DNA of 64,000 nt from positions 46,104-110,103 of the forward strand of contig JAETNQ010000003.1 of assembly GCA_021772075.1 (NCBI GenBank). Direction: 5' to 3'. The DNA is from Lachnospiraceae bacterium. GTDB taxonomy: Bacteria > Bacillota > Clostridia > Lachnospirales > Lachnospiraceae. Of this stretch, positions 1 through 64,000 are shown piece by piece. Within the stretch, counting starts at the first letter, position 1; each line of letters starts with the position of its first letter. The position numbers and the translations under genes were made by a program. Below the pieces are notes generated by a model. That model was not told the origin of the DNA, made no database searches, and was given only the letters and a program-made list of their open reading frames with translations.

Positions 1-1074
1 CACGCCAAGCCCTTTGAAGATCTCCTGGATTCCGTCTCCTGCGGAAACAGCGATAAAGCCTACTTCCTTTTTCGGCGCTTTTTCTGTTTCCTTTGCCTCT
101 TCTTTCTGCTTTTCCGCCATCTTAAATAGTTTTTCCTGATGCTCCAGCCTCATATTATCAATCTTCATATTGGAAAGAGCGCCATATTTCAATGCCTTTT
201 GAATCGCCATACCAGGGTCGTTGGTATGTACATGCACCTTGACCACATCCTCATCCGCAACGACTACAATGGAATCACCGATCGATTCCAGATACGCCTT
301 GAAATCCATCTCCTGCTTGATGTTGAAATTCCTGCTCAGCATAATGATAAACTCTGTGCAATAACCGAATTTAATGTCCGCCTGAGCCTGTGCATCCATA
401 TTTGCCGATGCTGCGGACGGCGATGTTTTCATGTCGGAAAGCTTAAAATCAATTTCCTTTCCAAGAAAAGCTTCATAAGCGCCTTTCAGCACCTGCATCA
501 GTCCCTGTCCGCCGGAATCCACCACTCCTGCCTGTTTCAGCACGGGAAGAAGATCCGGCGTCCTCTCCAGCACCTCATCCGCATGCTTTATAATTTCTTC
601 AAAAAAAACGGTCAGATCCTCTTCTCCTCGATCAGCCAATTCCCTGGCTTTCTGGGCGCCGCCTTTGGCAACGGTCAGAATCGTGCCTTCCTTAGGCTTC
701 ATAACAGCCTTATAAGCAGTTTCCACCGCTTTATCAAAAGCATCGGCCAAAATCTTTGCATCCAGTTTTTCGTAATCCCTTACCCCTTTGGTAAACCCCC
801 GGAAAAGCTGGGATAAAATAACGCCTGAATTCCCCCTTGCCCCGCGCAGGGAACCGGAAGATATCGCCTTGCATAACACGGTCATATCCGGTTTGTCCAT
901 AGCCGACACTTCCTTTGCCGCCGCCATAATCGTTAAGGTCATATTCGTTCCGGTATCGCCGTCTGGAACGGGAAATACATTCAGTTCATTGATCCACTCT
1001 TTTTTCTCTTCCAAATTTTTTGCGCCAGCTAAAAACATCTTAGAAAGCATCTTCGCATCGATTGTCTTAACCAC
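1..1074 (-). CDS. DAK2/YloV-family (FakA-like) protein, 3' part outside window
   Basis: Minus-strand translation from GTG at 1074 (SD AAGGAGG upstream): VVKTIDAKMLSKMFLAGAKNLEEKKEWINELNVFPVPDGDTGTNMTLTIMAAAKEV...; typical DAK2 motif NVFPVPDGDTGTNM; next to Asp23 and rpmB as in many Firmicutes. Absent from ORF track because of non-ATG start and window edge. Confidence 0.9.
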   Translation of the reverse strand, partial: MVKTIDAKMLSKMFLAGAKNLEEKKEWINELNVFPVPDGDTGTNMTLTIMAAAKEVSAMDKPDMTVLCKAISSGSLRGARGNSGVILSQLFRGFTKGVRDYEKLDAKILADAFDKAVETAYKAVMKPKEGTILTVAKGGAQKARELADRGEEDLTVFFEEIIKHADEVLERTPDLLPVLKQAGVVDSGGQGLMQVLKGAYEAFLGKEIDFKLSDMKTSPSAASANMDAQAQADIKFGYCTEFIIMLSRNFNIKQEMDFKAYLESIGDSIVVVADEDVVKVHVHTNDPGMAIQKALKYGALSNMKIDNMRLEHQEKLFKMAEKQKEEAKETEKAPKKEVGFIAVSAGDGIQEIFKGLGV

Positions 1075-1088
1075 AACAAATTTCCTCC

Positions 1089-1448
1089 TTAATCAATCAC
1101 TCTTACACCTTCTACAAAGATGTTGATTTTTTCAATTCCAATACCGGTAAACTCTTCCACTTTATATTTCACGTTGCTGATCAGATTATCGGATACCGCC
1201 AATATGCTGACTCCATAAGCAACAATCACATGAAAGTTAAGAACCAGCTTATGGTTATGGAGCGAAACCTTGATTCCTCTCGTCATGCTGTCCATTTTTA
1301 ACAGTTTCACCAGGCCATCCTTCATATTTACGCCGGCCATGCCGACAATGCCAAAACATTCCATTGCCACCGAACCGGCATACTGCGCAATCACTTCGCT
1401 GTCGATCACTATATTTCCCATATGGGTATCCAAAGAAGAAGCTTTCAT
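1089..1448 (-). CDS. Asp23/Gls24 family envelope stress protein
   Basis: 119 aa, GNIVIDSEVIAQYAGSVAMECFGIVGMAG motif; SD present. Confidence 0.9.
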   Translation of the reverse strand: MKASSLDTHMGNIVIDSEVIAQYAGSVAMECFGIVGMAGVNMKDGLVKLLKMDSMTRGIKVSLHNHKLVLNFHVIVAYGVSILAVSDNLISNVKYKVEEFTGIGIEKINIFVEGVRVID

Positions 1449-1492
1449 ACTATACCTCCTTAATTTTCCTTTTGGAAATCAATATATGATGT

Positions 1493-1521
1493 ATTATAAC
1501 CGTAATTTGGTAAAGAAACAA
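1493..1521 (-). promoter_or_regulatory. putative sigma-A promoter for asp23-yloV
   Basis: Minus strand TTGTTT-17-TATAAT. Confidence 0.55.
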
Positions 1522-1572
1522 GAAAATATTGAATTTCAGATAAAATAATTTTCCAATCCATGAAATTTTTAC

Positions 1573-1601
1573 TTGCATTATAGGTTTTTATCTGCTATTA
1601 T
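1573..1601 (+). promoter_or_regulatory. putative sigma-A promoter for rpmB
   Basis: TTGCAT-17-TATTAT. Confidence 0.65.
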
Positions 1602-1638
1602 ACTAATGTTGCGAGTACAATTTCGAGGAGGTGCAAAA

Positions 1639-1824
1639 ATGGCTAAATGTGATATTTGTGGCAAGGGCGCTCAGTTCGGTAATAACGTAAGCCATTCTCA
1701 TAGAAAAACAAACAGAATCTGGCATGCTAACGTAAAACGCGTAAAATGCAAAGTGAATGGCGGCAATAAGAAAATGCATGTCTGCACACGTTGCTTAAGA
1801 TCTGGATTAGTAGAAAGAGCTTAA
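1639..1824 (+). CDS. rpmB: 50S ribosomal protein L28
   Basis: MAKCDICGKGAQFGNNVSHSHRKTNRIWHANVKRVKCKVNGG...; SD GAGGAGG before ATG at 1639; paired CxxC motifs (zinc form). Confidence 0.97.
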   Translation: MAKCDICGKGAQFGNNVSHSHRKTNRIWHANVKRVKCKVNGGNKKMHVCTRCLRSGLVERA

Positions 1825-1854
1825 TTTTTAAAGTCCATAAAGCAGCCTTGAATA

Positions 1855-1886
1855 AAAAGTCAGCCTGACGGCTGACTTTTTATTTT
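1855..1886 (+). terminator. intrinsic terminator after rpmB
   Basis: AAAAAGTCAGCC-TGAC-GGCTGACTTTTT followed by ATTTTATC. Confidence 0.85.
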
Positions 1887-1893
1887 ATCTTTT

Positions 1894-2439
1894 TTATTTT
1901 GCCCTGCTTCCCATTTCATAAGCTTTTTTCAATTCTTCATATTCCCTTGTAATGATCTGCACCATTTCATGGTCTCCCGTCACATTATCGGGATGAAACA
2001 TTTTCATCAGATCCTTATATCTCTTTTTTAATGTCAAATAACTGTTAACCCCGCTGAACAGCATTTCCTCCACGCCTGAATGATGGGAAAATGCCTGCCT
2101 TTCGTGGTAAGCCCCCCGTTGGGAATTCAACTTGTCCTTTTCCCGCTGAAGCACCCGCCTGTCTTCATCCAAATCCTCAAACCCTTTCTGGAGGATCTTC
2201 ATCTTCTGGTCCAAAAGGCGGTTTTCCTGCTCTATGCGCCCTTTTTCCACTTTCAGCTTATGCTGCAGGCTCCGCATCTCCGTCTCATGGAATTTCTTTT
2301 CCTGATCCAGTTTTTTTCGCAGGTCATCCAGTTCCTCACGGATCATAGACAGCCGGAACTCTTCCCGGAAAAGCCACGCTTTCATCTCCCTTAATTCTTT
2401 CTCATTCCCGTCCTTTAATATTTCATCCACATTTCTCAT
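1894..2439 (-). CDS. coiled-coil protein with C-terminal J domain
   Basis: MRNVDEILKDGNEKELREMKAWL... long coiled coil then LTLKKRYKDLMKMFHPDNVTGDHEMVQIITREYEELKKAYE (HPD motif). Confidence 0.7.
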   Translation of the reverse strand: MRNVDEILKDGNEKELREMKAWLFREEFRLSMIREELDDLRKKLDQEKKFHETEMRSLQHKLKVEKGRIEQENRLLDQKMKILQKGFEDLDEDRRVLQREKDKLNSQRGAYHERQAFSHHSGVEEMLFSGVNSYLTLKKRYKDLMKMFHPDNVTGDHEMVQIITREYEELKKAYEMGSRAK

Positions 2440-2468
2440 TTTCCAGCACCTTCGTATTCCTGTACGCC

Positions 2469-2612
2469 TCAATCGCAATAATAAAAATTATATCCAATGA
2501 GCAGCAGCAATGCACAGATAATCAATCCTATAAACCTACTGGTAAAAAAAAGAAGCATAAGCAGCATTCCTACCGCAATCCAAAAAGCGATAAAACCAAT
2601 TAATTTTTTCAT
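2469..2612 (-). CDS. small hydrophobic membrane protein (47 aa)
   Basis: Minus-strand ORF MKKLIGFIAFWIAVGMLLMLLFFTSRFIGLIICALLLLIGYNFYYCD*; two predicted hydrophobic segments; not in ORF track. Confidence 0.5.
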   Translation of the reverse strand: MKKLIGFIAFWIAVGMLLMLLFFTSRFIGLIICALLLLIGYNFYYCD

Positions 2613-2713
2613 GCCGTTCCTCCGTGCCGCTCCAACCGCTTATGCTCTTATTTTATCTTATGCATTCCCTTTGTCCTAAATGACTTTTATTTTTTCTCCG
2701 TTTCCGCGCAATC

Positions 2714-3106
2714 TTATTCCTCGGGAAAAGCAATGTCCACCGCCGTTTTATCATCCGGCAGTTCTTCCTTGTCCTCCGGTTTTGTAAATTTTTCTACTAT
2801 ATCCGGAATCATATCCAGAATCTTCGTCATCGTATCCTGGTTTTTCACATTGACGAGTTTCGTTGTCCCATTCTTAATGACGAGCACTGCGCTGGGCGTC
2901 ATCTTACCGGAAAAACCTCCTGCTCCGCCGCTTTTTTTATCCGCCGCATTCGCCCCTGCGCCCACGCCGAAACTGACATCCACAAGAGGCAGTATGATCG
3001 TATCGCCCACCTGCGTGGCTTCCCCCACCACCGTCTTTGTTGAAAGCACGCAATTCATTCCGTTCATCAATGCTTCTATTACACCCGAGAAATTATTTTC
3101 TGCCAT
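2714..3106 (-). CDS. GerW/YtfJ family sporulation protein
   Basis: VIEALMNGMNCVLSTKTVVGEATQVGDTIILPLVDVSFGVGAGAN typical of YtfJ family. Confidence 0.9.
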   Translation of the reverse strand: MAENNFSGVIEALMNGMNCVLSTKTVVGEATQVGDTIILPLVDVSFGVGAGANAADKKSGGAGGFSGKMTPSAVLVIKNGTTKLVNVKNQDTMTKILDMIPDIVEKFTKPEDKEELPDDKTAVDIAFPEE

Positions 3107-4111
3107 TTATACGCCCTCCTTTTTCAGCAGTTTAAGTAATCTCCATATATTTTTATCCAATACCATCTTCAGGCCGGCGACCAGGAAAATAATCCCTGTG
3201 ATCTTTCCTTTGATATATACATCGCCTTCCATTACTTTCTCTTCAAATTCCGGCTGCAGGAATATACCGCCTCCAACCACTGGGTAGAGCATGCCATAGA
3301 CCGCCATAATCTGTCCGGTCGCAGCCGGATCCTCCATCCCTGCCCGCAGATTGATTCTGCATTTCTCCGGTTTCAGCCTCCTGCATATCCATAGAAGCTG
3401 CTTTTTTGCGTTCCTAAATACGCTCCGGAAAGCTTCTCCCTGTAAAATATCGGTATAATACCGTATATTTTCCATGACTTTTTTTATTTTACCACATATT
3501 TCCCTTATTGTGTACTCTATATTTTTTAAGGCTTCCACAAGTTTATGGAAAAAACGAAAAACAGCATGAAAAAACGCCTTAATTCTTCCGGTCATTCCCT
3601 CCCCGGCTTCTTCCGGGAAAGTCCCTTCTGCTTCCTCCGTTTGGCTTCCGCTTTCCTCCGCTTCAGCTATCCCCGGCTTTTCTGTTTCCGGCCCGGCGGC
3701 TTCTTCCTCTTTTGTCTTTTCTTCTTCCCGGATTTCTTGAATTCCCGTTTTTTCCCTTCCGCTTCCTTTTTTGCCAGTCTTCTGTTTTTTCCTTTTACCG
3801 CCTTTTTCCTTCTTTTTCCCTTCTTTATTTCGGGAGGAGTCCAATAGGGTAAAACAAAACAGCCTTATTCTCAAACAAGCGGATTCATGGTAGGAAAACA
3901 AAATATTCACGATATGCAGCAGCCATGTCACCTTTATTTCCACGCGGACCGGAGGTTGCCCCCCAAGTTTTCCATCCGCCGCGACGCGGTATCTGACAGG
4001 CACGAACAGCCCGCAGATCAGGACAAGCAAAAGAATTCCGATAACGGCTGCCAGAATAATTCCTATTATTTTCAGTATTGACAATATTATTGTTAATAAT
4101 ATGTGCAGCAT
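3107..4111 (-). CDS. DUF2953 domain-containing protein (YtfI-like)
   Basis: N-terminal TM, FVPVRYRVAADGKLGG motif, C-terminal KITGIIFLVAGLKMVLDKNIWRLLKLLKKEG; directly upstream of gerW/ytfJ as in Bacillus ytfI-ytfJ. Confidence 0.8.
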   Translation of the reverse strand: MLHILLTIILSILKIIGIILAAVIGILLLVLICGLFVPVRYRVAADGKLGGQPPVRVEIKVTWLLHIVNILFSYHESACLRIRLFCFTLLDSSRNKEGKKKEKGGKRKKQKTGKKGSGREKTGIQEIREEEKTKEEEAAGPETEKPGIAEAEESGSQTEEAEGTFPEEAGEGMTGRIKAFFHAVFRFFHKLVEALKNIEYTIREICGKIKKVMENIRYYTDILQGEAFRSVFRNAKKQLLWICRRLKPEKCRINLRAGMEDPAATGQIMAVYGMLYPVVGGGIFLQPEFEEKVMEGDVYIKGKITGIIFLVAGLKMVLDKNIWRLLKLLKKEGV

Positions 4112-4120
4112 ATCTACCTC

Positions 4121-4432
4121 TTAATCACCTTCTGGAAACAAATATTTTTTCAAATCCGGATATCCATTCCTTTCCAATGCCGCCTTCGTTATTTCGACCA
4201 CAAGATCCAGCGCTTCTTCATATTTTTTTGCGATGCCGATGATATATGGGGGATGTTTTTTATAGTATTTCTGCTGAAGAAAAGCACAGTGATAAATCTC
4301 CAGCTGATCCCTTCCGGCGGCCAGAGCGATCACATATATCTGAAACTGCCCGGCATTGTGCCGCAGCTTCCACTTTACCATATTCGGATGTTTGATTCCT
4401 TCGCCTATATAAAGATTTTTATAAAATTTCAT
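4121..4432 (-). CDS. hypothetical protein (103 aa)
   Basis: Intact ORF MKFYKNLYIGEGIKHPNMVKWKLRHNAGQFQIYVIALAAGRDQLEIYHC... Confidence 0.7.
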   Translation of the reverse strand: MKFYKNLYIGEGIKHPNMVKWKLRHNAGQFQIYVIALAAGRDQLEIYHCAFLQQKYYKKHPPYIIGIAKKYEEALDLVVEITKAALERNGYPDLKKYLFPEGD

Positions 4433-4519
4433 CCCTGAACCATCCGTCTGTATTTTTGTTTCCTGTTGCCATTATAACATAATTTTTTTTATTTCCAATA
4501 TCTAAAGTACAAAATAGGA

Positions 4520-5959
4520 TTATTCCTGAAAATGTGCATCAAAAATCCTCTTGGCGATCGGCACGGCAAAATCCCCGCCGGAGCCGGCGCCCTCAATAAT
4601 AATAGTCACGCTGATTTCCGGGTTGTCCACCGGGGCAAATCCGGTAAACCACGCGTGGGAATCCCCCTTTACGGTATTGTATTCCGCTGATCCCGTTTTT
4701 CCTGCCGCAGTATAGGAAAGCCCTTTTAACCGGCTTGCCGTCCCTTCCTCCACCACGCCGTGCATCAGTTCTTTCAAAACTTCCGCCTCTTCGGAAGAAA
4801 GCAGCCTCTTTGATGAAGACGGTGCAAATTTCTTGACTATCGTTCCCATACTGTTTTCCACAAAATCAATGACATAAGGTTTCATCAATACGCCATCGTT
4901 TGCAATCGCATTGGTGATCATATTCAAATGGGCCGGTGTCATTCCTGTCGTTCCCTGGCCGATGGCAATCTGCATCATATCGCTGTTCGGGGAATCTTCA
5001 TATACCTCTATGCGGCTCTTGTTGTAACTGAGTTCCAGCGGAAGCTCCTGATTAAACAACAGGTCGTCCAGCGTATCCTGGAATTTCTTTTTCTCCAGTT
5101 TCAGGCCTATATCAGCAAAAGAAGCATTGCAGGATTTCGCAAAGGCCCTGGAAAAACTCACGCTGCCATGGCTCTGTCCGTGATAACAGTTAATCCTGTC
5201 AGCGCCGTCCGAAAAACTTCCGTTGCATTGGAAACCGTAGTTTTGATACGTATCCGGGTTCTCTCTTATATATTCCAGCGCTGTTACAATTTTAAAAGTA
5301 GACCCCGGCGGATACAGCCCTTGCGTGGTGCGGTTCAATAATATGCCGCTCTCCTTGTCCTCCACCAGGGAATCCCAAATTTCTTCTATTTGGTTAGGAT
5401 CATAATCCGGTTTGGAAACCATGGCAAGGATTTTTCCGCTGGAAGGCTCCGTAACGATAATCGCCCCCCTATAGACGCCGAGCGCCTGGTCGGCCACTTC
5501 CTGAAGTTTTACGTCCAAGGTGGTATGCACGTCGTCCCCGGGATATTTGCTCCCGGCCATATCGCTTGCCACTTTTTCCGCTAAAGGCGCATTGGAATGG
5601 ATCAAATAATAATTCCCCAAAGCCTCTATCCCGGCCCTTCCATGCGTGGCATACCCCACCACATGGGAAAAGAGGCTTCCGTACGGATAGCTGCGTACTT
5701 CCTCCCCGTCTTCATCCGTAACTGTCTGCGCAAGAACTTCCCCTCCTCCTGCATAAATCGTCCCGCGGATGTTTTTTGCGGTAAGCACCTGCTGTCTGCC
5801 GTTATAACTGTTATTGATCAGTTCCTGCTCATGGGTGGAAGAATAGTAACAAATATAAACCATCATACTGAGAAAAACCGCCGCAAACAGATATGTGACC
5901 GCCATAATAGGAAGATTCGTTTTTTTCTTTTTGGGATGATTATTCCTCTTCTCTTTCAT
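4520..5959 (-). CDS. penicillin-binding transpeptidase (PbpA/PBP2-like)
   Basis: GSTFKIVTALEYI (SxxK), SCN (AKSCNASFAD), KTGSAE (KTG) motifs; start chosen at MKEKRNN, overlapping ftsW end. Confidence 0.92.
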   Translation of the reverse strand: MKEKRNNHPKKKKTNLPIMAVTYLFAAVFLSMMVYICYYSSTHEQELINNSYNGRQQVLTAKNIRGTIYAGGGEVLAQTVTDEDGEEVRSYPYGSLFSHVVGYATHGRAGIEALGNYYLIHSNAPLAEKVASDMAGSKYPGDDVHTTLDVKLQEVADQALGVYRGAIIVTEPSSGKILAMVSKPDYDPNQIEEIWDSLVEDKESGILLNRTTQGLYPPGSTFKIVTALEYIRENPDTYQNYGFQCNGSFSDGADRINCYHGQSHGSVSFSRAFAKSCNASFADIGLKLEKKKFQDTLDDLLFNQELPLELSYNKSRIEVYEDSPNSDMMQIAIGQGTTGMTPAHLNMITNAIANDGVLMKPYVIDFVENSMGTIVKKFAPSSSKRLLSSEEAEVLKELMHGVVEEGTASRLKGLSYTAAGKTGSAEYNTVKGDSHAWFTGFAPVDNPEISVTIIIEGAGSGGDFAVPIAKRIFDAHFQE

Positions 5960-7325
5960 TCCGATCCTCTGTCCTGCTGTTTTTGACTTTCCGCCTCTTT
6001 CTTTCCGCATATCTTTCCTCTTTTTCCTCATCCCCTTTTACCATGCAAAGCCCTTCTATAATCGCAAACATGATCAACGTCGTCAGCACAGAGCTCCCGC
6101 CATAACTGACCAACGGCAAAGTAACGCCGGTCAGCGGAATAAATTTGCTGCCCCCGCCGATTGTCAGGAACACTTGGAAAATATAAGTAACCCCGAGTCC
6201 AAAAGCAATCAGCCGGTAAAAATTATCCTTTAACTTCATAGAAATATCCATAAACATAATGAAGCTGCTCAAACATACCAGGATCATACACATGGCGAAC
6301 AGGATACCTAGTTCTTCTGCAATCGCGGAAAAAATAAAATCCGCTTCCACAAAAGGAATGGAATTCGGCGTTCCCTGGAAAAGCCCCATGCCAAACCAGC
6401 CGCCGCTGCCAATGGCAAATAACGACTGGGTAATCTGATAACCCGCAGAATCGATTTCGCTCCATGGATCCCGCCATGCCTGGACACGCACCTGCACATG
6501 GCTGAAAGCCTGGTAAGCAATGACTGCAGCGGCGCTTCCTCCGGCCGTTCCTGCCAGAAGATACAACGGATTTCTGGTAGCCACAAATACCATCAGCACA
6601 TATACCACAAAGAAAATCAACGCGCTGCCAAGGTCTTTGGAAACCACGAGAATAACGACATGGATTCCCGCCACCACCGCCGTTGTAAATACTTCAAAAA
6701 ATGAAGCGGATTCATGCAGGGCGCCGGCAACAAAGAAAACAAAAATGATCTTTACGAATTCCGACGGCTGGAACGTCACCCCGCCGACAGAATAGGAAAT
6801 TTTCGAACCGTTCGTATACGCTCCCAGTATGAGCACGACCGCCAGAGCCGCGATCCCTGCCAGGGCATAAACCCATGTCAGCTTTTTTAAAAATTTCAGC
6901 TTATGGATAAAAAAAGGAATTACCATCGCCACGACGATCGAACATACCGCGATGACAAACTGTTTTACCGCTTTTTCATAAGAAAGCCGGGTTAATACGA
7001 CGAATCCGATACCCAGAAGCATGCACATATTGTTCACCGCCAGCCGGTTCGCCCTCGGGTAGATCATATGAAACAAAATAACCGTGGCAAACAGGACGAT
7101 CTGCTGGAAAATATAAAAAAACAGATAGGTCATATCTCCGGTTTCAAAGCATATTGCCATAAAACAGGAAAAATGAACCGCCAGCATCAGAAAATTCTGC
7201 CGTGTATAAATCCCGCTTCTTCGTTCTTCGTCCTGAAACCGGAATACTGCGAAAGATTCATATGCATATAATGCCATTAACAGCGTAATGACATATTTAG
7301 ATATTTCTGTAATGTACAGTTCCAT
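5940..7325 (-). CDS. FtsW/RodA/SpoVE family cell-cycle protein
   Basis: Multi-TM; FFVVYVLMVFVATRNPLYLLAG..., FVEADFIFSAIAEELGILFAM, GVTLPLVSYGGSSVLTTLIMFAIIEG. Confidence 0.93.
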   Translation of the reverse strand: MELYITEISKYVITLLMALYAYESFAVFRFQDEERRSGIYTRQNFLMLAVHFSCFMAICFETGDMTYLFFYIFQQIVLFATVILFHMIYPRANRLAVNNMCMLLGIGFVVLTRLSYEKAVKQFVIAVCSIVVAMVIPFFIHKLKFLKKLTWVYALAGIAALAVVLILGAYTNGSKISYSVGGVTFQPSEFVKIIFVFFVAGALHESASFFEVFTTAVVAGIHVVILVVSKDLGSALIFFVVYVLMVFVATRNPLYLLAGTAGGSAAAVIAYQAFSHVQVRVQAWRDPWSEIDSAGYQITQSLFAIGSGGWFGMGLFQGTPNSIPFVEADFIFSAIAEELGILFAMCMILVCLSSFIMFMDISMKLKDNFYRLIAFGLGVTYIFQVFLTIGGGSKFIPLTGVTLPLVSYGGSSVLTTLIMFAIIEGLCMVKGDEEKEERYAERKRRKVKNSRTEDRNEREEE

Positions 7326-9577
7326 TATTCCGCTCCCCGCTTAAAATGGCCTTTTGTATACTCTGCATAAGGCACATTCTTGTAAAGATTTCCCCCGCCC
7401 TCCATCCAAAAACGAAGTATTTGTTTTGTCTCATCTTCTCCTTCTACCGTAAAATCCAGACGGAACGTAGAAATTCCTGCCTCTTTTATTTTGTCCGTAT
7501 TCTGGTGAAGCGATAACGGAAGAGAGTTATAGACCACATTATAACAATGCGCGCAATTTAAATATACAGGAAAGACCTTTCCGTATCTGTCTGTCAAAGC
7601 GGCAAACTCCTGCCTCTGTCCTTTCTTCTTTCGACGGCAGCCCTCCGTCGTGCCAGCAACGCAGTTAGCAGATATCATCATAGGAACCCTTCCGTAAACG
7701 GACATTGCCAGATCCCTCTCCCCCGCTTTGCCCGCCAGTTCTTTCAGCTCATGGATATTCAATTCAACCGGAACATACGCCTCCTTACAATCCCTCCCAA
7801 GAACCCGGAGAGCCTCTCCATTCCAAATATAAAGGCCGGCATCCGAAACTATTTTTATATCCCGAAGCCCCTGAAAACTATTCTTAATATATTGAAGTTC
7901 CTCCAAGTTGCGCGCCAGAACTCCTTCAAAAACGGATTCTCTAAGCAAAGATTCTATTTTATCTAAATAAAGGTCATCTTTTTGCCTTATCACATAGGGC
8001 AAGGCCAGATAAAGCTCCGTTTTCCTTCCGGCATCCTTCCATTCCTTCATCCATTCCTTGTCCATGCAAAGATCCGCATCCACATAAAGCCGCTCCGCTC
8101 CGCAGGATATGGTCGCGGCGCATTGTTCCTTTGTCAGCGCCAGCACATGGATCTTTGCCTTTCCATCCTTCTTTCCACCGGCAATATGATGTTCCGAATG
8201 TTTCTTATAAAGCTCCGTTTCCTCCTCAGGTTTCTTTGCTTTTCTTCCGTAAAGGGAACGAAAACCGTTTTTTCTGATGATCTCTTCTTCCAAACGTTCC
8301 AATGCCGTCCGCCGCAGATCGTTGATATGTTTTACCGGAAGAAAAACATCCTCCGGCATCCAAATACTCAAATCATCCAAGTAAAATGCCGTATTCCCGC
8401 ATTTGCCAAGCTGCCTGCGGATTCCTTCCTCTGTCAGCGGCTGTTTCTGCGCCTCCTGCGGCTTCTCTCCCTTCGCCGCGGCCTGCACGCCACTCCCCGT
8501 AACAACCAGCTCCGTTTCTTCTCCTTTTACCAGCCTTATATCCATTCGGACAGGATAACGGAAATCGCCTTCCAGATAAGTTTTCCTGATTTGTCCCAGC
8601 AAACCTTCATCGCTTCCTGTATATCCCGGATTTTCCAGGGATATCATATCCCTTCCGTTATGCTTATAATAATAACCTTGACTGATTTCGCTTCGGATAT
8701 ACAATGATTCCAGTTTTTTCCGGTCTTCCTCTTCCACACGGTAATTCCCCGGATCTTCATAATACCGGTCGATATACTTCCTGTAGATTCCCGTTACGCC
8801 GGCGGCATATTCCGGGCTTTTCATTCTTCCTTCAATTTTCAGGGAATCGATGCCGGCCTCTATCAGTTCTCCCAGCAGTTCCACCGTACACATGTCCTTA
8901 AGGCTTAAAGGGTACATATCCTTTCCTGCCTTCCGCCCCAAGCCGGATACGGCACCGGAAAATCCATGGGATATTCCATAAGGCAGCCGGCATGGCTGGG
9001 CGCACCTTCCCCTGTTCCCGCTTCTTCCTCCGATCACGCTGCTGAACAAGCACTGGCCAGAATAGCAATAACAGACCGCCCCATGAATAAACGTTTCGAT
9101 CTCTATACCCGTCTTTTCTTTTATTTCCTTTATCTCTGCCAGCGATAATTCCCTTGCCGGAACGATCCGGTCGGCGCCCAGGGCTTTCAAATACTCCGCC
9201 CCCCGGAAACCCGTCACCGCCATCTGCGTGCTGACATGCCTCGCAAGCGCCGGAAACCATCGGCCGACCGCCTGAAATACCCCAAGATCCTGGACGATCA
9301 CTCCGTCCAGCCCTGCTTCATAAAAAGGAAGGAGGTAAGAATATATCTCATGGAATTCCCGTTCCTTTACAAGGGTATTCACCGTCAGGTATACCTTTCT
9401 CCCATAAATATGGGCATATCTTACCGCCCGGCATACTTCTTCCTCTGTAAAATTGTCCGCATATGCCCTTGCGCCGAATTTGTCGCCCCCGAGATAAACA
9501 GCGTCGGCCCCGGCATGTACCGCCCCCAGAAAACTTTCATAATTCCCTGCAGGCGCAAGCAATTCCACTTTCTTCAT
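7325..9577 (-). CDS. peptidase U32 family protein
   Basis: MKKVELLAPAGNYESFLGAVHAGADAVYLGG...; ETFIHGAVCYCYSGQCLFSS; NRGRCAQPCRLPY; DSLKIEGRMKSPEYAA. Confidence 0.95.
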   Translation of the reverse strand: MKKVELLAPAGNYESFLGAVHAGADAVYLGGDKFGARAYADNFTEEEVCRAVRYAHIYGRKVYLTVNTLVKEREFHEIYSYLLPFYEAGLDGVIVQDLGVFQAVGRWFPALARHVSTQMAVTGFRGAEYLKALGADRIVPARELSLAEIKEIKEKTGIEIETFIHGAVCYCYSGQCLFSSVIGGRSGNRGRCAQPCRLPYGISHGFSGAVSGLGRKAGKDMYPLSLKDMCTVELLGELIEAGIDSLKIEGRMKSPEYAAGVTGIYRKYIDRYYEDPGNYRVEEEDRKKLESLYIRSEISQGYYYKHNGRDMISLENPGYTGSDEGLLGQIRKTYLEGDFRYPVRMDIRLVKGEETELVVTGSGVQAAAKGEKPQEAQKQPLTEEGIRRQLGKCGNTAFYLDDLSIWMPEDVFLPVKHINDLRRTALERLEEEIIRKNGFRSLYGRKAKKPEEETELYKKHSEHHIAGGKKDGKAKIHVLALTKEQCAATISCGAERLYVDADLCMDKEWMKEWKDAGRKTELYLALPYVIRQKDDLYLDKIESLLRESVFEGVLARNLEELQYIKNSFQGLRDIKIVSDAGLYIWNGEALRVLGRDCKEAYVPVELNIHELKELAGKAGERDLAMSVYGRVPMMISANCVAGTTEGCRRKKKGQRQEFAALTDRYGKVFPVYLNCAHCYNVVYNSLPLSLHQNTDKIKEAGISTFRLDFTVEGEDETKQILRFWMEGGGNLYKNVPYAEYTKGHFKRGAE

Positions 9578-9614
9578 ATCCGCTCCCGTATGTCATAGCA
9601 TTCTATTAATTGTA

Positions 9615-9640
9615 AAGAGCTGTCTTATGCAAGACAGCCC
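9615..9640 (-). terminator. hairpin between zapA and U32 peptidase gene
   Basis: GCTGTCTT-GCAT-AAGACAGC followed by TCTTT on minus strand. Confidence 0.5.
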
Positions 9641-9661
9641 TTTTCTTTCTTTTATCTCCAA

Positions 9662-10078
9662 TTACTTTCCATTTCCTTTAAAGTCTTTCAGCTCCGTCTC
9701 CATACGAATTATTTTCTTTGCGCTTTCATTTACTTCCGACTGCAGGCTTTTTACATTTTTTTCCGTATTTTCCAGCTTGATCTGCGATGCGATCAATTCG
9801 TGCTTCAAATCATACAATTCCCGCTCTTTGCTTTGGATCTCCTCTTCCAAAAGGCTGATCTGTTTTTTCGCCTTGAAATAATCATCCGCGATATTCAGTT
9901 GGAGCAGAACACTCTGGGTATCCGAAGGCTGTCTCCGAAAACTATCGACCTTGCCGTATTCCGCCATCTTATTATTAATATAAGACGCTACTTTCTGCAA
10001 ATATTCTTCACTTTCATAACCGCTCAATGTAAATACCTTGCCGCCGATAATAACTTCCGTATCCGTCTTAGCCGACAC
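9662..10078 (-). CDS. zapA: cell division protein ZapA
   Basis: TDTEVIIGGKVFTLSGYESEEYLQKVASYINNKM followed by coiled coil. Confidence 0.9.
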   Translation of the reverse strand: MSAKTDTEVIIGGKVFTLSGYESEEYLQKVASYINNKMAEYGKVDSFRRQPSDTQSVLLQLNIADDYFKAKKQISLLEEEIQSKERELYDLKHELIASQIKLENTEKNVKSLQSEVNESAKKIIRMETELKDFKGNGK

Positions 10079-10148
10079 TCCCCATCACATCCTTCCACTA
10101 AATATGCTGTTCCTTCCATTTTTCCATACAACATCTATTATATAGATA

Positions 10149-11147
10149 TTAAGAAGGAATTTCAAGCCCTAAATGATGATACGCCAGATCCGTCGCTACC
10201 CTTCCCTTCGGAGTGCGGTTTAAAAATCCGTTTTTCAGCAAAAACGGTTCATATACATCCTCCAGCGTCCCGGCATCTTCCCCGATGGATGCTGCCAGCG
10301 TATCCAGCCCCACCGGCCCTCCTTTGAATTTATCGATAATCGTAATCAATATATTTCGATCGATATGATCCAGCCCCATCCGATCCACTTCCATCAGATC
10401 CAAAGCCATCCGGGCCACCTCTTCCGTGATCACGCCTTCGTATTTGATCTGCGCGAAATCCCTGACCCGCTTCAACATCCGGTTGGCAAGGCGCGGCGTC
10501 CCCCTGCTCCTTCTCGCCAGTTCCTGCGCTCCTTCCTTTTCGATTTCCACATCCAGGACTTTTGCCGAATGCTGGATGATCAGCGTCAGTTCCTCCGCAG
10601 AATAAAACTCAAGGCGGTGGATCACCCCAAAACGATCCCTCAAAGGAGCGGTTAAAAGGCCGGCCCTCGTCGTCGCGCCCACCAATGTGAATTTCGGAAG
10701 ATCCAGCCGGATCGAACGGGCTGACGCTCCTTTTCCGATCATAATATCGATGCAGTAATCCTCCATCGCCGGATAAAGAACCTCTTCCACCTGACGGTTC
10801 AGACGGTGTATTTCGTCTACAAACAACAAATCTCCTTCCTGCAGATTGTTTAAAATAGCGGCGATCTCTCCTGGTTTCTCGATGGCGGGACCGCTTGTCA
10901 CCTTCATATTCACGCCCATCTCGGAAGCGATAATGCCGGCAAGCGTCGTCTTTCCGAGTCCCGGAGGGCCATAAAAAAGCACATGGTCCAACGCGTCTTT
11001 CCTCTGCTTTGCCGCCTCGATATACACCTTCAGGTTCTCCTTCACCTTTGTCTGTCCGATATAATCCTCCAGGCGCTTCGGACGGAGGGAACCCTCTATT
11101 TTCACATCTTCTTCCGTAAACCCGGTCTCTATCATTCTTTTTGCCAT
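10149..11147 (-). CDS. ruvB: Holliday junction branch migration DNA helicase RuvB
   Basis: [50 protein letters not shown]; full length. Confidence 0.98.
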
Positions 11148-11203
11148 ATCGATAACATGCCCTTCCTATGCCTCTGTCCGTTGCTTCAGGCATATATTTT
11201 TTA

Positions 11204-11818
11204 TCAGCCGTTCATATGCTTCAAAGCCAGCTTCAAAATTTCCTCCGTATCCATTCCTTCCAGCACTCCCGCCCTTTTTACCGCCTTCAGCGCCTCCGAC
11301 GGGGAATAGCCAAGCGCCGTCAGCGCCTCTGCCGCTTCGTTCCGGGCCGTATCCGTTTCCGCCCCTGTCACGCGAACTGCTTTTTGTCCTTCTCCCCGGC
11401 TCATAAAGCTCTCTTCCAAGGATACCTTGTCCCGCAGATCCAGAATGACCCGTTCCGCCGTCTTTACTCCGATTCCCGGCGCTTTGGCGATGGCTTTGGC
11501 ATCACCGGAAAGAATCGCAAAACGCAGATCATCCGCCGTCATTGTCGACAGAATCGCCTGTCCCCCTTTCGGGCCGATTCCATTTACCGTAATCAGCCTG
11601 CGGAATATCTCCAGATCATCCCTTGTCAAAAAACCGTAAAGCCAGAATGCGTCCTCTTTCACATAAGTATAAGTATATATTTTCACTTCCTGCCCGATCC
11701 CCGGAAGAAGCCCGGCCGTTCCTGCGGAAATCCGGATATTATATCCGATATTGTTCACTTCCAGTATCAGATTATCCTCCGCAATGTCTGCGATTTCTCC
11801 CTTCATATATGCGATCAT
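11204..11818 (-). CDS. ruvA: Holliday junction branch migration protein RuvA
   Basis: MIAYMKGEIADIAEDNLILEVNNIGYNIRI...; GIGVKTAERVILDLRDK. Confidence 0.97.
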   Translation of the reverse strand: MIAYMKGEIADIAEDNLILEVNNIGYNIRISAGTAGLLPGIGQEVKIYTYTYVKEDAFWLYGFLTRDDLEIFRRLITVNGIGPKGGQAILSTMTADDLRFAILSGDAKAIAKAPGIGVKTAERVILDLRDKVSLEESFMSRGEGQKAVRVTGAETDTARNEAAEALTALGYSPSEALKAVKRAGVLEGMDTEEILKLALKHMNG

Positions 11819-12339
11819 AGATTTTTCACAAACTCCTTCCCCATATATTTGGCCGCTTCCCGGGCAAGCAGCCCGATGAGCAGTCCGGTAACCAGCCCTG
11901 CTGCCAGAAGCACCGGAAGATAAAAAGCGACTCCTGCAGTTCTCGTTACGAAATACGCCACCAGAATCTGTCCGATATTATGGCAAACGCCGCCCGCCAT
12001 GCTGACTCCTATTATGCTGAACCCTTTCGCTCTTTTTAACAGGCACATCACCATAAAACTGCCCGCCGCCCCCGCCAGGCTGTACATCACCATAAATAAG
12101 TTTCCAAATAAAAAACCGGAGAGAAAAACTCTTGCCAGATTCAATGCCAGCGCCTCCTTCCATCCATAACGATAGAGCGCGAGCAGCACCGCCAGATTAG
12201 CCAGCCCCAGTTTCACTCCGGGAACTCCAAAATAAAAAGGAACCAGGGATTCCACATAAGACAGGATAAGGGCGAAGGAAAGGAAAAGACCCATATATGC
12301 AATTTTATTTTTCATTCCTTTTCCTCCCTGTTCCGTCAC
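11815..12339 (-). CDS. Gx transporter family membrane protein
   Basis: Multi-TM ALILSYVESLVPFYFGVPGVKLGLANLAVLLALYRYG...; next to NusG-II protein. Confidence 0.8.
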   Translation of the reverse strand: MTEQGGKGMKNKIAYMGLFLSFALILSYVESLVPFYFGVPGVKLGLANLAVLLALYRYGWKEALALNLARVFLSGFLFGNLFMVMYSLAGAAGSFMVMCLLKRAKGFSIIGVSMAGGVCHNIGQILVAYFVTRTAGVAFYLPVLLAAGLVTGLLIGLLAREAAKYMGKEFVKNL

Positions 12340-12716
12340 CTTGCCAAAACGTCCGCTTCCCCTGTTTCCCCGCCGATGATCTGAACCGCCAGCTTATGGG
12401 GAAGACAAATGATGCTTTCCCCGTTTTTTCCAACCGGCCCCTGTTTCACGCAAAGCTTGTCCGGGCAGTCCGCCTCTTCCATATATGCCTCTCCGTCCCG
12501 AATCACCAGCACGTTTCTTCCTCCCCCGTCGCCTGTCAGGACAATCCTCCCATCCGTGTGTAACGGATAGCTGCCGATCGTCTCCCCGTTTCTTGACACA
12601 ACAGCCGCAGTTCCTCTGCCGGAGGCCGCGCAGCTTCGCCAGAAAAAAAGAAAAAAGGCAGCAAAAGCAATTACCAGGAACAAATAGACATCATTTCTTT
12701 TTATTTTTTCCCGCAT
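12336..12716 (-). CDS. NusG domain II-containing protein
   Basis: IGSYPLHTDGRIVLTGDGGGRNVLVIRDGEAYMEEADCPDKLCVKQGPVGKNGESIICLPHKLAVQIIGGE. Confidence 0.9.
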   Translation of the reverse strand: MREKIKRNDVYLFLVIAFAAFFLFFWRSCAASGRGTAAVVSRNGETIGSYPLHTDGRIVLTGDGGGRNVLVIRDGEAYMEEADCPDKLCVKQGPVGKNGESIICLPHKLAVQIIGGETGEADVLAR

Positions 12717-12718
12717 AC

Positions 12719-13717
12719 CTACCCTTCCATCACATGCAGAGACCGGATATAAGGATCTTCAATCTTTTCCATCAAGGCCATCGTATGGCTTTCCAAGAAA
12801 TTATCCCCTTCTTCCGTCAGCCCCTGGGCCGCCAGTTCCTGGATGACCAGGCTGCAGACCGCCTCCACAATAATAACGCACTTATCCTTCCCGTTCACCG
12901 TATACAAATAATCCGTTTCCCCTGCGCCTTCCCATGCCGGGGACTGATCCTCCATTCCTGCCAGAAGATCCAGGATATCCCCTATTTCGGATAAAATGGC
13001 AAGTTCTTTCATCCCATGGCGCATCCATTTGTAAAAAGGCGTGTACCGCCTGTTTAAAAGATAAACCATGGAAATCGAGCTTTTCATAAATTCGGCCAGC
13101 GCCAGCTTTGCGGCCACCTTTTCTCCCCGTTTCATGGCGCGGGCATAATTGTACTGGCCGGACTGAGCCATCACAGCCGCTCTTGCCGCTATCTTCTTGA
13201 TTCTCACGTCTTCCGGATAGCAGGGAAGCAGCCCGTTTCTTATTCTGCTGAATTCTCCCAGCGGATCCTCAAACACCTCTCCGTTGGTCGCCGTGCAGAG
13301 AGCCGATTCCTGCAGCCGCATCCACTCCCTGTTGCTTTTGGGAATATCCTCCGTTCCCAATATGCCATAATAGAAATCCGGAATACAAAGAACGCCTATT
13401 CTTCCGCCTCCATGCAGGCTTTCCATCCTGCCCTTTATCCCTTCAAAATCTTTCGGCAGCTTCCGGTATTCCTCCGCCATGGCCTGTCCATATTTTTCAT
13501 AATCCTCTCTCGTCAGCCACAGGCAGAAGGACGGCCCATAGTCATGATCCCTGGAAATCGCATCGTCGAAGCCAAGGCATTCCGATCCCTGCCCTGCCAA
13601 TCCTGCGGCCACCCGTCCTGCCAGCATCGGAAACTTTTTCTCTAACATTCCTTTTCCATAGGTATCATAATATTTTCTGGATAACTCCAGGCCTTTTATT
13701 TCTCCATTCTTTCCCAT
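12719..13717 (-). CDS. DUF4037 domain-containing protein
   Basis: GLELSRKYYDTYGKGMLEKKFPMLAGRVAAGLAGQGSECLGFDDAISRDHDYGPSFCLWL nucleotidyltransferase-like start. Confidence 0.8.
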   Translation of the reverse strand: MGKNGEIKGLELSRKYYDTYGKGMLEKKFPMLAGRVAAGLAGQGSECLGFDDAISRDHDYGPSFCLWLTREDYEKYGQAMAEEYRKLPKDFEGIKGRMESLHGGGRIGVLCIPDFYYGILGTEDIPKSNREWMRLQESALCTATNGEVFEDPLGEFSRIRNGLLPCYPEDVRIKKIAARAAVMAQSGQYNYARAMKRGEKVAAKLALAEFMKSSISMVYLLNRRYTPFYKWMRHGMKELAILSEIGDILDLLAGMEDQSPAWEGAGETDYLYTVNGKDKCVIIVEAVCSLVIQELAAQGLTEEGDNFLESHTMALMEKIEDPYIRSLHVMEG

Positions 13718-13728
13718 TCCGTTCCGTC

Positions 13729-14604
13729 TCAGCCGATCCTTTCATAGATATTCCGTGCCTGTTCCCTATACTTCCGGGCCTTTTCCCCATCTGCAAGGCA
13801 GTCGCAGACGGCTGCACAGTTTTCACAAAGCACCGCATAACTCTGATTTTTTCCAAAATGCTTTTCGACTTCCAGCAAAGCTTTCTCATAAGATGCCAGC
13901 GCCGGGGCATAATCCCCCATACGGTAATAGGCTTCTCCCACTCCTGCCAGCGCCGCGCTGTAATGGGCATCCGTTTCTCCGTTTTCCCCCGCTTCCTCAA
14001 AAATACGCAATGCCTTTTCCAACGCTTCCGCCGCCTCTCCGACCCGGTCCATCTTAAAATAAACCAGCGCAAGATTCGTCAAAGTAGTGGCCTGTTCCGC
14101 CCCGCTGTCTTCCAGTTTTTCCACGATTCCAAGCGCCTTTTGCAACAGTTTTGCCGCTTCCTCATTCCTCCCCATCTGTTCCAGCAGGAGGCTCATATTG
14201 TTGTACAGCCCTGCAAACCGGTAATCTCCTTCCTGCAAAAGACCGTTATAAATCTGCAGCGCCTGGCAGTAATACTGGTACGCCTGTTCCGCATTGCCGG
14301 CCGCACGGTAGGCGGTGGCCGTATTCAACAAGGTAGTGGCAAAATGCTCGCTTCCCCCAAGCTGCAGTTCCTCCATCAATAACAGGACGTCTTCCGCAAT
14401 ATCAAAAGCCTTGCGGAATTCGGATACGCTCCGGTAGAACCCTATCATCTCATTTCCCACTGCAATATAAGCGGCATAATCCTCCGCCTCTTTTGCCTCT
14501 TCCAAGTTCCTGGTCAGATAGGGTTCGACCTGGTCCAGTTCATTCTTCTGGAAATACTCATCCAACTGTCCGAAAAATTCTTCTATATTCATTTTCCATC
14601 CCAT
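13729..14604 (-). CDS. tetratricopeptide repeat protein
   Basis: Repeated TPR units (LLNTATAYRAAGNAEQAYQYYCQALQIY; LTNLALVYFKMDRVGEAAEALEKALRIFEE). Confidence 0.9.
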   Translation of the reverse strand: MGWKMNIEEFFGQLDEYFQKNELDQVEPYLTRNLEEAKEAEDYAAYIAVGNEMIGFYRSVSEFRKAFDIAEDVLLLMEELQLGGSEHFATTLLNTATAYRAAGNAEQAYQYYCQALQIYNGLLQEGDYRFAGLYNNMSLLLEQMGRNEEAAKLLQKALGIVEKLEDSGAEQATTLTNLALVYFKMDRVGEAAEALEKALRIFEEAGENGETDAHYSAALAGVGEAYYRMGDYAPALASYEKALLEVEKHFGKNQSYAVLCENCAAVCDCLADGEKARKYREQARNIYERIG

Positions 14605-14620
14605 TTCTGCGCTGTTTTTC

Positions 14621-15112
14621 CTATTTTTTATGGTTAATATAATTCACAAGCCCTTCTGCCGCAATGATTTTTTGCATAAATTCAGGAAATGCCTGTCCCT
14701 GGAACCGGGTGCCTTTCGTTATGTTTTGAATGACCCCGCTGTCAAAATCCACTTCCACCTCGTCACCGGCTTCGATTCCCCGGGACGCCTCCGGGCATTC
14801 CACAATAGGAAGCCCGATATTGATCGCATTTCGGTAAAAAATCCTTGCAAATGTCTCCGCGATCACGCAGCTTACCCCCGCCGCCTTAATGGCGATAGGC
14901 GCGTGTTCCCTGGAAGAGCCGCAGCCAAAATTCTTATCCGCCACGATAATATCCCCCGCCTTTACCCGATGCACGAATTCTTTGTCAATATCCTCCATGC
15001 AGTGGAGCGCAAGCTCCGCCGGATCCGAGGAATTCAAATACCTCGCCGGAATAATGACATCCGTATCCACATTATCACCATACTTAAATACTGTTCCTTT
15101 TGCTGATTTCAT
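14621..15112 (-). CDS. leuD: 3-isopropylmalate dehydratase small subunit
   Basis: [31 protein letters not shown]...[20 protein letters not shown]; start moved from ORF-track 15343 to ATG at 15112. Confidence 0.95.
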
Positions 15113-15168
15113 AGGTTCCTCCCTGCCATTGATATTGGTTAAAAACATTTCCGCCTGGAACCGCGTTT

Positions 15169-16422
15169 TTACGGGCAGGCAATCTTTCCAGCCACCGCGC
15201 TTGCTGCTGCTACCGCCGGACTCGCCAGATAAATCTCTGATTTCACATGGCCCATCCGCCCTACAAAATTCCGGTTCGTCGTGGAAACACACCGTTCTCC
15301 TTCCGCCAGAATCCCCATATAACCGCCGAGGCACGGGCCGCATGTAGGTGTGCTTACTACCGCCCCCGCTTCTATAAAGGTCTTCAAAAGCCCTTCTTCC
15401 ATGGCCTGCATATAAATAGACTGGGTAGCGGGAATCACAATGCAGCGCATGCCCTTTGCCACATGCTTTCCAGCCAGTACCTTTGCCGCAATACGCAGGT
15501 CATCCAGCCGGCCGTTGGTACAGGAACCGATGACCACTTGGTCGATCTTAATGTCTTCCCCTATTTCATCCACCGTTTTCGTGTTCTCGGGAAGATGGGG
15601 AAATGCGATTGTAGGTCTGAGCATGCTTAAATCGATCGTATACTCTTCATCATATACTGCATCCTCATCCGCTTCATAAATCGTATATTTTTTTTTGGAA
15701 TGCTCCTTCATATAAGCAACCGCCGCATCGTCCGCCGGGAAAATACCGTTCTTCCCTCCTGCTTCTATCGCCATATTCGCGATCGTGAAACGATCGTCCA
15801 TCGTCAGGTTGCTGATTCCTTCTCCCACGAATTCCATAGACTTATATAAAGCGCCATCCACGCCGATCATGCCGATAATATGCAGGATAATATCCTTTCC
15901 GCTTACCCACTGGGCCGGTTTCCCGATTAAGCGGAATTTGATTGCCCCAGGCACTTTAAACCATGCCTTTCCCGTCGCCATGCCTGCCGCCATATCCGTA
16001 CTTCCCACTCCTGTGGAGAAAGCACCCAAAGCGCCGTATGTGCATGTATGGGAATCGGCCCCGATAATCACATCCCCTGCCACAGTAAGCCCTTTTTCCG
16101 GAAGAAGGGCATGTTCAATCCCCATCTCCCCCACTTCAAAATAATTAGTGATTCCATTGCGGTATGCGAATTCCCTCACGCATTTGCAATGTTCGGCAGA
16201 TTTGATATCTTTATTCGGCACAAAATGATCCGGCACAAGGGCGATCTTATCTTTATCAAAAACCCCCTCCACATTCATTTTTTCCATTTCTTTAATGGCA
16301 ACCGGACTGGTAATATCATTTCCCAATACCAAGTCCAGATCCGCCTCAATGAGCTGTCCTGCCTCCACTTTTTCCAATCCCGCATGGGCTGCCAGTATTT
16401 TCTGGGTCATCGTCATTCCCAT
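15169..16422 (-). CDS. leuC: 3-isopropylmalate dehydratase large subunit
   Basis: [23 protein letters not shown]..., [40 protein letters not shown]. Confidence 0.96.
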
Positions 16423-16437
16423 TTTCTTTTTCCTCCT

Positions 16438-17544
16438 TTATTCCTTTTCCGCTTTCACCGGAATGTCCCCCGCCAGATTTTCAAATTTGTCCCTCGCTTT
16501 TCGGAAACAATCCATCAGCTTCGGGGAAAAAGTGCCGCATTCCCCGTTTATAATCATCTCAAACGCCTTATCCTTCGGAATTGCGTCCTTATATACCCTT
16601 TCATTCACCAAAGCGTCATAAACATCCGCCACGGAAACGAGCTGGGCCGAAATCGGTATTTCATCTTCCTTCAATCCGTCAGGATACCCCCTCCCATCAT
16701 ATCTTTCATGATGATATCGACTTATTTCATAACCGATCTTCGCATACTCCTCGTCCCATACGCCCTCGATGCTGCTGACAATCTCGCATCCCTTGATGGT
16801 ATGGGCCTTCATGCATTCAAACTCTTCCTTTGTAAACTTCCCGGGCTTTAAAAGAATGCTGTCCGGTATGGCGATCTTTCCCAAATCGTGCAGCGCGCTG
16901 GCGGATACGATAATTCCGATTTTCTCCGGCGTCAGGCCATATTCCGGATATTCCTTTGCAATTTCCTCCGCCATAATCTTCGTATAACCTTTTACACGCC
17001 TTACATGTTCGCCGCTTTCCAGATTTCTATGTTCCACTACCGTGCCTAACACATCGATAATATTATCATTGCTTTGCTTTAACCGCTCTGCCTGCACTTT
17101 CAGCAGCTTATATTGTTCGCGCAAAGTCTTTGTCTGCTCCGCCACTTTCTGTTCCAGTTCCCTCTGGTACTGAAAAAGACTTACTACATTTTCCACCCGC
17201 TTTCTCACGAGGGCATTGTCAAACGGTTTATGGATAAAATCGGAAACCCCATAGTCAAAGCAGTCTTGTTCCACTTTAATGGAAGACTCCCCGCTGATAA
17301 CCAAAACAGGAATCTTGTCAATCCACATTTTTTCCTTCATAGCCTTCAGAACTTCAAACCCGTCCATTTCCGGCATGATCAGATCCAGCAGAACAACCGC
17401 GATCTCCTGATTCCGGTCTTCCATATGTTCCAAAGCCTGTTTCCCGTTTTCCACCATGATCACGTCATATTCATCTCTTAATATTTCTGCCAGCAATTCA
17501 CGGTTGATTTCCATGTCGTCTACAACAAGTACAATATTACGCAT
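16438..17544 (-). CDS. response regulator with HD-GYP output domain
   Basis: REC (LLDLIMPEMDGFEVL) + HDLGKIAIPDSILLKPG...HHERYDGRGYPDGL (HD-GYP). Confidence 0.95.
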   Translation of the reverse strand: MRNIVLVVDDMEINRELLAEILRDEYDVIMVENGKQALEHMEDRNQEIAVVLLDLIMPEMDGFEVLKAMKEKMWIDKIPVLVISGESSIKVEQDCFDYGVSDFIHKPFDNALVRKRVENVVSLFQYQRELEQKVAEQTKTLREQYKLLKVQAERLKQSNDNIIDVLGTVVEHRNLESGEHVRRVKGYTKIMAEEIAKEYPEYGLTPEKIGIIVSASALHDLGKIAIPDSILLKPGKFTKEEFECMKAHTIKGCEIVSSIEGVWDEEYAKIGYEISRYHHERYDGRGYPDGLKEDEIPISAQLVSVADVYDALVNERVYKDAIPKDKAFEMIINGECGTFSPKLMDCFRKARDKFENLAGDIPVKAEKE

Positions 17545-17579
17545 ATTTTCTCCTTTTCATTATGCATTCATTCTTTTTC

Positions 17580-20492
17580 TCATATCAGTTGAAAAATCGT
17601 GGATTTTAAAAGATCCATATTCACCGGCTTTGACATATGCGCATTCATGCCGGCTTCCATTGCCTTTTTTACATCTTCTGCAAAGGCGTTCGCCGTCATG
17701 GCAGCAATCGGTATTGTCCGTGCCTCAGGATGCGCGCATTCCCGGATTTCCCTTGCCGCCCCGTAGCCATCCAGCACAGGCATCTGGATATCCATTAAAA
17801 TCATGTGATAATAACCTTTTTCTGACTTTTTAAACATTTCTACTGCAATCTGCCCGTTTTCTGCAATATCGCAGTCCGCGCCTTCTGCCTTTAAAAGTTC
17901 GGATATAATTTCCGCATTGATAGTGTTGTCCTCAGCTACAAGAAACTTCATTCCGGACAGCGACTTGTTGTCCCCTGAATACTTCTTTTCCTCTTTCCAG
18001 TCATTATTTTCCCCGTTTCCCAGCTGTTCGATGACTTGGCGGAAATTGGAAATAAAGAAAGGCTTCTGCAGAAAAGCATTGATTCCGACCCCTCTTGCCT
18101 CTTCTTCTATTTCGCTCCAGTCATACTCTGTCAGAATAAATATAGGTATATGGCTTCCTACCTTTTCACGGATGCGCTTGGCTGTCTCGATACCGTCTAT
18201 TTCCTTTATTTTCCATGCCAGCAAAATCAGATTATAGCCATTCCTCTGTTTTTGCTTTTTCTCAATCATATCGAGCGCCGCATACCCGCTCAAGGCATAC
18301 TGCACATATACGCTTGTTCCTGCCATGAGATTCTGGATATTGACGCATACCTCTTCATCCCTATCCACAACGAGCATACTGTATATGCCATGTTTCTTCC
18401 AGAAATCCCCGCCTTCCGTCTGTCTGGATATCTTCAATTCCAGATCCATAGTAAAAATACTTCCTGTGCCTTGCACGCTCTCTACAAAAATCGTTCCGCC
18501 CATCAGATCCACAAGATTCTTCGTAATCGCAAGGCCGAGTCCCGTCCCCTGGATGCCGCTTGCTGTCGTATTCGCTTCCCGTGTAAAAGGGTCAAATACT
18601 GTTTCCATAAATTCTTTGCTCATACCGTTCCCGGTATCTCTTACTTCAAACCGAAGCCTTGCGTAATTCTGTGTAACTTGCTCCATATTGTAGATGTGCA
18701 GTTCCACCTCTCCGCCTTTCGGCGTATACTGAACCGCATTCGTCAGCAAATTCATCAAAATCTGGCTGATACGTACTTTATCACCAACAAACAGTTCCTG
18801 GTACAACCCATATGTGCGGATGGTAAACTTCTGTTTTTTTGCCCTGGCCTGGGGAAGAATTACTGTATTCAGTTCCTCCAGCATCACTGCGAAATTAAAT
18901 TCCGATAAATTTAAGAAAGTCTTTCCGCTCTCGATTTTTCCCATATCCAGCACGTTATTGATCAGGTCAAGAAGATGATTGCTGGAAACCATGATCTTTT
19001 GTGCATATTCCTTTACTCTGTCGGGATGCTCCGCGTCTTTTTCCAGAAGCGTGGCAAAACCGATCACCGCATTCATGGGAGTCCGCATGTCATGGGACAT
19101 ATTCGCGAGGAAGTTGCTCTTTGCCTTATTCGCCCCTTGCGCAATATCCAGCGCCTGCTGCAGCCGCTGATTCGCCTTGCGTTCTTTCGTCCTGTCGGAC
19201 AGAACCAAAATAAACTTATCTTTATCTTCGATCGACGTATAATGTATCGTCTGGTGATACCAATGCTTTTTCCCCGTCCGCAAATGGATGAACTCTCCGT
19301 CGCCCTGCCAGCTTTCCCCCATCGCTATGTTCCTTAACACATCCTCAGAGGCGATTGCCATTTTATCCACAACGGCGGCATCCAAAATCCGCAAATCTCC
19401 TTTGACTTCTTCCATCCCCACGCCCAGCAGCCTGTCGATATTCGGGCTGACATATTCTACCGTAAAATCATCAGCAGAAAACATGACAAAAATATCATCT
19501 ACATTGCTTGTCAGCATCCCGAACAGTTTTTCCCTGTACCTGATCTCCACATCCTTATCCTGTACCGCCTTTTTCCGGCGATAAACCAAATAGAATAATT
19601 CCGTAGTGCAAATGATGGCAAAAAAGATAATAAAGATAATGCTTGTTACCAACTGCACATGGTTCATGCTCGCATTTACCATATATTCCGGTACAATCCA
19701 CAACGTCAGCCAGTCCTGGAACCCGATCGGCCGGTACACCATATAATAGCCGGTATCCATTATTTCAAAGCGTATAATATCCGATTTCCCTTCCTCCAGG
19801 CCGGAACTGAACTGCTCCGCGCTGCTGTCAATGAATTTTGCATTATTGATCAGGTACTTCAGGAAATTACTCGGCTGGTTTTTTCCGTCACGGGTAGTAA
19901 ATAAAATTCTCCCATCCGGCCGAAGCACATAATAAGCCGATTGCTGGTCAAACACCTTAATATTCAGCGACCTCTCCAAATCTGTCCTATTATAACCAAC
20001 CGCTATAGCGGAATATTCCAAATCATGATACACCGCCTTCTGTACCGGAATTGCAAATATGGTCAACACCGAACCGTCGGATAAAGCGCCTTCCACCACA
20101 ATCTTTTTTTCATCTTTTATCAGCGTCTCCAGCTGAGGCCCAAGGTCAAGAAATCCTTCCCCGCCAAGAAACGAGCGATAATTTCCGTTTTCCCCGATAA
20201 AATAAAAGTCTGTAAAATTCCAATTGTCCTTCCCGTTTCTTAAAAATTCCCGCAGTTTTCCTTCCGATTCATTCGCAGTATGTCCGATATGATATTTCCA
20301 GTCATCCAGCATATTCCAGTTGTTGGAAACAAGAACCGTAAAGGAAGCGTTAATCTGGGTATAAATTTCTTCCAGGTGGCTGGCGCTTTCCGTAATAATG
20401 CTTTTATGAATAAAATCCACGCAGTATATCCCTGATAGCAATATAATGACAGCAATTACCAAGGCAAGCAGCTTCCTTCCTTTTTTCAGCAC
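17580..20492 (-). CDS. hybrid sensor histidine kinase with two receiver domains
   Basis: N-terminal TM/extracytoplasmic sensor, PAS, HisKA (ANMSHDMRTPMNAVIGFA), HATPase, two REC domains; preferred GTG start preceded by GGAAAGGAGG. Confidence 0.93.
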   Translation of the reverse strand: MLKKGRKLLALVIAVIILLSGIYCVDFIHKSIITESASHLEEIYTQINASFTVLVSNNWNMLDDWKYHIGHTANESEGKLREFLRNGKDNWNFTDFYFIGENGNYRSFLGGEGFLDLGPQLETLIKDEKKIVVEGALSDGSVLTIFAIPVQKAVYHDLEYSAIAVGYNRTDLERSLNIKVFDQQSAYYVLRPDGRILFTTRDGKNQPSNFLKYLINNAKFIDSSAEQFSSGLEEGKSDIIRFEIMDTGYYMVYRPIGFQDWLTLWIVPEYMVNASMNHVQLVTSIIFIIFFAIICTTELFYLVYRRKKAVQDKDVEIRYREKLFGMLTSNVDDIFVMFSADDFTVEYVSPNIDRLLGVGMEEVKGDLRILDAAVVDKMAIASEDVLRNIAMGESWQGDGEFIHLRTGKKHWYHQTIHYTSIEDKDKFILVLSDRTKERKANQRLQQALDIAQGANKAKSNFLANMSHDMRTPMNAVIGFATLLEKDAEHPDRVKEYAQKIMVSSNHLLDLINNVLDMGKIESGKTFLNLSEFNFAVMLEELNTVILPQARAKKQKFTIRTYGLYQELFVGDKVRISQILMNLLTNAVQYTPKGGEVELHIYNMEQVTQNYARLRFEVRDTGNGMSKEFMETVFDPFTREANTTASGIQGTGLGLAITKNLVDLMGGTIFVESVQGTGSIFTMDLELKISRQTEGGDFWKKHGIYSMLVVDRDEEVCVNIQNLMAGTSVYVQYALSGYAALDMIEKKQKQRNGYNLILLAWKIKEIDGIETAKRIREKVGSHIPIFILTEYDWSEIEEEARGVGINAFLQKPFFISNFRQVIEQLGNGENNDWKEEKKYSGDNKSLSGMKFLVAEDNTINAEIISELLKAEGADCDIAENGQIAVEMFKKSEKGYYHMILMDIQMPVLDGYGAAREIRECAHPEARTIPIAAMTANAFAEDVKKAMEAGMNAHMSKPVNMDLLKSTIFQLI

Positions 20493-20531
20493 GATCAGCC
20501 TCCTTTCCTCCTGCAGCGCTTCCTCCAAGAA

Positions 20532-20558
20532 AGCCGGTTCCTTTTCAGGGAACCGGCC
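20532..20558 (-). terminator. hairpin/weak terminator between the two histidine kinase genes
   Basis: GCCGGTTCC-N7-GGAACCGGC stem followed by TTTCTT on minus strand. Confidence 0.55.
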
Positions 20559-20580
20559 TTAAATAACATATCAACCAGTA

Positions 20581-23187
20581 TTATGCTTCTAAATATTTCT
20601 GTAAATGCTGTATTAGATTATTTATGTCGATCGGTTTCGCTATATGCGCATTCATGCCGCATTCCAGGCAATGCTGGATATCTTCTGCAAAAGCGTCCGC
20701 AGTCATCGCAAGAATCGGCAGATCCGCGTCTTCCCGGTTTAACGCACGGATTGCTTTCGCCGCCCCATAACCGTCCAATACGGGCATACGGATATCCATC
20801 AATATTACATCATAAAACCCGATTTCGGACTGTTCAAATTTTTCTATACATTCCTGTCCGTTTTCCGCCCATTCTACCTTGAATCCTGCACTCGATAATA
20901 TCTCGTTGGCAATCTCCCAGTTCAAATCATTATCTTCTGCCAGCAAAATCCGCTTTCCTGTAAAATCCATCTGGGTTATTTTCTCATTTTCCGCTTCTTT
21001 TTCCTCTTTCTCTGCATAATGCATCAGCCCCAGATATAAGTTGGATTTGAACAAAGGCTTTGCAATAAAGCCATTGGCTCCCGCCGCTTTCGCCTCATCT
21101 TCAATATCTGCCCAGTCATAAGCGGAAATGATCAGAATAGGGACTTCATCCCCCACCCGTTCCCTGATCTCCCTGGTCGTCGTCACTCCGTCCATCTCCG
21201 GCATTTTCCAATCCAGCAGGACAATATCATAATCCCTCTTTTCATTATGGCACTTTTCAACCATTTCAATCGCTATCCGCCCATCGGTCGCCCATTCCGC
21301 CTGCACTCCGATCTCCTCTAATACAGAAACCGCGCTATGGCAAAGGTCTTCATTATTATCCACTACCAGCATATGCCATGCCGGAAGACGCATCTCTTCC
21401 TCAGGCACCACCGCCTTTTCCAGATCCAGCACAATATGGAATTCACTGCCTTTCCCTTTTTCGCTTTTTAATTCTATGGTGCCTTTCATAGCGTCCACGA
21501 TATACTTTGTAATCGCCATCCCAAGCCCGGTGCCTTCCGTTTTCTGTACCCGCGTGGAATCTTCCCGGGAAAAAGTTTCAAAAATCTTTTCCTGGAATTC
21601 CGGCGTCATTCCCATCCCGTTATCCTTTACGCGGAAATGGCATCTTACATGGGTTTCATTCCCCGGGATATTCTCCTGGGACAAGTATACTTTAATATTG
21701 CCTTCCGCAGGTGTAAATTTCATCGCATTGGACAAAAGATTGATTAATATCTGATTCAGCCTTATACTGTCGCAATATACGTCTTCTGCTATAATATTCC
21801 GGATAAAAATATCAAAATGCTGGTTCTTTTCTTTGATCTGCGGACGCACGATATTCACGAGATTCGCCATAGCATCGCGCAGCGAGATCAACTCCATGTT
21901 AATGGACAGCTTGCCGTTTTCAATTTTCGACATATCCAGAACATCATTGATCAGCCCCAGTAAATGTTTGCTGGACAATGTAATCTTTTTCAGGCAATCC
22001 TTTATACGGACATTATCATCAATATTCGCTAGCGCGATCGCAGTCATGCCGACGATTCCATTCATCGGAGTACGGATATCATGGCTCATATTGGAAAGGA
22101 ATTCGCTCTTTGCCTTATTCGCCCTCACTGCTTCCTCTTTTGCTTCATTCAGCAATTTCATCTGCTGCTGGGACGCCCTGTAATATAAAATAAATATAAT
22201 CAGCAAAAACGCAAAGATAAAGCAGCAGCCCACCAACATCGTATTGACCCGCTCATTCCCCAGTTTCATAATGACATTGTCCAGTGTTCCGTAAGGCATG
22301 ACATTGATCAAATACCATTCGCATCCCGTCAAAGGAGAGCAATACAAATTCCTGCTGGTTCCCTCCGCCAAAACCAAGGCGGAATAATCTTTTTCCTCCG
22401 CTATGGCATCTTTCAATTCCGATACATATATTTCTGCGTTTTTCCCTTTATTATCATCAATTATTTCCCTCATACGCGTAAAATAATTTTCCCGGTATGC
22501 GTTTCCATTCCTGATCACATAACTTCCGTCTTTCCGTATGATATGAGAATACACCAAGGAGCTGTCTTCCTCCAGCACCATCTCCTTATTCAAAGTCTCC
22601 ATTTCAATACCGGCTACCAGGCAGGTACTCTTTTTCCCCGACCTCATGTCGTATTCTGCATCCGCCGCAAGCAAAAGCACTTTTTCCCCTTCTTTATCAA
22701 AAGCGCTGGAAATGTGCATCTGTTTATCTTTCAACACCCTCATAAATTCCGCTTCATCAATGATCTCCACAGGCTCGCCATAAATCACTTGGCATCCGCC
22801 TTCTTCATCATAAAAAGCCAGATATGTAAAATTACGCACGCTCGCATTTAAGGCAAGATCCTCCAGGATGTCTTCGCTATAGCCATCCTCCCTTTGCGGA
22901 GTACGCTGGACAATGCCCGCCACCTGCGATAGCCGCAGCTCGATAAGCGCCTTAAACTTCTGCTGTATCTGACCGTTCATCTCCGACATATATATCTTGC
23001 CGATCTCGCTGATCGCTGCCTCGCTTTTATGAGTCATGGAAACAGATATCCAAATAAATACGGCAATGCTAAGAATAATTAAACTGCTGAAACTAATCCA
23101 TAGAAATTTTCTGGTTCTAATATACACGTAACTCTCTCCTTTTTGCAAATTGCTTTTGTAAATCCCTTTGAATATATTCGATTCCAC
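20581..23187 (-). CDS. hybrid sensor histidine kinase with two receiver domains
   Basis: [18 protein letters not shown] HisKA; HATPase [17 protein letters not shown] domains [11 protein letters not shown] and [11 protein letters not shown]. Confidence 0.94.
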
Positions 23188-23244
23188 ATCAAAGCCGCTA
23201 TTTATATATTATCTTGCATGAAAAAAAAAGTCAATGAAATGTCA

Positions 23245-23279
23245 AAAAAACATTGCGGCTTTCAGGCGCAATGTTTTTT
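23245..23279 (-). terminator. intrinsic (bidirectional) terminator after ilvC
   Basis: AAAAAACATTGCG-N9-CGCAATGTTTTTT. Confidence 0.85.
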
Positions 23280-23334
23280 CGCTCTCCATCCCCTTCCCTG
23301 TCCGATCCAGCCGACAGCATAGTCTTGATCATCG

Positions 23335-24384
<1,050 letters not shown>

Positions 24385-24400
24385 TTATTATACTTTTATC

Positions 24401-24904
24401 CTAATCTTCCAGATAAGTTACGTTGCCGATTCCCCTTCCAAGCCCGGTAATTCCCGTCCTTGCCAGTTCCAGTATTTCATAACCCTCCAGCAGACTGATA
24501 AACGCTTCTATCTTTGACTGCGTCCCCGTCAATTCCACAGTAAGGCTCTCCGGCGCGACATCAATAATCTTCGCCCGGAAAATGTCCGCTACAGAAATCA
24601 CCGACTGCCTTTCCTTTGCCGCAGCCCTTACCTTAATCAGCACCAATTCCCTGAATACGCTGTCTTCCGGCTCCAGAACCTTGATATTCCTTACATCCAC
24701 AAGTTTTGCCACCTGCTTCTCGATCTGGTCCAGGATCTCATCATCTCCCGATGCCACGATCGTAATCCTTGTGTACCTCGGGTCTGCCGTCCCCCCCGCC
24801 GTAATGCTTTCAATATTATAACCGCGCCTGGAAAAAAGACCCGATATCCTGCTTAATACGCCCGACGTGTTGTCTACTAAAAGCTGAAATACCTTTTTAT
24901 GCAT
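24401..24904 (-). CDS. ilvN: acetolactate synthase small subunit
   Basis: KVFQLLVDNTSGVLSRISGLFSRRGYNIESITAG ACT domain; C-terminal ALS_ss region. Confidence 0.93.
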   Translation of the reverse strand: MHKKVFQLLVDNTSGVLSRISGLFSRRGYNIESITAGGTADPRYTRITIVASGDDEILDQIEKQVAKLVDVRNIKVLEPEDSVFRELVLIKVRAAAKERQSVISVADIFRAKIIDVAPESLTVELTGTQSKIEAFISLLEGYEILELARTGITGLGRGIGNVTYLED

Positions 24905-24959
24905 ATGTTTCCTCCGTTCGTCCTTTCAACATCCGACCATTATTTTATCAAGCGCCGCT

Positions 24960-25442
24960 TTAAAAGTCAATACACTTAGGAAGCGCCAATGTGCCTGTCC
25001 TTGCCACTTCCACGATACTGATGGACTGCAGCATCTTAAGAAACAAATGGATTCTCTCCGGCACATCACAAATCTGGATAATCATCATATTTTTGGACAT
25101 ATCCACGATCTGCGCTTTCATGATATCGCAGTTCTCCATAATGTCCCTGCGGTTGCTCCGGTTATACTTTACTTTGACCAGCATCAGTTCCCTGCTGATG
25201 CTCTTATTTTCATCAAAGGTCTTGACTTTAATCACATCCAGCTTTTTGTTCAGCTGCTTCTCGATCTGCTCGATGGTCCGCTCATCCCCGCTGCTCACAA
25301 TCGTCATACAGGAGACCGCCGGATCGTCCGTTTCGCCTACCGCAAGAGAATCGATGTTGAAGCATCTTCTTGAAAAAAGCCCGGCCACCTTGCAGAGAAC
25401 GCCCGAACGGTTTTCTACTAATACGGAATATATTCTCTTCAT
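24960..25442 (-). CDS. second acetolactate synthase small subunit paralogue
   Basis: MKRIYSVLVENRSGVLCKVAGLFSRRCFNIDSLAVGETDDPAVSCMTIV; start corrected to Met at 25442. Confidence 0.9.
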   Translation of the reverse strand: MKRIYSVLVENRSGVLCKVAGLFSRRCFNIDSLAVGETDDPAVSCMTIVSSGDERTIEQIEKQLNKKLDVIKVKTFDENKSISRELMLVKVKYNRSNRRDIMENCDIMKAQIVDMSKNMMIIQICDVPERIHLFLKMLQSISIVEVARTGTLALPKCIDF

Positions 25443-25453
25443 TGTTTGTCCTC

Positions 25454-27085
25454 CTACTTTACCAGATCCATCGGATCGATGATGCATTCCAGCAGCATCG
25501 ATTTGTCTTCTTCCAGGAACCTGCCAATCGTCTCTTCCGCTTTCTCCATATTTTCAAGGCGAAGAAAATCCATGTCATAAGCCGCCGACAGCTTTTCCAG
25601 ATCCGGGCTGCCAGACAGATCCACCACGGAATAATGATCTTTGTAAGTATAATGCTGAAACTCCCTCACCATACCGAGATAATTATTTTTCAGGACGACA
25701 ATCTTCACTGCCACGTCATGCTGGCGCATGGTCGCCAGTTCCATCATGGACATCTGGAAAGAACCGTCCCCGCACACGGCCACCACTTGCTTCTCCGGCA
25801 TTGCCAGCTTTGCCCCCATAGCGGCGGGAATGGAATAGCCCATCGTTCCCATTCCCCCGGAAGTCAAGAAACGTCCTTTTTTCACAATATGATACCCGCA
25901 GGACCATATCTGGTTCTGTCCCACATCCGCCACATAAATGCCGTCTTCTTCCATTTTATCGGAAAGCATCGTAATAAAGCCCGCCGGATCTACATACGAC
26001 TTATCCGGTTTCCTTATAACCGCCATCGACTCCCTGTAACCGTCCAAAATATGTATCCATTCCGTATAATTACAGCTTGTCTGGCTGCAGACGATTTCCT
26101 GGTTCATAATATCTTCAAAAATATGTTTGACATCGCCCACCAAGGGAATATGAGGGCCTACGTTTTTGCCGATTTCCGCCGGATCCACATCCATATGTAC
26201 CAGCACCTTGTTATTGGTGATTAAGTCCGGCTGGCTGACCGCCCTGTCGGCTACCCTCGCCCCTACCATAATGATCAGGTCCGATTCGTTCATAGCGCGG
26301 TTGGCGCATGGCTTGCCATTATTCCCTACCATTCCATAGTACATCGGATGCCTGGTAGGCATCGCCCCGATTCCCATCATAGTAGAAACGACAGGAATTT
26401 TATATTTTTCCGAGAATTCCCTGAGCTCTGTTTCCGCATCGCTTAAAAGCACTCCGCCCCCCGCGCATATGATGGGACGCTTTGCCTTTTCCAGTTCTTT
26501 AATGACCTTTTTGATCTGGACCATATTCCCTTTTACTGTAGGTTTATAGGTTCTCATGCTGATTTCTTCAGGATAATGGAATTTGGAAACAGGCGCATTC
26601 TGTATATCGATGGGGACATCGATCAGCACCGGTCCCTTACGTCCGGTATTCGCAATATGAAACGCTTCTTTGAATACCCTTGGAATATCGTTCACATCTT
26701 TGACCAAATAGCTGTACTTCACAAAAGATTCCACAGCCCCCGTTATATCCGCCTCCTGGAAAACATCGCTGCCTATCAGTTCGCTGTTCACCTGTCCGGT
26801 AATGCATATTAAAGGAATACTGTCCGCAAAAGCCGTAGCAATCCCCGTAATCACATTGGTTGCCCCAGGCCCGGAAGTCACCGCGCATACGCCCGGCTTT
26901 CCCGAAACGCGGGTAAAGCCGCTGGCCGCGTGGGCGGCATTCTGTTCCGTCCGGATCAGTATCGTTCGAATATCCGAATCCAATATGCTATTATAAAAAG
27001 GACAGATCGCCACCCCCGGATATCCGAAAACAATCTCCACCCCTTCTTTTTCCAAGCATTTTACTATTGCATCCGCACCATTCAT
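25454..27085 (-). CDS. ilvB: acetolactate synthase large subunit
   Basis: MNGADAIVKCLEKEGVEIVFGYPG...; TSGPGATNVITGIATAFADSIPLICITGQV; VVAVCGDGSFQMSMMELATMRQHDV. Confidence 0.95.
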   Translation of the reverse strand: MNGADAIVKCLEKEGVEIVFGYPGVAICPFYNSILDSDIRTILIRTEQNAAHAASGFTRVSGKPGVCAVTSGPGATNVITGIATAFADSIPLICITGQVNSELIGSDVFQEADITGAVESFVKYSYLVKDVNDIPRVFKEAFHIANTGRKGPVLIDVPIDIQNAPVSKFHYPEEISMRTYKPTVKGNMVQIKKVIKELEKAKRPIICAGGGVLLSDAETELREFSEKYKIPVVSTMMGIGAMPTRHPMYYGMVGNNGKPCANRAMNESDLIIMVGARVADRAVSQPDLITNNKVLVHMDVDPAEIGKNVGPHIPLVGDVKHIFEDIMNQEIVCSQTSCNYTEWIHILDGYRESMAVIRKPDKSYVDPAGFITMLSDKMEEDGIYVADVGQNQIWSCGYHIVKKGRFLTSGGMGTMGYSIPAAMGAKLAMPEKQVVAVCGDGSFQMSMMELATMRQHDVAVKIVVLKNNYLGMVREFQHYTYKDHYSVVDLSGSPDLEKLSAAYDMDFLRLENMEKAEETIGRFLEEDKSMLLECIIDPMDLVK

Positions 27086-27111
27086 ATACTTATTTCCCGC
27101 CTTTCTGTCAT

Positions 27112-29601
27112 TTATTCATTCTCCATATGCAGAAGCTGTTTCGCCAGTTTTACCGCTCCAGCCGCATCTTTGGAGTAACCGTCCGCGCCAATTTCATCCG
27201 CATAGTCCTGGGTAATGACTGCGCCGCCTATCATGATTTTCGCGTCCACTTTCTGCTCCTTCGCATAATCCACCACGCTTTTCATCTCCTGCATCGTCGT
27301 TGTCATAAGGGCGGACAATGCAATAATCCCTGCTTGATGTTCCTTTGCCGCTTCTATAATCTTTTCCTTCGGCACGTCCTTTCCCAGATCGATCATTCGA
27401 AATCCATAATTTTTCAGCATCAGGGCAACAAGGTTCTTTCCTATATCATGAATATCCCCTTCCACGGTTGCGATCACGACTGCCGGCATTTCCTTCTTGC
27501 CGCCCTTCCGTTCCAAAAGCGGCTCTAAATATTCAATCGCTAATTTCATCGCCTCCGCGCTGGCAATCAGCTGAGGCAGGAAATATTTCCCTTTATCGAA
27601 CAAGTCTCCTACTTCGTTGATCGCCGGAAGAAGAATATCGTTTAAAATCTCTTCCGGTTCCATTCCGCCGGCCAGCGCATCTCCTGTATCATTCACAATC
27701 CTTTTTCTATTTCCTTTTAAAACGGCTTCCCGTACCAGCGATGCCGCATCCTCTTCTTTTGTCTCCTTTTTTTCTTCTTTCCTTTCTCCATCCGGCCGTT
27801 TCTGTTCCTCCCTGCCGTTCATCTGTTTGATATAGCGTATATCGGCACTCTCTTTGGCTAATAACAGATCTGCTGCGAAAGCGCTGCCCACCAGCAAGTC
27901 CTGGGAAGGATTCGCAATCGCCATCGTAAGCCCTTCCTGAATCGCCATGGTAAGAAACGCCGCGTTCACATATCCTCTTCCCGGCAGGCCGAAAGAAATA
28001 TTGGACAGCCCGCAGACCGTGGCATATCCCATCTCCTTGCAATAACGAATGGTCTCCAGAGCTTCCAGCGCCGCTGTCGGATTCGCTCCAACAGTCGTCA
28101 CCAATCCATCCACTACAATATCCCGCCGGTCCATTCCCAGTTCCTCAGCCCTTTCCGTTATCCTGCGGATAATCTCTTTTTTCTCATCCAAGTCTTTCGG
28201 AAGCCCCTGGTCCGACAATGGAAGCAGGATAAACATAGCGCCGTATTTTTTAGCCAAGGGAAGCAGTTGTTCAAATTTGACCTTTTCATAAGATATGGAG
28301 TTGATCAGCGCCCTTCCAGGATATCTCCGCAACGCCGCCTCCAGCACATCGACGTGGCTGGAATCAATGGAAAGGGGCAAAGAAGTTACACCGGATACTT
28401 CCTCTAAAACCTTTAGCATCATCTGTTTTTCATCGATGCCGCTCATTCCCATGTTAATATCGAGGATCTCCGCCCCGCAGGCTTCCTGCTCTTCCGCAAA
28501 CTGAAGAACCATATCCAGGCTGCCCTCTCTCAACTGTCCCTGCAGTTTCTTTTTTCCGGTAGGATTGATCCGCTCTCCGATTATCAGGAAATGACCTTCC
28601 AGACCAAATTCTATAGTTTTTCTTTCCGATGCCAAAAACCTTTTTTCCGGCTTTTTTTTGCGGGCAATCCTCATCTGGTTCGTCCGCGCACAAAGCTTTT
28701 TGATATATTCCGGCGTCGTACCGCAGCAGCCGCCCAGAACGGAAGCTCCTGCCTCCACCAACCGCGCCATTCCTTCTGCAAAAGCTTCGCTGCCCATATC
28801 ATATACCGTATTTCCTTCCTCATCCAAAAAAGGAAGGCCGGCGTTCGGTTTGGCGATCACCGGAATAGACACCGCTTCCGCCATAGTCCGTATGATATCT
28901 GCCATCTTATCCGGTCCTGTAGAACAGTTTGCCCCTACCGCACACGCGCCCAAACTTTCCAGCACCACTGCCGCCGTTTTTGCATCCGTACCATATAAAG
29001 TCCTTCCATCCGCTTCAAAGGTCATTGTCACCATCACCGGCAGATCGCAGCATTCTTTCGCCGCGATCAAAGCGGCTCTGCTCTCCTGAAGGCTCATCAT
29101 TGTCTCCACGACCAGAAGATCCGCCCCCGCTTGAACCAAATAACCGATCTGTTCTTTGTATATTTCGACCAATTCTTCAAAATCCATGGTTCCTATAGGT
29201 GCCAGCTGTTCCCCAGTCATAGTCAGATCTCCGGCAACCAGGCACTGATCCCCTGCCGCCTCCTTGGAAATAGCAACCAGCTCCTGGTTCATCCGTCCAA
29301 TTTTATCTTCCAGCCCATACTCCTTCAATTTTACGGCATTCGCAGAAAAGGTAGGGGCATAAATAATATTGCTGCCCGCTTCTATAAACTCCTTTTGCAG
29401 CCCCAGCAATACTTCCCGATGCTCCAGAATCCATTCCTCCGGACAGACCCCTGCCGGCATTCCTCTCTTTAAAAGATTGGATCCGGTCGCCCCATCGAGA
29501 TAGACAGGATATTCTTTTAGCATTTCCTGAAATTCTTTCTTTGTCATTTTTCCAGCCATACCCTTTCCCAATTTCATATTTTCATCATTCATGGAATCCA
29601 T
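27112..29601 (-). CDS. cobalamin-dependent methionine synthase (homocysteine methyltransferase, pterin-binding and B12 domains)
   Basis: LDGATGSNLLKRGMPAGVCPEEW; VLGGCCGTTPEYI; GERINPTGKKKLQ; VEGDIHDIGKNLVALMLKNYGF; ends after B12-binding domain. Confidence 0.93.
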   Translation of the reverse strand: MDSMNDENMKLGKGMAGKMTKKEFQEMLKEYPVYLDGATGSNLLKRGMPAGVCPEEWILEHREVLLGLQKEFIEAGSNIIYAPTFSANAVKLKEYGLEDKIGRMNQELVAISKEAAGDQCLVAGDLTMTGEQLAPIGTMDFEELVEIYKEQIGYLVQAGADLLVVETMMSLQESRAALIAAKECCDLPVMVTMTFEADGRTLYGTDAKTAAVVLESLGACAVGANCSTGPDKMADIIRTMAEAVSIPVIAKPNAGLPFLDEEGNTVYDMGSEAFAEGMARLVEAGASVLGGCCGTTPEYIKKLCARTNQMRIARKKKPEKRFLASERKTIEFGLEGHFLIIGERINPTGKKKLQGQLREGSLDMVLQFAEEQEACGAEILDINMGMSGIDEKQMMLKVLEEVSGVTSLPLSIDSSHVDVLEAALRRYPGRALINSISYEKVKFEQLLPLAKKYGAMFILLPLSDQGLPKDLDEKKEIIRRITERAEELGMDRRDIVVDGLVTTVGANPTAALEALETIRYCKEMGYATVCGLSNISFGLPGRGYVNAAFLTMAIQEGLTMAIANPSQDLLVGSAFAADLLLAKESADIRYIKQMNGREEQKRPDGERKEEKKETKEEDAASLVREAVLKGNRKRIVNDTGDALAGGMEPEEILNDILLPAINEVGDLFDKGKYFLPQLIASAEAMKLAIEYLEPLLERKGGKKEMPAVVIATVEGDIHDIGKNLVALMLKNYGFRMIDLGKDVPKEKIIEAAKEHQAGIIALSALMTTTMQEMKSVVDYAKEQKVDAKIMIGGAVITQDYADEIGADGYSKDAAGAVKLAKQLLHMENE

Positions 29602-29631
29602 GCTGCCGCAAAACCATAAGAACTACAACTG

Positions 29632-31317
29632 TCATGCCTGCCCGCGCAGCTTGAACTGCCGGACGGATACTTTCATTCTTTCCGCATGATTGTAAAGTTC
29701 TCTGGCAGACATCGCTGACTTTTCCGCCGTCGAAGCATTTGTCTGTACTACCTCCGATATTTGCTCCATGCCAAGAGTCAGCTGCCGCAGGGACTGCGAC
29801 TGCTGCAGCGCCGAATCCGCGATCCGTCCCATCAGATCCGTAGATCTTCGCGCGCCTTGGACCCCTGCCTCCAGAGCCTGCGTCGTATCTTCCGATAACG
29901 CGGTTCCCTGCCGGATCATCATAATCGAATTTTCAATCAATTCCGTAATATTCTGGGCAGAATCCGAACTCTTATTTGCCAGGCTCTTTACTTCCTCAGC
30001 TACTACGGCAAAGCCTTTGCCTGCCTCGCCAGCCCGGGCTGCTTCCACAGCCGCGTTCAGAGCAAGCAGATTGGTCTGGAACGATATATCTTCAATCGTC
30101 TTAATAATACCGCCAATCTCCTGGGATGCCTTTGAAATATCCTCCATGGCAAGCTTCAAATCCGCCATTTTCTTATTACAGATATCCAGCCGCCTTGCCG
30201 CATCGGTCGAACAATTTCTCGCATCTTCCGCATCAGATGAAGTGCGGTCAACCTGGCCTGACAGTTCCTGGATGCTTGCAGATAATTCCTGTACCGCAGA
30301 TGCCTGCTGTATTGCCCCTTCGGACAGGACTTCCGCATCGGATGCCATCGTCTTTGATTTCTTCGATACCTGTCCCGATATATAATTTATCTGGGAAAGA
30401 GCCTCGTTAAGAGAATCCAGGATCTGTCCCATCGCATTCTGGATAGGGACGAATTCCCCCCTATAACTGCTGTCGATCGTCAGATCCATTTTTCCCTGAG
30501 CCATCTGGCTTAACTTAGAATCGATATCATCAATATATTTTTTTAATTCCCTTTTCGTTTCATGGATAGATTCCACCAGCATTCCGATTTCCGAAGTATC
30601 TGGCTGCAGCGAGAATTCCGCCGAAAGATTTCCTTGGGAAATTTCCCCCATCTGGTCTTTCACTGCGATGACCGGCCTTAACACTTTCCTTCTGATAAAT
30701 ACCATACTGATGATTTGCATAATGCCCACAATCATCAGCGCCGCAAATATCGTTGTGCTGATAAAGTCTGTTTTCCGCGTCAGAACATCCACTTTTTCCC
30801 TCGTCCTCGCATCTAATGTCGATAAAAACTGTTCCTTCAGTGAATTAATTTTTGCAATGGAATTACTGTAATCTTCTCCATAAACATAATTTATGGCTTC
30901 TTCCCTCTTTCCCGCCTGTACGTTTTCCATCGCCTGTTCCTCCAAGGGAACAAGTTCATTGGAAAGCGAAGACATAGCGTCTATCATCTCCTGCTCTTCA
31001 GGGGTAATGCCGATTTCCTGCATGGCCGCCACTCCCAGATCCCTGTTCTTCAAATTATTAATTTCATTCCAGTAATTATCGTAATATTCCTGTTTGCCTG
31101 TTGCCGCAAAGGCTCTTACTTCATTCGTCAAATAAGCGGAACCATCCATAAAACGATTCGCATTATAAGTCAGTTCAAACCTTTCTTCACTGGCCTCTCT
31201 CAGTTCCTTATTCGCATAACTGTAACTGAGCAAAGAAAGAACCATAAAAATAAGCGATAAAATAGAAATTCCGTTCAAAACAAGAGTTATAAGAGATTGA
31301 TTCATTGCCTTTTTCAT
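29632..31317 (-). CDS. methyl-accepting chemotaxis protein
   Basis: N-terminal TM/4-helix sensor, HAMP, signalling hairpin [37 protein letters not shown]. Confidence 0.95.
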
Positions 31318-31368
31318 TTTGCCTACTCCTTCCAACATCTATGGCAGCCCAAAAAGTTTATCTGCTTT

Positions 31369-31397
31369 ATTGTACTAAAAAGAGTCTGCAATAGCAA
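31369..31397 (-). promoter_or_regulatory. putative sigma-A promoter upstream of chemoreceptor/metH/ilv series
   Basis: Minus strand TTGCTA-17-TACAAT. Confidence 0.55.
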
Positions 31398-31483
31398 TAG
31401 TGAACTGATAAAATGTCATAATTCCGGGAAATTGCAATATTAAGGTGATATTAAGAGGATTGCATTAAGCACAAAATAATTCC

Positions 31484-31518
31484 AAAAACGCCACAATTCA
31501 TAAGAATTATGGCGTTTT
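31484..31518 (-). terminator. intrinsic (bidirectional) terminator after GGGtGRT gene
   Basis: AAAACGCCATAATTC-TTAT-GAATTGTGGCGTTTTT on minus strand. Confidence 0.8.
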
Positions 31519-31562
31519 CTCTTTCTTTATATGTTATTTTTGCTGTATTTCATATGATTCAA

Positions 31563-32573
31563 TTAAAATTTCCCTGCTTTGCTGGCTTCCTCGATGGAAA
31601 CGGCTACAGCCACAGTCATACCAACCATCGGGTTATTTCCTGCGCCGATCAGACCCATCATCTCCACGTGGGCGGGTACGGAGGAAGAACCTGCAAACTG
31701 TGCATCGGAATGCATACGCCCCATCGTATCCGTCATACCATAAGAAGCAGGACCTGCCGCCATGTTATCCGGGTGGAGCGTACGTCCTGTGCCGCCGCCG
31801 GAAGCAACGGAGAAGTATTTCTTGCCCTGTTCGATGCATTCTTTCTTGTATGTACCTGCGACAGGATGCTGGAACCTCGTCGGGTTGGTGGAGTTGCCAG
31901 TGATGGAAACATCCACGCCTTCCTTATGCATAATCGCAACGCCTTCGCACACGTCGTTAGCGCCGTAGCAGTTTACTTTTGCACGAAGCCCTTCGGAATA
32001 GGATTTTCTATAAACTTCCTTTACCGTATTGGTGTAAGGATCATATTCTGTCTCAACAAAGGTAAATCCGTTAATTCTGGAAATAACCTGGGCTGCATCC
32101 TTTCCAAGGCCGTTCAGAATAACTCTTAAAGGTTTCTGGCGTACTTTATTTGCTTTCTCAGCGATGCCGATCGCCCCCTCTGCAGCCGCAAAGGATTCAT
32201 GTCCTGCCAGGAAGCAGAAGCACTCTGTCTCTTCTTCCAAAAGCATCTTTCCAAGATTGCCGTGTCCAAGCCCTACTTTACGCGTATCCGCAACGGAACC
32301 CGGAATGCAGAAAGCCTGAAGGCCTTCGCCGATTGCAGCGGCAGCGTCCGCCGCTTTCCTGCAGTCTTTTTTAATTGCGATCGCAGCGCCGACAATATAA
32401 GCCCAGCATGCATTCTCAAAGCAGATAGGCTGGATGCCTTTTACCTGGTCATACACATTAAGGCCGGCATCTTTTGTAATTTTCTCCGCTTCTTCAAGCG
32501 AAGAGATTCCGTAGCTGTTCAACACGGAATTAATCTTATCAATTCTTCTTTCATATGATTCAAATAACGCCAT
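31563..32573 (-). CDS. GGGtGRT family protein
   Basis: Contains VASGGGTGRTLHPDNMAAGPASYGMTDTMGRMHSDAQFAGSSSVPAHVEMMGLIGAGNNPMVGMTVA; signature motif GGGTGRT. Confidence 0.92.
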   Translation of the reverse strand: MALFESYERRIDKINSVLNSYGISSLEEAEKITKDAGLNVYDQVKGIQPICFENACWAYIVGAAIAIKKDCRKAADAAAAIGEGLQAFCIPGSVADTRKVGLGHGNLGKMLLEEETECFCFLAGHESFAAAEGAIGIAEKANKVRQKPLRVILNGLGKDAAQVISRINGFTFVETEYDPYTNTVKEVYRKSYSEGLRAKVNCYGANDVCEGVAIMHKEGVDVSITGNSTNPTRFQHPVAGTYKKECIEQGKKYFSVASGGGTGRTLHPDNMAAGPASYGMTDTMGRMHSDAQFAGSSSVPAHVEMMGLIGAGNNPMVGMTVAVAVSIEEASKAGKF

Positions 32574-32587
32574 CTTCCAAGTCCTCC

Positions 32588-33280
32588 TTATTCTTCTCTC
32601 GGATCAATAATCTTAACAGCATCTGCCACGCGGCCGTACTGGCCCTTAGCTTTCTCCCATGCTGTGTTCGGATCGTCGCCCTTTTTGATGAAATCTGTCA
32701 TTTTGCCGAGGCTTACGAACTGATAGCCGATAATCTGGTCATCTGCATCCAATGCGATGCCTGTTACATATCCTTCAGCCATTTCAAGATAACGGGGACC
32801 CTTCTTCAACGTACCGTACATGGTACCAACCTGGCTTCTAAGCCCTTTGCCCAGATCTTCAAGGCCTGCGCCTACCGGAAGTCCGTCTTCCGAAAATGCG
32901 CTCTGGCTTCTTCCGTATACGATCTGTAAGAACAATTCCCTCATGGCAGTATTGATCGCATCGCATACAAGGTCTGTATTCAATGCTTCCATCACTGTTC
33001 TTCCTGGTAAAATCTCAGATGCCATAGCTGCGGAATGTGTCATGCCGGAGCATCCGATCGTCTCAACCAGCGCTTCCTGGATGATGCCTTCCTTCACATT
33101 CAATGTCAGCTTGCAAGCGCCCTGCTGAGGCGCGCACCAGCCTATACCATGCGTTAAGCCGGAAATATCTTTGACTTCTTTGGCCTTTACCCATTTCGCT
33201 TCTTCCGGGATAGGCGCACAGCCGTGGTTTACACCCTGTGCTACTGTACACATTTCTTCAACTTCCTTTGAATAAATCAT
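32588..33280 (-). CDS. NifU/IscU-like iron-sulfur scaffold-related protein paired with GGGtGRT
   Basis: IIQEALVETIGCSGMTHSAAMASEILPGRTVMEALNTDLVCDAINTAMRELFLQIVYGRSQSAFSEDGLPVGAGLEDLGKG. Confidence 0.75.
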   Translation of the reverse strand: MIYSKEVEEMCTVAQGVNHGCAPIPEEAKWVKAKEVKDISGLTHGIGWCAPQQGACKLTLNVKEGIIQEALVETIGCSGMTHSAAMASEILPGRTVMEALNTDLVCDAINTAMRELFLQIVYGRSQSAFSEDGLPVGAGLEDLGKGLRSQVGTMYGTLKKGPRYLEMAEGYVTGIALDADDQIIGYQFVSLGKMTDFIKKGDDPNTAWEKAKGQYGRVADAVKIIDPREE

Positions 33281-33319
33281 GTGAAAACTCCTTTCAATAT
33301 GTAACTTGTGAATTTTATC

Positions 33320-33363
33320 GGCGCCAACCGCCAGATTGGCAGCCTACGTGCGCATCCGCGCAC
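33320..33363 (-). promoter_or_regulatory. two adjacent stem-loops in the 5' region of the NifU-like/GGGtGRT pair
   Basis: Minus strand GTGCGC-GGAT-GCGCAC followed by GGCTGCCAA-N8-TTGGCGCC. Confidence 0.4.
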
Positions 33364-33458
33364 TTTTTAACATAACCATAACCGCAATTCTTATTTTCGC
33401 ATATTTTCTGCAAAAAATCCAGTATATTTTCAAATTATATTGCTAATTCCGCGATTTT

Positions 33459-34142
33459 TTACCTTCTTGCAGCAATCTCTCCTTCTTTTTTATAAATGCT
33501 GTTTTCCGGCACATACCCTCTGACCGAAGAGGTTGGATATATGCTGGCTCCTTTTCCGACCACCGTACCCGGATTCAAAACGGAATTGCATCCCACTTCC
33601 ACATGGTCCCCAAGCATCGCCCCGAATTTTTTAAGCCCTGTTTCCAGACATTCTTCCCGAAATTTTACGGACACCAGCGTTTTATCGCTTTTTACATTAG
33701 AAGTAATGGAACCGGCCCCCATGTGCGCCTTGTATCCAAGTATGCTGTCACCCACGTAATTATAATGGGGTACCTGGACTTTATTAAAAAGAATCACATT
33801 TTTCAATTCCGTGGAGTTTCCTACCACCGCCCCTTTCCCGACGACCGCGCTTCCCCTGATAAAAGCGCAATGGCGTACCTCGGCATCTTCATCGATAATG
33901 GCCGGCCCGTTGATATATGCGCTTGGAAATATTTTTGCCGACTTTGCCACCCATATGTTTTCCCCTCTTTTCTCATAGAGTTCTTCTGGAAGGCTTTTCC
34001 CCAGTTCCACGATAAAATCTTTGATCTTCGCCAGCACCTCCCATGGATATTCCGCCCCTTCAAAGATCTTCGCTGCTATCGTTTCCGACAACGAATATAA
34101 ATGCTCCACTTTCCACTGTTCCATTTCCTTCTCCTCCCTCAT
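33459..34142 (-). CDS. left-handed beta-helix (LbH) nucleotidyltransferase/acyltransferase-like protein
   Basis: Hexapeptide repeats: AYINGPAIIDEDAEVRHCAFIRGSAVVGKGAVVGNSTELKNVILFNKVQVPHYNYVGDSILGYKAHMGAGSITSN. Confidence 0.85.
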   Translation of the reverse strand: MREEKEMEQWKVEHLYSLSETIAAKIFEGAEYPWEVLAKIKDFIVELGKSLPEELYEKRGENIWVAKSAKIFPSAYINGPAIIDEDAEVRHCAFIRGSAVVGKGAVVGNSTELKNVILFNKVQVPHYNYVGDSILGYKAHMGAGSITSNVKSDKTLVSVKFREECLETGLKKFGAMLGDHVEVGCNSVLNPGTVVGKGASIYPTSSVRGYVPENSIYKKEGEIAARR

Positions 34143-36152
34143 CTACTTTTTATAATTTTGGGCCGCACGATCGAACTGCTGGAATAAGAAACCTTGGTTT
34201 CCCATCTGTTTTACGATATTTGTCCGTCTGCTTACAAAATCATCCAGCTTCGCCATATACTCTTTTTCCGTAATATTCCCTTCCGCTACCAGCGTCAGCC
34301 CCTTTTCCCAGCTCGCTGTCAGGGCCGGATCGAGCAAAGGCTTGATAGAACCGGCCACTACATCGTATATCATTTCCCCCATCAGAGTAGGCGTGATGAT
34401 CTGAGTTTTTTTATTCAAAGCCAAATATTTAATGTTTACCAGCTTTTTTAATATTTCGGCCCTCGTAGCAGAAGTGCCGATCCCGCTTCCTTTGATCTGG
34501 GCGCGGAGTTCCTCGTCCTCAATAAACTGGCCGGCATTTTCCATCGTCAGTATCATTGTTCCTGAATTATAACGTTTGGGCGGCGATGTTTCCCCCTCCT
34601 TGATTTCCATTCCTTTTAAAGCAAAAACCATTCCTTTTTTCATCTGCTGGATCATCGCTGCCAATTCAGGATCCTTTGTATCCGGCGTTCCGTTTTCCCC
34701 ATCCTCTTTTTCCTTTTCTTCTTTCTTTTTTGCAAAAGAAAAACCTGCCGCTTTTAAATACCCCTCTTCCTCCAGGATCTTAAAATTAGCAAAAAACTTC
34801 TCTTCCTTTATTCCGATCCGAAGGGATATCTTCCGGTATACGGCTGCAGGATAGAAAATACTCAAAAAACGCCGGACGATGATTTCATAAACCTTTGCCG
34901 CTGTCTGATCCAGTCCGTTCAAATTCCCTAATCCCTGCCCGGTAGGAATAATGGCATAGTGGTCCGTGATCTGCTTATCATTTACATATCTTGTTTTCGC
35001 CATATTTTTATATGCCTGGTTTTGCAGCACTTCATCGGCAAGCGCCGCCGTCTGGGAATAATTTCTTAATCCGCTTATATTTTTATAAATTTCCTTTGCT
35101 ACCGCGCTGGACAGTACCCTGGCATCGGTTCTCGGATAAGTCGTCATTTTCTTTTCATATAATTCCTGCACGATGCGCAATGTTTCATCCGGGCTTATCT
35201 TAAAATATTTGGAGCAGTCGTTTTGCAGTTCCGCTAAATTATACAAAAGCGGAGGATTCTTTGTTTCCTTTTTCTTCTCTGCCGCCTCGAGCACAGGCGC
35301 TGACAGCGGTTCCTGCTGCAGACAGGCGATCAGCTCCTCCGCCGTCTTCCTCTCTTTAAACCCATTTTCCTTATATAACAGCGGGGAAGAATAATATTTC
35401 GTCCCTTCCGCCGCTTTCCATTCGCAATCGAACTCCTTCCCCCCCGTTTCCACCCTTGCGGACACTTTGTAAAAAGGAGTCTTGACAAATTCCCTGATCT
35501 CCCTCTCCCTGTTCACCACCATTCCCAGCACACAGGTCATGACCCGTCCTACCGAAATCACCGCCCGGTCCGTCTTCAGGTAGCTTTTAATGGAACCGCC
35601 GTATTTCAGGGTAAGTACACGGGAAAAGTTAATTCCCATCAGATAATCTTCTTTGGCCCTCAAATAAGCGGCTGCGCCAAGGTTGTCATATTCTTCCAGA
35701 TCCTTGGCTTCACGTATCCCCCTTAGTATTTCCTCTTCCGTCTGGGAATCGATCCAGACACGCTTTCGTTTTTTTCCTTTCACCCCTGCCTGGCGCTCCA
35801 CCAGCCGGTAAATATATTCCCCTTCCCGCCCGGAGTCCGTACATACATAGATTGTTCCTACATCGGGACGATTTAAAAGCCCGCTCACGATTCCAAACTG
35901 CTTTTTTACATTCTCTATCACTTCGTACTTGAATTCATCCGGGATAAAGGGAAGCGTGGATAACGACCACCTTTTGTATTTTTCATCGTACGCTTCCGGA
36001 TAGCTCATCGTCACCAGATGCCCTACACACCAAGTGATCACCGCTTCTTCGGATTCCATATAGCCGTCCCTGTTGCCCATATTCAATTTCAGAGCTTTCG
36101 CGAACTCCCTGGCTACGCTCGGTTTTTCCGCTATATATAAATTCTTTTCCAT
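34143..36152 (-). CDS. topB: DNA topoisomerase III
   Basis: MEKNLYIAEKPSVAREFAKAL; VCTDSGREGEYIYRLVERQAG; MTTYPRTDARVLSS. Confidence 0.95.
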   Translation of the reverse strand: MEKNLYIAEKPSVAREFAKALKLNMGNRDGYMESEEAVITWCVGHLVTMSYPEAYDEKYKRWSLSTLPFIPDEFKYEVIENVKKQFGIVSGLLNRPDVGTIYVCTDSGREGEYIYRLVERQAGVKGKKRKRVWIDSQTEEEILRGIREAKDLEEYDNLGAAAYLRAKEDYLMGINFSRVLTLKYGGSIKSYLKTDRAVISVGRVMTCVLGMVVNREREIREFVKTPFYKVSARVETGGKEFDCEWKAAEGTKYYSSPLLYKENGFKERKTAEELIACLQQEPLSAPVLEAAEKKKETKNPPLLYNLAELQNDCSKYFKISPDETLRIVQELYEKKMTTYPRTDARVLSSAVAKEIYKNISGLRNYSQTAALADEVLQNQAYKNMAKTRYVNDKQITDHYAIIPTGQGLGNLNGLDQTAAKVYEIIVRRFLSIFYPAAVYRKISLRIGIKEEKFFANFKILEEEGYLKAAGFSFAKKKEEKEKEDGENGTPDTKDPELAAMIQQMKKGMVFALKGMEIKEGETSPPKRYNSGTMILTMENAGQFIEDEELRAQIKGSGIGTSATRAEILKKLVNIKYLALNKKTQIITPTLMGEMIYDVVAGSIKPLLDPALTASWEKGLTLVAEGNITEKEYMAKLDDFVSRRTNIVKQMGNQGFLFQQFDRAAQNYKK

Positions 36153-36170
36153 TTCATGTAAAGCCTTCCT

Positions 36171-37746
36171 CTATCCTGCCGTCTCTTTTAATAATTTTTC
36201 CATTTGTTCAGGCGGCATGGGCCTGCCCAGAAAATACCCCTGGATATTGTCGCACTCGATGGATTTTAAATATTCAAACTGCTCCTCTGTCTCCACGCCT
36301 TCCGCCACCGTTTCGTAACCGAGTCTCTTCACCATATAAATGATGGATTCCGTAATAATTTTCGTGTTATCATCCGAAATCACCGTATCAATAAAAGACT
36401 TATCAATCTTCAGCGTATCGATAGGGAGCCCTTTCAAATAAGAAAGGGAAGAATATCCTGTCCCAAAATCATCCAACGAAATCCTGAAACCGTATTCTTT
36501 TAAAACGAGCAGCTTATTCGTCACTTCTTCCAGATCATCGATCAGAATGCTCTCTGTAATTTCCAATTCCACTTCGGAAGGGGATACTCCGTATTTTTCC
36601 AACACTCTCATCAGACTGTCCACGAAATCCTTCCGCTTATATTGAATCGCAGAAATATTTAATGCCAGGATCAGGGATGGATGGTATTTCTTCTTCCACC
36701 CGGAAAAAATACGGATGCTCTCTTCCATCACCCACGTTCTACTGCGGCTGGAAAGCAATCGTAAAATTCTGCTGGAAAACGGCCTCTTTTAATTTGTTTT
36801 CTATATCGATATCCTGCAGGAAATCCTTCAGGATCGCTTTATCAAAATATTGGATCGAACCTTTTCCCCTCGCTTTTCCTTTCAGCATCACGATTTCGGC
36901 GCAATTAATAAGCTCCAAGGCGTTTTTCGCCGCCTCCGGATAAGATGCTACTCCTACGCCTGCAGTAATAAAAAGCTCCTGCCCGCTGCTTAATACAAAC
37001 GGTTTTTCTATTCGCTCTTTCATCGCCTGATAGATCCGCCCCGCCTCTTCCGTTCCGTTTGATCCGTATATCGCAAGACAATAGATATCGCTGTTAAAAT
37101 GCGATACGACAAGATCCCTTCTGCCAAAAGAAGATAAATACTGCCCGAACTGCTGGACAATTTCGTCCCCTATGACGATTCCCAATCCATCATTGATTCT
37201 GTGAAAATCATCAATATCGATAAACATAACATCGACTGTCTTTTCTTCCATTTCCGCCTTTTGTAAAAATTTCCCCAAAAGCTGTACAAAATAATTTCTG
37301 TTATATAACCCTGTCAGTATATCATAATAGGCCAAATAAACCAGTTCCTCATGCTGCCTTTTGAATTTCGTAATATCTTCAAAACGCAGGACTTTATCCC
37401 TGGGGCTGCCTTTTTTATCGTATATGACTGCGGCTTCGCATTCCAGCCAGGTTCTTCCGTCCCGAAGGCGTACTGTCAAGTTTCCTCTCCGGATTCCTTT
37501 TTTCTCCGGAAATAAGAATTCTTTAAATTGTGGCGCATATTCTTCTTCCACGCAATAACCGATTTTTTCCAGTTCCTCCGATGTACGCAGTTCCACATCA
37601 AAAAACTTATTCCAGCTGCCTGCCGTCTTTACCGTTTTTTCCTTAAAATCGGCATACAAAAATGCGCTGTCTGACATATCGTATATCATTTGGAACATCT
37701 TTTCATCATTGCTCAATTCTTTGCCCGCTGTATTCCATAAATCCAT
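36171..37746 (-). pseudogene. PAS-GGDEF-EAL signalling protein interrupted by internal deletion/frameshift
   Basis: ORF 36739-37746 ends ...AVFQQNFTIAFQPQ* ; ORF continuing in another frame begins ...RTWVMEESIRIFSGWKKKYHPSLILALNISAIQ...; roughly 40-45 residues including the EALxRW motif are missing between FQPQ and WVMEES. Confidence 0.8.
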
Positions 37747-37780
37747 TTCCAGCCGCCCTTCTTCATAAGTCCTCCGACTT

Positions 37781-38866
37781 TTATTTTTTCGTAATATATC
37801 CCTGTGCTTTTAACAATTCCGCACAAAGCACCGCTCCTCCGGCTGCTCCCCGGACCGTATTGTGGGAAAGGCCTACGAATTTCCAATCATAAACGCTGTC
37901 CTCCCTCAGCCGTCCCACGCTGATGCCCATTCCTCTTTCATAGTCCACATCCAGGCTCACCTGAGGACGGTTATCCTCTTCCAGATATTGGATAAACTGT
38001 CCGGGCGCGCTCGGCAGTCCCAGTTCCTGGGGGACTCCCTTAAACTGAGTCAGCTTTGCGATTAATTCTTCCTTTGATGCTTTTTTCCTGAATTTCACGA
38101 AAACCGCTGCCGTATGGCCGTTCAAAACCGGTACGCGGATACATTGGCAGGTAATGACCGGGGTTGCAGCCGGCACGATTACTCCGTCCTTGATCTCTCC
38201 CCAAATCCGCAAAGGTTCTTTTTCGCTTTTTTCTTCTTCCCCTCCGATATACGGAATAATATTCCCTTCCATCTCCGGCCAGTCCTGGAATGTCTTTCCT
38301 GCCCCTGAGATCGCCTGGTAAGTCGTCGCCACCACTTCGTACGGTTCAAACTCCTTCCACGCGGTAAGAACCGGCGCATAACTCTGGATGGAACAATTCG
38401 GTTTGACGGCCACAAATCCTCTTTGGGTTCCTAACCTCTTTTTCTGGAAATCAATGACTTTCATATGTCCTGGATTAATTTCCGGCACGACCATAGGCAC
38501 ATCTTCTGTCCATCTGTGCGCGCTGTTATTCGATACCACAGGAGTTTCCGTCCTGGCATACTCCTCCTCTATCTTCTTGATTTCTTCCTTTGTCATATCC
38601 ACCGCGCTGAATACAAAATCCACCTGTGCGGCTACCTTTTCCACTTCGTTTACATTCATCACCACAAGATCTTTTACCGCCTCCGGCATGGGCGACGTCA
38701 TTTTCCATCTGCCCTCCACCGCTTCGGCATAAGTCCTTCCCGCAGAACGGGGGCTTGCCGCGATCGTCGTCACTTCAAACCAGGGATGGTTCTCCAGCAA
38801 GGAAATAAACCTCTGCCCTACCATGCCGGTTCCGCCTAAAATACCTACTTTTAATTTTCCGCTCAT
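37781..38866 (-). CDS. asd: aspartate-semialdehyde dehydrogenase
   Basis: KVGILGGTGMVGQRFISLLENHPWF; VAVKPNCSIQSYAPVL. Confidence 0.95.
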   Translation of the reverse strand: MSGKLKVGILGGTGMVGQRFISLLENHPWFEVTTIAASPRSAGRTYAEAVEGRWKMTSPMPEAVKDLVVMNVNEVEKVAAQVDFVFSAVDMTKEEIKKIEEEYARTETPVVSNNSAHRWTEDVPMVVPEINPGHMKVIDFQKKRLGTQRGFVAVKPNCSIQSYAPVLTAWKEFEPYEVVATTYQAISGAGKTFQDWPEMEGNIIPYIGGEEEKSEKEPLRIWGEIKDGVIVPAATPVITCQCIRVPVLNGHTAAVFVKFRKKASKEELIAKLTQFKGVPQELGLPSAPGQFIQYLEEDNRPQVSLDVDYERGMGISVGRLREDSVYDWKFVGLSHNTVRGAAGGAVLCAELLKAQGYITKK

Positions 38867-38893
38867 CGTACGCTCCTCATCTTTCTTCCTTTT

Positions 38894-40294
38894 TTAGTAA
38901 TATCGTTCTTTCAGCCAGCTGTTCTCTAAATATTCTTTATAAATACGGATCACATCTTCCATCGCTTTCCTGCCGGGCGCGCCGATTGTCAGCCGCCGCT
39001 CCACGCAGCTTTTCAAACTTATGGCGTCATAAATATCTGCTTCAAATACCGGGCTGATCGCCTTCCACTCGTCCATCGCCAGAGCATCGATACGAGTATT
39101 CTTATCAATGCAGTACAAAACAAGCCGCCCTATGATTCCATGGGCATCCCGGAAAGGAACTCCTTTTCCCACCAGATAATCCGCCGCATCCGTAGCGTTC
39201 GTGAAACCGTTCATAGCGCTTGCTGCCATCGCTTCTTTATGGAATTTCATCGTCCGCAGCATTCCGGTAAACAATGCGATGCATCCTTTTACCGTATCGA
39301 CCGCATCAAAAGTGAGTTCCTTGTCCTCCTGCATATCTTTATTATACGCCAGCGGAATCCCTTTCATCACCGTAAGAATCGCTGTCAGCGCCCCATATAC
39401 CCTCCCGGTTTTTCCGCGGACCAGCTCCGCAATATCGGGATTTTTTTTCTGGGGCATAATACTGCTGCCTGTCGAATAGGCATCATCGATCTCTACAAAA
39501 TGATATTCATTGGAATTCCATATGATGACTTCTTCACAAAATCTGCTTAAATGCATCATGACTGTGGATAAAGCGGAAAGGAACTCAATAATATAATCCC
39601 TGTCCGCTACGGAATCCATGCTGTTTAAAGAAGGCCCCTCAAATCCGAGCAGAGATGCCGTATACCTCCGATCCAGCGGATAGGTTGTCCCTGCCAGCGC
39701 CCCGGCTCCAAGAGGGCAGTAATTCATCCTTGCATAAATATCCCTCATCCTCAAATGATCCCTGTGGAACATCTCGAAATACGCCCCCATATGATGAGCC
39801 AGCGTAACGGGCTGCGCTTTCTGCAGATGGGTAAAGCCCGGCATATAAGTATCCAGGTTCCCTTCCATCACTTCGAGCAATACCCCCAGCAGTTCCTCCA
39901 GCTCCTCTGCCACATGAATAATCTCTTTCCTTATATATAGCTTCATATCCAAAGCTACTTGGTCATTGCGGCTCCTTCCCGTATGCAGTTTTTTCCCTGC
40001 ATCCCCAATCCTCTCTATCAGGTTTGCCTCCACAAAGCTATGGATATCTTCATATTCTTCCGTAATCTCCAGCTTCCCGTTTTTTACATCCTCCCGGATC
40101 CCGGCCAGCCCCTTGACAATCGCATTTTTTTCCTCTTCCGATAAAATGCCCTGCTTTTCCAGCATTACCACGTGGGCTATACTGCCTTCGATATCCTCTT
40201 CAAATAATTTTCTGTCAAAAGAAATAGATGCGTTAAAATTATACACTAACTGGTCCGTTTCCTTCGTAAAGCGCCCGCCCCAAAGCTGTGCCAT
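38894..40294 (-). CDS. argH: argininosuccinate lyase
   Basis: MAQLWGGRFTKETDQLVYNFNASISFD; TGRSRNDQVALDMKLY; GSSIMPQKKNPDIAELVRGK. Confidence 0.97.
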   Translation of the reverse strand: MAQLWGGRFTKETDQLVYNFNASISFDRKLFEEDIEGSIAHVVMLEKQGILSEEEKNAIVKGLAGIREDVKNGKLEITEEYEDIHSFVEANLIERIGDAGKKLHTGRSRNDQVALDMKLYIRKEIIHVAEELEELLGVLLEVMEGNLDTYMPGFTHLQKAQPVTLAHHMGAYFEMFHRDHLRMRDIYARMNYCPLGAGALAGTTYPLDRRYTASLLGFEGPSLNSMDSVADRDYIIEFLSALSTVMMHLSRFCEEVIIWNSNEYHFVEIDDAYSTGSSIMPQKKNPDIAELVRGKTGRVYGALTAILTVMKGIPLAYNKDMQEDKELTFDAVDTVKGCIALFTGMLRTMKFHKEAMAASAMNGFTNATDAADYLVGKGVPFRDAHGIIGRLVLYCIDKNTRIDALAMDEWKAISPVFEADIYDAISLKSCVERRLTIGAPGRKAMEDVIRIYKEYLENSWLKERYY

Positions 40295-40330
40295 GATATC
40301 ATCCTCCAAATCCATCCAATCTGATATTAG

Positions 40331-40359
40331 ATACTACCATATTTTTTTAGCTTTTTCAA
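40331..40359 (-). promoter_or_regulatory. putative sigma-A promoter for argH
   Basis: Minus strand TTGAAA-17-TAGTAT. Confidence 0.6.
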
Positions 40360-40506
40360 TCTTTTCCACGGCTGCCGTACGGAAATCGGCTTTCGCATAC
40401 CGGTTTCCCTGCTGCGGACAGAGAAACCCTTCGCTTAATTATTACAATTCACACCATTTTTCTTCCCTCATCATATAATGAACATATATGAAGTTGGAGG
40501 AATCTT

Positions 40507-41328
40507 ATGACAAACCCGATATTAGAATTGAATGATATCTGCTATTCCTACCACAGCCCAAAAGGCGAAACCGATGCCTTATCCCATATATCCTTCCGTG
40601 TAAAAAAAGGAGAATTTCTGGCAATCGTCGGTCCTTCCGGCTGCGGAAAATCCACTCTTCTATCCATCATCGCCGGCCTGATTCCACCGGAAAGCGGAGA
40701 AATCCATTTTGCATCCGCGCCGGAAGAAAATCCGGAAAAGCGGTGCTGTCCCAGAATCGGATATATGCTCCAGCACGACCATCTTTTCGAATGGCGCACC
40801 ATTTACCGCAACGTTATTCTGGGACTGGAAATAAACCGCCAGCTTACTCCCGAAAAAAAAGAACGGGCTTTGGAACTTCTCAAAGATTACGGACTGTATA
40901 AATTCAAAGACAAAAAGCCCGGAGAACTGTCAGGAGGAATGAAACAGCGCGCCGCGCTCATACGCACCCTCCTCCTTGATCCGGATATTCTTCTGCTGGA
41001 TGAACCGTTCAGCGCCCTGGATTACCAGACAAGGCTTTCCGTTTCCTCCGATATCTGCAATATTATACGTTCCACAAAAAAAACGGCAATCCTTGTAACC
41101 CACGATCTCTCGGAGGCCATCAGTCTTGCCGACCGCATTCTCGTTCTCAGCAAACGTCCCGCCCGCATCAAATGCGACATTCCGATTCACCTGACCATTT
41201 CCGGCAATTCCCCTCTCGCTTCCCGGAACGCCCCGGAATACCAGGGATATTTTAATCAATTATGGAAGGAGATTTCTGATGAAAACTATATACAACTCCC
41301 GCAAATCGCCCGGCCAGCCTCTGAGTAA
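40507..41328 (+). CDS. ABC transporter ATP-binding protein, nitrate/sulfonate/taurine (SsuB/TauB) type
   Basis: Walker A GPSGCGKST, signature LSGGMKQRAALIRTLL, Walker B LLLDEPFSALD; SD TTGGAGGAA. Confidence 0.93.
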   Translation: MTNPILELNDICYSYHSPKGETDALSHISFRVKKGEFLAIVGPSGCGKSTLLSIIAGLIPPESGEIHFASAPEENPEKRCCPRIGYMLQHDHLFEWRTIYRNVILGLEINRQLTPEKKERALELLKDYGLYKFKDKKPGELSGGMKQRAALIRTLLLDPDILLLDEPFSALDYQTRLSVSSDICNIIRSTKKTAILVTHDLSEAISLADRILVLSKRPARIKCDIPIHLTISGNSPLASRNAPEYQGYFNQLWKEISDENYIQLPQIARPASE

Positions 41329-42106
41329 CCAGGAAAAATACGAATACGCACAGCTGCGCCACCACCGCCTCGTGATCGCCGTCCGGTTTCTGATTTTTGC
41401 CTTTTTTCTCGCCGTCTGGGAGTTTTCCGCCCATATGGGTTATATCGATGCATTCTTTTTCAGCAGCCCGAGCCGGGTTGTTTTATGCTTTTGGAATATG
41501 GTAAAGGATGGCACCTTTTTCACGAATACGGGAATTACTCTGCTGGAAACCGTCGCAAGCTTCCTGCTTGTTTTTCTGATCGGAATGTTATCCGCCACCC
41601 TTCTATGGTATTCCTCAAAATGCTCCGAAATTCTGGAACCATATCTGGTCGTTCTGAACAGTCTTCCGAAATCCGCTCTTGCCCCATTATTCATTGTATG
41701 GCTGGGAACAGGAATAAATACCATTATTGTAGCAGGGATTTCTGTCGCCATCTTCGGATCCATCATTAACTTGTATACCGGGTTCCGGCAGGTGGACGAA
41801 GAAAAGATCAAGCTGATCTATACGCTGGGCGGCAGCAAAAGAAACGCTTTCATAAAAGTGGTGCTTCCGGGATCCATTCCCACGATTCTCAGCAATATGA
41901 AGGTAAATATCGGCCTTGCCTTAGTAGGCGTTATTATCGGCGAATTCCTCGCCGCCCGCAGGGGACTCGGGTATTTGATCATTTATGGGTCGCAGGTCTT
42001 CCAGCTCAACATGGTAATCACATCCATCATGATCCTCTGCGTCATCGCCATGGCGCTTTACCAGATGATCCAGGCTTTGGAGCATTATTACCTGAAAAAA
42101 CTATGA
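41279..42106 (+). CDS. ABC transporter permease (SsuC/TauC type)
   Basis: SGSIPTILSNMKVNIGLALVGVIIGEFLAARRGLGYLI (BPD_transp_1 EAA-like region); SD GGAAGGAG; overlaps ATPase gene. Confidence 0.92.
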   Translation: MKTIYNSRKSPGQPLSNQEKYEYAQLRHHRLVIAVRFLIFAFFLAVWEFSAHMGYIDAFFFSSPSRVVLCFWNMVKDGTFFTNTGITLLETVASFLLVFLIGMLSATLLWYSSKCSEILEPYLVVLNSLPKSALAPLFIVWLGTGINTIIVAGISVAIFGSIINLYTGFRQVDEEKIKLIYTLGGSKRNAFIKVVLPGSIPTILSNMKVNIGLALVGVIIGEFLAARRGLGYLIIYGSQVFQLNMVITSIMILCVIAMALYQMIQALEHYYLKKL

Positions 42107-42131
42107 TTCTGCAACTTCAGAAAAAATACAG

Positions 42132-42160
42132 TTGACATCCCTTTCCATAAAGCGTATGCT
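42132..42160 (+). promoter_or_regulatory. putative sigma-A promoter of ABC exporter leader
   Basis: TTGACA-17-TATGCT. Confidence 0.75.
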
Positions 42161-42256
42161 AAGAATACGTTTGAAAACGAACATCCAAAATACAAGCCGT
42201 GTTATTTGCAAGTGCGGCAATGAACTCATAAAAACGAAAGAAAGGAGGCAAGAATT

Positions 42257-42409
42257 ATGATGATGAACTTTTACTGCTATAACAATTTCTATTACACCTT
42301 AAAGCCGTATCACCCCATATTTCGAACTGCCTCCAGTACATCGATAGCCAATGCCAAAGCGCATGCCTTTTGCAAAAAGGATACTATTTGCCAATCTGCT
42401 GATTGGTAA
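42257..42409 (+). CDS. 50-codon leader ORF upstream of ABC exporter pair (bmrB-like role proposed)
   Basis: AAAGGAGG SD, 8 nt, ATG; MMMNFYCYNNFYYTLKPYHPIFRTASSTSIANAKAHAFCKKDTICQSADW*; not in ORF track. Confidence 0.7.
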   Translation: MMMNFYCYNNFYYTLKPYHPIFRTASSTSIANAKAHAFCKKDTICQSADW

Positions 42410-42410
42410 A
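42387..42410 (+). promoter_or_regulatory. stem-loop spanning the leader ORF stop codon
   Basis: TTTGCCAATC-TGCT-GATTGGTAAA, 10-bp stem including one G-U; TAA lies in 3' arm. Confidence 0.6.
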
Positions 42411-42475
42411 TACAAATCGGCGACTGATGCAAACGATGTCGCTTAGCGGCATTCCCCGCATACTTTTGACGACGG

Positions 42476-42507
42476 AAGCGGTTCTTTTACGGGAACCGCT
42501 TTTTATT
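42476..42507 (+). terminator. intrinsic terminator/attenuator between leader ORF and ABC exporter genes
   Basis: AAGCGGTTC-TTTTACGG-GAACCGCTT followed by TTTATTT. Confidence 0.85.
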
Positions 42508-42559
42508 TGCCCTAAATTACCGCCAGACCGGTTCTTTTCTATCTTACAGGAGGAATATT

Positions 42560-44311
42560 ATGCAGCCAAAAAAATTATCTGCTTACCTATATGAATATAA
42601 ATTTCCTTACCTTTTCGCTATTTTGTCCATCGTGGTCAGCGTATCCCTGGATCTGACATCGCCCCAGCTGACCAAGCGGATCATTGATGAGGTCATTGTG
42701 GGAGGAAAAACATACCAATTGAAATATCTTCTTGCCGGAATTCTTGGTATTGGCATCGGCCGCTGTATCTTCCAATATGTAAAGGAATATACCTTCGACG
42801 CTACGGGTATTAAAATTACAGCAAAAATGCGCCGCCATTTGTTCGACCATATCCAGTCCTTAAGCGCCGATTTTTTTGACCGCACGAATACCGGGGAATT
42901 AATGGCACGCATTAAAGACGACATCGACCGTATCGGCGACGGCATCACCTTCGTTGGAATGCTGATGATCGAAGTGATCGTACATACTTCCATCGTTCTC
43001 TTCTGCATGTACCGCCTGGATGCACGCCTTGCGTTGATTCCAACGGCGGCCATGTTTGCCGCCGGGCTGACCGCCATCGTCATGGAACGGAAGCTGGATT
43101 CCGTCTACGAGTCTATCAGCGAGGAAACTGCCGCCCTCAACACAATAGCCGAGGAAAACCTTGCCGGCGTACGTACCGTCAAAGCCTTTGCCCGTGAAAA
43201 ATTTGAAATCGGGAAATTTCTTTCCCACAATAAAAAGTATTATGACCTGAATATGAGGCAGTCCAAAATTTTTGTGGCCTATTATCCCTATCTTTCCTTG
43301 ATCAGCAAACTACTGCCTCTTATTATTCTGCTTTTGGGAGGCCGGCTGGTTATGGAGGGAGGACTTTCCCTCGGCGCGCTAGGCGCTTTTGTTGAATATT
43401 CGATGAACATTGTCTGGCCCATGGAAATGCTTGGCTGGCTGACCAACAGTTTTTCCTCCGCCGTGGCATCCAACCGCAAGCTGAATAAAATATATGCGGA
43501 AAAGCCAAGCATTATTGAGAAAGAATGCCCTATTTCCCCAGAACACATTCATGGGAAAATCGAATTTTCCCACGTTTCCTTTTCCAAATCAGATGAAGGC
43601 GCGTCCGTTCCTTATGAGATTCTGCACGATATTTCCTTTACGGTGGAGAAGGGATGCACGATCGGCATCATGGGCGCTACCGGGGCAGGAAAAAGCTCCA
43701 TCGTCCATCTCTTGGAGCGGTTCTACGATGCCACACAGGGTTCTATCCTCGTTGATGGCATTGATGTAAAAGACATGAGCCTGAAACAGCTCCGAAGCAA
43801 TATCTCGCTCGTCACCCAAGACGTGTTCCTTTTCTCAGACACCATTATGGAAAACGTAAAACTGGGGAAACGCGGCCAATTAGACGCTTCCGCCGTGAGA
43901 CATGCTTCCAGGAAAGCACAGGCAAGCGATTTTATTGAGAATATGGAAAAACAATATGACACCGTAATCGGCGAAAGAGGCGTCGGGCTTTCCGGCGGGC
44001 AGAAACAGCGCATCAGCATCGCCAGGGCCCTTGCCAAAAAGAATCCGATCCTTGTCCTCGATGACTCCACTTCCGCACTCGACATGGAAACGGAGCAAAT
44101 GATCCAGGATACTCTTCGTACGCTGGATCATACGACGAAAATCATCATCGCCCACCGCATCAGTTCCGTCATGCATGCCGATGAAATCATCGTCCTGGAA
44201 AACGGATCGATCCATGAGCGGGGAACCCATGCCTCATTAATGGCCCAAAAGGGCCTTTACTATGAAACCTATGCCGCCCAATATCAAGGAGGTGAAAACC
44301 ATGCCCGTTAA
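42560..44311 (+). CDS. ABC exporter half-transporter with degenerate catalytic site (BmrC/YheI-like)
   Basis: TM domain + NBD; GATGAGKSS, LSGGQKQRISIARALA, LVLDDSTSALD (Asp replaces catalytic Glu); SD AGGAGGAA. Confidence 0.92.
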   Translation: MQPKKLSAYLYEYKFPYLFAILSIVVSVSLDLTSPQLTKRIIDEVIVGGKTYQLKYLLAGILGIGIGRCIFQYVKEYTFDATGIKITAKMRRHLFDHIQSLSADFFDRTNTGELMARIKDDIDRIGDGITFVGMLMIEVIVHTSIVLFCMYRLDARLALIPTAAMFAAGLTAIVMERKLDSVYESISEETAALNTIAEENLAGVRTVKAFAREKFEIGKFLSHNKKYYDLNMRQSKIFVAYYPYLSLISKLLPLIILLLGGRLVMEGGLSLGALGAFVEYSMNIVWPMEMLGWLTNSFSSAVASNRKLNKIYAEKPSIIEKECPISPEHIHGKIEFSHVSFSKSDEGASVPYEILHDISFTVEKGCTIGIMGATGAGKSSIVHLLERFYDATQGSILVDGIDVKDMSLKQLRSNISLVTQDVFLFSDTIMENVKLGKRGQLDASAVRHASRKAQASDFIENMEKQYDTVIGERGVGLSGGQKQRISIARALAKKNPILVLDDSTSALDMETEQMIQDTLRTLDHTTKIIIAHRISSVMHADEIIVLENGSIHERGTHASLMAQKGLYYETYAAQYQGGENHAR

Positions 44312-46073
44312 TTCTTATAAAATAGATGAACAGTCTTCCGAAACCGGTAAACTAAAAACGTTGTTCCGGCTTCTCTCCTATCTGATGGTATACAAGAAAG
44401 AAATCCTTTTTGTTCTGTTGATCATGGCTTTCTGTGTCACAGTATCCTTGCTCAATCCGCTGATTATGGAAGAAGCCGTCGATCGTTTCATATCCGCCGG
44501 CAATCAGGAGGGCTTATGGAAGCTGATCGGATTCTCCCTGCTCTTAAATATTCTTATGGTAGCAGGAATTAAAATCCACATGTACGTTATGGCCAAGGTA
44601 TGCAACAACATTCTGGTAACCATCCGCCAGGAACTGTATACCCACATCCAAACCCTGGACTTCCGCTTTTTTGACAGCCGCCCTACCGGAAAGATTCTTT
44701 CCCGTATCATCGGAGATATCAATTCCTTGAAAGATGTCCTGTCCAACTGCGTGACGACTCTGATCCCTGACTTCATCACCGTTTGCGCCGTGGCCGTTAT
44801 TATGTTCGCTAAAAATCCGGTTTTAGCCGCCGCCTCCCTTGTCAGCACCCCGATCATGGCGATCTGTCTCTGGCTGATACAGGTCTACTCCCATAAGCGG
44901 TGGCAGATCCACCGGAAAAAAGCTTCTAACCTGAATGCTTTTGTCCACGAAGATTTTTCGGGCATGCGGATTATCCAAAGCTTCCATGCGGAAGAAGAAA
45001 CCAGACAGACATTCCATGAACTGGTACAGGAACATCACGACTCCTTTGTTTCCGCAGTACGGCTCAATGATGCCTTTGGATCCGTCATTGATTTCTGCTG
45101 GGGAATCGGCACTGTCATGCTTTATTTTACGGGCATTATCATTCTCGGAACCGATCAAGTTTCCATCGGCACTTTTATCGCTTTTGGCACTTATATCTCC
45201 ATGTTCTGGCACCCGATCATGAACCTGAGCAACTTTTATACCCAGCTCATTACCAATATTTCAGGCGCGGAACGGGTTTTTGAAATCATGGATGCACAGT
45301 CAGGTATCACAGATGCACAGGATGTGGCTGCCATTCCTCCCATTACGGGAGAAGTGCGTTTTGAACATGTCACCTTCTCCTATGACGGAAATATCGACGT
45401 TCTGGACGATGTCAGTTTTTGCATCGCCCCAGGTGAAACCATCGCCCTAGTGGGTCCTACCGGCGCAGGCAAGACGACCATTGTCAATCTTATCAGCCGA
45501 TTTTATGATGTCCAGAAAGGCAACGTGTTCGTAGATGGCCATGATGTCAAAAAAGTGAGCATTGAAAGCCTCCGCACACAGATGGGAATTATGACACAGG
45601 ACAATTTCCTTTTTTCCGGCACGATCCGGGATAATATCCTCTATGGAAAACTGGATGCTTCGGAAGATGAAATCATCCGCGCCGCCAAAGCGGTAAACGC
45701 CCATGATTTTATTATGAAGCTGGAAAAGGGATACGATACGGAATTATCCGAGCGGGGAGGAGGGCTTTCCGCCGGGCAGAAGCAGCTTCTGGCCTTTGCC
45801 CGAACGATGGTCTCCGATCCGAAAATACTTATCTTGGATGAAGCGACTTCCAGCATCGATACGAAAACAGAGCTTTTAGTCCAAGCAGGAATCGAGACCC
45901 TTTTAAAAGGGCGGACCTCTTTCGTTGTAGCCCACCGGCTCTCCACGATCCAAAAGGCAGACCGCATCTTTTATATTGACGATGGAAAAATTCTGGAACA
46001 GGGATCACCGAAAGCACTAATGGAAAGGAAAGGCTATTATTACCGCCTGTACATGGCACAGTTCCATTGCTGA
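44301..46073 (+). CDS. ABC exporter half-transporter, canonical NBD (BmrD/YheH-like)
   Basis: TM domain + NBD; GPTGAGKTT, LSAGQKQLLAFARTM, LILDEATSSID; start at ATG 44301 after AAGGAGGTG. Confidence 0.92.
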   Translation: MPVNSYKIDEQSSETGKLKTLFRLLSYLMVYKKEILFVLLIMAFCVTVSLLNPLIMEEAVDRFISAGNQEGLWKLIGFSLLLNILMVAGIKIHMYVMAKVCNNILVTIRQELYTHIQTLDFRFFDSRPTGKILSRIIGDINSLKDVLSNCVTTLIPDFITVCAVAVIMFAKNPVLAAASLVSTPIMAICLWLIQVYSHKRWQIHRKKASNLNAFVHEDFSGMRIIQSFHAEEETRQTFHELVQEHHDSFVSAVRLNDAFGSVIDFCWGIGTVMLYFTGIIILGTDQVSIGTFIAFGTYISMFWHPIMNLSNFYTQLITNISGAERVFEIMDAQSGITDAQDVAAIPPITGEVRFEHVTFSYDGNIDVLDDVSFCIAPGETIALVGPTGAGKTTIVNLISRFYDVQKGNVFVDGHDVKKVSIESLRTQMGIMTQDNFLFSGTIRDNILYGKLDASEDEIIRAAKAVNAHDFIMKLEKGYDTELSERGGGLSAGQKQLLAFARTMVSDPKILILDEATSSIDTKTELLVQAGIETLLKGRTSFVVAHRLSTIQKADRIFYIDDGKILEQGSPKALMERKGYYYRLYMAQFHC

Positions 46074-46100
46074 ACTGCTTGATCCAATTACGGAAATCCA

Positions 46101-46129
46101 TTGACTTTCCCATCCAATTATTGTATTAT
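46101..46129 (+). promoter_or_regulatory. putative sigma-A promoter of acyl-CoA synthetase gene
   Basis: TTGACT-17-TATTAT. Confidence 0.65.
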
Positions 46130-46137
46130 TTACTTTA

Positions 46138-46154
46138 TTAGCGCAATGCGTTAA
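46138..46154 (+). promoter_or_regulatory. putative operator palindrome just downstream of the -10 box
   Basis: TTAgCGC-AAT-GCGtTAA inverted repeat at the expected transcription start region. Confidence 0.4.
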
Positions 46155-46193
46155 AGCGCGAAAAATTTTGTACGAAAACGGAGAAGCAACAAT

Positions 46194-47831
46194 ATGCCAA
46201 TTACAAACTTATTAGAAGAAAACTGCAAAAAATGGGGCGACGACATCTGTCTCGTAGAGATCAACCCGGAAGTAAAGGAAATACGCCGCGTCACATGGAA
46301 AGAATATGAACTGATGGAACCCAGCCCCCTCTCCCACTACCGGCGGGAGATCACATGGAACGTATTCAATGAAAAAGCAAACCGCTTTGCCAACCTTCTT
46401 CTCGGAAAAGGAATCAAAAAAGGGGACAAAGTAGCCATTCTGCTCATGAACTGCCTGGAATGGCTGCCGATCTATTTCGGCATTTTAAAAACCGGCGCCC
46501 TCGCCGTTCCTCTTAATTTCCGTTATACGCCGGAAGAAATCGAATACTGTGTCAACCTTGCGGAAGTCCATATATTGGTATTCGGCCCGGAGTTTATCGG
46601 CCGGGTGGAGGAAATTGCGGATTCCATCACCAAAAATAAACTGCTCCTTTATGTGGGGGATAACTGCCCCACTTTTGCGGAGGATTACAATTCCTTAACC
46701 GCCAACTGCTCCAGCCAGTCTCCTTTTGTCCCGCTGACTGACCGGGACGATGCCGCCATCTATTTTTCTTCCGGCACTACCGGCTTTCCGAAAGCTATTT
46801 TACATAACCACGAGAGCCTGATGCATTCCTGCCTGGTGGAACAGAACCACCATGGACAGACGAAAGATGACATTTTTCTGTGCATTCCTCCTTTATACCA
46901 TACAGGAGCCAAAATGCATTGGTTTGGTTCCCTTCTTTCCGGCGGAAAAGCCGTCCTGTTAAAAGGGACAAAGCCGGAGTATATCCTGGATGCCGTTTCC
47001 AAGGAAAAATGCACGATTGTATGGCTGCTCGTCCCATGGGCGCAGGATATCCTGGAGGCTCTGGACAACGGAACAATAAAACTGGAGGATTACGAGCTTT
47101 CCCAATGGCGTCTCATGCATATCGGCGCCCAGCCCGTCCCTCCCAGCATGATCAGACACTGGAAAAACTATTTCCCGCATCACGCTTATGATACCAACTA
47201 CGGCCTGAGCGAATCCATCGGCCCCGGCTGCGTCCATCTCGGAGTGGAAAACATCCACAAAGTAGGAGCCATCGGAAAAGCCGGTTATGGCTGGGAAACC
47301 AAGATCGTGGATGAACAAAGGCAAACCGTCGCCAAAGGCGAAGTCGGCGAATTGGCGGTCAGAGGCCCCGGCGTCATGACCTGTTACTATAACGACGAAC
47401 AGGCCACTGCGGAAGTCCTTTCCAAAGACGGCTGGCTTTATACCGGCGACATGGCCCAGGAAGACGAAGAAGGTTTTATTTTCCTGGTAGACCGTAAAAA
47501 AGATGTGATCATCAGCGGCGGAGAAAATATTTATCCTGTCCAGATCGAAGATTTTCTCCGCAACTACAATGCCATTCATGACGTGGCGGTTATCGGGCTT
47601 CCTGACCGGCGCCTCGGGGAAATTACTGCCGCCATCATTGAACGGAAACCCGGCACGTCCTGCACGGAAGAAGAAATCAACAATTTCTGCCGTAAGCTCC
47701 CGCGCTATAAACGTCCGCATAAGATCATTTTTGCCGACATTCCAAGAAATCCTACCGGCAAGATTGAAAAGCCGAAACTCAGGGAAAAATATTGCGGCGA
47801 CAGCCTTGTAGCGGCACAGAACCGCGGATAA
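46194..47831 (+). CDS. AMP-dependent acyl/aryl-CoA synthetase
   Basis: AIYFSSGTTGFPKAILHNHESL; YGLSESIGPGCVHLG; GWLYTGDMAQEDEEGFIFLVDRKKDVIISGGENIYP; NPTGKIEK. Confidence 0.93.
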   Translation: MPITNLLEENCKKWGDDICLVEINPEVKEIRRVTWKEYELMEPSPLSHYRREITWNVFNEKANRFANLLLGKGIKKGDKVAILLMNCLEWLPIYFGILKTGALAVPLNFRYTPEEIEYCVNLAEVHILVFGPEFIGRVEEIADSITKNKLLLYVGDNCPTFAEDYNSLTANCSSQSPFVPLTDRDDAAIYFSSGTTGFPKAILHNHESLMHSCLVEQNHHGQTKDDIFLCIPPLYHTGAKMHWFGSLLSGGKAVLLKGTKPEYILDAVSKEKCTIVWLLVPWAQDILEALDNGTIKLEDYELSQWRLMHIGAQPVPPSMIRHWKNYFPHHAYDTNYGLSESIGPGCVHLGVENIHKVGAIGKAGYGWETKIVDEQRQTVAKGEVGELAVRGPGVMTCYYNDEQATAEVLSKDGWLYTGDMAQEDEEGFIFLVDRKKDVIISGGENIYPVQIEDFLRNYNAIHDVAVIGLPDRRLGEITAAIIERKPGTSCTEEEINNFCRKLPRYKRPHKIIFADIPRNPTGKIEKPKLREKYCGDSLVAAQNRG

Positions 47832-47866
47832 ATCTAAAAAAAGAGAGCAGAATATGGAGGATTACT

Positions 47867-49405
47867 ATGATACTGAAATTTGCAATGCTGGTTATCTTTT
47901 TTTCCGTTATGATCGCTATCGGCTTTTACTGCCGCAAACATGCAACGGATGTGAACGGCTTCGTGCTGGGAGGGCGCTCCGTAGGCCCCTGGCTGACCGC
48001 TTTTGCCTACGGTACTTCCTACTTTTCCGCCGTTATCTTCGTAGGCTATGCCGGCCAGTTCGGCTGGAAGTACGGTATCGCTTCCACATGGATCGGCATC
48101 GGAAACGCATTGGTCGGCTCCATGCTGGCATGGGTCATTCTGGGCAGGCGCACGCGCATTATGACACAGCACCTGAACAGCGCGACCATGCCCGAGTTTT
48201 TCGGGCGGCGGTTCCACAACGACGGATTAAAACTTGGAGCTTCCGTAATTGTTTTCCTATTCCTGATCCCATATACCGCCTCCCTTTATAACGGCCTGTC
48301 ACGGCTGTTCGGCATGGCATTCAACATCGATTATACGGTCTGCATCATTATTATGGCTGTCCTGACCGGCATTTATGTCATTGCCGGAGGATATATGGCC
48401 ACCGCGATCAACGATTTCCTGCAAGGAATTATCATGCTGTTCGGTATCGCTACGGTGATTCTCGCCGTCCTGAAATCCAACGGCGGTTTCCTGGAGGCTT
48501 TGAACCGCCTCGCCATGGTATCCGACCAGTCGGTTTCCTCACAGCCCGGCGTATTCGCCTCCTTTTTCGGCCCCGATCCGTTGAACCTTCTGGGCGTAGT
48601 AATCCTCACCTCTCTCGGCACTTGGGGACTGCCCCAGATGGTACAGAAATTTTATGCCATCAAAAGTGAGAAAGCAATCTCCAAAGGAACGATCATCTCC
48701 ACTCTATTCGCGGTCGTTGTTTCCGGAGGCTGCTATTTTCTCGGCGGTTTCGGACGCTTATATTCCGGCAGCGTGGATATCGCTTCCGAAGGATATGATG
48801 CTATCATCCCGGCTATGATCTCCAATCTTTCGCCGGCGTTGATCGGTCTGGTGGTCATCCTCGTATTATCCGCCTCCATGTCCACCCTGTCTTCCCTTGT
48901 CATGGCCTCCAGCTCCACCTTGACCATTGACTTTTTAAAAGGACATATTATAAAAGATATGGACGAAAAGAAGCAGCTCCTTATTATCCGCATCCTGATC
49001 GTCGTATTTATCGCCCTTTCCGTCATAATCGCTATTATACAGTATAAAGGCAATATTACTTTTATCGCCCAGCTTATGGGCGTCTCCTGGGGCGCGCTTG
49101 CAGGCGCTTTCCTGGCTCCTTTCTTATATGGGCTCTACTGGAAAAAGACGACCGCTTCGGCCGCATGGGCCAGCTTTATTTTCGGCTCCGGCTTTATGAC
49201 ATGCAATATGCTTTTCCGCAGTCATTTTCCGCTTCTGCTCCAGTCGCCGATCAATGCCGGCGCTTTTGCGATGATTGCCGGGCTCGTTCTTGTCCCCGTA
49301 ATCAGCCTCATAACCCCAAAACTGGAAGCATCCTTTGTAGACGCGGCCTTTTCCTGTTATGAAAGAAAAACCGAAGTTTCCGTTAAAAATGACTTAGGCG
49401 AATAA
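47867..49405 (+). CDS. sodium:solute symporter family protein
   Basis: MILKFAMLVIFFSVMIAIGFYCRKHATDVNGFVLGGRSVGPWLTAFAYGTSYFSAVIFVGYAGQFGWKYG; multi-TM; SD TGGAGG. Confidence 0.93.
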   Translation: MILKFAMLVIFFSVMIAIGFYCRKHATDVNGFVLGGRSVGPWLTAFAYGTSYFSAVIFVGYAGQFGWKYGIASTWIGIGNALVGSMLAWVILGRRTRIMTQHLNSATMPEFFGRRFHNDGLKLGASVIVFLFLIPYTASLYNGLSRLFGMAFNIDYTVCIIIMAVLTGIYVIAGGYMATAINDFLQGIIMLFGIATVILAVLKSNGGFLEALNRLAMVSDQSVSSQPGVFASFFGPDPLNLLGVVILTSLGTWGLPQMVQKFYAIKSEKAISKGTIISTLFAVVVSGGCYFLGGFGRLYSGSVDIASEGYDAIIPAMISNLSPALIGLVVILVLSASMSTLSSLVMASSSTLTIDFLKGHIIKDMDEKKQLLIIRILIVVFIALSVIIAIIQYKGNITFIAQLMGVSWGALAGAFLAPFLYGLYWKKTTASAAWASFIFGSGFMTCNMLFRSHFPLLLQSPINAGAFAMIAGLVLVPVISLITPKLEASFVDAAFSCYERKTEVSVKNDLGE

Positions 49406-49431
49406 TGGTGCATCCATTATCCGCCTTGTCC

Positions 49432-50796
49432 CTAATATGTTTTCTGCCACTGGTAAGGGCCGCCCCAGTCGCCGATCATTGTCGTTGTCATTCCTTCCTC
49501 CGTTAATACCCTTGTCTCAAAATGATAATTCATCTCATAGTCAAAAGACCTTTCTTTCTGTACATTACTGCACATATAACTGATAATATATTCCGTATGG
49601 GGATAATAATTATCCCCTTCTTTTGCCGGTTCATAAGTGATGCTGGAACGCTGTACCCCGTTATCCAGCATTTCATTCCCCCATACGGTAATAATTCCCG
49701 CCGTATTTTCATTATCATCATAATCAGGAAATGCAAAACTGCATTTTCCGTCCTTCCACTTTATGGTTACGTATTCACGGCTCACCGGAATATAAGTCGC
49801 CCCTTCCCAGTACTCCATCGTCCCGTGGATGAAGGCATCCCTGATCTGAAGATAAGAATCTTTCACAAGGAAATCTTTCGCCGCTTCATAGTTTCCCGCA
49901 TCAAACTCCCGGAAAAGACCTTCAAATTCTGCCTGAACCTCTTTTATTTTATGAAGGCATGCTATCATCTCGCTTCTCTCTGCCGTTTCCGACAAAGCAT
50001 TGGCATTTTCCAGAACCGCCAGATAAGTATCCACATATTCCATAGGTACTTTCAACTCTTCTGCGCCCAGCCACCCGAACCTGGAAACAAGATCCCGTAC
50101 ATTCTCCATTCCGGCAGCATGAGAAAGAGAAATAAGCCTGTTCATTATCTGCTCATAAGAACGGAAATCAAATTCCGTTGTGTCCGCGCCTTCCAGCCAA
50201 CGGCTGCAAGCCGTATCCAGTAACTCCGCCGCTTCTTCCTTTAAAGCATTTTGTTCCAGCACATCCGCAATCTTTTCTATTGTTCCAGGATTTATGGCGT
50301 CTCTGTTGATCTCATCCACCGCCTCGTTCAGGATTACAGTACAATAATATTCCAACAGACCCTCATCCTGCGTATTTTCCCATCCGTCAAATAAAACTTG
50401 CTTCGCCCGGGCTTCTTCTTCCATATCGAGATATGCGCCTGCCATGCACCGGTATGCTTCTACCGATGTGGAATCAATCTTCAGCGCATTCTCATACGCC
50501 TCTATCGCCGCATCATAAGATTCTTCCTGCGTATACTCCATTCCGGCGCTCAATTCCCTGCTCAATTTGAGGGAAGGAAGATTCCAAATGACATACCCCC
50601 CTGCCCCCGCCAGCATAAGAACGCCACAGGCAACTAACGTCCATTCCAATATGACGATTCGCCTTCTCGACCTCCTGCGCCTTCTTTTCCTCTCCGCAGC
50701 AGACATCTTTTTTCCCTTTTTCTTCATTTTATTCTTTGCGCTGCTGCTCTTTTTTTTCTTTTTCTTATGCTCTAATTCGTTATCTGCACCGCTCAT
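49432..50796 (-). CDS. lysine/arginine-rich N-terminus, single TM, TPR-like extracytoplasmic protein
   Basis: KKKKKSSSAKNKMKKKGKKMSAAERKRRRRRSRRRIVILEWTLVACGVLMLAGAGGYVIW; YDAAIEAYENALKIDSTSVEAYRCMAGAYLD. Confidence 0.75.
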   Translation of the reverse strand: MSGADNELEHKKKKKKSSSAKNKMKKKGKKMSAAERKRRRRRSRRRIVILEWTLVACGVLMLAGAGGYVIWNLPSLKLSRELSAGMEYTQEESYDAAIEAYENALKIDSTSVEAYRCMAGAYLDMEEEARAKQVLFDGWENTQDEGLLEYYCTVILNEAVDEINRDAINPGTIEKIADVLEQNALKEEAAELLDTACSRWLEGADTTEFDFRSYEQIMNRLISLSHAAGMENVRDLVSRFGWLGAEELKVPMEYVDTYLAVLENANALSETAERSEMIACLHKIKEVQAEFEGLFREFDAGNYEAAKDFLVKDSYLQIRDAFIHGTMEYWEGATYIPVSREYVTIKWKDGKCSFAFPDYDDNENTAGIITVWGNEMLDNGVQRSSITYEPAKEGDNYYPHTEYIISYMCSNVQKERSFDYEMNYHFETRVLTEEGMTTTMIGDWGGPYQWQKTY

Positions 50797-50867
50797 TTCG
50801 TCCCTCCATACTGCTTGAAGGCATATCGCCTTCTTTGCCTTTACAGAAAAACTTTCACAACATTCCT

Positions 50868-52529
50868 CTATCTGCGTCTGCGCCTACGGCTTTTTTCTAT
50901 AAACATTTCACCAAAATCCCTGGTCTGCCTGCTCTTATCCTTTTCGCCGGATTTTCCCTTGCTGACGCTCCTGTCTTTTTCATTTCCTTTTCTTTTGCCG
51001 CCCTTATCCTTCTCGGAACCGCGCGCTTTATTCGCGCCTTTCTCTTTCTCTGCGGATCTGCCGGAAGAAGACCCTCTTCCCCCGCGTTTCCCGCGACGGC
51101 GTCCGCCCTTTCCGAACACAAGATCTTTTGGATTGAATTTCTCCACCTTAATATCCTTGATATCATCGCCCATTTTCATCCGCATGAACGCTGCCGCAAG
51201 TTCTAAAGCCGTATATTCGCTGTCCACCAGCTTTTCCCTAAGAAAATCCATCGCCGTATCCAGATTCTTATTCTGTATGGTGTCGATCGCTTCCCCTAAA
51301 ACCTTTTCTGCTTTTACAGAAGTGATGTCCGCCGCAGACGGTATATTCCTCTCCCTGATCTTCGTATGGCATACCCGTTCGATATCCCTTATTTTATACA
51401 TTTCCCTTCCGACTACTAAGGTAAAAGAACGGCCTGTTTTTCCCGCCCTTCCGGTACGGCCTATCCTATGGACGTAATATTCGATATCATCCGGCACGTC
51501 GTAGTTAAATACCGCTTCCACGTCGTCCACATCGATGCCTCTCGCCGCTACGTCAGTAGCAATCAGAATATCCATCCTTCCGCCACGGAATAAATTCATA
51601 ACCGTATCCCTCTGGCCCTGGCTCAAATCCCCGTGCAGCCCTTCCGCCTGGTATCCCCTGTCCTTCAGGTGTTCTGCCAGTTCGTCTACCATCCTTTTTG
51701 TATTACAGAAGATAAGGGAACGCTTCGGATGATAGTAATCGATCAGCCGCGTAAGAACCTCTTCCTTATCCTTGCGCTGTACTTGGTAATATGCCTGTTT
51801 GATCAGGGGAATCGTTACTTCTTTTGGCGTGACTCTGATATACTCTGCGTCCTCCTTCTGGTATTCCTTTGTAATTTCCAGAATCGGCCTTGGCATCGTA
51901 GCCGAAAAAAGGGCTGTCTGCCGTTCTTCCGGCATATCCTTCAGGATCGTCTCGATATCTTCCCGGAATCCCATATTCAGCATCTCATCCGCTTCGTCCA
52001 GCACGACAATTCTCACTTTACTCGTCTTTAATGTATGGCGGCGCATATGGTCCATAACCCTTCCAGGAGTACCCACTACCACCTGCACTCCTTTGGACAG
52101 CGCCCGGATCTGCCTTGATATATCCTGTCCGCCGTATACGGGCAGCACTTTCACATCGTGCATATATTTGGCAAACCGCCTGATTTCTTCCGCCGCCTGT
52201 ATGGCCAGTTCCCTCGTCGGGCAAAGTATGATCGCCTGTAACCCTTTTTCCTCCGGGTCGATCTTCTGGATAATCGGAATTCCGAAAGCCGCCGTCTTTC
52301 CCGTGCCTGTCTGGGCCTGCCCGATCAGGTCCCTCCCTTCTAACATCACAGGAATCGCCTGCTCCTGAATCGGCGTCATCGTTTCAAATCCCATTTCCTC
52401 CACTGCTTTTATAATCCTTTCATCTATCGCCGAATCCCTATAGCTGACCTTATTTTCCATGCTCTCCAAATGTTCTGCGCTATCTCTGTTTTCTACCTTT
52501 TCCATTAAATTTCCGTTCCATCCTTTCAA
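50868..52529 (-). CDS. DEAD/DEAH-box RNA helicase
   Basis: AQTGTGKTAAFGIPII, VLDEADEML, SATMP, HRIGRTGRAGKTG; basic low-complexity C-terminal tail; exact start uncertain. Confidence 0.95.
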   Translation of the reverse strand: MKGWNGNLMEKVENRDSAEHLESMENKVSYRDSAIDERIIKAVEEMGFETMTPIQEQAIPVMLEGRDLIGQAQTGTGKTAAFGIPIIQKIDPEEKGLQAIILCPTRELAIQAAEEIRRFAKYMHDVKVLPVYGGQDISRQIRALSKGVQVVVGTPGRVMDHMRRHTLKTSKVRIVVLDEADEMLNMGFREDIETILKDMPEERQTALFSATMPRPILEITKEYQKEDAEYIRVTPKEVTIPLIKQAYYQVQRKDKEEVLTRLIDYYHPKRSLIFCNTKRMVDELAEHLKDRGYQAEGLHGDLSQGQRDTVMNLFRGGRMDILIATDVAARGIDVDDVEAVFNYDVPDDIEYYVHRIGRTGRAGKTGRSFTLVVGREMYKIRDIERVCHTKIRERNIPSAADITSVKAEKVLGEAIDTIQNKNLDTAMDFLREKLVDSEYTALELAAAFMRMKMGDDIKDIKVEKFNPKDLVFGKGGRRRGKRGGRGSSSGRSAEKEKGANKARGSEKDKGGKRKGNEKDRSVSKGKSGEKDKSRQTRDFGEMFIEKSRRRRRR

Positions 52530-52574
52530 AATGCACTTCTCTCCATTATTAACCGCTGCGTCTCATCTTTCGCC

Positions 52575-52610
52575 AAAAAGGACAACACCCGCTTTTAAAG
52601 TGTTGTCCTT
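52575..52610 (-). terminator. intrinsic terminator after ACT-domain gene
   Basis: Minus strand AAGGACAACAC-N11-GTGTTGTCCTTTTTGG. Confidence 0.85.
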
Positions 52611-52643
52611 CGATCCACGAACTATGCCATTATACCTTCCTTT

Positions 52644-53078
52644 TTAATCAAAGTCAAGCCCTATTTCTTCAGGAGTTATAATTTCTACTCCTTTATCCCG
52701 CAATGTCTTTTCCGTCGTTTCCAAATCGGAAGTTTTCAATACCATGGAAGCATCATCCCCGCCCGTAGAGAGGGCATACATATATTCGATATTGATATGT
52801 ACTTCACAGATCGCTTCCAGCAGTTCCTGAAGCATTCCTACCCTATGGGACAGTCTCACGGCAAGCACATCCGTCAGCCTGGAAGAAAAACCATTACTCT
52901 TCAGCGCATTATATGCCGCCTCCGGCTTATTGACAAGCATACGCAGTATTCCAAATTCATTGGTGTCCGCAAGGCTTAAGGATGCAATATTGACCTTATT
53001 ATTTTTCAGGACGGCAAGAACCTCTTCCAGCCTGCCTTCCCTGTTCTCCATAAAAACCGATAATTGTTTCATATACAT
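52644..53078 (-). CDS. tandem ACT domain-containing protein
   Basis: MKQLSVFMENREGRLEEVLAVLKNNKVNIASLSLADTNEFGILRMLV...HRVGMLQELLEAICEVHINIEYMYAL. Confidence 0.92.
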   Translation of the reverse strand: MYMKQLSVFMENREGRLEEVLAVLKNNKVNIASLSLADTNEFGILRMLVNKPEAAYNALKSNGFSSRLTDVLAVRLSHRVGMLQELLEAICEVHINIEYMYALSTGGDDASMVLKTSDLETTEKTLRDKGVEIITPEEIGLDFD

Positions 53079-53112
53079 GCGATTCTCCTATCCGCGCTTC
53101 CTGCGCCCTTCT

Positions 53113-54411
53113 TTATACCAGATGCCTCTTATCGATAACATGCACGGCTTTTCCCATGCTCCGTTCGATGCTTTTGGGTTCCACCAGTTTCACTTTAACT
53201 GCAAGTCCGATCGCCTGCTGCAATACATGGGAAATTTTCTTTGTCAGTTTTTCCAGTTCCCTGATCTCATCGGAAAAGAAGTTCTCGCCTACTTCCACCT
53301 GTACTTCCAGCGTATCCAGGTTATTGACGCGGTCCACGATCATCATATAATGCGGCGTTGTCTCTCCCATTTCCAGCAGAGCGGATTCTATCTGCGACGG
53401 GAATACATTCACGCCTCTGATGATCAGCATATCATCGGAGCGGCCCTTGAATCTGCTGATTCTCGGAAGCGTCCTGCCGCACTCGCAGGTTTCATAAGTA
53501 ATGCTTGTCAGATCCCTCGTCCGGTAACGCAGGAGGGGAAGCCCCTCTTTGGTAATCGTTGTAAATACCAGTTCTCCCGTCTCCCCATCTTCCACTGCTT
53601 CCAGCGTATCCGGCTGGATGATTTCCGGCAGGAAATGATCGTCATAAACATGGAGGCCCTGGTGGAATTCACAATCGCAGGCTACGCCCGGCCCCATAAC
53701 CTCTGACAGCCCGTATATATCATGTGCATGTATGTGAAGCCTCTCTTCCATCTGCCGGCGCATATTTTCCGTCCATGGCTCCGCGCCGCAAACCGCCGTT
53801 TTTAAACGTATCTTATCTATTTCCCCGCTTTCTTCCAATGTTTCCGCAATATGGAGCAGATAAGAAGGCGTACAGGCAATCGCCGTCACTCCGAAATCCA
53901 CCATCATCGTCGTTAATTTCTTTGTGTTGCCCGTTGACATAGGAACTACTGTGGCTCCCAGCTTCTCCGCTCCTCCGTGGGCTCCAAGCCCTCCGGTAAA
54001 AAGGCCGTAGCCATAAGCTACCTGTATAATATCGTTTCTCGTGACGCCGGCCATAATAAGCGCCCTTGCCACGCATTCGCTCCAAATCTCCAGATCCTTC
54101 CTTGTATATCCTACGACTGTGGCTTTCCCTGTGGTGCCGCTGGACGCATGCACCCTGACAATCTCCGACTGCGGCACCGCAAAGAGCCCGAAAGGATAAT
54201 TATCCCTCAGATCCGCTTTCGTAGTAAACGGCAGAATATGAAGGTCTTCCACTCCGCGTATATCTCCCGGCTCAATGCCGATGCTCTGCATCTTCTTCCT
54301 GTAAAACGGCACGTTATGATACACCCTGTCCACCGTTTTTACAAGCCTGGCGCTCTGCAATACTATTTTTTCATCCCTGCTCATACATTCTTTCGTTTCA
54401 TTCCAAATCAT
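53113..54411 (-). CDS. phenylacetate--CoA ligase family protein
   Basis: [85 protein letters not shown]. Confidence 0.95.
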
Positions 54412-54432
54412 CGTATTTGCCTCTCCCGTTCC

Positions 54433-55002
54433 CTAGCTTTCATATCCGACAAGAAATGCCTTTTGGTTTATTTCCACCGTTTTCGAAGGAACTGTTTTTT
54501 CAATTACTTTCAGCCAGTCTTCCTTCGCAAAATCCATATGCTTTGCCGCCGCCCCAAGCACAATTACATTAAACGTTTTGGAATTTCCAAGCGCAAGAGC
54601 CTCTTTCATAGCATCAATGGCATAAACCTTATGTTTCCTGCCAAGTTCATCGATAATATTCTCCGGGTACTCCGCAGCTCCCGTTACAACCGTAATCGGA
54701 TCGATTCTCCAATCGTTGACGATCAGAACCCCGTCCTTTTTTAAAAAATGGGCATACCGCAAAGCTTCCAGCCGCTCAAAGGCGATCAGGACATCCGCCT
54801 GACCCTCCTCCACGATCGGTTCCGCTACCATTTCCCCATACCGCACAAAAGTTACTACGCTTCCGCCTCTCTGCGCCATTCCATGCACTTCCGATAATTT
54901 TACGTCATATCCCGCTTCCTGCATGATCCCGCCGAGAATCCGGCTTGTGAGGAGCGTCCCCTGACCGCCGACCCCCACTATCATAATGCTTTTTGTTATC
55001 AT
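54433..55002 (-). CDS. iorB: indolepyruvate oxidoreductase subunit beta
   Basis: IMIVGVGGQGTLLTSRILGGIMQEAGYDVKLSEVHGMAQRGGSVVTFVRYG. Confidence 0.93.
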   Translation of the reverse strand: MITKSIMIVGVGGQGTLLTSRILGGIMQEAGYDVKLSEVHGMAQRGGSVVTFVRYGEMVAEPIVEEGQADVLIAFERLEALRYAHFLKKDGVLIVNDWRIDPITVVTGAAEYPENIIDELGRKHKVYAIDAMKEALALGNSKTFNVIVLGAAAKHMDFAKEDWLKVIEKTVPSKTVEINQKAFLVGYES

Positions 55003-55032
55003 ATCCGCTTTTCCTCCCAGGCAAATTTTGTA

Positions 55033-56772
55033 TTATTTCGGCTCTTTTGCAATCGCGTCAAAAGGACAAAGCTGCATGCAAAGTCCGCATCCATTGCACA
55101 TCGTAGCATCGATGGCGATACTTCCATCCTCTTTTTTTGTCAGCGCCGGACAGCCCGGTTTCAGACAGGCGCCGCACTTTTTGCATTTCTCCGGTACCGG
55201 AACGCATACGTCGGGAAAATGATTTCCCTTTAATAATACGCAGGGGGCTTTTGTTATAATAACAGAAACTTCATCCCTTTCCGTCTCCTCCTGGATCACT
55301 TTTTCCAACAGGGGAAGATCAAACGCGTCCACTTCCACCACGTGTTCAATACCGATGGCCTTGCAGAAATGGTAAATACTGATCGCCGGAACCGTTTTTC
55401 CTTTTAATGTCTTGCCGGTCGCCGCATGATCCTGGTGCCCCGTCATTCCGGTGGTGGAATTATCCACGATAATCACAGTTCCCGTCCCCTGGTTGTACAC
55501 CGTGTTCATTAAGGAATTCACTCCCGTGTGCATAAATGTGGAATCACCGATCACTGCCACCCAGTTCTTCACATATTCCTTTCCTTTTGCCATCTCCATG
55601 CCGTGGAGGGAAGAAATGCTCGCCCCCATGCAGATCGTCGTATCGATCACGCTAAGGGGCGCTACCGCCCCGAGAGTATAACATCCGATATCTCCGGCCG
55701 CATGTATCTTCAGTTTCTTTAAAACGGAAAATACGCTTCTGTGCGGACAGCCCGGGCAAAGAATCGGCGGGCGGGCAGGAACCTGTGCCGCCTGCGCCTC
55801 CGTCACTTCTTCCGAAAGCAGTATGCGGCGCAGCATATTCGCGCTGTATTCCCCCTGCCTTGTAAAGATCTCCTTCCCTGCGGCCTCGATCCCCCACGAC
55901 TTTACCTGTTCTTCAATAACCGGCTCCAATTCTTCAAATATGTACAGTTTATCCACTTTGGAGGCAAATTCCTCAATCATTTTCCTCGGAAGAGGATTCA
56001 CCATGCCAAGCTTCAGCACGGAAGCCTCCGGAAAAACTTCCCTTACATACTGGTAAGGAATGCCGCTCGTAATAAACCCGATCGACGTATCCCTATATTC
56101 CGCCCGATTCACAAAAAAACCGCCGCCGTCTTCGGACATGGCTTCCATGCGCTTTTCCACGTATACGTGCCTTCCCTTCGCCATGCCCGGCATCATCACA
56201 AACTTGCCGATATTCCTCTCATAAGGTTTATCAGGAACTTCCTGTCTCTCTTCCAGCACAACCATCCCCTGCGAATGGGATAATCTGGTCGTCGTCCTTA
56301 CAATCACCGGTGTATCATATTTTTCGCTCATTTCGAACGCGAATTTCATGAAATCCTTAGCTTCCTGGCTGTCCGAAGGCTCCAAAACCGGCACCTGTGC
56401 CGCCCTCGCCACGCACCTTGTATCCTGCTCGTTCTGTGAACTGTAAAGCCCCGGATCGTCTGCCGCCACAAGTACAAGCCCTCTGCCCACTCCTGTATAG
56501 GAAGCCGTATACAGCGGGTCGCTCGCCACATTGACTCCTACATGCTTCATGGAAGCCATTGCCCTGACGCCGCTGATAGAAGCTCCGATGGCTACCTCCA
56601 TCGCCACTTTTTCATTCGGCGACCATTCCGCATATACTTCATCATATTTTACAATACTTTCGCTGATTTCCGTACTCGGCGTACCCGGATAAGCTGCAGA
56701 AACCTTCACTCCCGCCTCGTATGCTCCCCGAGCAATCGCTTCGTTTCCCAACATAATCTTCTTTTCTGCCAT
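55033..56772 (-). CDS. iorA: indolepyruvate ferredoxin oxidoreductase subunit alpha
   Basis: LGNEAIARGAYEAGVKVSAAYPGTPSTEISESI; LCPGCPHRSVF; C-terminal 2x[4Fe-4S] CNGCGLCMQLCPFDAI. Confidence 0.95.
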   Translation of the reverse strand: MAEKKIMLGNEAIARGAYEAGVKVSAAYPGTPSTEISESIVKYDEVYAEWSPNEKVAMEVAIGASISGVRAMASMKHVGVNVASDPLYTASYTGVGRGLVLVAADDPGLYSSQNEQDTRCVARAAQVPVLEPSDSQEAKDFMKFAFEMSEKYDTPVIVRTTTRLSHSQGMVVLEERQEVPDKPYERNIGKFVMMPGMAKGRHVYVEKRMEAMSEDGGGFFVNRAEYRDTSIGFITSGIPYQYVREVFPEASVLKLGMVNPLPRKMIEEFASKVDKLYIFEELEPVIEEQVKSWGIEAAGKEIFTRQGEYSANMLRRILLSEEVTEAQAAQVPARPPILCPGCPHRSVFSVLKKLKIHAAGDIGCYTLGAVAPLSVIDTTICMGASISSLHGMEMAKGKEYVKNWVAVIGDSTFMHTGVNSLMNTVYNQGTGTVIIVDNSTTGMTGHQDHAATGKTLKGKTVPAISIYHFCKAIGIEHVVEVDAFDLPLLEKVIQEETERDEVSVIITKAPCVLLKGNHFPDVCVPVPEKCKKCGACLKPGCPALTKKEDGSIAIDATMCNGCGLCMQLCPFDAIAKEPK

Positions 56773-56843
56773 TTCCCATTCATCCTTCCTGTGTCATACA
56801 TCTGACCTATTTTATCATAAAAAAGAAGAAAAAAAAAGAGAAG

Positions 56844-56923
56844 GGTCGGATTTTGCATACGGAAATGATTTTGCAGGCGGGCCGTACCCCCTGCAAAATC
56901 ATTTCCGTATGCAAAATCCGGCC
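56844..56923 (-). repeat. long inverted repeat: 31-bp perfect stem, 12-nt loop, at the 3' end of the cotH-VTC-DUF4956 unit
   Basis: CGGATTTTGCATACGGAAATGATTTTGCAGG (56847-56877) and its exact reverse complement (56890-56920); U-rich tract follows on minus strand. Confidence 0.95.
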
Positions 56924-56928
56924 TCTCC

Positions 56929-57600
56929 TTAGAAGGTAACTTCCCCTTCCTGGGAAACCATAGATACATTTTTCACACCGCTTATCCTGCTGATTTCGCG
57001 GACGCATTCCGCGCCTTCCTTCACACGGACTTCAATGACCATATTCAGGTTTTCTGCGTCCATATTCCTTGCTTTCACTTTGCTATGGGCGCTATATTTT
57101 TCCACCGTTTCCATAATCTGCTTCTCTCCGTCCAAGTCGGAAGAATCCACAACAAGAATCATCGGCGCCTTTGTGGACGGAAAATGATCCAATGCAAGGA
57201 CAGCCGCCGTAATCAGCAAAGAAACAAAAATGGCGATTTCAAACAGTCCCGCGCCGCATATAATTCCTATGCTGATAGACCAGAACAGAAAAACCAGATC
57301 CATCGGTTCCTTTACCGCCGTCCGAAAACGGACAATAGACAATGCGCCTACCATACCGAGGGAAATCACTACGCTGGACTGGATAGACAAAATAATTGCC
57401 GTCGTAATCAGGGCAAGCGCCACCAAAGAAATATTGAAATTCTTGTTATAAAACGCTTTTCTTGTCATCATCCGGTAAATGAAAAAAATATAAACGGCAA
57501 TCAGGCACGCCGCCATCAAGGCCGCAATGGCATCCCCTCTGCTCATGCTTTCCGTTGTCGCCTGCACAAAAGATTTTTTTAAAATATCGCTAAAACCCAT
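56929..57600 (-). CDS. DUF4956 domain-containing membrane protein
   Basis: Multi-TM SSVVISLGMVGALSIVRFRTAVKEPMDLVFLFWSISIGIICGAGLFEIAIFVSLLI. Confidence 0.9.
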   Translation of the reverse strand: MGFSDILKKSFVQATTESMSRGDAIAALMAACLIAVYIFFIYRMMTRKAFYNKNFNISLVALALITTAIILSIQSSVVISLGMVGALSIVRFRTAVKEPMDLVFLFWSISIGIICGAGLFEIAIFVSLLITAAVLALDHFPSTKAPMILVVDSSDLDGEKQIMETVEKYSAHSKVKARNMDAENLNMVIEVRVKEGAECVREISRISGVKNVSMVSQEGEVTF

Positions 57601-58300
57601 TTCTCTTTACTCCTCCTATGTTATATTTTCTGCATAAATAGTATTTGGAAAAGGTTTCCTGCGAAAGGCCGTCGATTTGCAGACTATTATAAATAATATC
57701 CGGCAAAAACCCGTCATATTTGACTTCCATTAAATGGAAGCCCACAGGCATGATCGGCCTTGCAAATAAATCTTTTTCAAAAAATGTTTCCACCTGGTTA
57801 GAGGAACGTATATCGGTGTCAAAAGTAACCCTTACATTCCCGGCCTTATAAACATAAGGTTCCCTGTCATATTCCACAATTACTTTCGGCCGGTAAAGCT
57901 CCGTCTTGTATTTGAGAATAAATTTTTGGAAAACCTGGGGATACCTGTCCCCGCACGGCACGCCTTTCCCTGTTAAAAAAGCCCGGCATTGCCCGGTCGT
58001 AAGGACGCAGGAATCTTTATGGGTCTTTCCCCCTTCTTTCCTCTTCAATTCCAAATGAACCGTCTTTTCATCGGCATTATAAATGCGTATCCTGAATTTT
58101 TCCCTCGGATTTGTGCCGTCCTCGTTTTCCAAATAGCAGGTATTCCTATAGTCATCAAAATACACGCTTCTTATCGTATATTTTCCCCTTTCGCCGGCAT
58201 GGGCGTCCAGAGCCATCAGTGGACGGATCCTGTTTTTCAAAATTGCTATCTGCCGGGACGAGACGATATATTTTAGTTCATTCCTGTATTCCAGTGCCAT
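57590..58300 (-). CDS. VTC-domain polyphosphate polymerase family protein
   Basis: RNELKYIVSSRQIAILKNRI; YTIRSVYFDDYRNTCY; REKFRIRIYN; VHLELKRKEGGKTHKDS; VIVEYDREPYVY; VRVTFDTDIRSS; LMEVKYDGFLPDII. Confidence 0.92.
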   Translation of the reverse strand: MALEYRNELKYIVSSRQIAILKNRIRPLMALDAHAGERGKYTIRSVYFDDYRNTCYLENEDGTNPREKFRIRIYNADEKTVHLELKRKEGGKTHKDSCVLTTGQCRAFLTGKGVPCGDRYPQVFQKFILKYKTELYRPKVIVEYDREPYVYKAGNVRVTFDTDIRSSNQVETFFEKDLFARPIMPVGFHLMEVKYDGFLPDIIYNSLQIDGLSQETFSKYYLCRKYNIGGVKRNGF

Positions 58301-60653
58301 CAGCCTCTTCCCTTTCTTCCTGCCAAATACCGGTAATCCTATTTTTCTTATAAATGCCCTGTTCCATCCCCAGATCCGGAATCGCTACCCTTTCCTTTAT
58401 TCCGTTTCCGGCATAAGCCAGCATCACTTCTTTCCCCTTCTTCAAATTAAAATTGACCTTCATCAACACATCCGTTCCATCATAATTTTTACAGCCGACC
58501 CGAATGCTTTCCCCTGGTGCCAGAACTATTTCTTCCAAATAATTCATATGGGAAGTCTTTTCCTTGTCCATCAGGTAATATCCCCATGTACTCAATTCTC
58601 CCGGGGAAGTATTGGTCAAAACGATATAGTCGCCCTTCCCCTTTGCCTTGATCTCACTTAACTCCAAACCGGCATCCGATTCTTCCGAATATAGGGTGAC
58701 GTACAGTGCGCCGTCTATGATCATGCCCTCTTCTATCCGTATTTCTTCCTCGGCATACAGTTCCCCGTTCATTTCCCAATAGGCGAATTCCCTTCCTTCC
58801 GGGAGAACCGGCGCCAGCCAAGTATCACATCCGCTCAAGTATCTGCCGGCAAACTCCGGTTCTGTCACTGTCATGCCATTGATTCTGGCTCCTTCCCCTC
58901 CAGGAAGCAGCAAATAAAGGGTATATGCCTCTCCTAACTGCCATTTCTGCCGCATTCCTTCCAGCATGCTTTCCGGCGCAGCCTCCGCCCACGCCCTGAT
59001 ACAGTCCATCTGCATTTCCAGATAAGGCTCCCCGATCTCCGGCAGATCCGGGTTCCTTATGCTTTCCTCTATATATTCCAGCATCTCGTTCTTTCTTGAC
59101 TGATGCATGTCTTCCAGCACATTTGCCACATTCTCCGCAGAATATGCGCCGTTTAATAAGTTGCATGTATAACCCGCAAAATATTCCCTGCAGTCTTCCC
59201 GTTCCATCAAAGCAGTAAATAAAGGCGCATATCCCCTTTCTTCCAGCGAGACAAGGGTTTCAAAGCTCTGTTCCGGGTTCAGGCTCTCCCTTATGGATCC
59301 TAACCCCATCGTCGTATCCACGTCATACAAAAGATAGCGGTATCTTCCGTCAAACACCGAGCCTTCTTGATATCCTCCGCCAGGCGCCGCCACATACCGA
59401 TAAGCCTGGATATTATTGAAAGGCCAGTCCTGGTTCGCCATATAAATTTCCAGCGCATAATACTGCAAATAATTTTCTATATCAATAACTTCGTTCAATT
59501 CCCGGCATACCGCATCTTCTGTCAAATCTAAAGCGCTGTATTTTGCATATATTTCATTGTATTCCCCGGCATAAAGAGATTCGATTTCATCGCCCCCCGA
59601 CATGTTCATCTCGCTGCTTCCTATGACAACCATTTCACCGTCGTATTTCCCGTATTTTTCTTCAAAATATTCCTCATCATAAGCGGAATGCATCCAATAC
59701 AGCCCCTGGTATACGCCGTTGATATATACGCTTACCGGCCGCACGGACTGGGTATCGGCAAACCCGGCCTCCGATGCAAGCCGCATGCCCAGTTCATCCC
59801 TGATAAACCCTTCCGAACGGTCATTTCCCGTATTCCGGATCTTTACCGACTTATACTGGTCAATCACATTTCCCCCCTGCACGGAACGCATGTCCTCAAA
59901 CAGCGGAAAACAAAACCTGTTCTCTTCCTCATCGTACTCTTTTCTTGCATAGAGCTTAAAAGATTTCTGCTCCGACTGCCTTGTAAAATTCCCTGAAATG
60001 CGGATTCCCCCATTCTGGGCAATTACCCTTTTCCCATTTTCTTCAAATATTTCTATATGGACGTTCCTTTCGCTTTCCCTTCCCCTCACATTATAATTGG
60101 CCGGCGCATCAAAAGCAGCTTCCTCTCCCGGATGTTCCGCTTCCCAATCCGCCCGCAGCTTCCCTTCCACAAAAATACCGTTCTCATATCCGTACAAATC
60201 ATCGTCTTCCGCCGCAAGGCTGATAATCATCGTATCATAACGGTCTTTTATATTTTTCCCCATAAAATAAGTATTCGTCAATACTTCCGACTCTGTACCA
60301 TCATCATAGACGGCAAAAAAACGGTAAACTTCTACCGCCTCCTCATCCCCGGCCTCAAGAAACACCGGTTCCTTGTATAAACGGGTGCTTCCGCCTTCTT
60401 CCCTGCCCGGCACGGATCCATCGGAAGTATAAAAAATCTTCCCTTCTTTTTCCAGTTCCGCTTCTATCCAAATATCCTCTTCATAAAAGCCGCTGTCTGT
60501 TAAAATGCGGAATCCCGGCGTTCCTCCTGCCGCACTTTCCTCCCCTGCCCCGTCAGCTGTTCCAACCGTATCTTTTCGGGCCAAAAGCAATAACAACAAT
60601 ATCATAATACCTGCCAGACCGCAGATGCCTATTTTATCTTTGTTTCTAAAAAT
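58278..60653 (-). CDS. CotH kinase family protein with N-terminal anchor and C-terminal lamin-tail-like domain
   Basis: KSFKLYARKEYDEEENRF; YKSVKIRNTGNDRSEGFIRDELGMRLA; YLLYDVDTTMGLGS; start proposed at ATT 60653 (in-frame ATG alternative at 60605). Confidence 0.85.
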   Translation of the reverse strand: MFRNKDKIGICGLAGIMILLLLLLARKDTVGTADGAGEESAAGGTPGFRILTDSGFYEEDIWIEAELEKEGKIFYTSDGSVPGREEGGSTRLYKEPVFLEAGDEEAVEVYRFFAVYDDGTESEVLTNTYFMGKNIKDRYDTMIISLAAEDDDLYGYENGIFVEGKLRADWEAEHPGEEAAFDAPANYNVRGRESERNVHIEIFEENGKRVIAQNGGIRISGNFTRQSEQKSFKLYARKEYDEEENRFCFPLFEDMRSVQGGNVIDQYKSVKIRNTGNDRSEGFIRDELGMRLASEAGFADTQSVRPVSVYINGVYQGLYWMHSAYDEEYFEEKYGKYDGEMVVIGSSEMNMSGGDEIESLYAGEYNEIYAKYSALDLTEDAVCRELNEVIDIENYLQYYALEIYMANQDWPFNNIQAYRYVAAPGGGYQEGSVFDGRYRYLLYDVDTTMGLGSIRESLNPEQSFETLVSLEERGYAPLFTALMEREDCREYFAGYTCNLLNGAYSAENVANVLEDMHQSRKNEMLEYIEESIRNPDLPEIGEPYLEMQMDCIRAWAEAAPESMLEGMRQKWQLGEAYTLYLLLPGGEGARINGMTVTEPEFAGRYLSGCDTWLAPVLPEGREFAYWEMNGELYAEEEIRIEEGMIIDGALYVTLYSEESDAGLELSEIKAKGKGDYIVLTNTSPGELSTWGYYLMDKEKTSHMNYLEEIVLAPGESIRVGCKNYDGTDVLMKVNFNLKKGKEVMLAYAGNGIKERVAIPDLGMEQGIYKKNRITGIWQEEREEADGTGIQE

Positions 60654-60717
60654 TTTAAAGACTCCCTTTCCTGTTCCCTGATGTTATTTCCCATGTCCTT
60701 CCAGTTCATTTCAAATT

Positions 60718-60746
60718 ATTATATTTATCATACTTATCTTTGTCAA
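60718..60746 (-). promoter_or_regulatory. perfect-consensus sigma-A promoter of cotH unit
   Basis: Minus strand TTGACA-17-TATAAT. Confidence 0.8.
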
Positions 60747-60789
60747 GCAATTTCTCATATTCCTAAAGCTATTCCTAAAGCCCAATACA

Positions 60790-60832
60790 TAAAAACATCG
60801 GATACAGGACTTATTCTTCCCATATCCGATGT
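60790..60832 (-). terminator. intrinsic terminator after tpiA
   Basis: Minus strand ACATCGGATA-N18-TATCCGATGTTTTTATG. Confidence 0.8.
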
Positions 60833-60865
60833 CTATTCATACTTTGTATCGTTTATTTTTTGTTA

Positions 60866-61621
60866 TTATTTATAATTCACGATCTTGCCGAAATCAGGCT
60901 TCAAAGAAGCGCCGCCAACCAAGCCGCCGTCGATATCAGGCTGCCCGAATAATTCCGGAGCCGTCGCTGCATTTACCGATCCGCCATACTGGATGCGGAT
61001 TGCTTCTGCCGTTGCTTCGTCATAAATCTCAGCGATGCAGTCGCGGATCGCTTTGCAGACTTCCTGTGCCTGCTCGGTAGTCGCCGTCTTGCCCGTTCCG
61101 ATCGCCCAGATCGGTTCATAAGCAACCACTGCCGTCGCTGCCTGGGCAGCTGTTACATTTAAGAATGCAATCTTAATCTGTTGACGAATCCAGTCAATCG
61201 TAATCCCTTGCTCCCTCTGGGTCAAGGATTCGCCGCAGCAGATAATCGGAGTAATTTCGTGTTCAAAAGCTTTCAAAACTTTCTTATTCACTGTCTCATC
61301 CGTTTCCGCAAAATACTCTCTTCTCTCGGAGTGGCCGATGATTACATATTTTACACCCGCATCGGTCAGCATATTAGGGGAAATCTCTCCCGTATATGCC
61401 CCTTTTTCTTCATAATACATATTCTCCGCGCCGATCTGGATATTTGTGCCTTTTGCAGCTTCCATCGCCGGAATAATATCGATAGCGGGCACGCAGAAAA
61501 CTACATCCGCATCGTCCGTCACTACCAAAGGTTTTAATGTATTCACTAATTCTACTGCTTCGCTGGGCGTCATATTCATTTTCCAGTTGCCAGCAATAAT
61601 TTTTCTTCTTGCCATTTTCAT
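60866..61621 (-). CDS. tpiA: triose-phosphate isomerase
   Basis: [45 protein letters not shown]; start likely at internal Met (MARRKI). Confidence 0.98.
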
Positions 61622-61655
61622 TTCTCCTTAAAATAATCTATTCTTCCTCTTATCC

Positions 61656-62879
61656 TTATTTATCATCCGCCGCCATAACGCCCGGTAATTCTTTCCCTTC
61701 CAGGAATTCCAGAGAAGCGCCGCCGCCTGTGGAAATGTGGGACATCTTATCTGCAAATCCTAACTGGTTCACTGCCGCCGCGCTGTCGCCGCCGCCGATA
61801 ATCGTCGTTGCATCCGTTTCCGCCAGGGCTTTTGCCACCGCAATCGTTCCCTTTGCGAGAATAGGATTCTCGAATACGCCCATCGGTCCGTTCCAAACAA
61901 CGGTTTTTGCGGATTTTACCGCATCTGCATACAATTCTGCCGTTTTTTCGCCAATATCAAGCCCTTCCATATCAGCCGGGATCTTATCCGCATCTACTAC
62001 GGATACTTCAATTTCAGCATCAATCGGGTTCGGGAACCCTGCCGCAATCGTCGTGTCGATCGGAAGCAGTAATTTCTTGCCAAGCTTCTCTGCTTTATCC
62101 ATCATTTCCTTGCAGTAGTCGATCTTTTCTTCATCCACTAAGGAATTGCCGATCTCATATCCCTTGGCTTTCAGGAAAGTAAACGCCATGCCGCCGCCGA
62201 TAATAAGGGTATCGCATTTTTCCAGAAGGTTATTGATCACGTTCAGCTTATCCGCAACTTTCGCGCCTCCAAGAATTGCAACAAACGGTCTTACCGGATT
62301 TTCCACTGCATTCCCAAGGAAATCTATTTCTTTCTGCATCAAATATCCAACGGCGCATTCCCCGCCTTTTGCACGGATAAATTCCGTTACGCCTGCAACG
62401 GACGCATGCGCCCTGTGGGAAGATCCAAAAGCATCGCATACGTATACGTCTGCCAGCTCCGCCAATTCTTTGCTGAATTCTTCGCCGTTCTTCGTTTCTT
62501 CTTTTCCGCGAAAACGTGTATTCTGCAGAAGCACTACGTCTCCCTCTTTCATCGCTTCCACTGCCGCCGTAGCCGCCTCTCCCGTTACATTATAATCTGC
62601 CACAAAATTTACTTCTTTGCCCAGCTTCTCGGAAAGCCTCTTTGCAACCGGAGCCAGAGATTCTCCCTCGTTAGGGCCGTTCTTTACCTTGCCAAGGTGG
62701 GAGCAGAGAATTACTTTGCCGCCGTCCTTCAACAGTTTCTGGATGGTAGGAAGAGCCGCTGTGATACGCGTTTCATCCGTAATTTCCCCATTTTTCAACG
62801 GAACGTTGAAATCGCATCTTACCAATACACGCTTTCCGCTTACATTGATATCATCCACCGATTTTTTGTTTAATCCCAT
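61656..62879 (-). CDS. pgk: phosphoglycerate kinase
   Basis: [57 protein letters not shown]. Confidence 0.98.
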
Positions 62880-62931
62880 GATCATCGCCTCCATATGATT
62901 TTTTTACGCGTGTCTGCCAAACACACTAAGG

Positions 62932-62961
62932 AAAGGCCCGGTCCATACGACCGGACCTTTA
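62932..62961 (-). terminator. hairpin terminator downstream of gap
   Basis: AAAGGTCCGGTC-GTATG-GACCGGGCCTTT on minus strand (one G-U pair). Confidence 0.6.
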
Positions 62962-62995
62962 TAGGTCTTACTGAAATACTATAACTTGGAGCCGC

Positions 62996-63997
62996 TTATG
63001 CTAACTCAGAGAAGTATTTGATCGTTCTTACCATCTGGCTTGTGTAAGAATTCTCATTGTCATACCAAGAAACTACCTGAACCAGATTATCTGCGCCAAC
63101 CATTGTCTGGGTAGCATCGAAGATCGATCCGTATGTGCTTCCTACGATATCGGAGGAAACGATCTCGTCTTCATTGTATCCGAAGGACTCTGTTGCCGCT
63201 GCTTTCATAGCTGCATTGATCTCTTCCTTTGTTACGGACTTCTCAACGGTTGCAACTAAGATCGTAGTAGAACCTGTCGGTGTAGGAACACGCTGAGCGG
63301 AACCGATCAGCTTGCCGTTCAGTTCAGGAATAACAAGGCCGATTGCCTTTGCAGCGCCTGTGGAGTTAGGAACGATATTTACAGCGCCTGCGCGGCTTCT
63401 TCTCAAATCGCCTTTTCTCTGAGGGCCGTCAAGGATCATCTGATCGCCTGTATAAGCATGGATCGTGCTCATGATACCGGATTTGATTCCAGCCAGGTCA
63501 TTCAATGCTTTTGCCATAGGAGCCAGGCAGTTTGTTGTGCAGGATGCAGCGGAGATAATCGTATCTTCCGGCTTCAAAGTCTCATGGTTTACATTGTAAA
63601 CGATCGTAGGAAGATCGTTTCCAGCAGGTGCGGAAATAACCACTTTACGCGCGCCGGCATTGATATGTGCCTGAGCCTTGTCTTTGGATGTATAGAAACC
63701 TGTACATTCCAGCACAACATCTACTTTTAATTCTCCCCAAGGAAGCTTGTTAGCATCTGCTTCTTTGTAGATCGTAATAGTCTTTCCGTCAACGGTAATA
63801 GAATCTTCACCAGCTACTACTGTATCTGCTTTTGCATATTTACCCTGTGAAGAATCATATTTCAGCAAATGCGCCAGCATCTTCGGGCTTGTCAAATCGT
63901 TGATTGCTACTACTTCGTATCCTTCTGCCCCAAACATCTGTCTGAAAGCAAGACGACCGATACGGCCGAAACCATTAATTGCTACTCTTACTGCCAT
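62996..63997 (-). CDS. gap: glyceraldehyde-3-phosphate dehydrogenase
   Basis: [59 protein letters not shown]. Confidence 0.98.
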
Positions 63998-64000
63998 TTT

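Follow-up and report, generated by a model that had tools for sequence, protein, structure and literature searches.

The two genes of a heterodimeric ABC exporter in a gut Lachnospiraceae bacterium are preceded by a leader that is probably (about 0.7 by our estimate) a ribosome-mediated transcription attenuator: it would respond to a ribosome detained where translation of a small leader ORF begins, with that ORF's own Shine-Dalgarno sequence (SD) as the first strand of the switch. The basis of this reading, established computationally, is a set of three RNA pairings, their conservation, covariation between the SD and its partner inside the ORF (segment 2), and a reading frame kept open without conservation of the peptide. 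The DNA analyzed is a 64,000-nt window (assembly GCA_021772075.1, contig JAETNQ010000003.1, positions 46,104-110,103, forward strand); coordinates are those of the window, and all features described lie on its forward strand.

In the proposed mechanism, segment 2 would have two competing partners, the SD (1:2, anti-antiterminator) and the terminator 5' arm (2:3, antiterminator), and the ribosome would decide between them. (i) Empty start site: 1:2 would form, the terminator (3:4) would fold and the exporter would be off. (ii) Fast ribosome: segment 2 would be covered only briefly and 1:2 would re-form behind the ribosome, again leaving the exporter off. (iii) Ribosome held over the SD and codons 1-3: segment 2 would be freed and, as RNA polymerase passes, would pair with segment 3 before segment 4 is made, turning the exporter on. 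The signal would be the residence of the ribosome at the leader start rather than a stalling peptide.

Organization of the leader and exporter operon

A sigma-70/A-type promoter, TTGACA-17-TATGCT (42132..42160), lies where the first-pass annotation had placed it, with a transcript start expected at ~42167. Taken alone, this motif does not exceed chance (three sites in the search vs. 3.2 expected from shuffles); however, 69 of 73 orthologous leaders have a matching promoter in the 140 nt that precede the leader SD, vs. 0 of 67 control stretches. Directly upstream, on the same strand, are an importer-type ABC ATPase (40507-41328) and a permease (41279-42106). This operon (40507-42106) has no clear terminator before the leader promoter, and its transcripts may run on into the leader. 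Several relatives of the genus (L051, L060, L061) likewise have the permease end upstream.

The strong SD and the 50-codon leader ORF were correctly annotated. The SD, AAAGGAGGC at 42241-42249, lies within segment 1 (42241..42250), assigned from pairing and covariation, and the ORF runs from an ATG at 42257 to 42409. The element that the first-pass annotation overlooked is segment 2 (GAACTGCCTCC, 42324..42334), an anti-SD and antiterminator strand inside the ORF, recognized by RNA conservation and complementary to both the leader SD and the terminator 5' arm. The hairpin noted around the leader stop codon (42385..42412; arms 42385-42396 and 42401-42412; fold z = -6.2) is present, with a stem of 12 bp rather than 10; on inspection of the relatives' leaders, it is missing in most of them and is probably a spacer. 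Between the leader stop and the terminator, the window also carries a small hairpin, ATGTCGC-TTA-GCGGCAT (42435-42455), retained in L051 with a compensatory change (GTCGT-TTA-ACGGC) and seen in no other relative.

The annotated intrinsic terminator (42474..42507) is confirmed. It is built by segment 3 (GGAAGCGGTTC, 42474..42484), which is its 5' arm and the alternative duplex partner of segment 2, by segment 4, and by a U-run that reaches 42507. The 13-bp stem (42474-42503) has a folding energy of -16.6 kcal/mol, equaled in only 2 of 200 shuffles, and lies ~65 nt past the leader stop and 52 nt ahead of the first ABC ATG at 42560. Most orthologous leaders likewise have a terminator after the ORF, and the whole leader RNA of the window folds better than its shuffles (z -3.7). 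Many genus relatives (L059, L060, L061, L062, L064, L067, L068) have a second terminator-like hairpin between the leader terminator and the exporter (for example, AAGCCGCGGC-ACTTTCT-GCCGCGGCTT), and the window has none. A search of Rfam gave nothing relevant in the window or in 12 relatives.

Both downstream genes, subunit 1 (42560..44311) and subunit 2 (44262..46073, its start overlapping the end of subunit 1), encode TMD-NBD exporter subunits with PF00664 and PF00005 in each. Walker B is degenerate in subunit 1 (LVLDDSTSALD) and canonical in subunit 2 (LILDEATSSID), the combination expected for an asymmetric heterodimer of this transporter class. By similarity scores, the transmembrane domain of subunit 1 appears nearer to TmrAB and TM287/288 than to YheI/YheH (TmrB, E 4.7e-29; TM287, 3.1e-24; YheH, 1.1e-19; YheI, 2.1e-18). 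Two orthologues of subunit 1 are disrupted, that of L061 by an in-frame TAA and that of L062 by a split near residue 177; decay or sequencing errors are possible explanations.

Leader RNA and leader peptide in relatives

We gathered orthologues of subunit 1 within the genus, on genome contigs that were mostly Lachnospiraceae, and in further families belonging to the class. An SD-led ORF, mostly of 24-56 codons, lies upstream of nearly all orthologues at 61-91% identity, yielding 73 distinct leaders; the selection demanded an ORF of 8-70 codons, a slight bias toward open frames. The strict search found no leader at 11 loci, six of which gave a coherent leader when weaker SDs were allowed. Other families share this plan at transporter identities of 42-52% (L168, L170, L171), and the leader is recognizable in several families down to ~42%; below that, most of the orthologues searched yielded none. 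A pattern made for the genus occurs nine times in 16 genomes, eight times upstream of the exporter and once without it (L163), vs. no occurrence of the reversed pattern in the same search. For other genera, a separate pattern gave two matches in 200 family genomes, each at the exporter. Elsewhere in the genome of the window, no such leader was found near other ABC transporter genes (nine loci), and a strict three-part pattern, probably too strict, had no match in 391 genomes of the class. The joint duplex score is also positive within coding sequence that is GC-rich (L172, L173), so the distant cases were judged by inspection.

The reading frame is kept in relatives. The first-pass annotation had proposed aligning the leaders upstream of orthologous exporters and would have counted loss of the frame against its idea; in 74 of 76 leaders, no stop codon interrupts the ATG frame up to the end of segment 2, whereas the other two frames are open in 10 and 8 leaders and shuffles in 16%. 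The stop codon usually falls within 40 nt after segment 2 (median 20), and the window ORF is atypical in extending 72 nt beyond it. The peptide itself varies: across 14 leader pairs, substitutions at codon positions 1/2/3 number 83/94/88, and the changed codons comprise 149 nonsynonymous vs. 27 synonymous. The open frame appears to be under selection, the peptide not, and the 14 pairs contain no conserved leader peptide of the erm/msrD-type stalling kind. In L021 and L063, the pair nearest to the window, third-position changes are more frequent (9/11/18), and a weak peptide constraint may exist within this genus. A homology search with the leader peptide in 200 family genomes returned only weak matches besides itself because the peptide is unconserved.

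The abundance of Tyr, Phe, and Asn at the start of the window leader, which had been suggested as the sensor, bears on the idea of a trp-like amino-acid attenuator that would respond to shortage of one of these residues at the leader-start codons. In the E. coli trp attenuator, the leader ribosome selects by its position among mutually exclusive 1:2, 2:3, and 3:4 pairings, a layout that the present leader shares, and Y, F, or N make up 10 of the 18 residues at positions 2-19 of the window leader (56%). However, the share of these residues averages 25% in relatives, Tyr and Phe together average 11%, composition differs freely among leaders, and the operon product is an exporter. Segment 1 here is the SD, and a comparison of leader composition among relatives found no conserved run of regulatory codons of the trp type. 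We regard amino-acid sensing as very improbable; the richness seems limited to this species and its near kin, and the suggested sensor is not supported.

What the leaders share, as far as their sequences indicate, is RNA rather than peptide. The C-terminal end of the ORF usually lies in or near RIASG in the genus and EITS, ELPPG, or KLPP in other genera, and all these ends encode the same RNA element, (A/G)CCTCC, which occurs in each of the three reading frames (42/25/8) and is complementary to the leader's own SD. L053 reads this element in a different frame from its genus relatives (ELPPG, not RIASG), a natural frameshift in which the RNA is retained and the peptide altered.

Alternative pairings and ribosome position

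In the window, the 1:2 helix joins GGAGGCA at 42244-42250 to 42328-42334. Across the leaders, the median 1:2 duplex energy is -13.1 kcal/mol, vs. -8.5 for shuffled bodies, and no more than 5 of 100 shuffles are as good in 49 of 66 leaders. SD and element change together (GGAGGC/GCCTCC, GGAGGT/ACCTCC, CGAGG/CCTCG, TGAGG/CCTCA), and covariation with segment 2 is seen at the SD positions flanking GAGG (-1 and +4) through five pair types each, with 0 of 2000 permutations, which ignore relatedness, as good at both positions. Leaders with an A after GAGG (L055, L059-L062) lack the outer pair. We also considered whether segment 2 masks the exporter's own SD, and rejected this since GGAGG is absent there in several relatives.

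The segment 2 element and the bases 5' of it are also complementary to the terminator 5' arm or loop. In the window, the 2:3 duplex (42324-42334 with 42474-42484) pairs at 10 of 11 positions with an energy of -14.5 kcal/mol. The equivalent pairing joins GAAATTACC to GGTAATTTC in other genera, TTTACCT to AGGTAAA in L168, and GATAACCC and GATAACC to GGGTTATC and GGTTATC in L170 and L171. Where the 5' half of segment 2 varies (GAATTG, GAAATTA, GATAACCC, TTTTTTA), the terminator arm tends to vary in step. The 2:3 duplex is weak in part of the leader set. A test that swapped terminator arms throughout the leader set was uninformative, as a single sequence class accounts for most of the set; it was superseded by a switch score and a class table, where some classes do not favor their own terminator arm.

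To follow the switch in the window, we folded RNA extending to just short of the terminator 3' arm and represented the ribosome as a 31-nt mask. The ribosome-free RNA adopts 1:2 (6.7 pairs), and placing the P site on codons 1-3 gives 2:3 instead (8.8 pairs). The two share the RNA with a ribosome on codons 4-6, 1:2 is dominant on codons 10-15, and neither forms on codons 22-25, so that the flip from 1:2 to 2:3 is confined to codons 1-3. The switch score is at least 3 in 37 of 66 leaders (56%), vs. 2.3% of shuffled bodies, and at least 5 in 23 of 66, vs. 0.3%; in 29 of 66, it is below 3. In silico, in the window folds and in these 37 leaders, antiterminator and terminator are mutually exclusive and set by ribosome position. 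At equilibrium, the completed leader favors the terminator for every ribosome position tried; therefore, the switch must be kinetic and occur during transcription.

The same equilibrium result, together with the better support for 1:2 and the weakness of some 2:3 duplexes, would also suit a simpler scheme in which the SD:anti-SD helix does no more than limit translation of the leader, with an ordinary terminator or insulator behind it and no antitermination. This scheme is quite unlikely in our view: segment 3 is also complementary to segment 2, the joint switch score is far above that of shuffles, and the terminator arm tends to change alongside the 5' half of segment 2.

Relation to known attenuators and significance

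The first-pass annotation had proposed that translation of the leader governs a heterodimeric ABC exporter through ribosome-mediated attenuation of transcription, and our in silico results support this general claim; its specific model, Bacillus subtilis bmrB-bmrCD, is not supported. In a bmrB-type mechanism, slow translation anywhere on the leader, or drug stalling at certain codons or nascent-peptide residues, would expose the antiterminator, and pairing with the SD would be incidental. In favor of this, bmrB is a translated leader with anti-antiterminator, antiterminator, and terminator ahead of an operon of the same kind, it requires translation and responds to ribosome drugs (PMC4191407), and the window leader is rich in Tyr, Phe, and Asn. 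However, the bmrB structures lie inside the ORF (nt 60-162; PMC4191407), whereas the terminator here lies beyond it, the transporter does not appear closest to BmrCD by the scores of its subunit 1 transmembrane domain, the peptide is unconserved, segment 2 occurs in three reading frames, and it covaries with the SD. We consider a bmrB-type mechanism unlikely.

The logic of start-site sensing is closest to that of rli53/lmo0919 (VgaL, Listeria), vmlR (Bacillus subtilis), and cplR (Clostridioides difficile), in which a drug-stalled ribosome on a three-codon uORF blocks an anti-antiterminator, so that the antiterminator forms and termination is relieved (PMC9226507, PMC10201436, PMC8079631). An anti-SD element opposing the uORF start has been reported in the cplR and lmo0919 leaders (PMC10201436, PMC8079631); here, segment 2 takes that position, with covariation, inside a far longer ORF, and the target is a membrane TMD-NBD exporter pair rather than the ABC-F gene of rli53 and cplR. 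In vmlR, the SD is single-stranded before SL-1 and variants of the uORF sequence affected induction, whereas here the SD is a paired strand and the peptide appears unconstrained. The nearest counterpart may be rli59-lmo1652 of Listeria, in which, by its published description, an ABC transporter gene is preceded by a small ORF and a terminator; its termination is relieved by several translation inhibitors (PMC8079631). The attenuator of the present exporter is apparently new to the literature: we found no paper on leader-peptide attenuation in Lachnospiraceae or on an RIASG leader peptide, in a search that covered few subscription journals.

We infer the co-transcriptional kinetics, the inducers, and the exporter substrate; drug induction, and the choice of drugs, follow from the behavior of vmlR and cplR. 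By this analogy, lincosamides, pleuromutilins, and streptogramin A would be the expected inducers because such drugs freeze ribosomes just after initiation, and lincomycin and retapamulin are predicted inducers since both stall initiating ribosomes (PMC9226507). This prediction is testable.

Whether these leaders constitute a widespread, undescribed class of Clostridia attenuators, each sensing start-codon ribosome residence through its own SD while the leader peptide drifts freely, we judge to be an even question. In that case, one exporter family would be opened by whichever drug or stress halts ribosomes shortly past initiation. The plan could be searched for before other genes, as an SD, its complement within the ORF, and a second SD-like target in the terminator arm. 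The leader parts two ideas that are often merged, namely that a leader needs to be translated and that its peptide needs a given sequence; the first appears to hold here but not the second. Such an attenuator would account for how a drug exporter is switched on in a large group of gut bacteria.
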